45,292 bases of DNA from Alphaproteobacteria bacterium (GTDB lineage Bacteria > Pseudomonadota > Alphaproteobacteria > UBA6615). The notes under the pieces are model-generated. The model searched no databases. It worked only from the letters and a program-made list of their open reading frames with translations, and was not told the origin of the DNA. The position numbers and the translations under genes are program-made. Location of the stretch: NCBI GenBank assembly GCA_018666195.1, contig JABJAG010000202.1, forward strand, positions 1 to 45,292. Reading direction: 5' to 3'. Position 1 is the first letter of the stretch. Every line of letters begins with the position of its first letter. Positions 1 to 45,292 of this stretch are shown piece after piece.

Positions 1-549
1 ATGGTGATGTACGACAAGCAGACGGAAAGCTGGTGGCAACAATTTACCGGTCAGGCGATCATTGGTGGACTGTCCGGCAAAACCTTGACAGCATTGCCGG
101 CGCGTCTCGAATCCGTTGCGAAGTTCAAGGCTCGTGCACCAAACGGTAAGGTGCTGATTCCCGAAGATGAGGGCGCGCGTCCTTATGGAGCCTCGCCCTA
201 TCAGGGCATGGATACGCAGGTCATTCCGCGTGCACTGCGCGTTGCTCAATTCCCCTACCCATTGCCTGATGGCATCCAGCCTCTCGAACGTGTTGTGGTC
301 GTGGGAGAGGACGCTTGGACGCTCGCCCATTTGCGTGAGAATACGCCTGTTCGCAGGGGTGGACTGGTTCTGACCTGGGAGGCCGGTCAGAATTCGATCC
401 ACGATTCACAATTGATTTTCCGCGGGCGTGATGTGGGCAATGTGATTGTGCAGCAGAAAACTGATAATGGCCTTGTAGATGTTCCTTACGACGTGGTTTT
501 TGCGTTTTCATTCAGCGCGTTCCACCCAGATGGCGAGCTACATTTCTAG
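1..549 (+). CDS. DUF3179 domain protein, C-terminal part (cut by window edge)
   Basis: This is the C-terminal 182 residues of a DUF3179-family protein. The reading frame is open to the first base, and the homologous tandem copy downstream has about 150 more residues before the equivalent point, so the true start lies outside the window. Blocks shared with the next gene include ESWWQQFTG, PARLES, GQNSIHD and GRDVGNV. The N-terminal part, which would carry any signal peptide and the CPLC motif seen in the neighbour, is not visible. The stop codon TAG at 547-549 lies 20 bases inside the next gene. The biochemical function of the family is not established. Confidence 0.85.
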   Translation: MVMYDKQTESWWQQFTGQAIIGGLSGKTLTALPARLESVAKFKARAPNGKVLIPEDEGARPYGASPYQGMDTQVIPRALRVAQFPYPLPDGIQPLERVVVVGEDAWTLAHLRENTPVRRGGLVLTWEAGQNSIHDSQLIFRGRDVGNVIVQQKTDNGLVDVPYDVVFAFSFSAFHPDGELHF

Positions 550-1534
550 GTTTCTGACTCTCTTTTGCATTCTGCTGTGGCCGCTCCACGGTGCATTGGC
601 TGCAGATGTTGAAACCTGGAAACGTGAATTTCCCCGGACGAACTTTGAGCGCGCTCGGGTGCCGCTCACGGAAATCCGTGATGATGGAAATTTTCGCGAC
701 ACAATTTCAGCAATTGATAATCCCGTGTTTCAGCCTGTCGGCTCGCTGTCGGCGATGGGGCCGCTGGAGCCGGTTCTGTCGGTTGTGGTAGGTGACGATG
801 CGCGTGCATATCCGTTGCGAATGCTGCTCTGGCACGAGATCGTCAACGACACGGTCGGTGGGGTCCCACTGCTGATCAGTTACTGCCCGTTATGCAATTC
901 CGGAGTTGTCTACGACCGGCGCGTTGGAAGACAGACACTGCGCTTTGGCAATACAGGCCGGATACGACATTTCGACATGGTGATGTACGACCACGATGGT
1001 GAAAGCTGGTGGCAACAGTTCACCGGTGAAGCGATCGTCGGGGCGGCGGCGGGGACGCGTCTCAAATCGTTTCCGGCGCGGCTGGAGTCTCTGGCCAGGT
1101 TTCGGGACCGCGCGCCCGGCGGGCGCGTGATGGTACCAGCAGATGTCATGGCGCAGCCTTATGGTCAAACGCCCTATTACGGCATGGATACGCTCTGGGA
1201 GACCCAATCAAAAAACATGCTGCGCGAACGTTACGCATACGATCTGCCAGAAGATATCTGTCCGCTCACGCGGGTGGTTGTGGTCGAAGGGAAGGCCTGG
1301 TCTTTGGGTTTTCTCCGCGCCCAACAACGCGTTGAAGAGGATGATCTCCGGCTGACATGGACAGCTGGTCAAAACTCAATTCATGACCATCCAATTTTGC
1401 TTGCTGGTCGCGACGTGGGGAATGTCGTGGTGCAGCGCATTGGCTCAGACGGCATACTGAAAGATGTTTCCTACGATGTGACATTTGCGTTCGCGTTCCG
1501 CGCTTTTCTGCCAGACGGCGTGATTGTGTTTTGA
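530..1534 (+). CDS. DUF3179 domain protein, exported (tandem copy)
   Basis: This is a 334-residue DUF3179-family protein. I chose the ATG at 530 because it gives a classical signal peptide: a hydrophobic stretch from about residue 9, then a GALA-A cleavage site near residue 25. An ATG further upstream at 479 would bury that signal behind 17 extra residues. The mature protein is therefore probably periplasmic. Residues 119-122 read CPLC, a CxxC pair that could bind metal or do redox chemistry; this is inference. The C-terminal half closely resembles the truncated gene before it, so the pair is a tandem duplication. The start overlaps the upstream stop by 20 bases, suggesting coupled translation. 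Some DUF3179 proteins elsewhere are reported as selenoproteins, but both positions here are ordinary TGC cysteine codons. The specific function is unknown. Confidence 0.88.
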   Translation: MASYISRFLTLFCILLWPLHGALAADVETWKREFPRTNFERARVPLTEIRDDGNFRDTISAIDNPVFQPVGSLSAMGPLEPVLSVVVGDDARAYPLRMLLWHEIVNDTVGGVPLLISYCPLCNSGVVYDRRVGRQTLRFGNTGRIRHFDMVMYDHDGESWWQQFTGEAIVGAAAGTRLKSFPARLESLARFRDRAPGGRVMVPADVMAQPYGQTPYYGMDTLWETQSKNMLRERYAYDLPEDICPLTRVVVVEGKAWSLGFLRAQQRVEEDDLRLTWTAGQNSIHDHPILLAGRDVGNVVVQRIGSDGILKDVSYDVTFAFAFRAFLPDGVIVF

Positions 1535-1606
1535 AAGTGAATTCGTGTGCTTCCAATCGACGCTTCGGGCAAGTTTCGGTATAGTCGGATTCTGGAGAAA
1601 TTTACG

Positions 1607-3712
1607 ATGCCACTGGATCAAAACCGCACAGAATCTGGGGTTGAAGACCTGAACGACGTTCAGGTTTTTCACTCTGCATGCCCTCATGATTGTCCGAGCA
1701 CTTGCGCGCTAGAGGTCGAACGCCTCAACCCGCAGACCATCGGGCGTGTTCGTGGGGCGAGTGCGAATACCTACACCTCGGGGGTGATCTGCGCGAAAGT
1801 CGCGCGTTATGCCGAGCGGGTGCATCATCCCGACCGTCTGACAAAGCCGCTACGTCGAGTCGGCGCGAAAGGCCTTGGACGCGAGGCCTTCGAGGAAATC
1901 TCCTGGGACGAGGCACTCGATATTGTGGCCGGTAAACTCAAAAGCGCTGCTGATCTGCACGGCCCGGAAACAGTCTGGCCCTATTATTATGCTGGCACGA
2001 TGGGTCTGGTACAGCGAGACGGCATTAATCGCTTGCGCCACGCAATGGGATATTCACGCCAGCATTCGACGTTCTGCAATACGCTGGCCGATGCGGGCTG
2101 GCTCGCAGGCGCGGGCTCGAAGACGGGCGTTGATGCGCGGGAGATGGTGGAGTCAGATTTAATCGTGATCTGGGGCTGCAATCCGGTGAGTACGCAGGTC
2201 AATGTGATGACCCATGCGACCCGTGCTCGAAAGACCCGAAATGCGAAGATCGTGGTTATAGATCCTTACGAAACCGAATCTGCCAAGCAGGCTGATATTC
2301 ATCTGATGCCGAACCCTGGCACTGACGGTGCGCTGGCTTGTGCTGTCATGCATGTGTTGTTCCGCGATGGATATGCAGATCGCGCTTACCTTGAAAAATT
2401 TACATCGGGATATGTGGAACTTGAGGCGCATCTGAAATTTCGAACACCGGACTGGGCCGAGGCAATCACGGGCATTTCTGCGGACGAGATTGAGGCATTT
2501 GCTGCGTTCTACGGAAAGACCCAACGGAGCTATCTGCGGCTGGGCTTTGGATTCACACGATCGCGCAACGGCGCAGTACAGATGTTTTCGGCGAGCTGCC
2601 TGCCGGCTGTAACTGGTGCGTGGCAGTATCCGGGTGGTGGGGCGCTGTATTCGAATGGTGGTATCTACGGGATCGATCAAACTCTCATCAAAGGTGAGGA
2701 TGTGATGGACACGTCGACTCGACTGCTAGATCAATCGCGTATCGGGCCGATTTTGACAGGTGATCCGCGTGACCTCGGAGATGGTCCCCCGGTCTCCGCG
2801 TTGTTCATCCAGAACACGAATCCGATGAATGTGGCACCTGATCTGGGCAAAGTACGCGAAGGTTTTGCGCGCGAGGATTTGTTTGTCTGTGTGCACGAAC
2901 AGTTTCTGACAGAAACCGCCGAGATGGCAGACATCGTGCTGCCAGCGACAACCTTTCTTGAACATGACGATATGTATGTGGCCGGAGGCCACACTCATCT
3001 TCAGGTGACCCGTGCTGTGATCGATCCGGTGGGAGAGTCGCGTTCCAACCACTGGGTACTGGCCGAGCTGGCCAAACGCCTGAATACGGATCACCCTGGT
3101 TTCGCCATGAGCGAATGGGAACTCATGGATGACGCGTTACAACGCTCAGGTTATCCCGATGTACAAACTTGCTGGGAGGGCCACTGGGAAGACCGCGCCT
3201 TGTCTTTTGAGGAGGCACATTTCCTCGAAGGTTTTGGGCATGACGACGGCAAATTCCACTTCATGCCCGACTGGTCGCAGATCGGCGGCAATCACGCCGG
3301 GATGCCGGCACTGCCGGATCACTATGATGCAATTGATGCACGGGATGATGAGCATCCGTTTCGGCTTGTGACCGCTCCGTCACGAAATTACCTCAACACC
3401 AGTTTCACCGAGACGGCAACGAGCCAGTCCCGGGAGGGACGACCTGAGGCGCAACTCCACCCCGACGTCTGCGGGGAGTTGCAGCTAGAAGCTGGTGATC
3501 TGGTGCGGATCGGCAACGTGCAGGGTTCTGTAGTTGTGCATGCGCGCCCGACACCGGGACTACGCCGGAATACGGTGATCGTCGAAAGCGTCTGGCCGAA
3601 CAAGGCATTTGTTGAGGGAATGGGGATCAATGTGCTGATCAGCGCAGAGGCTGGCCGCCCGAATGGTGGGGCCGTGTTCCACGATACTGCGGTTTGGCTG
3701 CGATCAGCATGA
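1607..3712 (+). CDS. Molybdopterin oxidoreductase (bis-PGD, 4Fe-4S), substrate unknown
   Basis: This 701-residue protein belongs to the Mo/W-bis-PGD oxidoreductase superfamily (the DMSO reductase and formate dehydrogenase group). C25, C29, C33 and C62 form the N-terminal 4Fe-4S site (CPHDCPSTC, then GVIC). The central molybdopterin domain follows, with C157 in the segment STFCNTLADAGW, where this superfamily carries its metal ligand. The C-terminal dinucleotide-binding domain starts near residue 585. No Tat signal is visible, so it is probably cytoplasmic. The ATG at 1607 is preceded by GGAG at 1594-1597; an in-frame GTG at 1547 has no such support. No electron-transfer subunit is adjacent, and the substrate cannot be inferred. 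Its stop overlaps the mipZ start (ATGA). Confidence 0.9.
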   Translation: MPLDQNRTESGVEDLNDVQVFHSACPHDCPSTCALEVERLNPQTIGRVRGASANTYTSGVICAKVARYAERVHHPDRLTKPLRRVGAKGLGREAFEEISWDEALDIVAGKLKSAADLHGPETVWPYYYAGTMGLVQRDGINRLRHAMGYSRQHSTFCNTLADAGWLAGAGSKTGVDAREMVESDLIVIWGCNPVSTQVNVMTHATRARKTRNAKIVVIDPYETESAKQADIHLMPNPGTDGALACAVMHVLFRDGYADRAYLEKFTSGYVELEAHLKFRTPDWAEAITGISADEIEAFAAFYGKTQRSYLRLGFGFTRSRNGAVQMFSASCLPAVTGAWQYPGGGALYSNGGIYGIDQTLIKGEDVMDTSTRLLDQSRIGPILTGDPRDLGDGPPVSALFIQNTNPMNVAPDLGKVREGFAREDLFVCVHEQFLTETAEMADIVLPATTFLEHDDMYVAGGHTHLQVTRAVIDPVGESRSNHWVLAELAKRLNTDHPGFAMSEWELMDDALQRSGYPDVQTCWEGHWEDRALSFEEAHFLEGFGHDDGKFHFMPDWSQIGGNHAGMPALPDHYDAIDARDDEHPFRLVTAPSRNYLNTSFTETATSQSREGRPEAQLHPDVCGELQLEAGDLVRIGNVQGSVVVHARPTPGLRRNTVIVESVWPNKAFVEGMGINVLISAEAGRPNGGAVFHDTAVWLRSA

Positions 3713-4542
3713 GCACGACCGTTATTGTCCTCGGCAACGAGAAGGGTGGAACGGGAAAATCGACCACAGCGATGCACATCATTGTTGGATTGCTGCGCGA
3801 AGGTTATGCCGTAGGGGCGATTGATCTTGATGCCCGTCAGGGTACGTTGACGCGATATTTCGACAATCGCGTCGCCTATGCTGAAAAGACGGGCATGAAC
3901 TTGCCGCAACCTGTCTATCGCTCGATCCAGCGCAGCGAATTGCGAGACAAGGTTCTGGCGACAGAAGACGAGCGTCAGCAGGTGCAGAACCTGGTCGATG
4001 ATATCTCCCGGCATTGCGATATCATCGTGATTGACACCCCGGGTAGCGACAATCCGCTATCCCGAGCAGGACACTCGTTTGCGGACATTCTCGTCACACC
4101 AATGAATGACAGTTTTGTGGATTTGGATTTGCTTGGACATATCGATCCGGACACCAATGCTGTCCGTGCGCTCAGCAGCTATTCCGAAATGGTCTGGGAT
4201 CAGAAGAAGTCTCGTGCGCTACGTGATGGTGGTTCGATCGACTGGGTGGTCATGCGAAATCGATTGGCGACACTCGATACGAAGAACAAGCGAAACATGG
4301 ATGCTGCGCTGGAGGCATTGTCCGAACGGCTGGCATTTCGCCTGGCGCATGGTTTCAGCGAGCGGGTGATTTTTCGCGAATTGTTTCTGAAAGGACTTAC
4401 CCTGCTGGACGTCCGCGAAGAAAGGTCGGCAGTCGAGTTGACGATGTCCCATGTGGCGGCATTGCAGGAAGTCAGGAACCTGCTACATGCATTGGGCGTT
4501 CCTGAAGTCGTTGCCGCACCCAGTGTCGCGGCTTCAGGGTAG
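3709..4542 (+). CDS. mipZ: MipZ, division-plane positioning ATPase
   Basis: This 277-residue ParA/MinD-type ATPase strongly resembles MipZ of Caulobacter. That protein binds ParB near the origin and blocks FtsZ assembly at the poles, placing the division ring at mid-cell. The deviant Walker A motif KGGTGKS is at residues 12-18, preceded by GNE as in MipZ. Other MipZ-like blocks are IDLDARQ, IDTPGSDN, VTPMNDSFVDLDLLG, WVVMRNRLAT and FRELFLKGLTLLD. I chose ATG 3709, whose last two bases plus the next A form the stop of the upstream gene (ATGA). A TTG 15 bases upstream is the only earlier option. Coupling a division regulator to a molybdoenzyme is unexpected; a separate mipZ promoter may lie inside the upstream gene, but I cannot identify one. 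Confidence 0.93.
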   Translation: MSTTVIVLGNEKGGTGKSTTAMHIIVGLLREGYAVGAIDLDARQGTLTRYFDNRVAYAEKTGMNLPQPVYRSIQRSELRDKVLATEDERQQVQNLVDDISRHCDIIVIDTPGSDNPLSRAGHSFADILVTPMNDSFVDLDLLGHIDPDTNAVRALSSYSEMVWDQKKSRALRDGGSIDWVVMRNRLATLDTKNKRNMDAALEALSERLAFRLAHGFSERVIFRELFLKGLTLLDVREERSAVELTMSHVAALQEVRNLLHALGVPEVVAAPSVAASG

Positions 4543-4551
4543 GAGCGGCAT

Positions 4552-5277
4552 ATGACCGGTGACACGCACGATCCGAAACTACCGGCAGGCCGATCCAGCC
4601 GTGCTGACATTGATGCGTTCCTCAACAAGGTTGCAACCACACCTGTTCAGCGTTCGGCTGGGCAACGAGGACGGTTGCTGTTCGCCATTGATGCAACGGC
4701 CAGCCGCGAGCCCACATGGGACATGGCCTGCCAGTTGCAGTCAGAGATGTTTACCTCAACAGAGGAAATCGGAGGGCTGGAAGTTCAACTGGCCTTTTAT
4801 CGTGGATTTGGCGAAATGAAGGTCACCCAGTGGCTTGAATCTCCCGAAGAGTTGGTAAGGCGTATGTTGAAGGTACGTTGCCTTGCCGGGCGTACCCAGA
4901 TCCGGAAACTGCTCAGCCACACCCTGAAAGAAACCAGCCGTCGCAAGGTTGATGCACTGGTTTTTGTGGGTGATGTGGTTGAAGAGGATATTGACGATCT
5001 GGGTCATCTGGCTGGTCAGTTGGGGCTGGTAGGTACTCCGGTGTTTATCTTTCATGAGGGCGGTGAGCCAATCTCGCGCCGTGCCTTTGAACAGGTTGCG
5101 CGTTTGTCGGGCGGAGCTTGCTGTGGTTTTGATGCGGGTAGCGCCAAGCAATTACGTGAGCTTCTGGCCGCTGTGGCCGTCTTCTCGGCGGGCGGTCGTC
5201 GCGCGTTGGAGAATTTGGGCAAAACCCGCGGCGGGCGGGTGTTGCAAATTGCTGATCAGATGCGTGGAAAGAGGTAG
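4552..5277 (+). CDS. VWA domain-containing protein downstream of mipZ
   Basis: This 241-residue protein has a von Willebrand factor A fold. After a short polar N-terminus, the hydrophobic strand LLFAID leads into D47-x-T49-x-S51, a variant of the MIDAS metal site (normally DxSxS). Strands ALVFVGD and PVFIFHE match later core strands of the fold. There is no signal peptide or membrane segment, so it is probably cytosolic. It starts 9 bases after the mipZ stop with a GGAG ribosome site, and ends 5 bases before the J-domain gene. The role is unknown; VWA proteins often assemble with ATPases or chaperones, and its position suggests a link to MipZ or the J-domain protein. That link is inference. 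Confidence 0.8.
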   Translation: MTGDTHDPKLPAGRSSRADIDAFLNKVATTPVQRSAGQRGRLLFAIDATASREPTWDMACQLQSEMFTSTEEIGGLEVQLAFYRGFGEMKVTQWLESPEELVRRMLKVRCLAGRTQIRKLLSHTLKETSRRKVDALVFVGDVVEEDIDDLGHLAGQLGLVGTPVFIFHEGGEPISRRAFEQVARLSGGACCGFDAGSAKQLRELLAAVAVFSAGGRRALENLGKTRGGRVLQIADQMRGKR

Positions 5278-5282
5278 CCCCG

Positions 5283-6011
5283 ATGGCTTGGATTGCATTT
5301 GGTTTCTGTTTTCTCCTTGGCTTGTATCTGGTCGGACGATGGTTCGTGAATGCGCAGCCGGCTGATGTCTTCCGAGCCTTGCGTTGGGTGGCTGGCGGTA
5401 TTGTTGTTTTCGGGTTAATCGCAATTGCGATATCCGGTCGCTGGAATTTGCTCTGGGCACTATCCTTTCCGGTATTCCCGCTATTGATGCGTTGGCGGGC
5501 TATACGCAGCATGCAGAAAAATGCTCGTGGGCCGAGTTCGGGGCAGGCCAGCGAAATTGATACGCGATATCTGCGGATGACTCTCGACCACGATACCGGT
5601 GACATGGATGGCACTGTCCGCGAGGGTGCATTTTCAGGTCTTATTTTGTCAGACATGAAGCTCGGTGAATTGATCGAGCTTTGGCGTGAATGCGCGCGGG
5701 AAGATGAACAGTCCCGTAGTGTTCTGGAAAGTTATCTTGATCGTGCGCAGCCGGAATGGCGCGATGTGGTCGGAGAGGCAGCTGCAGGTGGTTCCGAGAG
5801 ACGCACCGGCAATCCCGAAAGCCCCTGGACCCGCGATGGCATGAGTGTGGACGAGGCTCGTGAAATACTTGGCGTGAGCCCGGGTGCCTCGGATTTGGAT
5901 ATTGAGGCTGCCTATCGTCAGGAAATGAAACGCGCACATCCGGATCAGGGTGGGTCCGACTGGATGGCCGCCAAGGTGAATCAGGCCAAAGATGCGCTGC
6001 TGAGCCGATAG
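5283..6011 (+). CDS. Membrane-anchored J-domain (DnaJ-like) protein
   Basis: This 242-residue protein has two hydrophobic segments near the N-terminus (about residues 3-21 and 36-65), a polar middle region, and a C-terminal J domain from about residue 187. The diagnostic HPD motif that activates Hsp70 ATPases is at residues 219-221 (RAHPDQGG). The domain is short and ends soon after helix III, as in DnaJ-like membrane proteins rather than full DnaJ. It probably recruits DnaK to the inner membrane. The ribosome site is AAAGAGG before ATG 5283. It is the last gene of the mipZ run and an 89-base gap separates it from galU. The client is unknown. Confidence 0.83.
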   Translation: MAWIAFGFCFLLGLYLVGRWFVNAQPADVFRALRWVAGGIVVFGLIAIAISGRWNLLWALSFPVFPLLMRWRAIRSMQKNARGPSSGQASEIDTRYLRMTLDHDTGDMDGTVREGAFSGLILSDMKLGELIELWRECAREDEQSRSVLESYLDRAQPEWRDVVGEAAAGGSERRTGNPESPWTRDGMSVDEAREILGVSPGASDLDIEAAYRQEMKRAHPDQGGSDWMAAKVNQAKDALLSR

Positions 6012-6100
6012 GCCACTGCGCTTGCGCGGTATCGTGGCGCTATGGCAAAAGTTCGGTTCCAGCCGCTTGGCGCACCGCAAACGGACTCCGCTCCAAAATC

Positions 6101-6982
6101 ATGGCAAACCGCGTACGCAAAGCGATCTTCCCGGTTGGCGGCATGGGGACACGATTTCTCCCCGCCACTAAGGCGATGCCGAAGGAAATGCTCCCGGTGG
6201 TCGACCGGCCGCTCATTCAGTATGCGGTCGATGAGGCTCGGGATGCTGGTATCGAACAATTCATCTTTGTAACGGGGCGCGGCAAAAGCGCCATTGAAGA
6301 TCATTTCGACCACAGTGTTGAGCTCGAGGCCCTGTTGCGGGAGCGGGATAAAGACGATGCATTGGCTGATCTCCGCGAAACCCTCCTGCCACCCGGTGAT
6401 ATCGCCTATTTGCGCCAGCAGGAGCCGCTGGGTCTTGGCCATGCCGTCTGGTGCGCGCGTCATCTGGTCGGTGATGAACCCTTTGCTGTTCTTCTGGCAG
6501 ACGATTTGATCATGGCCGATACGCCCTGCCTCAAGCAGATGGCAGATGTCTTCGAAGATACCGGTGGCAATGTCGTCGCAGCGATGGAAGTGCCTGACGA
6601 TCACACTTCGCGTTACGGCATTATCGATGCTGGCGGCGCGACTGGTGATGTGCGCCCGGTCAGGGGGTTGGTTGAGAAACCTGCCGCGGGGACGGCACCG
6701 TCCAATCTGGCTGTCATTGGTCGCTATATCCTGATGCCCGATGTGTTCACCGAACTTGAGCGTCAGGAGACTGGTGCGGGTGGCGAAATTCAGCTGACGG
6801 ATGCGATGGCGCGCCTGATCGACCGGCAACCGTTTCACGGACTGGCCTTCGAAGGACAGCGTTTCGATTGCGGAGACAAGCTGGGGTTTCTGGAAGCCAA
6901 CATCGCATTTGCCCTGGCCCGTGACGATCTGGGCTCAGGCACACGCGAAATGATTGCCCGTGTGACCAAGGCGTCCGCATGA
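6101..6982 (+). CDS. galU: UTP-glucose-1-phosphate uridylyltransferase
   Basis: GalU makes UDP-glucose from UTP and glucose-1-phosphate in the cytoplasm. The 293-residue length is normal. The N-terminal nucleotide-binding signature is seen as FPVGGMGTRFLPATKAMPKE (residues 11-30), followed by VDRPLIQYAVDEA; VEKP and the GGEIQLTDA block are also typical. The ATG at 6101 gives the usual N-terminus, although no clear ribosome site precedes it. The 89-base leader (6012-6100) holds an imperfect hairpin with GCCAC and GTGGC arms and no obvious promoter. The stop overlaps the ugd start (ATGA), so the two enzymes are coupled and act in sequence: UDP-glucose, then UDP-glucuronate. Confidence 0.95.
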   Translation: MANRVRKAIFPVGGMGTRFLPATKAMPKEMLPVVDRPLIQYAVDEARDAGIEQFIFVTGRGKSAIEDHFDHSVELEALLRERDKDDALADLRETLLPPGDIAYLRQQEPLGLGHAVWCARHLVGDEPFAVLLADDLIMADTPCLKQMADVFEDTGGNVVAAMEVPDDHTSRYGIIDAGGATGDVRPVRGLVEKPAAGTAPSNLAVIGRYILMPDVFTELERQETGAGGEIQLTDAMARLIDRQPFHGLAFEGQRFDCGDKLGFLEANIAFALARDDLGSGTREMIARVTKASA

Positions 6983-8301
6983 AGATCGCGATGGTTGGCA
7001 CTGGCTATGTGGGGCTTGTCTCGGGAGCCTGTTTTTCTGAATTTGGCTGGGATGTTGTGTGTGTCGACAACAATGCCGACAAGATAACGATGCTCGAGAA
7101 CGGGCAAATGCCGATCTATGAGCCGGGCCTCGATGACCTTGTTGATCGCAATGTTGCGGCTGGACGTTTGAGCTTCACAACCGATCTTGCCAGTGCGGTC
7201 AAAACGGCTGACGCGGTTTTTATCGCTGTGGGCACGCCTTCGCGATGCGGTGATGGTCACGCGGATCTAAGCTATGTTTTTCAGGCGGCTGAGGATATCG
7301 CGCGCCATGCGGATGGGTACACGGTCGTGGTCACCAAATCGACCGTGCCGGTGGGTACAGGCCGTGAAGTCATGGAGCGCATTCAGGCCGTGCGCCCGGA
7401 TGGTGAAATCGAAATCGCCTCAAATCCGGAATTTCTGCGCGAAGGCTCAGCGATTGAAGATTTCAAGCGCCCGGACCGCGTGGTGATTGGCGCAGATTCC
7501 GAGCGTGCAGCTGAAACAGTGGGTTCGCTGTATCGGCCGTTGTTCTTGCGTGATACGCCGATTATTCACACCAGTCTGGAAACGGCTGAATTGATCAAAT
7601 ATGCCGCCAATACGTTTCTGGCAACGAAGATCACCTTTATCAACGAATTTGCTGACCTGTGTGAAAAGGTCGGCGCGGATGTGCAGGATGTGGCGAAGGG
7701 GATCGGCCTCGACGGTCGTATCGGCTCCAAGTTTCTGCATGCCGGCCCGGGTTATGGCGGGTCGTGTTTTCCTAAAGATACCGAGGCGCTCGTGCGTTCT
7801 GCACGCGATGTGGGTGCGCCGATCTCCATTGTGGAGCAAGTGATCGAGGTCAACACCAATCGCAAGGAAGCGATGGCCCTGAAAATCATTGATGCGTGCG
7901 GTGGTGATGTCTCTGGCAAAACGGTTGCGGTACTGGGTTTGACGTTCAAACCCAATACCGATGACATGCGGGACTCGCCCAGCTTGGTGATCGTGCCGCG
8001 CCTGATTGAAGCGGGGGCGACTGTGCGGGTGTTTGACCCGGTTGGCATGGATGAGGCTAAGGCGATCATGGATGGACCGGTCTGGTGTTCAGATGCTTAT
8101 GATGCAATGGATGGCGCTGACGTCGTGGCGATTGTGACGGAGTGGAACGAATTCCGTGCTCTTGATCTGCAACGTGCCAAAGAACTTTTGAACCGTCCGG
8201 TTATGGTTGATTTACGCAATATCTATCGCCCAGAAGAAATGCGTGAATCCGGTTTCGACTACATTTCAATTGGTCGTGCTGCTGTAGCGGCGACCAGCTA
8301 A
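6979..8301 (+). CDS. ugd: UDP-glucose 6-dehydrogenase
   Basis: This enzyme oxidises UDP-glucose to UDP-glucuronate with two NAD+, supplying precursors for surface polysaccharides. It has 440 residues. The N-terminal Rossmann motif is VGTGYVGL (residues 6-13). The catalytic cysteine is C263 in GYGGSCFPKD. The central helix has the usual ETAELIKYAANTFLATKI pattern, and the C-terminal domain has GLTFKPNTDDMRDSPS. The start ATG 6979 overlaps the galU stop. The next gene, a hexose-phosphate mutase, follows after 9 bases, so galU-ugd-mutase form one operon for nucleotide-sugar supply. No glycosyltransferase or export gene is nearby. Confidence 0.95.
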   Translation: MKIAMVGTGYVGLVSGACFSEFGWDVVCVDNNADKITMLENGQMPIYEPGLDDLVDRNVAAGRLSFTTDLASAVKTADAVFIAVGTPSRCGDGHADLSYVFQAAEDIARHADGYTVVVTKSTVPVGTGREVMERIQAVRPDGEIEIASNPEFLREGSAIEDFKRPDRVVIGADSERAAETVGSLYRPLFLRDTPIIHTSLETAELIKYAANTFLATKITFINEFADLCEKVGADVQDVAKGIGLDGRIGSKFLHAGPGYGGSCFPKDTEALVRSARDVGAPISIVEQVIEVNTNRKEAMALKIIDACGGDVSGKTVAVLGLTFKPNTDDMRDSPSLVIVPRLIEAGATVRVFDPVGMDEAKAIMDGPVWCSDAYDAMDGADVVAIVTEWNEFRALDLQRAKELLNRPVMVDLRNIYRPEEMRESGFDYISIGRAAVAATS

Positions 8302-8310
8302 GGGATCCGT

Positions 8311-9696
8311 ATGTCCAGTCCCCATAGTTTCAATCCGACCATTCTACGCGAGTACGACATTCGCGGCGTTGTTGATGACACGCTCTCGCGTGATGATGCC
8401 TATGCCGTGGGGCGCGCGTTTGGAACCTGCGTTGTTGAGGCAGGCGGAGATCAGGCAGCGCTTGGGTTTGATGGGCGTTTGACGTCGCCGGGGCTTGCAG
8501 AGGCTGTGCTCGAGGGGCTGATGGCCTGTGGCCTGCACGTCAAACGGATCAACATGGGGCCAACCCCGATGCTTTCGTTTGCCATACGACATCTCGATAC
8601 CGGGTCTGGGATTATGGTGACCGGCAGTCACAACCCGTCGGATTACAACGGTTTCAAGATGACGCTGGCGAGCAAGCCGTTCTTTGGTGACGCCATCCAG
8701 CGTCTGGGCTCCATCGCCGAAAGCGCCAGTTATGCGTCTGGCGAGGGCAGTGTCGAGGATTTCGATATTCGCAGCGATTATGTGGATGTGTTGGCGCGCG
8801 AGCATCAGCCTCTTCGCATGGCACGTATCGCTTGGGACCCGGGCAATGGTGCGGCGGGCGAGGTGCTGAATATGCTCTGTACGCGCATGCCGGGGCATCA
8901 TCACGTGGTGAATGGCATTGTGGACGGGACATTTCCAGGGCATCACCCCGATCCCACTGTCGCCGAGAACCTTGTCGATCTGCAGAACCATATTGCCGAG
9001 CATGATTGCGAATTGGGAATTGCCTTTGATGGCGATGGCGACCGTGTGGGCGTGGTCGATGGAAAAGGGCGAATTCTTTGGGCTGACCAGCTGATGATGC
9101 TCTTTGCCGAGGATGTTCTCCGCGAAGACCCGGGTGCAACAATCATCGCGGACGTAAAATCCAGTCAGGTGCTCTTCGATGAGATTGCCCGGCTTGGTGG
9201 CGTGCCTATCATGTGGAAGACGGGGCATTCGCTGATCAAATCGAAGATGTCGGAAACAGGGTCGCCGCTGGCCGGTGAAATGAGCGGACACATCTTCTTC
9301 GCGGACCGATATTTTGGGTTTGATGATGGGCTGTATGCCGCGGTGCGACTGCTGGCACTATTGGAACGACAGCAGATCACGCTGGCCGAATTGCGTGACC
9401 GCATCCCGGAAGTTGAAAACACCCCTGAACTGCGGTTCCCCTGCGCTGAAGAGCGCAAGTTTGATGTGATTGAGGAAGTCTCTGCGCGTCTGGATTCCGC
9501 CGGAGCGGATGTCACGTCCATTGATGGGGTTCGGGTGAACACCGAAGACGGCTGGTGGCTGTTGCGGGCTTCAAATACGCAGGATGTGCTGGTGGCGCGT
9601 TGCGAGGCCCGGGATATCGATGGGCTTACTCGTCTCAAAAGCGCACTGACAGCGCAATTGGCCGAGAGTGGAATTGCCGCACCCGAGGACCTTTGA
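8311..9696 (+). CDS. Phosphomannomutase/phosphoglucomutase
   Basis: This 461-residue alpha-D-phosphohexomutase interconverts hexose-6- and hexose-1-phosphates, giving glucose-1-phosphate for GalU or mannose-1-phosphate for GDP-mannose. The phosphoserine is S106 in the loop TGSHNPSDYNGFK. The metal-binding loop is FDGDGDRVG, the sugar-binding loop includes GEMSGHIFF, and the C-terminal phosphate site includes LLRASNTQDVL. The N-terminus REYDIRGV is typical of the bifunctional AlgC/ManB type. AGGGAT precedes the ATG. It closes the galU-ugd operon. Which sugar it prefers cannot be read from the sequence. Confidence 0.92.
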   Translation: MSSPHSFNPTILREYDIRGVVDDTLSRDDAYAVGRAFGTCVVEAGGDQAALGFDGRLTSPGLAEAVLEGLMACGLHVKRINMGPTPMLSFAIRHLDTGSGIMVTGSHNPSDYNGFKMTLASKPFFGDAIQRLGSIAESASYASGEGSVEDFDIRSDYVDVLAREHQPLRMARIAWDPGNGAAGEVLNMLCTRMPGHHHVVNGIVDGTFPGHHPDPTVAENLVDLQNHIAEHDCELGIAFDGDGDRVGVVDGKGRILWADQLMMLFAEDVLREDPGATIIADVKSSQVLFDEIARLGGVPIMWKTGHSLIKSKMSETGSPLAGEMSGHIFFADRYFGFDDGLYAAVRLLALLERQQITLAELRDRIPEVENTPELRFPCAEERKFDVIEEVSARLDSAGADVTSIDGVRVNTEDGWWLLRASNTQDVLVARCEARDIDGLTRLKSALTAQLAESGIAAPEDL

Positions 9697-9837
9697 AACG
9701 GGGAGCGACGGGCGTTATCTTGCTCGGCAAGTCGGTGGCACAAGTTCCTTTCCGGAATTGAGCTTCGCCCGATAGATAGAACCGGCTAAATTACCGGAAC
9801 GAAATTCAGGAAACCGCACTCAAAGAAAGAGGCCGCG

Positions 9838-10950
9838 ATGAGATTAGGTTATTTCGCCATGCCGGTGCATCCGCTGCACCGAAATTATACCGAGACGCTG
9901 AAAGAGGATCGCGCCGCGATTATCTTTTGTGACGAGTTGGGCTACTACGATGCATTTATGGGCGAACATTTGTCCGATGCGGCCGAAAACATCACGAGTT
10001 CGATGCTGTTTCACGCGACGTTGATCCACTCGACCAAACAGATCAAGCTCGCCACCGGAACCACGAACCTGTCGCATCTCCATCCGACACTGGTGGCCAC
10101 CCATGCTGCGATGTTCGATCATCTGGCCGAGGGCCGTTTCATCATGGGCATCAGCCCGGGTGCGCTGACGTCTGATGCTGAGGCGCTGGGTATCCTGGAT
10201 GAGGATCGCAACCAGATGTTTGCAGAGGCGATCGATGTGATTCTCGAAATCTGGGAACGTGACCCGCCCTACAACATTGATCTGCCGGGCAACCGATTCA
10301 AGGTTACCACCGAGAAGACGCTGTTCGAAGAAACCGGCATTGGCATTATGCCCAAGCCTTATCAGAACCCGCGCCCTGAAATTGTAGGTACGGTTGTGGC
10401 ACCGTTTTCCAAGGGCGTGATCGCCATGGGCAAGCGGGACTTCCATCCTTTGTCTGCAAACTTCCTGCTCGACAAATGGGCTGCGACCCATTGGAACAAT
10501 TACGCGCAAGGCAAGGAAGAGGTTGGCGTCAAGGCTGACACTTCGGATTGGCGCATCGCGCGAACGATCTTCGTTGCTGACGATGACGCCACGGCGCAGA
10601 GCTATGGCAAGGACGATGCGAAAAGCCCGTATCGCTTCTACTATAACCAGCTTTACACGAAGCTCCAGAAGGCCAACCGTCACGCTGTGTTCAAGCATGA
10701 ACGTGATGAGCCTGATGAGAACGTCACGATTGATCGCGTTCTCGATGATCTGGTTTTCGCGGGAACCGTGAACGATGTGGTTGATCAGATTTTGGCATTC
10801 CGCGAAGTCACTGGTGATTTCGGAGAACTTGTCTATGCCGGCATGGACTGGGTGGATGAGGGCCTGGGTCGTCGTTCCCTGCAACTGATGGCAGAAGAGG
10901 TCATGCCGCGGGTGAATGCAGCGATTGGAAAGTCTGAGGCTGCTGATTAA
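9838..10950 (+). CDS. LLM-class flavin-dependent oxidoreductase
   Basis: This 370-residue protein belongs to the luciferase-like monooxygenase superfamily, TIM-barrel enzymes that use reduced FMN. Signs are the N-terminal strand LGYFAMPVHP, GYYDAFMGEH, LATGTTNLSHLHPTLVA and GRFIMGISPG. It looks most like the subgroup often labelled limonene 1,2-monooxygenase, but that label is usually unsupported, so I do not name a substrate. AAGAGG lies just before ATG 9838. The 141-base upstream gap suggests its own transcription unit, and a strong terminator follows at 10972. No flavin reductase gene is adjacent. Confidence 0.88.
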   Translation: MRLGYFAMPVHPLHRNYTETLKEDRAAIIFCDELGYYDAFMGEHLSDAAENITSSMLFHATLIHSTKQIKLATGTTNLSHLHPTLVATHAAMFDHLAEGRFIMGISPGALTSDAEALGILDEDRNQMFAEAIDVILEIWERDPPYNIDLPGNRFKVTTEKTLFEETGIGIMPKPYQNPRPEIVGTVVAPFSKGVIAMGKRDFHPLSANFLLDKWAATHWNNYAQGKEEVGVKADTSDWRIARTIFVADDDATAQSYGKDDAKSPYRFYYNQLYTKLQKANRHAVFKHERDEPDENVTIDRVLDDLVFAGTVNDVVDQILAFREVTGDFGELVYAGMDWVDEGLGRRSLQLMAEEVMPRVNAAIGKSEAAD

Positions 10951-10971
10951 GCGTCCCGTAGACTGAATTTG

Positions 10972-11006
10972 AAAAGCCCCGTCACTTCGGCGGGGCTTTT
11001 TCTTTT
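10972..11006. terminator. Bidirectional intrinsic terminator between convergent genes
   Basis: A perfect 10-base stem, AAAAGCCCCG at 10972-10981 and CGGGGCTTTT at 10991-11000, encloses a 9-base loop. A-rich and T-rich flanks allow it to act on both strands. It lies between the LLM oxidoreductase (plus) and the MaoC-like gene (minus). Confidence 0.92.
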
Positions 11007-11010
11007 GGCA

Positions 11011-11463
11011 CTAGTCTTTGATATGGCGTCGGATCATCAACGGGGCACGCAGTGTAAGCACGTCGAAGCTGTCCTGATTTGTCAGCACAGCACGGGTGGT
11101 GATGAAGCCGCGATCAGGTTTGCTTTTGGATGGACGGATGGCCTCAATTTCAAGACGTGCTGAAAGCGTATCGCCTGGCCGAACCGGTGCGAGCCAGCGC
11201 AGTTCGTCGACACCGGGTGATCCCATGGAGGCGCAACGATGCAAAAGACCAGAAACCAGCAAGCGCATGAAGATAGACCCCGTGTGCCAACCGCTCGCAA
11301 TCAGTCCGCCGTAGTTTGACTGTGCAGCCGCATCTTCATTGATATGGAATGGTTGCGGATCGAAGGCCGTCGCAAACTCGAGAATTTCATCCCGGGTAAA
11401 GCTATGCTGACCCAGTTCAAAGACCTGCCCGCGGGCAAAGTCATCAAGATGCAATTGGGTCAT
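11011..11463 (-). CDS. MaoC-like (R)-specific enoyl hydratase-type protein
   Basis: This 150-residue single hot-dog protein of the MaoC dehydratase family carries the hydratase-2 signature around FDPQPFHINEDAA (residues 34-46) followed by GLIASGWHTGS. Such enzymes hydrate (R)-enoyl-CoA or act on related acyl thioesters, and they can feed polyhydroxyalkanoate or lipid pathways. Its start is 18 bases after the stop of the carboxypeptidase gene, so the two are co-transcribed although their functions are unrelated. The acyl substrate is unknown. The phasin at 14720 makes a polyhydroxyalkanoate link possible but unproven. Confidence 0.87.
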   Translation of the reverse strand: MTQLHLDDFARGQVFELGQHSFTRDEILEFATAFDPQPFHINEDAAAQSNYGGLIASGWHTGSIFMRLLVSGLLHRCASMGSPGVDELRWLAPVRPGDTLSARLEIEAIRPSKSKPDRGFITTRAVLTNQDSFDVLTLRAPLMIRRHIKD

Positions 11464-11481
11464 GCGTGATTGCGCGAGGTG

Positions 11482-12738
11482 CTAGCTGCGTCCGGCATTG
11501 GCAATTTGGAGGTCACCGCTTGGTGTCACCATGACGCAGGGAGAACCCGATCTGCGAAGTTCGCGGCACATATTGCTGGCGATCTTTCGGTCCATTCCCA
11601 CAATTCGCGCGCGATAGAGTGTTTCCCGCTCACCGTGGAGAGGCGTAACCTGAACAATCGCAGTTGCGGGCAGCTCTTGAAGTCGTTTGGCTGTGAAACC
11701 GGCGGCGGACCGCGCCTTGTTTTGCCCACGAAACGCTCCTATCTGGACGCCCCATCGGATGTCGGTGGTCGGCTGCGCAAGAGCAAGCTGTGGTTTGGGA
11801 ATGGATGCTGGTGCTTTCTGTCCGGGAAGCTCGGGTTTGGGAACGGGTAGGGCTGCAACGGTTGAGTTGGACTTTGCTTTTGGCCATGACCTGTTCAGCA
11901 ATGATGCCATATGTGCGTCGCGTGACTGCCCCGTTTTGCCACCGAAGACGACACCGATCAGACGCACACCGTCGCGTTCTGCCGATGCAACCAGATTGAA
12001 ACCCGAGGCACGAATGTATCCGGTTTTGATGCCGTCCATGCCTTCATAGGTGCGCAACAGCTTGTTGTGGTTTCGGTAGGTGCGTTTGTTGTGCTTGTAG
12101 GTGAGTTTCGAGAAGTAGCTGTAATAGCCCGGAAAATTGTCCAGCAGCGCCTTGCCCAAGGTCGCCATATCCCGCGCCGTGCTTTTTTGACGGCTATTGG
12201 GAAGACCAGACGCGTTCATGAAGGTTGTGTTGTTCATACCCAGAGCATGGGCGCGGCGGGTCATCAATCGCGCGAAATTGGCTTCGGTTCCACCAATGGC
12301 CTCACCCATGACAGTGGCTACATCATTGGCCGATTTTACAGATAAGGCATTTATGGCCTCTTCGACTGTGATGGTCTGTCCGGCCTTGAGACCGAGTTTT
12401 GACGGCGCCTGGCCTGCCGCGCGCCGTGATACCGGCAGGGGTTGATCGGGTACCAGTTTTCCGGTCTCCAGGGCTTCAAATGCCATGTAGAGCGTCATCA
12501 TTTTCGTGAGGGATGCGGGGAACCGTCGGGTATCGGCATTACGTGCGTAATAGACCTGACCGGTATTGGCATCGACCACGAATGCCGCGTATTTCGCCTC
12601 TGCCGTTTGCGGGGTTGCGACAGCCATCACCAGAGCAAACACGGGTAAAGACAGGTTCAACCCCCAACACGACGCGCGCCGCCTGATGCTGTAAACTGCA
12701 TTGCTCAGGCATTCAAACACGGACGGTAATCCCATCAT
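11482..12738 (-). CDS. D-alanyl-D-alanine carboxypeptidase with SPOR domain
   Basis: This 418-residue peptidase S11 (penicillin-binding) enzyme trims the terminal D-Ala of peptidoglycan pentapeptides. The three active-site motifs are S76-L-T-K79, S136-A-N138 and K238-T-G240. A hydrophobic segment at residues about 28-46 with a TAEA site fits an export signal, although the N-terminus before it is long. After the catalytic domain and a proline-rich linker, residues about 330-405 look like a SPOR domain (WGVQIGAFRGQNKA), which binds denuded septal glycan. That would place the enzyme at the division site. SPOR-fused carboxypeptidases are common in Alphaproteobacteria. Two ATG codons in tandem begin the gene; either could be used. 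Confidence 0.9.
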   Translation of the reverse strand: MMGLPSVFECLSNAVYSIRRRASCWGLNLSLPVFALVMAVATPQTAEAKYAAFVVDANTGQVYYARNADTRRFPASLTKMMTLYMAFEALETGKLVPDQPLPVSRRAAGQAPSKLGLKAGQTITVEEAINALSVKSANDVATVMGEAIGGTEANFARLMTRRAHALGMNNTTFMNASGLPNSRQKSTARDMATLGKALLDNFPGYYSYFSKLTYKHNKRTYRNHNKLLRTYEGMDGIKTGYIRASGFNLVASAERDGVRLIGVVFGGKTGQSRDAHMASLLNRSWPKAKSNSTVAALPVPKPELPGQKAPASIPKPQLALAQPTTDIRWGVQIGAFRGQNKARSAAGFTAKRLQELPATAIVQVTPLHGERETLYRARIVGMDRKIASNMCRELRRSGSPCVMVTPSGDLQIANAGRS

Positions 12739-12751
12739 TTGAGGTTCAGGA

Positions 12752-12781
12752 TTGATTCTCTCAATTGAATCAAACAGATTC
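12752..12781. promoter_or_regulatory. Inverted repeat with three GANTC sites in a divergent promoter region
   Basis: TTGATTC (12752-12758) and GAATCAA (12767-12773) form a perfect 7-base inverted repeat with an 8-base spacer. Two GANTC sites lie in the arms and a third is at 12777-12781. GANTC is the target of the CcrM methylase of Alphaproteobacteria. The region lies between the divergent carboxypeptidase and lipoprotein genes and could be an operator or a methylation-sensitive site. No binding protein is identified. Confidence 0.4.
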
Positions 12782-12852
12782 TAGTCAACGTTCCGAAAGC
12801 GTGTAAATAGCATGTCGAAAATAACCATTTCAAATCGGAGACTTGGGCTCGT

Positions 12853-13515
12853 ATGAGAACCTTGATTTCGAAGTTTTCGATAGTGGCAGCCCTGCTGACC
12901 CTGGCCGCGTGTACAACCTATACCGGTTCTGATGGCAATCCGCTTTCACGTTCGTTCACATGGTTCAGTTTTGTAGCAGGTGACGATATCAAGGCTGCAT
13001 GTACACCAGATAGCAATGATCACTATCGGTTTGTCTACAACGGTGTCTATGAGAGGCAAATCCGTGCCTATGAATTGAGAGGCCGGGAAGAGGGGGCGTC
13101 ATACTCGGCGCGTGCGCGAAACGAAGGCGGCAATCTGGGACGTTTTGCGTTCTCCAATCCCCTTGGACCGTGGGAATTGCAGAAGTCTGAACGCATTTTG
13201 ACCGAAGTTCAGGCATTGCAGATCATCAACGCTTACAACGCGGATGTTGCAGTAGCGCCCAATTCGGCTGGCCAACAATTCAAAAGCAACGCTTTCTATT
13301 GGATTGTCGCGTCCTGCCAGAATGGCGACTTTCGAATATTTGCATTTGATCAGGACAAGGTTGATCTGAATGCCCTTGGCTTTGCAGTCGCGCTTTTGGC
13401 CAATGATGAAACAGGAGTCACATTCCGGAAAGCAAAGCCAGTTGAGGGGTTTGATGACCGCGCCTTTTATATCAAAATCAATGATGCCGCCGATGGAACA
13501 GTTGGCGGACTTTAG
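12853..13515 (+). CDS. Putative lipoprotein of unknown function
   Basis: This 220-residue protein has a lipoprotein signal: a charged start, a hydrophobic stretch and the lipobox L-A-A-C with the lipidated cysteine at residue 20. The mature part has no membrane segment and no motif I recognise. It includes two further cysteines (AACTPD and VASCQNG) that might form a disulfide. The residues after the lipobox are TTYTG, without an Asp at position +2, so outer-membrane sorting is likely. It is divergent from the carboxypeptidase gene and 34 bases upstream of a hydrolase gene, with which it may be co-transcribed. Function unknown. Confidence 0.72.
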   Translation: MRTLISKFSIVAALLTLAACTTYTGSDGNPLSRSFTWFSFVAGDDIKAACTPDSNDHYRFVYNGVYERQIRAYELRGREEGASYSARARNEGGNLGRFAFSNPLGPWELQKSERILTEVQALQIINAYNADVAVAPNSAGQQFKSNAFYWIVASCQNGDFRIFAFDQDKVDLNALGFAVALLANDETGVTFRKAKPVEGFDDRAFYIKINDAADGTVGGL

Positions 13516-13549
13516 AATGAGACATATCGCGTGATTTTTGGGGAAAACG

Positions 13550-14380
13550 ATGCCGCTTCTAAGACTTGAAGATTATCCGCCGCAATTGCCGCGACCTGAA
13601 CCCATCCTCGAATTTCAGAATGAACTCTGGGATCGAAGCCGGGATGTAGCGGGTGTCGACATCGTCTGGGGGGATGATATCTACCAGCGTATCGCGATTT
13701 ACCCTGCCGCAAATCCCACTGGCGCTGTTTTTGCGTTTGTGCATGGCGGACGCTGGACCAGCGGTCACAAGGAAGCCATGGCGTTTATGGCGCCTGCATT
13801 TCACGCGGCGGGCATTACATTCGCGAGTCTCGGGCACCGCCTGGCCCCCAGCCATTTTGATGAAGGATTCCCTGATCTCTGCAATGGAATCGCCTGCCTA
13901 GCAGCGAATGTTGATCGCCATGGGGGAGATCCAAACCGGATATTTATCGGGGGACATTCTTCGGGCGGGCACTATGCGGCGCAACTCGCGGTCACCGGCG
14001 ATTGGCAGGCACGTCATGGATTGGCACGCGATGTGATCAAGGGATGCCTCCCGATATCTGGCGTTTATGACGTCTCCTCAGAGGCTGATTATGCAGACTG
14101 GCCCCCGCCTTGTCTGGCTGAAGGCGATGATGGCCGGGAGAAAAGTCCGCAACATCGTCTCGCGGGAACACTGCCACCGTTCCTCGTTTCCTGGGGGAGC
14201 GATGACTATCCATTCCTGATTCCGCAGGGAAAGGCATTTGCGGCCTCACTTGCTGTCGCAGGTTCGGATGTGGATACGCTGGAGATGGCGGAAAAGACTC
14301 ATTTCTCTGTTTTGGGTGAAGGAGCAGCACCGGGGGGAGAGTGGAGTGACCGCGCTATCAGTTGGATCAGTGACCACTAA
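13550..14380 (+). CDS. Alpha/beta hydrolase (esterase or arylformamidase type)
   Basis: This 276-residue enzyme has the alpha/beta hydrolase fold. The oxyanion-hole motif HGG is at residues 65-67 (FVHGGRW) and the nucleophile elbow is G135-H-S137-S-G139, so the catalytic serine is S137. The HRLAPSHFDEGFPD block resembles hormone-sensitive-lipase and kynurenine-formamidase relatives. The acid probably lies in the segment GSDDYPFLIP and the histidine in KTHFSVLGE near the C-terminus. I chose ATG 13550 because GGGGAAAA lies just before it; a TTG at 13538 is less likely. There are no kynurenine-pathway genes nearby, so arylformamidase is only one option. It is cytoplasmic, with no signal peptide. 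Confidence 0.85.
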   Translation: MPLLRLEDYPPQLPRPEPILEFQNELWDRSRDVAGVDIVWGDDIYQRIAIYPAANPTGAVFAFVHGGRWTSGHKEAMAFMAPAFHAAGITFASLGHRLAPSHFDEGFPDLCNGIACLAANVDRHGGDPNRIFIGGHSSGGHYAAQLAVTGDWQARHGLARDVIKGCLPISGVYDVSSEADYADWPPPCLAEGDDGREKSPQHRLAGTLPPFLVSWGSDDYPFLIPQGKAFAASLAVAGSDVDTLEMAEKTHFSVLGEGAAPGGEWSDRAISWISDH

Positions 14381-14554
14381 GTCGACGTACTGACAACCGA
14401 TAACCGTTTTGAATCCGGCTCCGGGCGGATGTATTTCTGTACTCTTTACCAGCGTTTGGAAGAGATAATTTCCGGTTTTTTTTGAATTTCAGTTCGCAAA
14501 ATCGATGAAAAACACTTGAAAAACCAGCGGTTTTCGCACGCACTTAAAAAATGG

Positions 14555-14690
14555 TGCGGTGCACAAATAATTTGTTGACACTACGGGCGGGCTCCCCCAT
14601 ATATGTCTCATGTTGCAGTGCAGCAACGACAGGAATTCAAGGGCTTGGTCAGTTTACGTTTCGCGAGCCCCTCACAGATTGTGCGATGCA
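14555..14690. promoter_or_regulatory. Three TGC-N3-GCA motifs, candidate PhaR-type operators
   Basis: TGCGGTGCA (14555-14563), TGCAGTGCA (14614-14622) and TGCGATGCA (14682-14690) each have the form TGC-N3-GCA. One lies upstream of the -35 element, one just after the predicted transcription start and one in the leader. PhaR, the polyhydroxyalkanoate-responsive repressor of phasin genes in Alphaproteobacteria, is known to bind TGC-rich CTGC-N3-GCAG-like sites. Assignment to PhaR is inference; no phaR gene is in the window. Confidence 0.5.
14575..14603 (+). promoter_or_regulatory. Candidate sigma-70 promoter of the phasin gene
   Basis: A perfect -35 hexamer TTGACA (14575-14580) is followed after 17 bases by CATATA (14598-14603); the overlapping ATATAT fits an 18-base spacer. 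Transcription would start near 14610 and give a 5' leader of about 110 bases. This would suit a highly expressed granule protein. Confidence 0.55.
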
Positions 14691-14719
14691 GAGCACAAAT
14701 ATTAGAAGGAAGTTATACC

Positions 14720-15256
14720 ATGGCTACCACGAAGAAGACCGCCTCCGCGAAGACAGCTCAGGAAACTTTTGAGTCCGCCGCTGAAGCCCAGAAGAAGTCC
14801 TTTGATGATGCCTTGCAGGCGGGTACCGACGCTTTCGCGAAGGGTTATGAGGAGTTCTACAACTCAGCCCGTGAGCAGCTTGCCAAGGCGCAGCAGTCCA
14901 TTTTTGGTAATTTTGACGAGGTCTCCGACTTCAACCGCGAGAACGTTGAGGCGGCAATCGTCTCCAGCAACATTGTTGCGAAGGGTTTCGAGGTTGTCGG
15001 CAAGGAATTCGCCGCATATGCCCAGCAGGCCACTGAAGCGAATATGGCTGCCGCCAAGAAGCTGAGCACAGCCAAGGACCCGCAGGAACTGATGGATCTG
15101 CAGTCCGAATGGGCCAAGAACGCTTTTGACGGTTTCGTTGCCGAAACCTCCAAGCTTCAGGACATTTCGGTGAAGGTCTCCAATCAGGCTTCTCAGCCGC
15201 TCAATGAGCGCATCAACAAGGCCGTTGAAACCCTTGCCAAGACAACCGCCTCGTAA
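14720..15256 (+). CDS. Phasin family protein
   Basis: This 178-residue protein, rich in alanine, lysine and glutamate and almost entirely helical, matches the phasin family (PF09361 type). Phasins coat polyhydroxyalkanoate granules and control their number and size. The N-terminus is a lysine/alanine/threonine-rich stretch. The core includes an FNREN-containing segment, AYAQQATEANMAAAKKL and the late block DLQSEWAKNAFDGFV typical of the family. I chose ATG 14720 because AGAAGGAAG lies 5-15 bases upstream. No polyhydroxyalkanoate synthase gene is in the window, so granule association is inferred from family. A hairpin follows the gene. Confidence 0.88.
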   Translation: MATTKKTASAKTAQETFESAAEAQKKSFDDALQAGTDAFAKGYEEFYNSAREQLAKAQQSIFGNFDEVSDFNRENVEAAIVSSNIVAKGFEVVGKEFAAYAQQATEANMAAAKKLSTAKDPQELMDLQSEWAKNAFDGFVAETSKLQDISVKVSNQASQPLNERINKAVETLAKTTAS

Positions 15257-15282
15257 CTCTCCTCCCATACGACGGCGTTTAG

Positions 15283-15314
15283 ACGGCCCGACCCAGTACT
15301 TCTGGTCGGGCCGT
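15283..15314 (+). terminator. Probable terminator after the phasin gene
   Basis: ACGGCCCGACC (15283-15293) and GGTCGGGCCGT (15304-15314) form a perfect 11-base GC-rich stem with a 10-base loop. The T-tract after it is poor, so termination may be partial or factor-assisted. Confidence 0.68.
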
Positions 15315-15472
15315 TGTCATGTCTGGGGCTTGCTTTTCGACGGTTTCGTACACAATTAGGTGTACCGAGGCAGGGCTGCATGGCTTTCGCGGAGGGCATC
15401 GGCTCGTCTAGAATGTCTGACGAACCAACCGGCACCACAGCGCGAATAATGTTACGCAAAATTTTATATTCG

Positions 15473-15841
15473 ATGGACGACCTGCTCCCGCCGCCGCGTG
15501 CTGCGGGTGATGACGATTCCGATGATGCTATTGGCGGCGACGGTGACGGACAGTCCGGACTGGCCACGAAGACCAGAACCAAGACGAAGAAACCGTCGAT
15601 GTACAAGGTTCTGATGCTGAATGACGACTACACGCCGATGGAATTCGTCGTGATGGTGATCGAACAGTTTTTTTCGAAATCATACGAAGACGCCATTCAG
15701 ATCATGCTCCATGTCCATCAGAAGGGCGTGGGAATTTGCGGTGTCTTTACCTATGAAGTCGCAGAGACCAAAGTGACCCAGGTCATGGATTTTGCGCGCA
15801 AGAACGAACATCCTTTGCAGTGCACCCTTGAAAAGGACTGA
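15473..15841 (+). CDS. clpS: ClpS, N-degron adaptor of ClpAP
   Basis: ClpS binds proteins with N-terminal Leu, Phe, Tyr or Trp and hands them to ClpA. The conserved core [26 protein letters not shown] and FTYEVAETK is complete and ends in [17 protein letters not shown] forms the substrate pocket. I prefer the ATG at 15473 (122 residues), close to the usual alphaproteobacterial length, preceded by a variable acidic and glycine-rich tail. Upstream in-frame ATGs at 15413 and 15449 would add residues that do not look conserved, and no start has a good ribosome site. clpA follows after 64 bases. Confidence 0.92.
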
Positions 15842-15905
15842 CGTGCTGCGAATGTATTGTATGTCCCAGATGACGAAGCCCCGACGCGAAAGGTAACCTT
15901 CGCAA

Positions 15906-18260
15906 ATGTTGTCTCAGAACCTCGAACAATCATTGCATCGCGCATTGGCGCTCGCGAATGAACGCCATCATGAGTATGCGACGCTGGAGCATCTGCTCCT
16001 GTCTCTTACAGAAGATCAGGACGCGGTTTCTGTTCTGCGTGCCTGTGGCGTCGATATCGATCATCTGCGTCATGATCTGTCCGAATATATCGATGAAGAG
16101 CTCTCCAGTCTGATCACCAGCCGTGTCGAGGAATCTAAACCGACGGCCGGGTTCCAGCGCGTGCTTCAACGCGCAGCGATCCATGTTCAGTCGTCCGGTC
16201 GCGAAGAGGTAACGGGCGCCAATGTTCTGGTCGCGATTTTCTCTGAACGTGAAAGCCACGCTGTATTTTTCCTGCAGCAGCAGGAAATGACACGTTTGGA
16301 TGCTGTGAACTACATTTCACATGGCATTGCCAAGGTACCGGGTCAGGAAGACCCCCGAGCGGCCCGTGGCGCTGAGGAAGAGGGCGAAGACGGTGAGACG
16401 ATCGTCAAGAAGGGGCAGGAAGCCCTGACGGCCTATTGCGTGCACCTCAACCAGAAGGCGGAGGACGGGGATATTGACCCGCTGATCGGGCGTGAGCACG
16501 AAGTTGAGCGAACTATCCAGATTCTGGCCCGACGCACGAAGAACAACCCGCTATATGTGGGAGACCCAGGCGTTGGTAAGACGGCGATTGCCGAAGGTCT
16601 CGCCAAACGCATTGTTGAAGGTGAAGTGCCAGAGGTTCTGGCAGACGCCACGATCTTCTCACTCGACATGGGGGCCTTGCTTGCAGGAACCCGTTATCGC
16701 GGGGACTTCGAAGAGCGTTTGAAAGCTGTCATCAATGAGATTGAGGGCATGCCCGGTGCCGTTCTCTTCATTGATGAAATCCACACGGTGATTGGTGCCG
16801 GTGCCACATCCGGTGGCGCGATGGACGCCTCTAACCTGCTGAAGCCGGCACTGGCCAGCGGGAAGCTGCGGTGCATCGGGTCAACCACTTACAAGGAGTA
16901 TCGAAGTTACTTCGAAAAGGATCGTGCTCTGGTCCGCCGGTTCCAGAAAATTGACGTGAATGAGCCATCGGTTGAAGACACGGTCAAGATCCTGCGCGGC
17001 CTGAAGCCGTATTATGAAGAACATCACGACATCCGATACACCGATCAGGCGATCCGCACGGCGGTAGAACTTTCGGCCCGCTATATTGGTGACCGCAAGC
17101 TGCCCGACAGCGCGATCGATGTGATCGATGAATCTGGCGCAGCACAGTCATTGCTCTCCCCCTCCAAGCGCAAGAAGACCATCGGTGTGAAGGATGTGGA
17201 GGCTGTTGTCGCCAAGATTGCACGCATTCCGCCGAAGACCGTCAGTCGTGACGACAAGACCGCGCTGGAAAACCTGGAGCGCGACCTCAAGACCATGGTC
17301 TTTGGTCAGGACGATGCGATCACCGCGTTGTCCGGAGCGATCAAACTGGCCCGTGCGGGTTTGCGGGAGCCTGAGAAGCCCATCGGTGCCTATCTGTTCT
17401 CGGGTCCAACCGGTGTCGGCAAGACTGAGGCCGCGCGCCAACTGGCGCGTTCTCTCGGTGTAGAGCTGACCCGGTTCGACATGTCGGAATATATGGAACG
17501 TCATTCGATATCCCGTCTGATCGGTGCGCCTCCGGGATATGTAGGGTTTGACCAAGGGGGACTGCTGACCGATGCCATTGATCAGCACCCGCATCAGGTC
17601 TTGCTGCTCGACGAGATCGAAAAGGCCCATCCTGATTTGTTCAATATCCTATTGCAGGTCATGGACTACGGAAAGCTGACTGATCACAACGGCAAGTCCG
17701 TGGACTTCCGCAATGTGGTCCTGATCATGACCACCAATGCTGGTGCGTCTGACCTGGCCAAGCCGGCCATGGGCTTTGGCTCAGGTGTGCGAGAGGGTGA
17801 TGACAAAGAGGCGATCAACCGCCTGTTTACCCCGGAATTCCGAAACCGCCTGGACGCTGTGATTGGGTTCAAAAACCTGTCGCCCGATGTGATGGGCCGC
17901 GTGGTCGACAAGTTCGTCATGCAACTGGAATCCCAGCTTGAAGATAGAAACGTGACAATCACGTTGGATGAAGATGCACGCGAGTGGTTGTCCAAGAAAG
18001 GCTATGACCCGCAATTTGGTGCCCGTCCGCTTGCCCGTGTGATTCAGGAGAGCTTGAAGCAGCCTCTCGCCGAAGAACTGTTGTTCGGCAAACTCACGAA
18101 GGGTGGAGCGGTGAATATCGGTGTCGAGGACGGTGTATTGACGTTCGGGATTGAGGAAGACAAGCCGTCAGGGGATGGCGGGTCCGGCAAGAAGCGGAAG
18201 AAACCCAGCCCGGATGATTCCGGTGATGGTGACAAGGAACCAGCTCTCGTCGAGAAGTAG
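15906..18260 (+). CDS. clpA: ClpA, ATPase subunit of the ClpAP protease
   Basis: This 784-residue AAA+ unfoldase feeds substrates to the ClpP peptidase. The Clp N domain (about 1-140) is the docking site for ClpS. The first AAA module has Walker A GDPGVGKT at 219-226 and the second has GPTGVGKT near residue 500. A C-terminal D2-small domain follows. After the core, a highly charged tail (about residues 755-784) rich in Gly, Lys and Asp extends the protein, a common alphaproteobacterial feature. ClpP itself is not in the window. The gene ends 18 bases before the stop of a convergent minus-strand gene; the short gap holds only a weak GGCG/CGCC hairpin. Confidence 0.97.
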
Positions 18261-18278
18261 GCGAGAGCGCCTGGAAGG

Positions 18279-19438
18279 CTAGTCTTCCTGCCGGTAGGGC
18301 AGGTGCTCGGCATAGGCTTCCATTTCCCAGTCTACTTCGCGCTGTTCTTCTTCGCAGAAGCGTGCGACCGCTTCGCGAAATCCTTCATTGGGAATGTAGT
18401 GACCAGAATAGGTTTGGACCGGCTCATAGCCGCGCTGGATTTTGTGCGGACCTTGCGTACCGGCCTCAACCGTCGACAGGCCATTGTTGATCGCATATTC
18501 GATCGCCTGATAATAGCAGGCCTCAAATGTAGAAACCGGAAGTCCCCAAGGCAGCCCCAGTTGCGCCCATAGAGAGCGTCAGAACCCCGTAGATTGAGCG
18601 CGCCGGCGACTGGCAGTCCTTCCATATCGGCCATCACCAATACGATCTTTTGCCCAAGCCTTGCCTGCGCGGCTTCAAAGAATTCGCGGGTCAGGTAGGG
18701 GTAGCCCCATTTCCGGTCATAGGTATCGACATAGAATTGATAGAACGCATCCCAGTGTTCGGGTTGGATGTCGTCTCCTGAAAGAGCGCGAACCCGAATA
18801 CCCTGATCGGCAACTTGCCGTCGTTCCTTTCGGATCATTTTGCGTTTGCGACTGGTCAGGGCACCAAGAAAGTCATCGAAGGTCTGGTATCCACGGTTGT
18901 GCCAGTGGAATTGTCGGCCCACGCGGGGGATCCAGTCGGCAATCCCGATCAGCGCGTGCTCACGCTCGGTGCAGAAAGTCACATGGACCGAAGAAACATC
19001 GAGTTGCTTGCACATGGTTTCCAGCGCGCGAAGCAACGTCAGACGGGAATCGTCAGAATCCGGGCCGTTCCCGGCCAGCAAACGTGGTCCTGAAACCGGA
19101 GAGAAGGGGGCCGCAACCTGCATTTTCGGGTAGTAGCGACCGCCGGCGCGTTCCCACGCATTGGCCCAGCCATGATCGAACACGTATTCGCCCTGAGAAT
19201 GGCTTTTAAGGTACATCGGCGCGGCGGCAATGATCGTGCCGTCTGTCTCCTCGACAATGATGTGCTGAGGTAGCCAGCCCGCTTCGTTCGTTGCGCAGCC
19301 TGTTTCCTCCAGCGCATGCAGGAATTGATGGCTGACGAATGGATTGTCATCACCAGCGAGTTTCTCCCATGTGTCGGCCGGGATATTCGCGATGTTTTCG
19401 ACAATTCGGGCGGATAGTGCTGTGTCACCGTCGGGCAT
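18279..19438 (-). pseudogene. FemAB-like/GNAT-fold protein gene with a one-base frameshift
   Basis: The first about 300 codons (from ATG 19438) encode a protein of the FemAB-like acyltransferase family (PF04339 type), with features such as SRKRKMIRKERR, RKWGYPYLTREFF and GRNWGCLGDFRFLH. After that point the frame turns into low-quality sequence ending at 18332. Shifting the frame by one base at the AAA run 18525-18527 restores the expected family continuation: EACYYQAIEYAI, EAGTQGPHKIQRGYEP, then YIPNEGF to a stop at 18279-18281. One A (T on the coding strand) appears to be missing, where the family has HFE. The restored protein would be 386 residues. It is either a true recent inactivation or a sequencing/assembly error. 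It is last in the ridA-CDF operon. Confidence 0.85.
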
Positions 19439-19447
19439 GGCGACAGT

Positions 19448-20377
19448 CTAGTGCGCGGTTTCGCCGACACCAAGTGGGGCGTCGTCTCGGCCGGGGAATT
19501 CGAATTCCAGCGTCGAGTGCCCGATCTCGAATTGTGTCGAGAGTTGCGCTTTGATTGCGTTCTTGATGTTTTCCATCTGGTTCATGTCAACCTGATCAAT
19601 CACTACATGTGCTTCCAGTGACAGACGATGTTCATCGATATGCCAGATATGAACATGATGGACATCGCGCACACCATCGACTTTCTGCAGGCTGTCGGTA
19701 ACTTCGGTCACGTCAATATCCTGCGGGACACCCTGCATCAGAATGTGGATCGCTTTGGGGATTTCGATGCCGGCATGGGCGAGGATATAGATCGAAATCA
19801 CCATGGTGACGATGGCATCGACGAACAGCCATTCGTAGAGAATAATCAATGTGCCACCAATGATCACGCCAACTGAGGCCAGCGCATCAGACAGGTTGTG
19901 GATGAAGGCGGCACGAATGTTCATCGATTGCTTTGCCATCGCGTAGGTCAGCATCACAGTCGCGATATCGACTATCAGGGCAATACCGGCGATGATCACC
20001 ACGGTCCAACCTTCGACGGGCTGTGGGTCGATCAGCCGGTCGATGGCTTCGACAATCAGGAATAGCCCAATAAAGATTAGCCACGCCAGATTAAACACGG
20101 CACCGATCATTTCGGCGCGGCCGTGCCCATAGGTGTGATTGGCATCGGCAGGTTGCCGGGAAATCTTGCGGGCAATCAGTGCAATTGCCAGCGCTGCGGC
20201 ATCAGAGAGATTATGGATGGCGTCCGCGATCAGAGCCAGACTGCCGGAGAACACACCGCCAATCACCTGAACCACCGTCAGCAAAACATTGACGGCAATG
20301 GCAAATGCCAGACGCTTGTCACCGCCTGGCGTGTCAGCCGGTGCTGGTCCGTGGGAATGGGAGTGGATATTGCTCAC
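19448..20377 (-). CDS. Cation diffusion facilitator (CDF) metal exporter
   Basis: This 309-residue inner-membrane proton antiporter of the CDF family probably exports Zn2+ or a related divalent metal. It has six membrane segments from about residue 23. The metal site residues lie in LIADAIHNLSDA (segment 2) and FIHNLSDALASVG (segment 5). The H/D pattern fits zinc-type members, but the metal is an inference. A His-rich N-terminus (HSHSHG) and a cytoplasmic C-terminal domain (VHHVHIWHIDEH) are also typical. I chose the GTG at 20377, 10 bases after the ridA stop; an upstream ATG at 20482 would give 35 residues that overlap ridA and lack family character. It precedes the frameshifted gene by 9 bases. 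Confidence 0.88.
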   Translation of the reverse strand: MSNIHSHSHGPAPADTPGGDKRLAFAIAVNVLLTVVQVIGGVFSGSLALIADAIHNLSDAAALAIALIARKISRQPADANHTYGHGRAEMIGAVFNLAWLIFIGLFLIVEAIDRLIDPQPVEGWTVVIIAGIALIVDIATVMLTYAMAKQSMNIRAAFIHNLSDALASVGVIIGGTLIILYEWLFVDAIVTMVISIYILAHAGIEIPKAIHILMQGVPQDIDVTEVTDSLQKVDGVRDVHHVHIWHIDEHRLSLEAHVVIDQVDMNQMENIKNAIKAQLSTQFEIGHSTLEFEFPGRDDAPLGVGETAH

Positions 20378-20387
20378 AGGCTCTTGA

Positions 20388-20855
20388 TCAGGAGACTTCA
20401 AAAATGGCTTCAACCTCAACCGCGACCCCAGCGGGCAGGGAAGACATACCAACGGCTGCACGGGCATGTGCTCCGGCAGCACCGAAGACTTCTGCCATCA
20501 GATCGGACGCGCCATTGACGACAGTTGGATGGGCCTTGAAGTCAGGCGTTGCGGCCACAAAACCGGTTAGCTTTACGACCCGTGTGATGCGGTCAAGGTC
20601 ACCATCAAGGCCAACCTTGGCCTGGGCAATCACTGAAAGCGCGCAAATACGTGCCGCAGCGGCGCCGTCTTCAACGTCAAATTCGGCGCCCAGGTGCCCG
20701 ATGAAGCCCGGTTTTCCATCGACCACTGGAATTTGTCCGGAAATGAATAGCAAATTTTCTGTGCGGACGAAGGGTACATAGTTCCCCGCTGGGGCATTGG
20801 CGGACGGAAGTTCGATCCCGAGTTCAGAAAGGCGTGCGTCAATTGTTCCAGCCAT
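20388..20855 (-). CDS. RidA family (YjgF/YER057c/UK114) protein
   Basis: This 155-residue protein is a member of the RidA superfamily, whose founding member deaminates reactive enamine/imine intermediates. Family blocks are LLFISGQIP near residue 35, the central ALSVIAQAKVGLDG block, RVVKLTGFVAATPDF and AHARAAVGMSSLPAGVAVEVEAIFEV. RidA-type deaminases use an Arg in the segment HARAAVGM (here HARAAVGMSSLP). Whether it has that activity is unknown because many subfamilies lack it. It is the first gene of the operon with the CDF transporter, and a terminator separates it from nrdJ. Confidence 0.9.
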   Translation of the reverse strand: MAGTIDARLSELGIELPSANAPAGNYVPFVRTENLLFISGQIPVVDGKPGFIGHLGAEFDVEDGAAAARICALSVIAQAKVGLDGDLDRITRVVKLTGFVAATPDFKAHPTVVNGASDLMAEVFGAAGAHARAAVGMSSLPAGVAVEVEAIFEVS

Positions 20856-20931
20856 GGTGTGTCCTTCGAAGGTTTCTGTTGTGAGGTTGAGTATGGCAGG
20901 CGATGCGGGGTGGTCGACAGCCTGTTTCCGT

Positions 20932-20969
20932 CAAAAAAACCGGGGTGCGCCTACCTTTGCACACCCCGG
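20932..20969 (-). terminator. Intrinsic terminator downstream of nrdJ
   Basis: On the minus strand a GC-rich stem (CCGGGGTG pairing with CACCCCGG, plus-strand positions 20940-20947 and 20962-20969) is followed by seven T residues (A residues at 20933-20939). It lies 90 bases beyond the nrdJ stop and upstream of the ridA start. Confidence 0.85.
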
Positions 20970-21059
20970 AGGTCAGGGAGGAGAGTGTGACCCGGTGCCA
21001 ATCGGACTGGCACAAGGTCGATTATTCAGGCGATTGGGGTCCGGCCCCACCCGAATCCC

Positions 21060-24000
21060 TCAGCTACACCCGCTGGTTCCACCACAGGTGTCGCATTTCA
21101 TGCATGTTCCATTCCGCAGAAGTGTGAAGTTTCCACACTCGCCACATGCATCGCCCTCGTAACCCTTCAGGCGTGCCTGACGAATGCGCATTGAACGTTC
21201 TTCCTGCACCACATATTCCAGATCGAGTTGCTGCTGTCCTGCGGACGGCAGAGGAGTCACAGCTGGTTCAATATCTCCGGACACCATGCCGTCGGTACCC
21301 GTTGCCGCCACTGTGGCATGGGCCTCCGGCGCCTGCTGCACCGGCTCGAGTTCACGTAGGCCACCCTCGATCACCGACAGCGTGGATTTTCGGACATATC
21401 CGGTGCTGACAACCGATTCCGTAAGTTTCGATCTCGGCGGCAATCCGTCATCGGACTCCCCGCGGCCCATTGTGTCGGGCTCTAGATCGTCTATTTCCAC
21501 ATGCGCGAGGTCATTGCGACCGAGATAGCTGATCGCCAGCTCACGGAAAATATAATCAAGAATGGAACTCGCCATCTTGATGGTTTCATTGCCTTCCACT
21601 GGTCCTGATGGCTCAAACCGCGTGAAGGTATAGGCATCTACGAACTCTTCCAGCGGCACGCCATATTGCAGACCGATGGATACTGCGATGGCGAAGTTGT
21701 TCATCAAAGAGCGGAAGGCGGCACCTTCTTTGTGCATGTCGAGGAAGACTTCGCCAATGGTGCCGTCATCATACTCGCCGGTGCGGATATAAACTTTATG
21801 GCCACCGACAATGGCTTTCTGGGTGTAGCCCTTGCGACGATGAGGAAGTTTCTGGCGATCGACCTCTCGCTCCACGATGCGTTCGACAATCCGCTCTGCG
21901 ACGATTTCTGCGCGCCGTCCATTCGGGGCATCAATCAACGCGTCGACGATGTCTTCCGCATTATCTGATTCATCCGCGAGAAGCTGTGATTGCAGCGGCT
22001 GGCTGAGTTTGGAGCCGTCGCGATAGAGCGCATTGGCCTTCAGCCCCAGACTCCAGGACAGCATATAGGCTTCCGCGCATTCCTCGACGCTGGCGCTGTT
22101 GGGCATGTTGATCGTTTTGGAGATCGCACCGGAAATGAACGGCTGAGAGGCCGCCATCATCCGGATATGGCTGTCGACCGAAAGGAAGCGTTTACCGATT
22201 TTGCCACAAGGATTGGCGCAGTCGAAGATCGGCAGATGTTCGTCCTTGAGGTGAGGTGCTCCTTCCAGGGTCATCGTGCCGCAGGCGTGATTGTTGGCGG
22301 CCTCGATCTGTTCGTCCGTAAAGCCAATTGCGGTCAGCAAATCGAAAGACATGTCGTCAAGCTGAGAGACCTCGAGACCAAGAGTTTCGGTGCAGAAAGC
22401 TTCGCCCAAAGTCCACTTGTTGAACGCGAACCGGATGTCGAAAGCGGTGCCGAGACCTTCTTCGATCGCCGTAATCTGTTCATCACCAAAGCCTTTTTCG
22501 GCGAGGGTGGCGTGATTGACTGACGGGGCGTCTGCCAACGAGCCGTGACCAACAGCATAGTTTGCCATTTCGTCGATTTGCTTGGGGGTATAGCCAAGAC
22601 CCTGCATGGCCTGCGGGACCATGCGGTTAATGATCTTGAAGTATCCGCCACCGGCCAGCTTTTTGAACTTCACGAGAGCGAAGTCCGGCTCGATGCCCGT
22701 GGTGTCGCAATCCATAACCAGTCCGATGGTGCCTGTCGGTGCGACCACAGTGGTCTGGGCATTGCGATAGCCATGCTTTTCGCCCAAATCGAGGGCTAGG
22801 TCCCATGCCTCCATGGCGGCATTCGCAATGGGTGTGTCAGGGCAGTTGGTGTGGTCGAGGGGCACGGGCAGTGTGGCCAGTGCTTCATAACCTTTGGATT
22901 CACCATGGGCGGCCCGACGATGGTTGCGGATCACCCGCAGCATGTCGTCTGCATTCTTGGAATAACCCGGGAAGGTCCCCAGCTCTTCAGCCATTTCGGC
23001 CGAGGTCGCGTAGCAAATGCCAGTCATGAGTGCGGTGATGGATGCGCAGAGTGCTCGGCCTTCATCGCTGTCATAGGATAAGCCTGAGGCCATCAGCAGA
23101 CCGCCGATATTGGCATAGCCAAGGCCCAGTGTGCGGAACTCGTAGCTCAGGCGGGCAATTTCCTTCGACGGGAATTGTGCCATGAGTACGGAGACTTCGA
23201 GAGTTACGGTCCACAAGCGTACGGCGTGGGAAAAGCCATCGACATCAAAACTACCGTCGTCATTTCGGAAGGTCATCAGGTTCAGTGAAGCGAGATTACA
23301 CGCGGTATCGTCGAGAAACATGTACTCCGAACATGGGTTCGAAGCATTGATCCGACCGGATTGCGGACAGGTGTGCCAGTCATTGATCGTTGTGTCGTAC
23401 TGGATACCCGGATCCGCGCACGACCAGGCCGCATAGGAGACTTTGTCCCAGAGCTCACTCGCATTTACTGTCTTTGCCACGCCGCCATCGGTTCGGCTGG
23501 TGAGATCCCAGTCTGCACCCGTTTGGACAGCTTTGAGGAAGTCGTCGGTGACGCGCACGGAGTTGTTGGAATTCTGACCGGCGACCGTCAGGTAGGCATC
23601 GGAATCCCAATCCGTGTCATAGGTGGGGAAAGAGATTTCCTTGAAACCTTGCTGGGCGAATTGAATCACGCGCTGGGCGTAATTGTCTGGCACCAATGCT
23701 TTGCGGGATGCACGAATGGCCCGCTTGAGTTCCGGGTTTTCGGCTGGATTGAAACGTTCATCACCTTCCGGCGCGTCGGGTCCGTTGCACGCTTCCATGA
23801 TGGCGGTGAGGTGAAGCTGGCAGGTCTTTGAACCGGTCACCAGCGCAGCTACTTTCTGTTCTTCGAGCACCTTCCATTCGATGTATTCCTCGATGTCGGG
23901 GTGATCAATATCAACCACCACCATCTTGGCCGCACGCCGAGTTGTGCCACCGGACTTGATGGCACCCGCTGCACGGTCACCAATCTTCAGGAAACTTATC

Positions 24001-24761
24001 AGCCCGGATGATTTGCCGCCACCGGACAGCGCTTCGTTTGATCCGCGAATGTTGGAGAAATTGGAACCAGTGCCCGAGCCGTATTTGAACAGGCGTGCTT
24101 CGCGAACCCACAAATCCATGATACCACCATCACCAACCAGGTCATCAGCAACGGACTGAATGAAGCACGCATGTGGTTGCGGGTGTTCATAGGCGCTTTT
24201 GGACTTGGTCAGTTTGCCGGTCTGGAAATCCACATAGTGATGTCCCTGGCCGGGTCCATCGATCCCGTAGGCCCAGTGCAGTCCTGTGTTGAACCATTGG
24301 GGACTATTTGGCGCTGCCATCTGGCTGGCGAGCATGAAGCGCATCTCGTCGTAATAGGCACTCGCATCTTCGGCGGAATCGAAATACCCGCCTTTCCAGC
24401 CCCAATATGCCCAGGTGCCGGCCAGTCGGTCGAACACTTGTCGGGCATCGCTTTCGCCGCTGAAACGCTTGGCTTCGGCCAGCTTCTTGATTTTCGGTTC
24501 GTCGGCTTGTTTGCGCCACAGAAACTCGGGCACATCATCTTCGGGCACCGCCTTGAGTTTTGCCGGCACCCCAGCCTTGCGGAAATACTTCTGGGCCAGA
24601 ATATCGCAAGCCACCTGTGTCCAGGCTGCAGGAACATCAATATCGGCTGCTGCAAACACCACGGAGCCATCCGGATTACGGATTTCGCTCGACGTGGTTC
24701 TGAATTCGATGTCCGCGTACGGACTGGCACCCTCTACTGTAAAGCGGCGTTCGATCCGCAT
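21060..24761 (-). CDS. nrdJ: Cobalamin-dependent (class II) ribonucleoside-diphosphate reductase
   Basis: NrdJ reduces ribonucleotides to deoxyribonucleotides with adenosylcobalamin as radical source, so it works with or without oxygen. At 1233 residues it is the long bacterial form. Recognisable blocks are the N-terminal [27 protein letters not shown] region, [21 protein letters not shown] with the NPCSE finger loop, and [22 protein letters not shown]. The C-terminus carries a four-cysteine zinc-ribbon-like tail with CGECG and CMKCDTC. I chose ATG 24761, preceded by GGGGGAAG, over an in-frame TTG 12 bases upstream. It is single-copy here and has no recognisable cobalamin riboswitch. Start-codon choice affects only four residues. 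Confidence 0.96.
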
Positions 24762-25107
24762 ATCTTCCCCCAATACCGGCGCATGCTAGTCGCGCCAAAA
24801 CAAAACAAAGAGCCAGGGACACTGCATACGTACTCGCCGTTTTGTGGTGTGCAGCCCCGGCCGAGTTGGTGTGCTAATCCTGAAATGAACTCAAAAAACA
24901 CCAAATCTCGACAACTTGGCAGGCTAAACCACAAAATATTCGCGCCGCAACCACATTTTGGGATTGCGACGTAATATTCGTCTACATTGTGTGTTTGAAT
25001 GGTCGATGCGCGGAATTCAGCAAATCGCATCAAGATGCTGGACCAAACGCGGCATGCGGTGCGATAGTCCGGCCAATTCGTAGCGTGAACAGGGACTTGC
25101 AGGCGAC
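24762..25107. other. Divergent intergenic region between nrdJ and the NDUFA12-type gene
   Basis: This 346-base gene-free region must hold divergent promoters. It has AT-rich patches, and CCACAAAATATT and CCACATTTTGGG about 22 bases apart (near 24930-24960) look like half-sites of NrdR boxes, the known regulators of ribonucleotide reductase genes. The palindromes are incomplete, so I do not assign them. I see no riboswitch, RNA gene or small coding frame. Confidence 0.35.
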
Positions 25108-25461
25108 ATGGCGACAATCGGAACGTTGCTCCGGACGATGGTCTCGGGCCAATTTGTGGGCACGGACAAGTTCGACAATCGGTACTACCGCGGTAAAAGC
25201 CGCAATCGCTACAATCGCGAGCGACGCTGGGTGATCTACAAAGGTCGTGCCGAGGCGAGCAAAGTGCCGCCCGAATGGCATGCCTGGCTCCACCACATCA
25301 GCGATGAGCCCCTGGACAACAATGATCGACATGATTGGCAGCAGGAGCATGTCCCCAATTTGACCGGAACGCGCGCGGCCTATCATCCGCCGGGGAGCGT
25401 TTTGCGCGACGGTGAGCGCAAACGCGGCACCGGGGACTATGAACCCTGGACGCCGAAATAG
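25108..25461 (+). CDS. NDUFA12-type accessory subunit of NADH:ubiquinone oxidoreductase
   Basis: This 117-residue protein matches the NDUFA12/B17.2 family, an accessory subunit of respiratory complex I found in mitochondria and Alphaproteobacteria. The family pattern is visible as FVGTDKFDNRYYRGK, RRWVIYKGRAEASKVPPEWHAWLHH and the proline-rich tail. It acts at the cytoplasmic side of the inner membrane. No core nuo gene is in the window, as is usual for this gene. It opens a plus-strand run of envelope genes (two MlaD-type proteins and a DUF2155 protein), an arrangement common in this class. Confidence 0.93.
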   Translation: MATIGTLLRTMVSGQFVGTDKFDNRYYRGKSRNRYNRERRWVIYKGRAEASKVPPEWHAWLHHISDEPLDNNDRHDWQQEHVPNLTGTRAAYHPPGSVLRDGERKRGTGDYEPWTPK

Positions 25462-25512
25462 CCGTTTGCCCGGTCAACGAACTGCAATGCACCCGGAAAT
25501 GATTGAAGCTCC

Positions 25513-25998
25513 ATGAACACTGCAGCCCACAGAGAAGTTCGCGATGTCATCGTTGGACTTTGCGTGAGTGCGGTTGTTGTCGTGGCCATGGTTCTGGTGT
25601 TCGGCCCGTCACTGTTCGCCGGAACATCGACGTACCAGGTTCAGGCTACGTTTGAGCGGACGGACGGGCTGATGATTGGAAATCCAGTTCAAGCAGCAGG
25701 TGTGACGGTCGGAAAAGTCACCGCGATGGATTTGGTCGACGGCTTTCGCGTGCGAACAACCTTGCAAATTGATGTTGCTGTCGAGCTAGACAGCGAGGCA
25801 AGTGCTGCGATTGTCACGGATGGCATTTTTGGCGGAAAACTGGTGCTTATTGATATTGGTGGCGGCAGTGATGTGATCGAAGGCGGCGGAGAAATTCGGT
25901 TTACAGAGGATGCAGTCGTACTGGATGACCTGTTCGGGTTGATCATTTCCCAGGCGCGATCCAACAGGGATATTGAAGCTACGGAGAGAAGCCGATGA
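25513..25998 (+). CDS. mlaD: MlaD-type MCE-domain protein (first of two)
   Basis: This 161-residue inner-membrane anchored MCE protein has a transmembrane helix at about residues 14-37 followed by an MCE domain (about 40-120) with VQAAGVTVGKV and GIFGGKLVLIDIG. MlaD is the substrate-binding subunit of the Mla ABC system that returns misplaced phospholipids from the outer to the inner membrane. The MlaE and MlaF partners are not adjacent. Its stop overlaps the start of a second, diverged MCE gene (ATGA), so both are made together and could form a mixed hexamer; that is inference. Confidence 0.9.
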   Translation: MNTAAHREVRDVIVGLCVSAVVVVAMVLVFGPSLFAGTSTYQVQATFERTDGLMIGNPVQAAGVTVGKVTAMDLVDGFRVRTTLQIDVAVELDSEASAAIVTDGIFGGKLVLIDIGGGSDVIEGGGEIRFTEDAVVLDDLFGLIISQARSNRDIEATERSR

Positions 25999-26444
25999 AA
26001 CGTGGTGCTGTTGAAACCATTTTGGGTGCATTGGTTCTTGTCGTTGCCTTCGGCTTCGTCGTGCTGGGTGCCAGAGCGATCGATGTACAATCCGATGACG
26101 GCTATGAACTCAGCGCACGGTTTCTGAAAGTCGGGGGACTGGAACGTGGGAGCGATGTTCGTATCTCAGGCGTCAAAGTTGGATCTGTGATTGAGCGTAA
26201 ACTAGACGCAGAAAATTTTGAGGCCGTGGTGACGTTTTCTGTCCGCAGTGACATACAGCTTCCGGCAGACACCGAAGCTGGTGTCACTGGTGAAGGGCTT
26301 TTGGGTGGCAAGTATCTACGACTGTTTCCCGGACAGTCAGAAGATAAACTTTCTGCGGGTCAGGAAATTTCCCAGACACGAGACTATCAAGCGCTGGAAG
26401 ACACGGTTTCCGAGATCATTTTTCTTGCGACCGACAAGAAATAG
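25995..26444 (+). CDS. MlaD-type MCE-domain protein (second, tandem paralogue)
   Basis: This 149-residue second MCE protein has one N-terminal membrane helix (about residues 6-25) and an MCE domain with VRISGVKVGSV and GLLGGKYLRLFPG. It aligns along its length with the preceding MlaD-type protein but only moderately, so the duplication is not recent. ATG 25995 overlaps the upstream stop. Two consecutive MlaD-type genes suggest either a heteromeric ring or division of labour. Which is the true MlaD cannot be told from sequence. Confidence 0.87.
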   Translation: MKRGAVETILGALVLVVAFGFVVLGARAIDVQSDDGYELSARFLKVGGLERGSDVRISGVKVGSVIERKLDAENFEAVVTFSVRSDIQLPADTEAGVTGEGLLGGKYLRLFPGQSEDKLSAGQEISQTRDYQALEDTVSEIIFLATDKK

Positions 26445-26497
26445 ATTTGAACGTGACCGTGTCGCGGGGGTATATGCGAAAATGCGAGACCATCTGA

Positions 26498-26932
26498 ATG
26501 TTTAGTCGGACCAGTTGTGTGGCCTTCTCAATGGCTGTGGGCTTTTTGACTGCCTTGCCAGTTGCTGCGCAAACACCGGTGTCTCCATCAGATGTCACAG
26601 CGCCAGCAACTGTTGGGGCTGTGCTCCAGGGCCTGGATAAGGTCACCGCGCGTATATCAACGATCGAAGTTCCGTTCGACAATCTGATCACATTCGGTTC
26701 CCTGACGATTCAGGTTAGGGCTTGTCACAAGGCACCTCCTACCGAGGCTCCGGAAAGCACAGCATTTCTTGAAATCGAGGAAAGCGTTGAAACAGGCCGA
26801 ACCCGTGCTCTTTTTACGGGTTGGATGTTTGCTTCAAGCCCGGCCGTGTCGGCGCTTGAACACCCGGTTTATGATGTCTGGGTGGTCGATTGTATAAAGT
26901 CATCCAGCTCTGCGGATGAAAGCTCCGGCTGA
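26498..26932 (+). CDS. DUF2155 domain protein, exported
   Basis: This 144-residue protein of the DUF2155 family, found mainly in Alphaproteobacteria, is of unknown function. A signal peptide with a VAAQ cleavage site near residue 24-25 precedes the mature part. The family pattern is seen in ARISTIEVPFDN, FGSLTIQVRAC, TAFLEIEE, FTGWMFASSPAVSALEHPVYDVWVVDC. Two cysteines (in VRAC and VVDC) could form a disulfide in the periplasm. Its 3' end overlaps the 3' end of the minus-strand aat gene by 64 bases, so no terminator separates them. Confidence 0.9.
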   Translation: MFSRTSCVAFSMAVGFLTALPVAAQTPVSPSDVTAPATVGAVLQGLDKVTARISTIEVPFDNLITFGSLTIQVRACHKAPPTEAPESTAFLEIEESVETGRTRALFTGWMFASSPAVSALEHPVYDVWVVDCIKSSSSADESSG

Positions 26933-27519
26933 AAATCGGCGTTGACGCGCAGGGCTTCTGCCAATTGAGTTTTGTATTCCGCGCGATCAATTTCGATCGT
27001 TCCGAATTGGCGCAAATGATCGGTGACAAACTGACTGTCCAGCAACACGTAGCCGCTCTTGCGGAGCCGCGCTGCGAGGTGGCAGAGCGCGATCTTGCTG
27101 GCATCACGTGCCCGCGTGAACATGCTTTCTCCGAAAAATGCTCCGCCCAGTGACACGCCGTAGAGGCCTCCGACAAGAGTATCGTTTTCCCAGCATTCTA
27201 CCGAGTGGGCAAAGCCCATCTCGAACAGGGCAGCATAAAGCTGTTCTATCTCGTCATTGATCCAGGTTTCCGGCCGCTCGCCCTGTGGTTCGGCGCAAGC
27301 GCGAATGGTGCCAATAAAGTCGCCGTCGCAACGAATTTCGTAGGGCGAGGTGCGTAGGGTTTTGCGCAGTCGGCGCGGAATGTGAAAGGAATCCAGCGGG
27401 ATGATTCCGCGCATATCCGGGTCAATCCAGTACAAGTCCGGATCGTGCCGACTTTCGGCCATCGGGAATATCCCGCTGGCATAGGCACCAAGAAGTAATT
27501 GTGGGGTCAAACCCGCCAT
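26869..27519 (-). CDS. aat: Leucyl/phenylalanyl-tRNA-protein transferase
   Basis: Aat adds Leu or Phe from aminoacyl-tRNA to proteins with N-terminal Arg or Lys, creating the N-degron that ClpS recognises. This 216-residue protein has the family signatures YASGIFPMAESRHDPDLYWIDPDMRGIIPLD, GFAHSVECW, GGLYGVSLGGAFFGESMF and LLDSQFVTDHLRQFG. It is the last gene of the aroQ-accB-accC-aat run, 13 bases after accC. With ClpS and ClpA in the same window, most of the pathway is present; ClpP and DnaK are not. Its 3' end lies inside the DUF2155 gene on the other strand. Confidence 0.95.
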   Translation of the reverse strand: MAGLTPQLLLGAYASGIFPMAESRHDPDLYWIDPDMRGIIPLDSFHIPRRLRKTLRTSPYEIRCDGDFIGTIRACAEPQGERPETWINDEIEQLYAALFEMGFAHSVECWENDTLVGGLYGVSLGGAFFGESMFTRARDASKIALCHLAARLRKSGYVLLDSQFVTDHLRQFGTIEIDRAEYKTQLAEALRVNADFQPELSSAELDDFIQSTTQTS

Positions 27520-27532
27520 AGGAAGCCGCTAA

Positions 27533-28873
27533 TTACGAAGTTTCGACGAAACGTTCGAGCCAATGAATATCATACTCTGCTGATGCAAAGGAGGGGGCGT
27601 CGACCACGCGCTGATGCAGGGGGATGGTTGTGGATATGCCGCTGACCGCCATCTCACCGAGAACTCGCCGTAGCCGCATCAGGGCTTCGTCTCGGTTGCG
27701 CCCGTGGACGATCAGTTTTGCGATCAGGCTGTCGTAATAGGGAGGGATTCGGTACCCAGCATAGAGAGCTGAATCGACCCGTACGCCGAGTCCGCCTGGT
27801 GCGTGATACTCCTCCACCATCCCTGGGGACGGGGTAAACGAAATCGGGTCCTCGGCATTGATTCGGCACTCGATCGCATGACCTTCCATGACGACATCAG
27901 ATTGTTTGATGGAGAGCGGCGCTCCGCCGGCAATTCTGATCATTTCCGCAACGATATCAAAATTGCAGATCATCTCTGTGATCGGATGTTCGACCTGAAC
28001 CCGCGTGTTCATTTCGATGAAGAAGAATTCGCCGTTTTCGTAGAGAAACTCGAACGTACCCGCGCTGCGATAGTTCATTTTTGCTGTGGCTTCGGCGCAT
28101 ATGGTTCCGATGCGTCTGCGTGTGGCGTCGTCAAGTACAGGACAGGGAGCTTCTTCCAGCACCTTCTGGTGGTTTCTCTGCAGCGAGCAATCTCGTTCGA
28201 ACAGATGCACGGCATTGCCCTGACCATCTCCGATGACCTGTACTTCCACATGGCGGGGCTGACCGAGATACTTCTCGATGTAAACTGTGTCGTCGCCAAA
28301 ATTCGCCTTGGCCTCGGTGCGAGCCATCTTGAACGCTAATTCGATGCCATCGGGTGCCTGAACAACCTTCATGCCACGCCCGCCGCCACCTGAAGCAGCT
28401 TTGACGATCACGGGATAGCCGATCTCGCCGGCAATGCGGGTGGCATCGGATACGCTTTCGACAGCACCATCTGAACCTGGAACCACCGGAACGCCTGCGA
28501 TACGCATGGCATCCTTGGCGGCAACCTTGTCACCCATGGTAGCGATCGAAACTGCGGTTGGGCCAATAAACGCCATTCCGTGTTCTTCAACAATTCGCGC
28601 AAAATTGGCGTTCTCGGAGAGGAAACCATAGCCCGGATGAATGGCATCAGCGCCCGTCAGCGTCGCGGCGGAGAGAATGGCTGGAATATTAAGATAGCTT
28701 TCCGCAGCAGACGGCGGCCCGATACACACGCTTTCATCGGCCAGTCGGACATGCATCGCATAAGAGTCCGCTGTCGAATGCACAGCAACCGTCGAGATGC
28801 CCATTTCCTTGCAGGCACGGTGAATGCGCAGCGCGATTTCGCCCCGGTTCGCAATCAGGACTTTGTTGATCAT
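27533..28873 (-). CDS. accC: Acetyl-CoA carboxylase, biotin carboxylase subunit
   Basis: AccC carboxylates the biotin of AccB using ATP and bicarbonate, the first half-reaction of fatty-acid synthesis. The 446-residue protein has [13 protein letters not shown] at the N-terminus and the ATP-grasp loop [38 protein letters not shown] and [13 protein letters not shown] are also present, all typical. I chose ATG 28873, which gives the canonical N-terminus; an ATG 69 bases upstream would add residues overlapping the accB end. It follows accB by 22 bases. Confidence 0.97.
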
Positions 28874-28895
28874 GTCGTGACGGACCTGATGCGCT

Positions 28896-29342
28896 CTATT
28901 CGACGATGGCGAGCAACTCGCCATACTCGACGGGCTGCCCACTGGCTACGGCAATTTCTGAAACTGTTCCTGCTCGGGGCGATTTCACTTCGTTGAAGGT
29001 TTTCATTGCTTCGATCAACATCAATGTCTGGCCCTCGCTCACTGTATCTCCTGATTTGATCAGGGGCGGGTCGCCAGGAGATTGAGATAGGTAAATCGTT
29101 CCGACCATCGGCGACGTGATGGCGCCAGGGTGCGATGAATCATCTGATGCAACAGGCGGAGGGGCTTCGGGTGTTGCTTTAACTGCGGGCGCCGCGGCTG
29201 GAGCCATCACAACGGAAGATGATTGGGCCACGCGAATGCGTTTGCCGCTGTCTTCATATTCTATTTCACCCAGACCCGTTTCTTCGAGCAGGCCCGATAA
29301 TTTTCGGACAAGTTCGGCATCAATATCAAAAGGGTCGCTCAT
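28896..29342 (-). CDS. accB: Acetyl-CoA carboxylase biotin carboxyl carrier protein
   Basis: AccB carries the biotin that shuttles carboxyl groups between AccC and the transferase AccAD. The 148-residue protein has a conserved helical N-terminus, an Ala/Pro-rich flexible linker (about 46-75) and the biotinyl domain. The biotinylated lysine is K114 in EAMK (residues 111-114). accB starts 6 bases after the aroQ stop and leads directly to accC, so the three are one operon. Biotin is needed for it; the importer bioY is elsewhere in the window. Confidence 0.96.
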
Positions 29343-29348
29343 CGGCGG

Positions 29349-29825
29349 CTACAAATCCATTTGTGCGGCCAACGCATCGATTGCGAGTACATAGCTCATC
29401 GGGCCGAACCCACATACAACTCCTGTCGCAGCTGCGCTGATATAGGACTTATGTCGGAACTCCTCGCGTGCGAAAATATTAGATAGATGCACTTCGACAA
29501 TGGGAATATCCAACAGTCGTAAGGCGTCGTGTACGGCGACGGATGTGTGGGTATAGGCGCCTGCATTAATCGCCAAACCGGCAGCGATTGTCCGCGCTTC
29601 CTGAATCCAGGCCACGAGCTCGCCCTCATGGTTTGACTGTCGGAACTCCAAATCGAAATTCGCTTTTGTTGCTGAGTCACGGCAGCGTTGTTCAATATCT
29701 GCGAGAGATTCTCCGCCATAGATACCTGGTTCCCGCTCACCAAGTAGGTTCAGGTTGGGGCCATTGAGAACCCATATGGATTTCTGCGTTGCCACGTCTG
29801 TGCGTCCCGAAGTTATATGCTCCAT
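29349..29825 (-). CDS. aroQ: Type II 3-dehydroquinate dehydratase
   Basis: AroQ removes water from 3-dehydroquinate in the shikimate pathway. The family signature [18 protein letters not shown] is present, followed by the conserved [11 protein letters not shown] and [12 protein letters not shown] blocks; the proton-transfer His is in the segment VEVHLSNI. Type II enzymes are about 150 residues. The ATG at 29825 gives 158 residues, and a GTG at 29795 would give 148; neither has a clear ribosome site. ATG 29903 would add a non-family N-terminus. It is first in the aroQ-accB-accC-aat operon, a common alphaproteobacterial order. Confidence 0.9.
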
Positions 29826-29888
29826 GCCGGTTACCACGCAGCCTCGATTCAGAGCAATCGGTGGACAGTGCGTGTCATACATGTGGCG

Positions 29889-29905
29889 TTTTGCAATCCG
29901 CAAAA
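29889..29905. promoter_or_regulatory. Inverted repeat between aroQ and the decarboxylase gene
   Basis: TTTTGC (29889-29894) and GCAAAA (29900-29905) form a perfect inverted repeat with a 5-base spacer in the divergent region. A TATAAC at 29935-29940 could be the -10 element of the decarboxylase promoter, but no good -35 precedes it. The binding protein, if any, is unknown. Confidence 0.35.
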
Positions 29906-29970
29906 TAATTCCCTCACGACGTTCTGTATTCGACTATAACGCGCCACCAATTCCTCAAAGGTGATCCGGT

Positions 29971-31104
29971 ATGACCGCGAAAATCGATAACTATCTTGAG
30001 CAGAACAATCCGGCGACACCCTGTGTCGTTGTCGATCTGGAACGGGTTGAAACAAATTACAGGTCCATGACTGAACTCGCGCCCTGGGCTGAGATTTTCT
30101 ATGCCGTAAAAGCCAATCCAGCCATGCCTGTACTTTCCAGCCTGAGCGATGCCGGATGCTCTTTTGATGCGGCGAGCATTGCGGAGATTGAAGCGTGCCT
30201 CGAGGCCGGGGTTTCACCAGAACGCATTTCCTACGGCAATACGGTCAAGAAGTCGGCAGATATCGCTGCAGCCGCAGCCAAGGGGATTGGCCTTTTTGCT
30301 TTTGACAGTTTGGGTGAAGTTGAAAAACTCGCTGCCTTCGCCCCGGGGGCAAAGGTCTTCTGTCGAATCGTGGTGGCGAATGATGGCGCTCGCTGGCCGT
30401 TAACCCGAAAGTTCGGGTGCGCGCCGGATGAGGCGGCACCGTTGCTGCTTGCTGCGAAGCAGGCTGGCCTGGTGCCTGCAGGTTTGTCGTTTCACGTGGG
30501 TAGCCAGCAGACTGAATCCGAACGTTGGCTTGAGGGCATCAGTCGCTGTGCGGATTTGTTTGAACAGCTTGCTGCTGAAGGCGTCTCTCTGGAGCTCATC
30601 AATCTCGGGGGAGGCTTTCCTGTGCCGTACCGTAATGATGACGGACCAGAGCTCCATGAAGTTTTTGATTCGATTTCACGGGCTCTGAACGAGGTGTTTG
30701 ACAACAAACTTCCGCGGATTTTGATCGAGCCGGGGCGTGCGGTGGTCGCGACGGCTGGCAAGTTGCGCAGCGAAGTCATTCTGGTGACCGAACGGATCTA
30801 TGGGGGTCGGCAGCTCTGGGTCTATCTCGATGTTGGTCGTTATGGTGGTCTTGCCGAGACAGAAGGTGAAGCAATCCAGTATCGGCTTGAGTTCCAGGGA
30901 CAACCCGACGCGTTTGCGTCGGCTGTAATCGCTGGACCCACTTGTGACAGCCACGATGTTCTTTATGAAGATGCAAGCTATGATGTACCGACAGACCTGA
31001 AAGCAGGTGATCTGGTCACATTCCAGAATACCGGGGCCTATACATCCACATATGCTTCAATTGGCTTTAATGGATTTGCGCCGCTGGCCGAATATTTCGT
31101 TTGA
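29971..31104 (+). CDS. PLP-dependent ornithine/diaminoacid decarboxylase (fold type III)
   Basis: This 377-residue enzyme of the alanine-racemase-fold decarboxylase family makes putrescine from ornithine (or cadaverine from lysine). The PLP lysine is K47 in FYAVKANP. Other cofactor residues are in HVGSQ, GGGFP and EPGR. The catalytic cysteine is C325 in GPTCDSHDVLYE, a signature shared by ornithine and related decarboxylases; the motif excludes diaminopimelate decarboxylase less firmly. It stands alone with its own upstream region. Its stop is one base from the stop of the convergent MarR gene. Substrate choice between ornithine and lysine is uncertain. Confidence 0.86.
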   Translation: MTAKIDNYLEQNNPATPCVVVDLERVETNYRSMTELAPWAEIFYAVKANPAMPVLSSLSDAGCSFDAASIAEIEACLEAGVSPERISYGNTVKKSADIAAAAAKGIGLFAFDSLGEVEKLAAFAPGAKVFCRIVVANDGARWPLTRKFGCAPDEAAPLLLAAKQAGLVPAGLSFHVGSQQTESERWLEGISRCADLFEQLAAEGVSLELINLGGGFPVPYRNDDGPELHEVFDSISRALNEVFDNKLPRILIEPGRAVVATAGKLRSEVILVTERIYGGRQLWVYLDVGRYGGLAETEGEAIQYRLEFQGQPDAFASAVIAGPTCDSHDVLYEDASYDVPTDLKAGDLVTFQNTGAYTSTYASIGFNGFAPLAEYFV

Positions 31105-31105
31105 A

Positions 31106-31576
31106 CTAGGCTTCGTCCAGATGCTGTTCGAGTTTGGCCAGAAGGTGGTCCAGTTGCGCCACTTCAGAAGGCTCCAGCCCCTCCAGTAACTGCTGCTCAT
31201 GGGCTAGGGCGATGGGCACGATCTGATCGTGGATACGTCGTCCGATTGTTGTCATGTTCAGGATCGTACGTCGGCGGTCTTCAGGGTCAGTTTTTCGGGA
31301 AATCAGGTTCTTCTTCAACAAGCTGGTTGTCGCGCGGCTCACCGTGACCTTGTCCATGGCTGTGCGTTGGCATATCCCCGTGGCCGTGTTCGCACCGAAC
31401 CGCCCCAACACAGCCATGCAGCGCCATTCTGGAACACGCAGGCCAAAGCGGTCTTCATAGTCGCGCGCGATCGCACCGCTGATTCGATTTGTGAGAATCG
31501 ACATGCGGTAGGGAACAAACTTTTCGAGAACGATATGTTTCCCGGAGCCCGAACGTGAGTGCACTGTTTTGGTCAT
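31106..31576 (-). CDS. MarR family transcriptional regulator
   Basis: This 156-residue winged-helix protein has the MarR-like pattern: an N-terminal dimerisation helix, LRVPEWRCMAVLGRFG, the recognition region MDKVTVSRATTSLLKKNLI and the wing DPEDRRRTILNMT. MarR proteins are usually ligand-responsive repressors that act on their own or neighbouring promoters. The ligand is unknown. It is 60 bases downstream of the glycosylase gene on the same strand, and tail-to-tail with the decarboxylase (one base between stops), so antisense effects are possible. Confidence 0.88.
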   Translation of the reverse strand: MTKTVHSRSGSGKHIVLEKFVPYRMSILTNRISGAIARDYEDRFGLRVPEWRCMAVLGRFGANTATGICQRTAMDKVTVSRATTSLLKKNLISRKTDPEDRRRTILNMTTIGRRIHDQIVPIALAHEQQLLEGLEPSEVAQLDHLLAKLEQHLDEA

Positions 31577-31625
31577 GGTCGTGTCTAAAATCGGTTACAG
31601 GTGATACGCGCTGAGAACGATTTGC

Positions 31626-31641
31626 ATTGATATTGGTCAAT
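31626..31641. promoter_or_regulatory. Small inverted repeat in the MarR upstream region
   Basis: ATTGA (31626-31630) and TCAAT (31637-31641) form a 5-base inverted repeat with a 6-base spacer. It lies 50-65 bases upstream of the MarR start and overlaps the end of the glycosylase gene. MarR proteins bind palindromes of about this size, so it could be an autoregulatory site. The repeat is short and may be chance. Confidence 0.25.
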
Positions 31642-32299
31642 CGAGTTGATCGAGATAATCGCGCACAATTGTAAACACATCCTCAAACATCCTCGTCGTC
31701 AGTCGACCTGTGTTCGTGTTGTAGCGAGAGCAATGATAACTGTTGGCCAATAAGATTGGGCGTTGATCGGCTTTGATCTCATGCGCTGCGGCATGCGCAA
31801 ATTTAAAGGCTGATTGTGTGTACCCAAGGGTTGCCAAGGTTGCTTTGTGGGCCAGCCCCCCCAATGCAAGGACAACCTGCAGGTTGGGCATTGTATGTAG
31901 CTCGGATTTGAAAAAGGATCGGCAGGCCACAACTTCGGCTCCGACCGGTTTGTTTTGTGGTGGTACGCATCGCACGGCATTGGTGATCCGGCAGTCGATC
32001 AGTTCGACCCCATCATCAGGGGTGGCAGCGTAGGTGCCGCGTGAGAATCCAAATTTCTTGAGCGTTGGATACAGTAAGTCACCAGCGTAGTCGCCGGTAA
32101 AGGGTCTGGCCGTGCGATTGGCGCCCTTCAGTCCCGGGGCGAGTCCGACGATGAGGAGACGAGAATCGAAAGCACCAAAGCTTGGAACCGGTCCGTTGTG
32201 AAAGTCCGGAAATTTCGCCTCGTTCTGATTTCGAAACTCGGTTAGCCGCGGACAGAGCGAACAATCATGTGCTGGAGCAATGGAGGCGTTTGTGTTCAT
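31637..32299 (-). CDS. Uracil-DNA glycosylase, family 5 (UDGb)-like
   Basis: This 220-residue DNA repair enzyme of the uracil-DNA glycosylase superfamily removes deaminated bases. Motif 1 is GLAPG (residues 52-56), lacking the usual catalytic acid, as in family 5. This is followed by GANRTARPFTGDYAGDLLY, and motif 2 is SYHCSRYNTNTGRLT. C13 and C16 (CSLC) plus later cysteines (CVPPQNKP, ACRSFF) fit a 4Fe-4S cluster as in families 4 and 5. Family 5 enzymes also act on hypoxanthine and other lesions; the exact range is unknown. It starts far from folK (a 173-base gap with nothing recognised in it). Confidence 0.88.
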   Translation of the reverse strand: MNTNASIAPAHDCSLCPRLTEFRNQNEAKFPDFHNGPVPSFGAFDSRLLIVGLAPGLKGANRTARPFTGDYAGDLLYPTLKKFGFSRGTYAATPDDGVELIDCRITNAVRCVPPQNKPVGAEVVACRSFFKSELHTMPNLQVVLALGGLAHKATLATLGYTQSAFKFAHAAAHEIKADQRPILLANSYHCSRYNTNTGRLTTRMFEDVFTIVRDYLDQLD

Positions 32300-32472
32300 G
32301 AGGCCTTGTCTTCGAAGAAGTCATCGTGATCGTAGTACTCGTCTGAACTGTCTGTAATACTAGCGCCGCGAAATCACGCAGCTAAATTCAATGGCGGGTT
32401 AGTTAGCTCGACCATCAGAACCTGTCCAGCCAGCCAAAATTCTGGATCTGTAGCATTTTAAACGGGGAAACC

Positions 32473-32979
32473 ATGATCCTGATCGGATTGGGCGCAAATC
32501 TTTCGAGTCCCGAATATGGTTTGCCTAAAGCGACCCTCACGGCCGCATTGGATGCGATCGCTGCGGCAGGTATTCAGATCACGGCATTGTCCCGATGGTA
32601 CTCCACCGCACCAGTGCCCGTTTCGGACCAGCCGCACTACGTCAATGTTGTTGCAGCTCTGGAAACTGACCTGGATGCGCCCGCTTTGCTGACCGCATTG
32701 CACGAGATCGAGATCGCGTTCGGGCGAGTCCGGGGAGAGAGGAATGCATCGAGAGTGATTGATATTGATTTGCTCGATTTTAACGGGCAGGAATCTGAGA
32801 ATTGGCCTCTGTTACCGCATCCGCGTATGGCTGAGCGTGCATTTGTGCTTGTACCATTGCAGGATATTGCGCCGAATTGGCAGCATCCTGTGACAGGTGT
32901 CAGGGTCGCGGAGTTGGTGACAAGGGCATCTGACCGCTCCGGCGTTCATCTTCTGAGCGCGGCGTGCGGCGGAGGCTAG
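32473..32979 (+). CDS. folK: 6-hydroxymethyl-7,8-dihydropterin pyrophosphokinase
   Basis: FolK transfers pyrophosphate from ATP to hydroxymethyl-dihydropterin in folate synthesis. This 168-residue protein has GLGANL at the start, SRWYSTAPVPVSDQPHYVN, and the signature RVRGERNASRVIDIDLLDFNG with metal-binding D residues, then LPHPRMAERAFVLVPL. GGGGAAA lies just upstream of the ATG. No other folate gene is adjacent, unlike operons with folP or folB. It is followed by the rpoZ promoter region. Confidence 0.95.
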   Translation: MILIGLGANLSSPEYGLPKATLTAALDAIAAAGIQITALSRWYSTAPVPVSDQPHYVNVVAALETDLDAPALLTALHEIEIAFGRVRGERNASRVIDIDLLDFNGQESENWPLLPHPRMAERAFVLVPLQDIAPNWQHPVTGVRVAELVTRASDRSGVHLLSAACGGG

Positions 32980-33000
32980 AGCTTTTCATCGTGTAAATGG

Positions 33001-33029
33001 TTGGCATTCCGCGATTTTGCGCCTATATA
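33001..33029 (+). promoter_or_regulatory. Probable sigma-70 promoter of rpoZ
   Basis: TTGGCA (33001-33006), a 17-base spacer and TATATA (33024-33029) closely match the consensus -35 and -10 elements. Transcription would start near 33036, about 30 bases before the rpoZ ATG. Confidence 0.6.
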
Positions 33030-33065
33030 GCTGCCAAATTCGAATTCCTGCCCGGAGACATCTGA

Positions 33066-33458
33066 ATGGCTCGTGTCACAGTTGAAGATTGCATTGAACG
33101 TATCCCGAACCGCTTTGATCTGGTGATGGTCGCCGGTCAGCGTGCCCGTGAAATTGCGGCAGGCGCGCCGATCACGGTTGAGCGCGACAATGACAAGAAC
33201 CCGGTGATCGCGCTGCGTGAAATTGCAGACGAGACCGTGGATATAGAAAACCTTCGGGAATCCCTGGTTTCTGGCCAGCAGAAGCATGTTGAGTTTGATC
33301 TCCCCGAAGAAGACGAGATCATCGAGTTGCTTGAATCCGAAAGCAATATTCCGGGCGTACAGCCGGATATGCCGGTTGCCGATGGCGAAGACGCTGTCGA
33401 TCCTGATATGCCGCAGATGCGCTTTGAGGATGCAGTCGACGAAAGCCCGGATAGCTGA
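33066..33458 (+). CDS. rpoZ: RNA polymerase omega subunit
   Basis: The omega subunit helps assemble RNA polymerase and is part of a (p)ppGpp binding site in proteobacteria. The conserved N-terminus is [19 protein letters not shown], followed by [11 protein letters not shown]. At 130 residues it has an acidic C-terminal extension, as usual in Alphaproteobacteria, with many Asp and Glu residues after position 75. It sits just upstream of rel, the enzyme that makes (p)ppGpp, but a terminator lies between them. Confidence 0.96.
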
Positions 33459-33520
33459 CTTCGTGCTGACATGGCAGTGAATAGCTGCTGCGAATCGAAT
33501 TTTCGAGATTGCGAATGGAC

Positions 33521-33552
33521 GCCCGGGACACAATGATGTGCCCGGGCTTTTT
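33521..33552 (+). terminator. Intrinsic terminator between rpoZ and rel
   Basis: A GC-rich stem, GCCCGGG-A-CAC at 33521-33531 pairing with GTGCCCGGGC at 33538-33547 (one bulged A), is followed by five T residues. The rel start follows about 33 bases later, so rel probably has its own promoter or depends on read-through. Confidence 0.9.
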
Positions 33553-33584
33553 CGTTCACAGTGTTTCATGCCTATGATGTCCAC

Positions 33585-35768
33585 ATGATGCTCCAATCCG
33601 AACTTGTCGAAAAGGTGCGTGCGTACGATCCGAGCGCAGATGCTGAGGCGCTTGTTCGTGCCTATGAATTCGCGATGAAAGCGCATCGCGAGCAAACACG
33701 CGCTTCGGGAGACCCGTATTTCAGTCATCCGCTTGAGGTGGCGGGGATTTTGACGAATTATCGTCTCGACACAGCCTCCATCATTACAGCGTTGCTGCAT
33801 GACACGATTGAGGACACCGAGGCCACAAGCGCGGAAATTGCTGAGCTCTTTGGTGATGAGGTTGCGCAACTGGTGGATGGGGTCACAAAACTGACCCAGT
33901 TGGAATTGCAGTCCGACCGCGCCAAACAAGCCGAGAATTTCCGCAAATTGTTACTGGCCATGAGCCGGGATATTCGTGTGCTGTTGGTGAAACTGGCGGA
34001 CCGGCTGCACAACATGCGTACGTTGCATCATGTACCCAAGGAAGAACGTCGCCATCGCATCGCTCATGAGACCATGGACATTTATGCGCCGCTCGCGGAA
34101 CGGATAGGTATGCACGACATCAAGGATGAGCTTGAAGATAGGGCTTTCCGTGAGCTGTATCCTGATGCGAGGGATTCGATTTCGCGCCGTCTTCAGTTCA
34201 TGCGTTCTGAAGGTGACAGTGTCGTTGAGGCAGTCCTCGTTGAGTTGCGGGCCGTTTTTGCTGAAGCTGGTATTGGGGCTGATATAGCCGGACGAGAGAA
34301 GTCGCCCTATTCGATATGGCGGAAAATGCAACGTACGCAATCTTCGGTCGAGCAACTTTCTGACATCATAGCGTTTCGCGTTGTCGTGCCCACAGTGTCG
34401 GAATGCTATCAGGCGCTTGGTGTGGTTCATGGGCGTTATCAGGTCGTGCCAGGACGGTTCAAAGACTATCTCTCAACCCCCAAGCCCAACGGTTATCGCT
34501 CGCTTCATACCAGCGTCATTGGGTTAGCTGATCATCGGATCGAGATTCAGATTCGTACACGAGACATGCACGATGTAGCTGAACGTGGTGTTGCTGCTCA
34601 TTGGGTCTACAAGGAGACCGGGTCGGGTCCGGCTTCCAGCGCACTCCGCGAGGAAAATCGACAATATCGCTGGCTCCAGGAGTTGCTGGAGATTCTGGAA
34701 AATGCTGCAGCGCCGGAGGATTTCCTCGCGCATACGCGCCTCGAAATGTTTTCGGATCAGGTATTCTGCTTCTCACCCAAGGGCGAGGTTTATTCGCTGC
34801 CGCGCGGCTCCACGTCGATTGATTTTGCCTATGCTGTCCATACCGATATTGGCGATAAATGCGTTGGTGCGAAGGTCAATGGCCGAAACATGCCGCTCCG
34901 GACAGCGCTGCAGAACGGCGATCAGGTTGAGATTTTGATCTCGAAGAATCAAACCCCGTCACCGGATTGGGAAAAACTCGTCGTGACAGGCAAGGCAAAG
35001 GCACGGATCCGGCGCGTTTTGCGTGAACAGGAGACGCGCCAATATGTTGATCTCGGGCGGAGTATTGTAGGCAAGGCATTCGACCGGCTTGATGAGGTGC
35101 TTGAAAATGCGCCCCTGAACAAGGCGCTGCGGGAGTTCCATGCCGGTTCAACTGATGACTTGTTCGCGATGGTTGGACAGGGTGTCTATACCGGACGTGA
35201 CGTGGCCCGTGTCGTGTTCCCGGGTAAGGCGGATGGCGGCAAATCCGCAAAAAGCACGAACTCGATCTTCTCCTTGCGTCGTAAGAAACCCGCGCCGTCG
35301 GGTGGCGGTGAGCATGCTGTGCCGATCAGCGGTCTGACACCGGGAATCGCTGTTCATATGGCGAAATGTTGTTATCCGCTGCCGGGTGATCGGATCGTCG
35401 GCGTCATGACGACTGGCAAGGGAGTGACGATCCACACGATCGACTGCATGACTCTGGAAGCTTTTGCCGACAGTCCTGAGCGGTGGATCGACGTATCCTG
35501 GGATCCGGATTCTGATATCACTGGTGGCGAATTGGTCAGTCGATTGAATGTGACCCTCATGAACGAGCCCGGTAGCCTGGCTGATCTGGCAACGACCATT
35601 GCGGGCGCTCAGGGTAATATCTCCAATTTGAAATTCACCAACCGCACGGCCGATTTTTTCGACATGGTCGTTGATATCGAAGTCGCTGACGCCAAACATC
35701 TCAACGCAATAATGACGACGCTGCGGGGGCACAAATCCGTCAGCACAATCGAGCGGGCACGCAGCTGA
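33585..35768 (+). CDS. rel: Bifunctional (p)ppGpp synthetase/hydrolase
   Basis: This 727-residue Rel/SpoT homologue both makes and degrades the alarmone (p)ppGpp. The N-terminal HD hydrolase domain includes YFSHPLEVAGIL and LLHDTIEDT. The synthetase domain includes GRFKDYLSTPKPNGYRSLHT. The RxKD form (RFKD) in that loop marks a bifunctional enzyme, in contrast to the EXDD of the synthetase-only RelA. TGS (VFCFSPKGEVYSLPRGST) and C-terminal ACT domains complete the protein. I chose ATG 33585; a GTG at 33561 lies directly after the terminator and is less likely, and ATG 33588 is adjacent. It is the sole long RSH enzyme in view. Confidence 0.94.
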   Translation: MMLQSELVEKVRAYDPSADAEALVRAYEFAMKAHREQTRASGDPYFSHPLEVAGILTNYRLDTASIITALLHDTIEDTEATSAEIAELFGDEVAQLVDGVTKLTQLELQSDRAKQAENFRKLLLAMSRDIRVLLVKLADRLHNMRTLHHVPKEERRHRIAHETMDIYAPLAERIGMHDIKDELEDRAFRELYPDARDSISRRLQFMRSEGDSVVEAVLVELRAVFAEAGIGADIAGREKSPYSIWRKMQRTQSSVEQLSDIIAFRVVVPTVSECYQALGVVHGRYQVVPGRFKDYLSTPKPNGYRSLHTSVIGLADHRIEIQIRTRDMHDVAERGVAAHWVYKETGSGPASSALREENRQYRWLQELLEILENAAAPEDFLAHTRLEMFSDQVFCFSPKGEVYSLPRGSTSIDFAYAVHTDIGDKCVGAKVNGRNMPLRTALQNGDQVEILISKNQTPSPDWEKLVVTGKAKARIRRVLREQETRQYVDLGRSIVGKAFDRLDEVLENAPLNKALREFHAGSTDDLFAMVGQGVYTGRDVARVVFPGKADGGKSAKSTNSIFSLRRKKPAPSGGGEHAVPISGLTPGIAVHMAKCCYPLPGDRIVGVMTTGKGVTIHTIDCMTLEAFADSPERWIDVSWDPDSDITGGELVSRLNVTLMNEPGSLADLATTIAGAQGNISNLKFTNRTADFFDMVVDIEVADAKHLNAIMTTLRGHKSVSTIERARS

Positions 35769-35840
35769 CCAGCGTACAGCTTGACCTTCTCCTTCCGAAG
35801 GCCGATTCTAAGATCGGACCCGAAATCATGAGATACTTCA

Positions 35841-36608
35841 ATGGCTTCTGAATTACGCCTCGGCGTTAATGTTGATCACGTGGCGACCATCCGCAACGCA
35901 CGGGGGGGCGGATTGCCCGATCCTGTGCGCGCAGCTCAGGCAGCCGCTGCTGCGGGTGCAGACAGCATTGTTGCGCATCTACGCGAAGACCGCCGACACA
36001 TATCTGACGATGACCTGATCCGGTTGCTGGAGGCTATTGAGATTCCTCTGACGTTGGAAATGGCTGCCACCGACGAGATGTTGGACATTGCATTACGACA
36101 TGCTCCCCATGCGGTTTGCATTGTTCCGGAACGACGCGAAGAGCGGACAACTGAGGGTGGCCTGGATGTGGTTTCAGGTCACAACCATCTCAAACGTTTC
36201 GTTGATGATCTCGGGGAACGCGGTGCCATTGTTTCGATGTTCATCGAGCCGGATCGCGCGCAACTTGATGCCTCGCATTCGATCGGTGCGCCAGCGGTGG
36301 AAATTCATGTGGGCGCCTATTGCGACGCATTGATCGCGAAAGATGCAGCCGAGGCTGACCGGCTGCTGGCCCGTATTGTTGAGGCCGCAGAATATGGAAC
36401 GCAGATCGGACTGCAAATGCATGCGGGGCACGGCATTACTTTTGACACGGTCGGTCCCGTTGCGGCGATTCCGCAGATCGAGGAACTTAACATCGGACAT
36501 TTCCTGATCGGGGAAGCCATATTTGGTGGACTGGATAGTTCGATTAAGCGCATGCGGGCACTGATGGAGCAGGCCCGAGCAGATGCGCTTGGCGAGGCGA
36601 TCGCATGA
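35841..36608 (+). CDS. pdxJ: Pyridoxine 5'-phosphate synthase
   Basis: PdxJ condenses 1-deoxy-D-xylulose 5-phosphate with 3-amino-2-oxopropyl phosphate, the last ring-forming step of vitamin B6 synthesis. The 255-residue TIM-barrel protein starts [19 protein letters not shown] and has [34 protein letters not shown] and [14 protein letters not shown], all typical. Its stop overlaps the acpS start (ATGA). The 72-base gap after rel contains a small CCGAT/ATCGG hairpin without a T-tract. PLP made here would serve the decarboxylase at 29971. Confidence 0.96.
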
Positions 36609-37057
36609 GTGAAGACAATCCTGTGAAACCAGGTTTGCCGATGTATCCGATGATCATCGGGTTGGGGAGCGATCTGATTGATATCACCCGAGTTGCGCGA
36701 ACTCTGGAGCGGTTCGGGGAGCGTTTTACAGCCCGATGTTTTACCGATATCGAGCGCGTTAAATCTGATCGCCGTAGGAATCGCGCGGACAGCTATGCGA
36801 AACGATATGCTGCCAAAGAGGCTTGCTCGAAAGCACTTGGGACAGGGTTTCGCAAAGGTGTGTTCTGGCGTGATATGGGGGTCATTAATTTGCCCACCGG
36901 CAAACCTACGATGCATTTGACGAACGGAGCGGCAGCACGCCTTGCTGAAATCACCCCGCCGGGAATGAAACCGCTGATAGAACTTTCACTCACTGACGAA
37001 CCCCCACTTGCACAGGCAATTGTTATTATCTCGGCAATTCCCGATATCGCGAACTGA
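36605..37057 (+). CDS. acpS: Holo-acyl carrier protein synthase
   Basis: AcpS attaches the 4'-phosphopantetheine arm to acyl carrier protein. Family blocks are [22 protein letters not shown] (core N-terminus), [20 protein letters not shown] and [11 protein letters not shown] chose ATG 36605, which overlaps the pdxJ stop. It gives 150 residues, with about 15 more than usual before the conserved [12 protein letters not shown] 36641 or 36650 would give a family-length protein but lacks a ribosome site. pdxJ-acpS-lepB-rnc-era is a conserved alphaproteobacterial order. Confidence 0.93.
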
Positions 37058-37076
37058 TCCGAACACCAAAATAGCA

Positions 37077-37100
37077 GCGCACCATTCGAAACTGGTGCGC
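37077..37100 (+). other. Perfect hairpin between acpS and lepB
   Basis: GCGCACCA (37077-37084) and TGGTGCGC (37093-37100) form a perfect 8-base stem with an 8-base loop in the 104-base gap. There is no T-tract, so it is not a classical terminator; it may mark an attenuation or processing site. Confidence 0.5.
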
Positions 37101-37161
37101 GAGTTGAGACGCGGTTAGAAATCGCGGATATGACGACGCATGAACCGACAAAGGCCGAAGA

Positions 37162-37908
37162 ATGGCGAAAGATCGAAAGAAGAAGAAAGAGGGTGGCGCG
37201 TTCGAGACGGCGCGCACGATCATCTATGCACTGTTGATCGCCGGGGTGGTGCGCACGTTCCTCTTCCAGCCGTTTAACATCCCTTCGGGCTCGATGATTC
37301 CGACTCTGCTGGTCGGCGATTACCTGTTCGTTTCGAAATTTTCCTACGGATATAGCCGATATTCGATGCCCTTTGGGCTGGGCTTCTTTTCTGGTCGTAT
37401 TTTCGGTGGTGCTCCTGAGCGTGGTGACGTCGCTGTGTTTCGGCATCCGCCAACCAATCGAGATGATTTCATCAAACGTATTGTGGGCGTGCCTGGGGAT
37501 CGTATCCAGATGGTCAACGGACGATTGCACCTGAATGGTCGCGTGCTGGTGCGTCAGCGAATTGAAGACCACGTCTCTCGTGATTTTCGGGGCAGTGTCC
37601 GACGTGTGCCGCAGTATGCCGAGACCTTGCCGGGTGGAAAGACCTACACGATCCGTGAAGGGCAGGCCGATCGCGGCCCCGCAGACAACACGCGAGAGTT
37701 TGTTGTTCCGGATAACCACTTCTTCGCGATGGGTGATAACCGTGATGACAGCAACGACAGCCGCAGTTGGGGATTCGTCCCGGCGCAAAATTTCGTCGGA
37801 CGTGCCGAGCTTATCTTCTTTTCGACAGACGGGACGGCAGGGTGGTTGAAACCTTGGCGGTGGGTTCAGGCTGCACGCATCGACCGTCTTTTCGATTCCA
37901 TTGATTGA
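37162..37908 (+). CDS. lepB: Signal peptidase I
   Basis: LepB cleaves signal peptides from exported proteins at the outer face of the inner membrane. This 248-residue protein has one N-terminal membrane segment (about residues 18-34) after a basic tail (KDRKKKK). The catalytic serine is S44 in IPSGSM and the general-base lysine is K105 in FIKRIVGVPGD. The box GDNRDDSNDSR is also present. Its stop (TGA, 37906-37908) overlaps the rnc ATG by one base (TGATG). The rest of the operon follows with very little spacing. Confidence 0.96.
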   Translation: MAKDRKKKKEGGAFETARTIIYALLIAGVVRTFLFQPFNIPSGSMIPTLLVGDYLFVSKFSYGYSRYSMPFGLGFFSGRIFGGAPERGDVAVFRHPPTNRDDFIKRIVGVPGDRIQMVNGRLHLNGRVLVRQRIEDHVSRDFRGSVRRVPQYAETLPGGKTYTIREGQADRGPADNTREFVVPDNHFFAMGDNRDDSNDSRSWGFVPAQNFVGRAELIFFSTDGTAGWLKPWRWVQAARIDRLFDSID

Positions 37909-38576
37909 TGGCAAACGGCGAAGCCATCGAGGAATTGTTTGGTGCCCTCGGCCATCGGTTCAATGATCGAGGTTTGTTGATCCGTGCTCTGAGCCATTCG
38001 AGTGTTGCGAATGCAAATTCCTATGAACGGCTTGAGTTTCTCGGCGACAGGGTGCTGGGACTTGTGGTCGCCCAATTGCTGTTAGAACGATTTCCTGCAG
38101 AAAACGAAGGCGAGATAGGTCGAAGATTTGCTGCACTTGTGCAAGCCAGCACTCTGGCGCAGGTTGGTGCCGAACTTGGCGTGGAACGTTTTGCCCGGGT
38201 TTCACCGGGTGTACTCAACGAAAACATTGTTGCCGATATGGTAGAGGCACTGATCGCAGCGCTTTATCTCGACGGTGGTATGGACAGGGCTGAGGCCTTT
38301 GTTCGAAAACTCTGGGACCCGCTGGTCGAAACGCGATCACGTCCACCCCGGGACCCCAAAACAGCGTTACAGGAATGGGCACAGTCTCAGGGTCAGGGGT
38401 TGCCGATTTATCGAGATATCAGCCGAAGTGGACCTGATCACCAACCGGAGTTTACCGTGGAAGTTAGCATTCAGGATCAAGAGGCTGCCCGCGCAGTGGG
38501 GCCAAGCAAGCGAGCAGCCGAACAAGATGCAGCAGCGGCGATGCTTACCCGATTGGGAGTTAAACAGGATGCCTGA
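37908..38576 (+). CDS. rnc: Ribonuclease III
   Basis: RNase III cuts double-stranded RNA, including the rRNA precursor. This 222-residue protein has the catalytic signature ERLEFLGDR at residues 40-48 and the second acidic region around VADMVEALIAALYLDGG. A C-terminal double-stranded RNA binding domain follows (about 150-222) with KTALQEWAQSQGQGLPIY and GPSKRAAEQDAAAAML. I use ATG 37908; a TTG at 37905 would add one residue. Its stop lies 8 bases inside era, so lepB, rnc and era are translationally coupled. Confidence 0.96.
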   Translation: MANGEAIEELFGALGHRFNDRGLLIRALSHSSVANANSYERLEFLGDRVLGLVVAQLLLERFPAENEGEIGRRFAALVQASTLAQVGAELGVERFARVSPGVLNENIVADMVEALIAALYLDGGMDRAEAFVRKLWDPLVETRSRPPRDPKTALQEWAQSQGQGLPIYRDISRSGPDHQPEFTVEVSIQDQEAARAVGPSKRAAEQDAAAAMLTRLGVKQDA

Positions 38577-39471
38577 CGGGCAAACTCATTGTGGAATTGT
38601 CTCGGTGCTGGGCGCGCCGAACGCGGGTAAATCGACTCTCGTCAATCGTTTGGTCGGAGCGAAAGTCTCGATTGTCTCTCCGAAGGTTCAGACCACACGC
38701 ATTCGCGTCCGTGGGGTTGCGCTGCATGAGAACACTCAGATCGTTTATGTCGATACACCGGGGATATTCGCGCCCAAACGCCGCCTTGATCGCGCGATGG
38801 TAGATGCGGCCTGGGGAGGGGCTGCGGATGCGGATGCGATAGTCCTGCTAGTTGATGCCAAACGCGGGATTGACGCGGATGTGCGTCGCATTGTCGAAGG
38901 GCTGAACAAACGCGAATCCGCAGTGACACTGGTTCTCAACAAGGTGGATAGCATCCGCCGCGAAGAGTTGCTGGCCCTGTCGGAAGAACTGAACGGTATG
39001 GCCAGGTTCGAGCGGACTTTCATGATCTCGGCTCTGAATGGCAGTGGTGTGAGTGATCTTGAGGAAGTGTTGAGCGCACGTATGCCCATTGGCCCATGGT
39101 TGTTCCCCGAAGATGAGATTTCCGATCTTCCTCAGCGATTGCTGGCGGCGGAACTGACGCGCGAAAAGGCCTATCTGTATCTGCATCAGGAGCTTCCCTA
39201 CGCCTTGGCCGTTGGAACGGAAAGCTGGGAAGATTTTGACAATGGTAGTGTGCGGATTGAACAGGCAATCACCGTCGCACGGGAATCCCACAAGGGTATT
39301 GTCGTTGGGAAGGGTGGTCAGATGATCCGTCGTATCCGGGCTGAAGCACAGGAAGAACTCGCGGAATTGATTGGTCGACCGGTCCATTTATTTGTGCGCG
39401 TGAAAGTTCGTGAAAAATGGGCTGATGACCCAGGACATTTCCGAGAGTGGGGCCTGCGTTTCGACGCCTAG
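38569..39471 (+). CDS. era: GTPase Era
   Basis: Era binds the 3' end of 16S rRNA and helps 30S maturation. The 300-residue protein has the P-loop GAPNAGKST near residue 15, VDTPG (G3), NKVD (G4) and a C-terminal KH domain with VVGKGGQMIRRI. I chose ATG 38569, which gives the canonical N-terminus and has an AGG just upstream. The open frame extends much further upstream inside rnc, but that part is another-frame shadow. The start overlaps the rnc stop by 8 bases. Confidence 0.96.
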   Translation: MPDGQTHCGIVSVLGAPNAGKSTLVNRLVGAKVSIVSPKVQTTRIRVRGVALHENTQIVYVDTPGIFAPKRRLDRAMVDAAWGGAADADAIVLLVDAKRGIDADVRRIVEGLNKRESAVTLVLNKVDSIRREELLALSEELNGMARFERTFMISALNGSGVSDLEEVLSARMPIGPWLFPEDEISDLPQRLLAAELTREKAYLYLHQELPYALAVGTESWEDFDNGSVRIEQAITVARESHKGIVVGKGGQMIRRIRAEAQEELAELIGRPVHLFVRVKVREKWADDPGHFREWGLRFDA

Positions 39472-39509
39472 TCCTGTTCGGGGCTGCTTCGGATTGCTCC
39501 GACGCGGCC

Positions 39510-39534
39510 GATTGTGTTCCATGAACAGACAATC
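39510..39534 (+). other. Hairpin between era and recO
   Basis: GATTGTGTTC (39510-39519) can pair with GAACA (39523-39527) and CAATC (39530-39534), with a two-base bulge and a three-base loop. It starts 38 bases after the era stop and ends 19 bases before the recO ATG. No T-tract follows, so it may be an RNA structure or a protein-binding palindrome. Confidence 0.4.
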
Positions 39535-39553
39535 AGCCATCGAGTGAAATCCA

Positions 39554-40321
39554 ATGGAATGGCGTGACGAGGGTATCGTGCTGGCGGCAAGACCGCATGG
39601 AGAAGGCGCCGCGGTCGTGCAGTTGCTTACCCTTGAGCATGGCCGTCATGCTGGACTGATGCATGGCGGAAACTCGCGCGGCAAACGCGGGATGGTCGAG
39701 CCGGGAAACCGCGTGGATGCGGTCTGGCGGGCCAGACTTAACGAACATCTCGGGCGCTACACTATTGAATCGACACGTCACACCGCGGCTCAATTCATGG
39801 ATGATCCCGCGCGTTTGGCCGCACTTTCTGCTGCTTGTGCCGTGGTGGAGACAATCATTCCTGAACGCGAGCCTCATCCGGGACTCTACAAGGCGACTGG
39901 AGCTCTGTTTGACGCCTTGTCCGAGGGAGAGGCTGATATCTGGCCGGCTGTCTATATCCAATGGGAATTGGGGCTTTTACAGGAATTGGGGTTTGGTCTC
40001 GATCTCAATTCCTGTGCGGCAACAGGGGACCTGGAGAACCTGATCTATGTGAGCCCCAGAACCGGGCGTGCGGTGTCGCAGGCAGCGGGGCATCCCTATC
40101 GAGATCGAATGCTGAACCTCCCGCAGTTTTTGCGACCCGACGGGCGTGGGCAGGGGGCCAGTAACGAGGATTTTGCCGACGGATTGAAACTGACGGGGTT
40201 CTTTCTGGCCCGGCATGCTTTTGACCCTCTCGATCGAGGCCTACCGGCATCACGCGAGCGTCTGGAATCCCTTGTTTCTCGCTCCCGGGATGATCTGCAC
40301 GAACTTGCTGCGGATTGTTGA
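39554..40321 (+). CDS. recO: DNA repair protein RecO
   Basis: RecO helps load RecA onto SSB-coated single-stranded DNA in the RecFOR pathway. This 255-residue protein has the RecO OB-fold N-terminus (EGIVLAARPHGEGAAVVQLLT, then HAGLMHGG) and a helical C-terminal part with QWELGLLQELGFGLDLNSCAATG. The second half has a cysteine in SCAATG but I see no full zinc site. The ATG at 39554 is the only good start. The gene follows era, a widely conserved order, and precedes parC by 53 bases. Confidence 0.93.
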   Translation: MEWRDEGIVLAARPHGEGAAVVQLLTLEHGRHAGLMHGGNSRGKRGMVEPGNRVDAVWRARLNEHLGRYTIESTRHTAAQFMDDPARLAALSAACAVVETIIPEREPHPGLYKATGALFDALSEGEADIWPAVYIQWELGLLQELGFGLDLNSCAATGDLENLIYVSPRTGRAVSQAAGHPYRDRMLNLPQFLRPDGRGQGASNEDFADGLKLTGFFLARHAFDPLDRGLPASRERLESLVSRSRDDLHELAADC

Positions 40322-40374
40322 GGTGAATCAGGCGCAGGGCCTAAAAGGGACTTCGTTCCAGCGGAGTTATTAAC

Positions 40375-42597
40375 ATGACGATTGTCGGCGGCGGTGTACG
40401 CCAGGAAGCGTTCAAGGATGCGCTCAGTGAGCGGTATCTGAGTTATGCGCTTTCAACAATTATGGCGCGGTCGCTGCCTGATGTGCGCGACGGTCTGAAG
40501 CCTGTTCATCGGCGTCTGTTGCATGCAATGCGGCAGCTGCGCCTCGACCCTGATCAGGGTTACAAGAAATGCGCCCGCGTCGTGGGCGATGTTATGGGTA
40601 AGTATCACCCCCATGGTGATCAGGCGATTTACGATGCGCTTGTCCGTCTCGCGCAGGAATTTGCCGTGCGCTATCCATTGGTCGATGGGCAGGGCAACTT
40701 TGGCAATGTGGACGGTGATAACGCGGCGGCCATGCGGTACACCGAAGCGCGCATGACCGAAGTTGCGCAGGCCTTACTGGAAGGAATCGATGACGATGCG
40801 GTCGATTTCCGGGAGACCTATGACGGGGAAGGCAGCGAACCGGTTGTATTGCCTTCCAACTTTCCAAATCTTCTGGCCAATGGAGCGACGGGCATTGCGG
40901 TGGGCATGGCGAGTAGCGTGCCGCCACATAATGTTGGTGAGATTTGCGACGCACTTTCCCATCTCCTGAAAACCCCGAATGCGACCATTGCCAAACTTGT
41001 GGACCTGATGCCCGGACCGGACTTTCCGACCGGCGGACTTCTGGTTGAAGACCGGGCCACGATTGTGGATGCCTATGGTTCCGGGCGCGGCAGTTTTAGA
41101 GTTCGTGCCAGATGGGAAAGCGAAGACCTTGGGCGTGGCCAGTATCAGGTCGTGATTACTGAAATTCCCTATCAGGTGCAGAAGTCACGTTTGATCGAAC
41201 GGATCGCGGAACTGATGCACAATCGCAAGCTGCCCTTGCTTGGCGATATTAGGGACGAATCCGCTGATGATATTCGGCTGGTGCTCGAGCCGAAAAGCCG
41301 CAACGTCACTGCGGAAATGCTGATGGAGAGCCTGTTCCGGAACACCGAGATGGAATCGCGGTTTTCACTGAATATGAATGTGCTGGATGCAGACCATGTG
41401 CCGCGCGTGATGACGCTTCGCGAGGTGCTCCAGGCTTATCTTGACCATCGCCATGTCGTTCTCGTGCGGGTGACGGAGCACCGGCTGGAGAAAATAGCCG
41501 AGCGCCTGAATGTCCTGCAGGGATATATGATCGTTTTCCTCAATCTGGATGAGATCATTGCGATCATCCGCGAAGAAGATGATCCCCGCGAGGTCATGAA
41601 AAAACGCTGGGATCTCAACGATGCGCAGGTCGATGCTATCCTGAACATGCGCTTGCGGTCTTTGCGGCGTCTGGAAGAAATTGGTATCCGCAAGGAAATC
41701 GAAGGCCTTGAGGGTGAACAGAAGTCGCTAAAGGGCCTGCTCAAGGATGAGTCCAAACGCCTGAAATATCTGGCTGCTGAAGTTGCTGAAGTAAAGAAGA
41801 AGTTCGGACAGAAAACCGAACTGGGCAAGCGCCGTACAGATATCGCAGAAGCTCCTGCGGTCGTTGCGGTCCCCCTTGAAGCCATGATTGAACGCGAAGC
41901 GGTGACTGTTGTCTGTTCTGACAAAGGTTGGGTAAGGGCGCTCCGGGGCCATGATCTTGATGCGAAAGATCTGAAGTTCAAGGAAGGTGACAAGGGGAAA
42001 TTCGTTCTTGAAGCCGAGACTACAGATAAGCTGCTCGTGTTTGCGACCAACGGACGCTTTTACACGGTCGGAATCGACAAACTGCCAGGTGGCCGAGGGC
42101 ACGGCGAACCGTTACGCCTGATGTTTGATTTGGGAAATGACGCAGATATCGTAGCGTTGCAGGTTCACATTCCTGGAGCGAAATTGGTTGTCGCTTCAAG
42201 TGATGGCCGTGGCTTTGTTGTGCCTGAAGACGATGTGGTCGCTCAGACCAAAAGTGGCAAGCAGGTGCTCAACGTTAAGGGTGATGTTGAGGCGGTCGCC
42301 TGCGCTTCCGTTATCGGAGACCATCTGGCCGTCCTGGGGCGCAAACGTAAATTGTTGGTGTATCCGCTAAGTGAGCTTCCCGAGATGTCACGTGGTCGAG
42401 GTGTAGTCCTGCAAAGTTATTCCAATGACCTGCTGTCTGACGTTGCGACCTTCAACATGAAGGATGGCCTGACGACGATGACTGGTGATCGACATCGAAC
42501 CTTCACCAAGCAGGAATTGAAGGACTGGGTCGGCAAACGGGCGCAGGCGGGGCGTAAAGTTCCTCGTGGTTTTCCTGCAGCGCCACGTTTTAGCTGA
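40375..42597 (+). CDS. parC: DNA topoisomerase IV subunit A
   Basis: ParC is the DNA-cleaving subunit of topoisomerase IV, which unlinks daughter chromosomes. The 740-residue protein has the catalytic tyrosine at Y122 (MRYTEARMT), the coiled-coil (about 430-480) and a C-terminal beta-pinwheel with GRFYTVG and GRGFVVP repeats. It is shorter than the roughly 870-residue GyrA and lacks the GyrA box pattern as far as I can see, so ParC is preferred. In the quinolone pocket the usual Ser is Gln (Q83) and the usual Glu is Asp (D87). parE is not in the window. Confidence 0.93.
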
Positions 42598-42623
42598 TGA
42601 AACAGGTATATTGTGAGGGTGTT

Positions 42624-42656
42624 GGGAAGCTGATAGTTGTCAGTGACTGATTTCCC
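42624..42656 (+). promoter_or_regulatory. Stem-loop with nested palindromes upstream of bioY
   Basis: GGGAA (42624-42628) and TTCCC (42652-42656) bracket two further inverted repeats: CTGA-N6-TCAG (42630-42643) and TCAGTGACTGA (42640-42650). The element lies 22 bases upstream of the bioY ATG. It does not match the known BioR box TTATN2ATAA. It could be an operator or an RNA structure; unassigned. Confidence 0.35.
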
Positions 42657-42678
42657 GCCGTTAATCCGGAGACGAACA

Positions 42679-43260
42679 ATGCAGACAGCAATAGGCACCG
42701 CCCCCACATTGATCAATGCAATTTGGCCTCGTGAAACCGGTGGTTTGTTGCGCCTGGCTTTGTTGGCAATTGCCGGAAGTGCATTGATGGCGGTTTCCGC
42801 CAAAATTCAGGTGCCAATGTGGCCTGTGCCTATGACCATGCAGACTTTCGCCGTACTCGTAATTGGTATGGCTTATGGCGCACGGTTGGCCGGTGCGACT
42901 CTTCTGCTCTACCTCGCCGAAGGTGCGGTTGGGTTTCCGGTCTTCGCAAGCGGTGGTGGCATTGCTTATATGGCCGGCCCAACAGGTGGCTACCTTGTGG
43001 GCTTCCTGATTGCCGCTGTGATGGTGGGCTGGTTGGCAGAGCGTGGTTGGGACCGTAATGTCGTATTGACGTTCCTCGCCAATCTTGGAGGTACGGTGAT
43101 CATCTTTGCAGTTGGCGTTGCGTGGTTATCAACCATCATGGAGGGTGTTGAAAAAGCCGTTGCAGCGGGGTTTCAACCCTTCTTGGTCGGCGCCGTCGTG
43201 AAGATTGCTCTGGCTGCGGCTATCCTGCCACTGGTCTGGAAGCTCTTGCCGAGGCGTTAG
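42679..43260 (+). CDS. bioY: Biotin transporter BioY (ECF S component)
   Basis: BioY is the biotin-binding membrane subunit of an energy-coupling-factor transporter, and some BioY proteins work without the EcfAT module. The 193-residue protein has about six hydrophobic segments. The family pattern is seen as KIQVPMWPVPMTMQTFAVLVIG, GARLAGATLLLYLAEGAVGFPVFASGGG and GPTGGYLVGFLIAA. I chose ATG 42679, preceded by GGAG at about 42668; an upstream GTG at 42637 is unlikely. No bioMN (ecfAT) gene is adjacent. It ends before a strong terminator. It would supply biotin for AccB. Confidence 0.93.
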   Translation: MQTAIGTAPTLINAIWPRETGGLLRLALLAIAGSALMAVSAKIQVPMWPVPMTMQTFAVLVIGMAYGARLAGATLLLYLAEGAVGFPVFASGGGIAYMAGPTGGYLVGFLIAAVMVGWLAERGWDRNVVLTFLANLGGTVIIFAVGVAWLSTIMEGVEKAVAAGFQPFLVGAVVKIALAAAILPLVWKLLPRR

Positions 43261-43292
43261 TTCAATGGCAACTCTGTCACTCTGAAATCAAT

Positions 43293-43324
43293 AAAAACGG
43301 CTGCCTGTCTAGGCAGCCGTTTTT
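43293..43324. terminator. Bidirectional intrinsic terminator between bioY and the TRAP gene
   Basis: AAAAACGGCTGCC (43293-43305) and GGCAGCCGTTTTT (43312-43324) form a perfect 13-base stem with a 6-base loop. It has T-runs in both directions and lies between convergent genes. Confidence 0.95.
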
Positions 43325-43344
43325 CTATGCGGTGAATGTATTAA

Positions 43345-45292
43345 TCAGAAGTTGAGAGATATATCCCGATGGATCGCAAGGCAGGAAGCTATCTCGCTAA
43401 TTTTCTCTGACGGCAGGCGGTCCTGTTGGCGCAGGCCGATGGTCTGGGAAATGGATTGGTCGTAGTCAGCGAGTGTATCTGACATCTGTTCGGCCGCGCG
43501 CATTCGCCAAGCCAACTCGTCGAGATACAGAGCGACGGCTTTCTGGACTTCTGCTGCTGCCTTTGCTGGTTTCGGGCTCCGTGCTGAGAGTGCGCGGCGG
43601 GCCTGAGTCAGTGCTGACCGTATCTTGTTTGTATCGGCGCGTTTCGAAAGGGCTGATTCTGCCGCTTTCAACGTCGCGATTGCGTCTTCGGAGGATTGAT
43701 TGGCCAGGGCATCTGGCAATGCGGTGACGATGTTCTTCGTGCCTGCAAAATCATTGGCATCTGCAAGGATCTGGCGCAATTCGACAATCGGTACATAGGC
43801 CTGATCAACATTTCGTCGATATGTGAGGCGCGCCTTCTTCTCAGCACCAGCGAGCGCAACATACTTCTTGCGTGCGCTTTCCCAGTTGGCTGGCAGAGAG
43901 GACTCAAGCACTTTTCGTTCAGCTTCGGCTTCAATGATGCGGGCCTCGGCATGCGCAACATCCTTTGCAATGACTTCGCCGTTGCGTTTGTTTTGGCGAA
44001 GCTCTTTGCGCAGTTCGGTTACTTCAGCCTTGTGGTCGCGGATGTCGGTCTGAATTGCGCGAACATTGCGATGAATTGGCTGATATTCAGGTACATAGGT
44101 TTGAAGGGCGATGTGGCTCATTCGAACGCCTTCAATCAAGTCGAAGGTGGCAAGTGCCTTGTCGAAACTTGCGGTCAGATCTTTCCCGCGTTTGTCGGGC
44201 AGGTAGCTGAAATCAAGCGTTCGCCCCAGTTCAATGGCCGTGACCAATGCGGTTTGCTGTTGGTCGTAAACCGGGAACAGATGTTCTTCCAGGCAGAGTT
44301 GCAGCCTAGGGTTATTCGGTGGCGGTGCTGTGTCCGCAGATAGGAATGATTGATTGGGCAAGAAATTTACCAGCGAAGGGAAAGCTCCAACAATGGCCAG
44401 ACCGAGAAGTTGAAGGCCGATAAAGGCCGCGACGCCTTTATACATGGACGTCGTTTTGACAATCGCAGGTGCGACGCCACGCAAGTAGAACAATGCAAAT
44501 CCGAACGGGGGTGTCAGGAAGGACGTCTGCATGTTGACGCCGATCATCACGCCCAGCCAGACCGCCGTGATGTTTGCGGAAGGGTCCTGCAATAGGATAG
44601 GAGCGACGATAGGAACGACGACAACGGCTATCTCGATGAAGTCGAGAAAAAACCCGAGTACGAAGATCACGCCCATAACCACAATGAACTGGGTCCAGAA
44701 CCCACCTGGGAGTCCACCGAGGAACTCTTTCACCAGTTCTTCGCCGCCAAACGCGCGAAACGCGGCGGTTAGCATCGCAGCACCGAGCAGAATAATGAAA
44801 ACCATTGAGGTGGTCTTCGCTGTCTCGATCATGACGCTACGCATCGTGTCGTCGATCTTGTGGACACGCCAACCGCTCCAAAGGACCGCAATCAGGAATG
44901 CAATGACAGCTCCCACGGCCAGCAGAACGCCGAACAGGTCAGTCCCTGTGTCGATACTCTTGATGTTGAGATCAAAGCTGCCCAGCAGAAAAAACACGGC
45001 CACGATAGAGGCAATGGCGATCAGGGCAGGGACATAGGTGAGGCGATTGCCTTCCGTCAGCCGGTAACCTGCCATGATGATGGCTCCGACGGCACCAATG
45101 GCACCTGCTTGGTTGACGGTGGCGATGCCCATGATGATTGAGCCGAGCACGGCAAGAATTAAGGCGAGTGGCGGGATCAGAACGAGCAGAACGCGGAGTG
45201 CGAAACGAAGATCGAAGGCACCTTCGCGTTTAACCGAGGGTGCGCTCTTGGGGCGGATCAGTGCGAAGATGAGGATATATGTAAGGTACAGG
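43345..45292 (-). CDS. TRAP transporter large permease (DctM type) with long C-terminal extension; 5' end outside the window
   Basis: This is the C-terminal 648 codons of a TRAP-type large membrane subunit, which imports organic acids or similar solutes using a substrate-binding protein. The frame is open to the right edge, so the start is not visible. Family blocks include GAIIMAG, MVFIILLGAAMLTAAF, VIFVLGFFLDFIEIAVVVVPIV and MIGVNMQTSFLTPPFGFALFYLRG. DctM proteins normally end shortly after the last membrane helix (here AIVGAFPSLVNFLP near 44360). This one continues for about 330 mostly hydrophilic, helical residues rich in Ala, Glu, Lys and Arg, with a likely coiled coil around TELRKELRQNKR. 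The extension may be a partner-binding or regulatory domain. The substrate is unknown, and the DctP and DctQ partners are not visible. Confidence 0.9.
   Translation of the reverse strand, partial: LYLTYILIFALIRPKSAPSVKREGAFDLRFALRVLLVLIPPLALILAVLGSIIMGIATVNQAGAIGAVGAIIMAGYRLTEGNRLTYVPALIAIASIVAVFFLLGSFDLNIKSIDTGTDLFGVLLAVGAVIAFLIAVLWSGWRVHKIDDTMRSVMIETAKTTSMVFIILLGAAMLTAAFRAFGGEELVKEFLGGLPGGFWTQFIVVMGVIFVLGFFLDFIEIAVVVVPIVAPILLQDPSANITAVWLGVMIGVNMQTSFLTPPFGFALFYLRGVAPAIVKTTSMYKGVAAFIGLQLLGLAIVGAFPSLVNFLPNQSFLSADTAPPPNNPRLQLCLEEHLFPVYDQQQTALVTAIELGRTLDFSYLPDKRGKDLTASFDKALATFDLIEGVRMSHIALQTYVPEYQPIHRNVRAIQTDIRDHKAEVTELRKELRQNKRNGEVIAKDVAHAEARIIEAEAERKVLESSLPANWESARKKYVALAGAEKKARLTYRRNVDQAYVPIVELRQILADANDFAGTKNIVTALPDALANQSSEDAIATLKAAESALSKRADTNKIRSALTQARRALSARSPKPAKAAAEVQKAVALYLDELAWRMRAAEQMSDTLADYDQSISQTIGLRQQDRLPSEKISEIASCLAIHRDISLNF

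Follow-up and report, generated by a model that had tools for sequence, protein, structure and literature searches.

The large permease subunit of a DctP-type TRAP importer, encoded at the end of an alphaproteobacterial contig, continues past its last membrane helix into an all-helical C-terminal extension, apparently an undescribed and unclassified domain. It is characteristic of an entire alphaproteobacterial lineage of keto-acid-type importers. What is new here is this domain, together with a paired long DctQ, on an otherwise ordinary DctM permease.

A helical domain on a DctM permease

The window, the whole stretch of 45,292 nucleotides that we analysed, is an entire contig. Its end, at position 45292, falls within a DctM-type gene on the minus strand (open reading frame 43345-45291, which reaches 648 aa before it runs off the contig), and the permease is truncated at its start. 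Residues 1-313 of the truncated protein correspond to residues 240-552 of full-length relatives. In a close relative, an uncultured alphaproteobacterium (CALSML010000016.1, locus L010), the full-length permease has 887 aa, and the BioY, ParC, RecO, Era and RNase III neighbours follow one another as they do in the window. The BioY-family gene (PF02632, window 42637-43260) is convergent with the DctM gene and adjoins parC, recO, era and rnc. The 5′ part of DctM, DctQ and DctP have no close match anywhere in the window's own genome assembly, and a gap in the assembly is the probable reason why the operon start is missing.

The window protein is the large subunit (M) of a DctP-type TRAP importer and an ordinary member of the DctM family. 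PF06808 (DctM) covers residues up to about 306 with 103.7 bits against a cut-off of 23.8, and scores 211.6 bits in a full-length relative; TIGR00786 scores 255.4 bits, slightly under its cut-off of 268.45. The preliminary description had proposed that the permease runs on for some 330 residues beyond the last DctM helix, charged and free of membrane segments, and the sequence bears this out. The extension begins at about residue 314 (nucleotide ~44352), in one continuous open frame that passes the last membrane helix, contains no hydrophobic segment and has 47 K/R and 46 D/E among 342 residues. In L010, the tail beyond the last hydrophobic segment is 344 residues long.

Table 1 Features of the permease gene in the window.
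Feature	Position	Strand	Basis
DctM core, C-terminal part	44353..45291	-	Pfam DctM E 1.4e-29; collinear with complete relatives of 887 aa
C-terminal extension (all-alpha domain of about 335 residues)	43348..44352	-	no Pfam/NCBIfam/PDB relative; AlphaFold2; conserved in 42 sequences
Invariant Cys333, in TAPPPxNPRLQxC motif at extension start	44293..44295	-	42/42 sequences
Predicted 72-residue helix, first arm of long hairpin (model residues 60-131)	43981..44196	-	AlphaFold2
Predicted returning hairpin helices (model residues 136-158, 164-204)	43762..43968	-	AlphaFold2
Invariant Cys637, in C-terminal motif GLRxQxRLP...AxC..HRDISLNF	43381..43383	-	42/42 sequences

AlphaFold2, run on the extension alone with 42 sequences, yields a confident all-helical model (pLDDT 94.6, pTM 0.85) of a folded domain of several helices that includes a long hairpin (Table 1). 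The earlier suggestion of a coiled coil thus survives in the hairpin, while the extension as a whole is predicted to be a folded domain. Indels among relatives concentrate close to the hairpin tip (about residues 130-140). A full-length model built from 15 sequences was poor in its membrane part (pLDDT 59.8 overall), and we therefore draw no domain placement from it.

That the extension resembled no recognised domain was also confirmed. Neither residues 307-648 nor the 42 extensions gave a convincing Pfam or NCBIfam match (the latter at E 0.01, among the 25 of 51 families listed), and no sequence relative was found in the PDB. Foldseek returned nothing at E <= 0.001 against the PDB and viral structure models, so no known fold is recognised; the top match, HlyD, was insignificant (E 0.14, TM 0.17). 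Matches to SMC, GAS, Fez1, EzrA, syntaxin and GCN4 were weak and scattered between members, and were set aside as coiled-coil composition.

All 42 aligned extensions contain exactly two cysteines, close to both ends (alignment columns 27 and 336); in most full-length extended proteins these are the only cysteines. Conservation is highest at both ends and in the mid-bundle motifs YRPLHRxVR, ARxxYRRxVDxAY and WR; it is low around the hairpin tip, and the middle of the extension is fast-evolving. The extension is under purifying selection: between the window and a relative (L011), dN is 0.10 and dS 1.6, with differences mostly at third codon positions, giving a dN/dS of ~0.06 that is approximate since dS is near saturation. 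The permease core is under stronger constraint in the same comparison (dN 0.02).

Distribution and operon partners

The full-length extension occurs in about 40 relatives from more than 20 alphaproteobacterial families, always fused to DctM. Searches with the extension profile were positive for 32 of the 385 genomes sampled from the class and for 8 of the 398 from the phylum, with the window's own genome counted in both. Strong matches all lie within the same class, in open frames of 838-960 residues except for the truncated window copy. Each search also gave one weak match, with E between about 4e-4 and 8e-4. Of these two, one lies outside the class; both span just 60-85 residues and look like coiled-coil matches. 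In plasmid records the extension was not found, and the permease core alone was matched, with at most 60% query coverage among the matches listed.

When the core alone served as query, untruncated matches of at least 61% identity all carried the extension and those of 53% or less all lacked it; the only remaining case is a core truncated by a contig edge (67%, G030). On a tree of cores, 22 extension-bearing cores lie on one side of a single branch with support 100/100, and the extension requires 1 change, compared with 15.4 in shuffles. The extension was thus apparently gained once, within Alphaproteobacteria. The sister of the extended clade is placed as L095, whose DctM has large internal insertions and lacks the extension, although this placement is on a long branch and may be a long-branch artefact. 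The L095 DctM is a 788-aa minus-strand frame (2666-5029 in reverse-complement positions) with a DctQ of 309 aa. Another extension-less sister DctM (L033, G052) ends in a different, shorter, acidic and repetitive tail with DDLFKEDD-like repeats.

The partner genes, which would lie beyond the contig end, could be seen in relatives. L010 has the order DctP-DctQ-DctM, as do all 11 other extension-bearing operons with full upstream DNA (sample L010 and L076 to L087; the upstream DNA of L088 is too short for P and Q). Extension-less alphaproteobacterial sister operons likewise have DctP, DctQ and DctM genes, with cores about 45-53% identical, but their M frames are mostly 520-600 aa. The DctQ subunits also differ: those of the extended clade are 322-384 aa, with 7-8 hydrophobic segments where plotted, whereas in the five sisters with a clean Q frame the range is 183-224 aa, with 3-4 segments. 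The co-occurrence of long DctQ and extension counts as one event rather than independent support, because both share one ancestry. In the extended clade (L010:3283-4329; L076-L087), DctQ has ~180 additional N-terminal residues with about three extra hydrophobic segments; in L010, PF04290 matches just the C-terminal residues 202-324.

The L010 binding protein belongs to the DctP family (PF03480) and matches the TakP/SmoM structures 2HZK/2HZL (E 8e-69) and the ketoacid-binding protein 7UG8 (E 3e-69). By sequence, the extended permeases appear to pair with a TakP-like binding protein, with alpha-keto acid as the predicted substrate. In this respect the L010 operon resembles TakPQM, the alpha-keto acid TRAP transporter of Rhodobacter sphaeroides. 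TakP is a helix-swapped dimer (PMC1839085), and the passages found in that paper make no mention of a TakM extension. Binding-protein N-termini in both groups are ordinary Tat-like signals with no clear anchor difference. Extended-clade DctP proteins (L010, L076-L087) mostly end in a QRNRVLGL-like C-terminus, absent from most sister operons, in the region where TakP carries its dimer-swapping helix.

A putative periplasmic arm

Of the solved relatives, SiaM is N-out/C-out, and its TM10-12 are part of the moving transport domain (PMC9971032). The core of the extended permeases aligns with SiaM/SiaT (7QE5, 7QHA, 8THI) in several stretches and up to the C-terminus. The extended-family profile reaches chain residue 651 of 655 in SiaT, equivalent to residue 552 of a full-length relative, which is the point where the extension begins; a typical large permease does stop near here, as had been supposed, for the SiaQM structures end at this position. 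SiaM also lacks a core insert of ~70 residues, but this contains two hydrophobic segments and so keeps the topology in parity with SiaM. Taken together, the C-out topology of SiaM, the alignment ending at its known C-terminus and the invariant lone cysteine pair provide good support for placing the extension on the periplasmic side. As every extension has its two cysteines and most whole proteins have no others, a Cys333-Cys637 disulfide probably closes the domain.

The closest precedent is the TAXI-type VcGluQM, whose periplasmic C-terminal claw is predicted to contact and hold the binding protein; according to the authors of that study, no claw-like extension of this kind had been reported for DctP-type TRAPs (PMC11574862). 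Both permeases would share a C-terminal extension with a periplasmic soluble domain joined to the transport domain. In VcGluQM, however, the extension is 185 residues long and comprises three additional TM helices plus a globular DUF3394 domain, whereas the permeases described here are DctP-type, and their extension is predicted to be all-helical, with no extra C-terminal TM. DUF3394 has no match in the window protein (E 1) or in the 42 extensions (E 0.01, among the 25 of 51 families listed). A TAXI-type binding protein and a fused QM are absent as well, the partner in L010 being of the DctP family (PF03480) with separate Q and M genes. The extension is best read as analogous, not homologous, to the TAXI claw. 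In the literature searched, which covered few subscription-journal papers, the claw paper was the only description of a DctM extension, and we found no DctM subfamily in which the present domain is already described.

In our proposed model, the chain would emerge from the final transport-domain helix into the periplasm and pass through the conserved APPP linker into a helical bundle with the long hairpin. A Cys333-Cys637 disulfide would tie the two ends of the domain together, which would place the conserved base next to the membrane and point the variable hairpin outward. The conserved ends would then be the likely membrane-proximal base, seated on the elevator domain. Since the extension would hang on this moving domain, it may serve to dock or gate the TakP-type substrate-binding protein, which is probably dimeric, and the VcGluQM claw leads us to favour such an arm. 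We consider it about an even chance that the extension is a once-gained periplasmic helical arm that helps to dock or gate a TakP-type binding protein. More tentatively, and with appreciably lower probability, a disulfide-locked arm of new fold and the enlarged DctQ might jointly and mechanically couple elevator motion to how a dimeric binding protein docks, opens and is released.

The main rival casts the extension as an arm for oligomerisation or assembly in the periplasm, with the hairpin pairing two QM units or packing on the enlarged DctQ; a dimeric binding protein would thereby face two permeases. The long hairpin of the model, the co-occurrence with a ~7-helix DctQ and the dimeric state of TakP (PMC1839085) all fit this proposal, and the fast-evolving middle, which counts against a docking arm, would also suit an oligomerisation arm or a structural spacer. 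Against it, conservation is concentrated at the two ends and mid-bundle, and not along the hairpin, and we regard an assembly role as possible but rather doubtful.

Transporters often carry charged helical extensions in the cytoplasm, which would speak for a regulatory or sensing domain on that side of the membrane. This is improbable here, because the solved relatives are C-out and terminate at the same place, and two invariant cysteines in a protein that otherwise lacks them fit an oxidising compartment. Similarly unlikely is a span across the periplasm to an envelope partner, such as peptidoglycan or an outer membrane porin, that positions the importer. A 72-residue helix would measure about 100 Å, and the top fold match is HlyD; yet that match is insignificant, and the hairpin tip has no conserved motif and is among the most variable parts. 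Finally, a frame error or misassembly fusing two genes, conceivable for a protein truncated by a contig end, is rejected with near certainty, since independent genomes carry the same fusion, with the same junction in all untruncated relatives (core identity at least 61%), the 42 relatives are collinear and open, and the single frame is under purifying selection.

How TRAP permeases and their binding proteins are coupled has yet to be settled. This subfamily is a natural extended version of the DctP type, with a matching long DctQ and extension-less sisters for comparison. If true, an arm that couples elevator motion to the binding protein would give these TRAP transporters an operating mode of their own.
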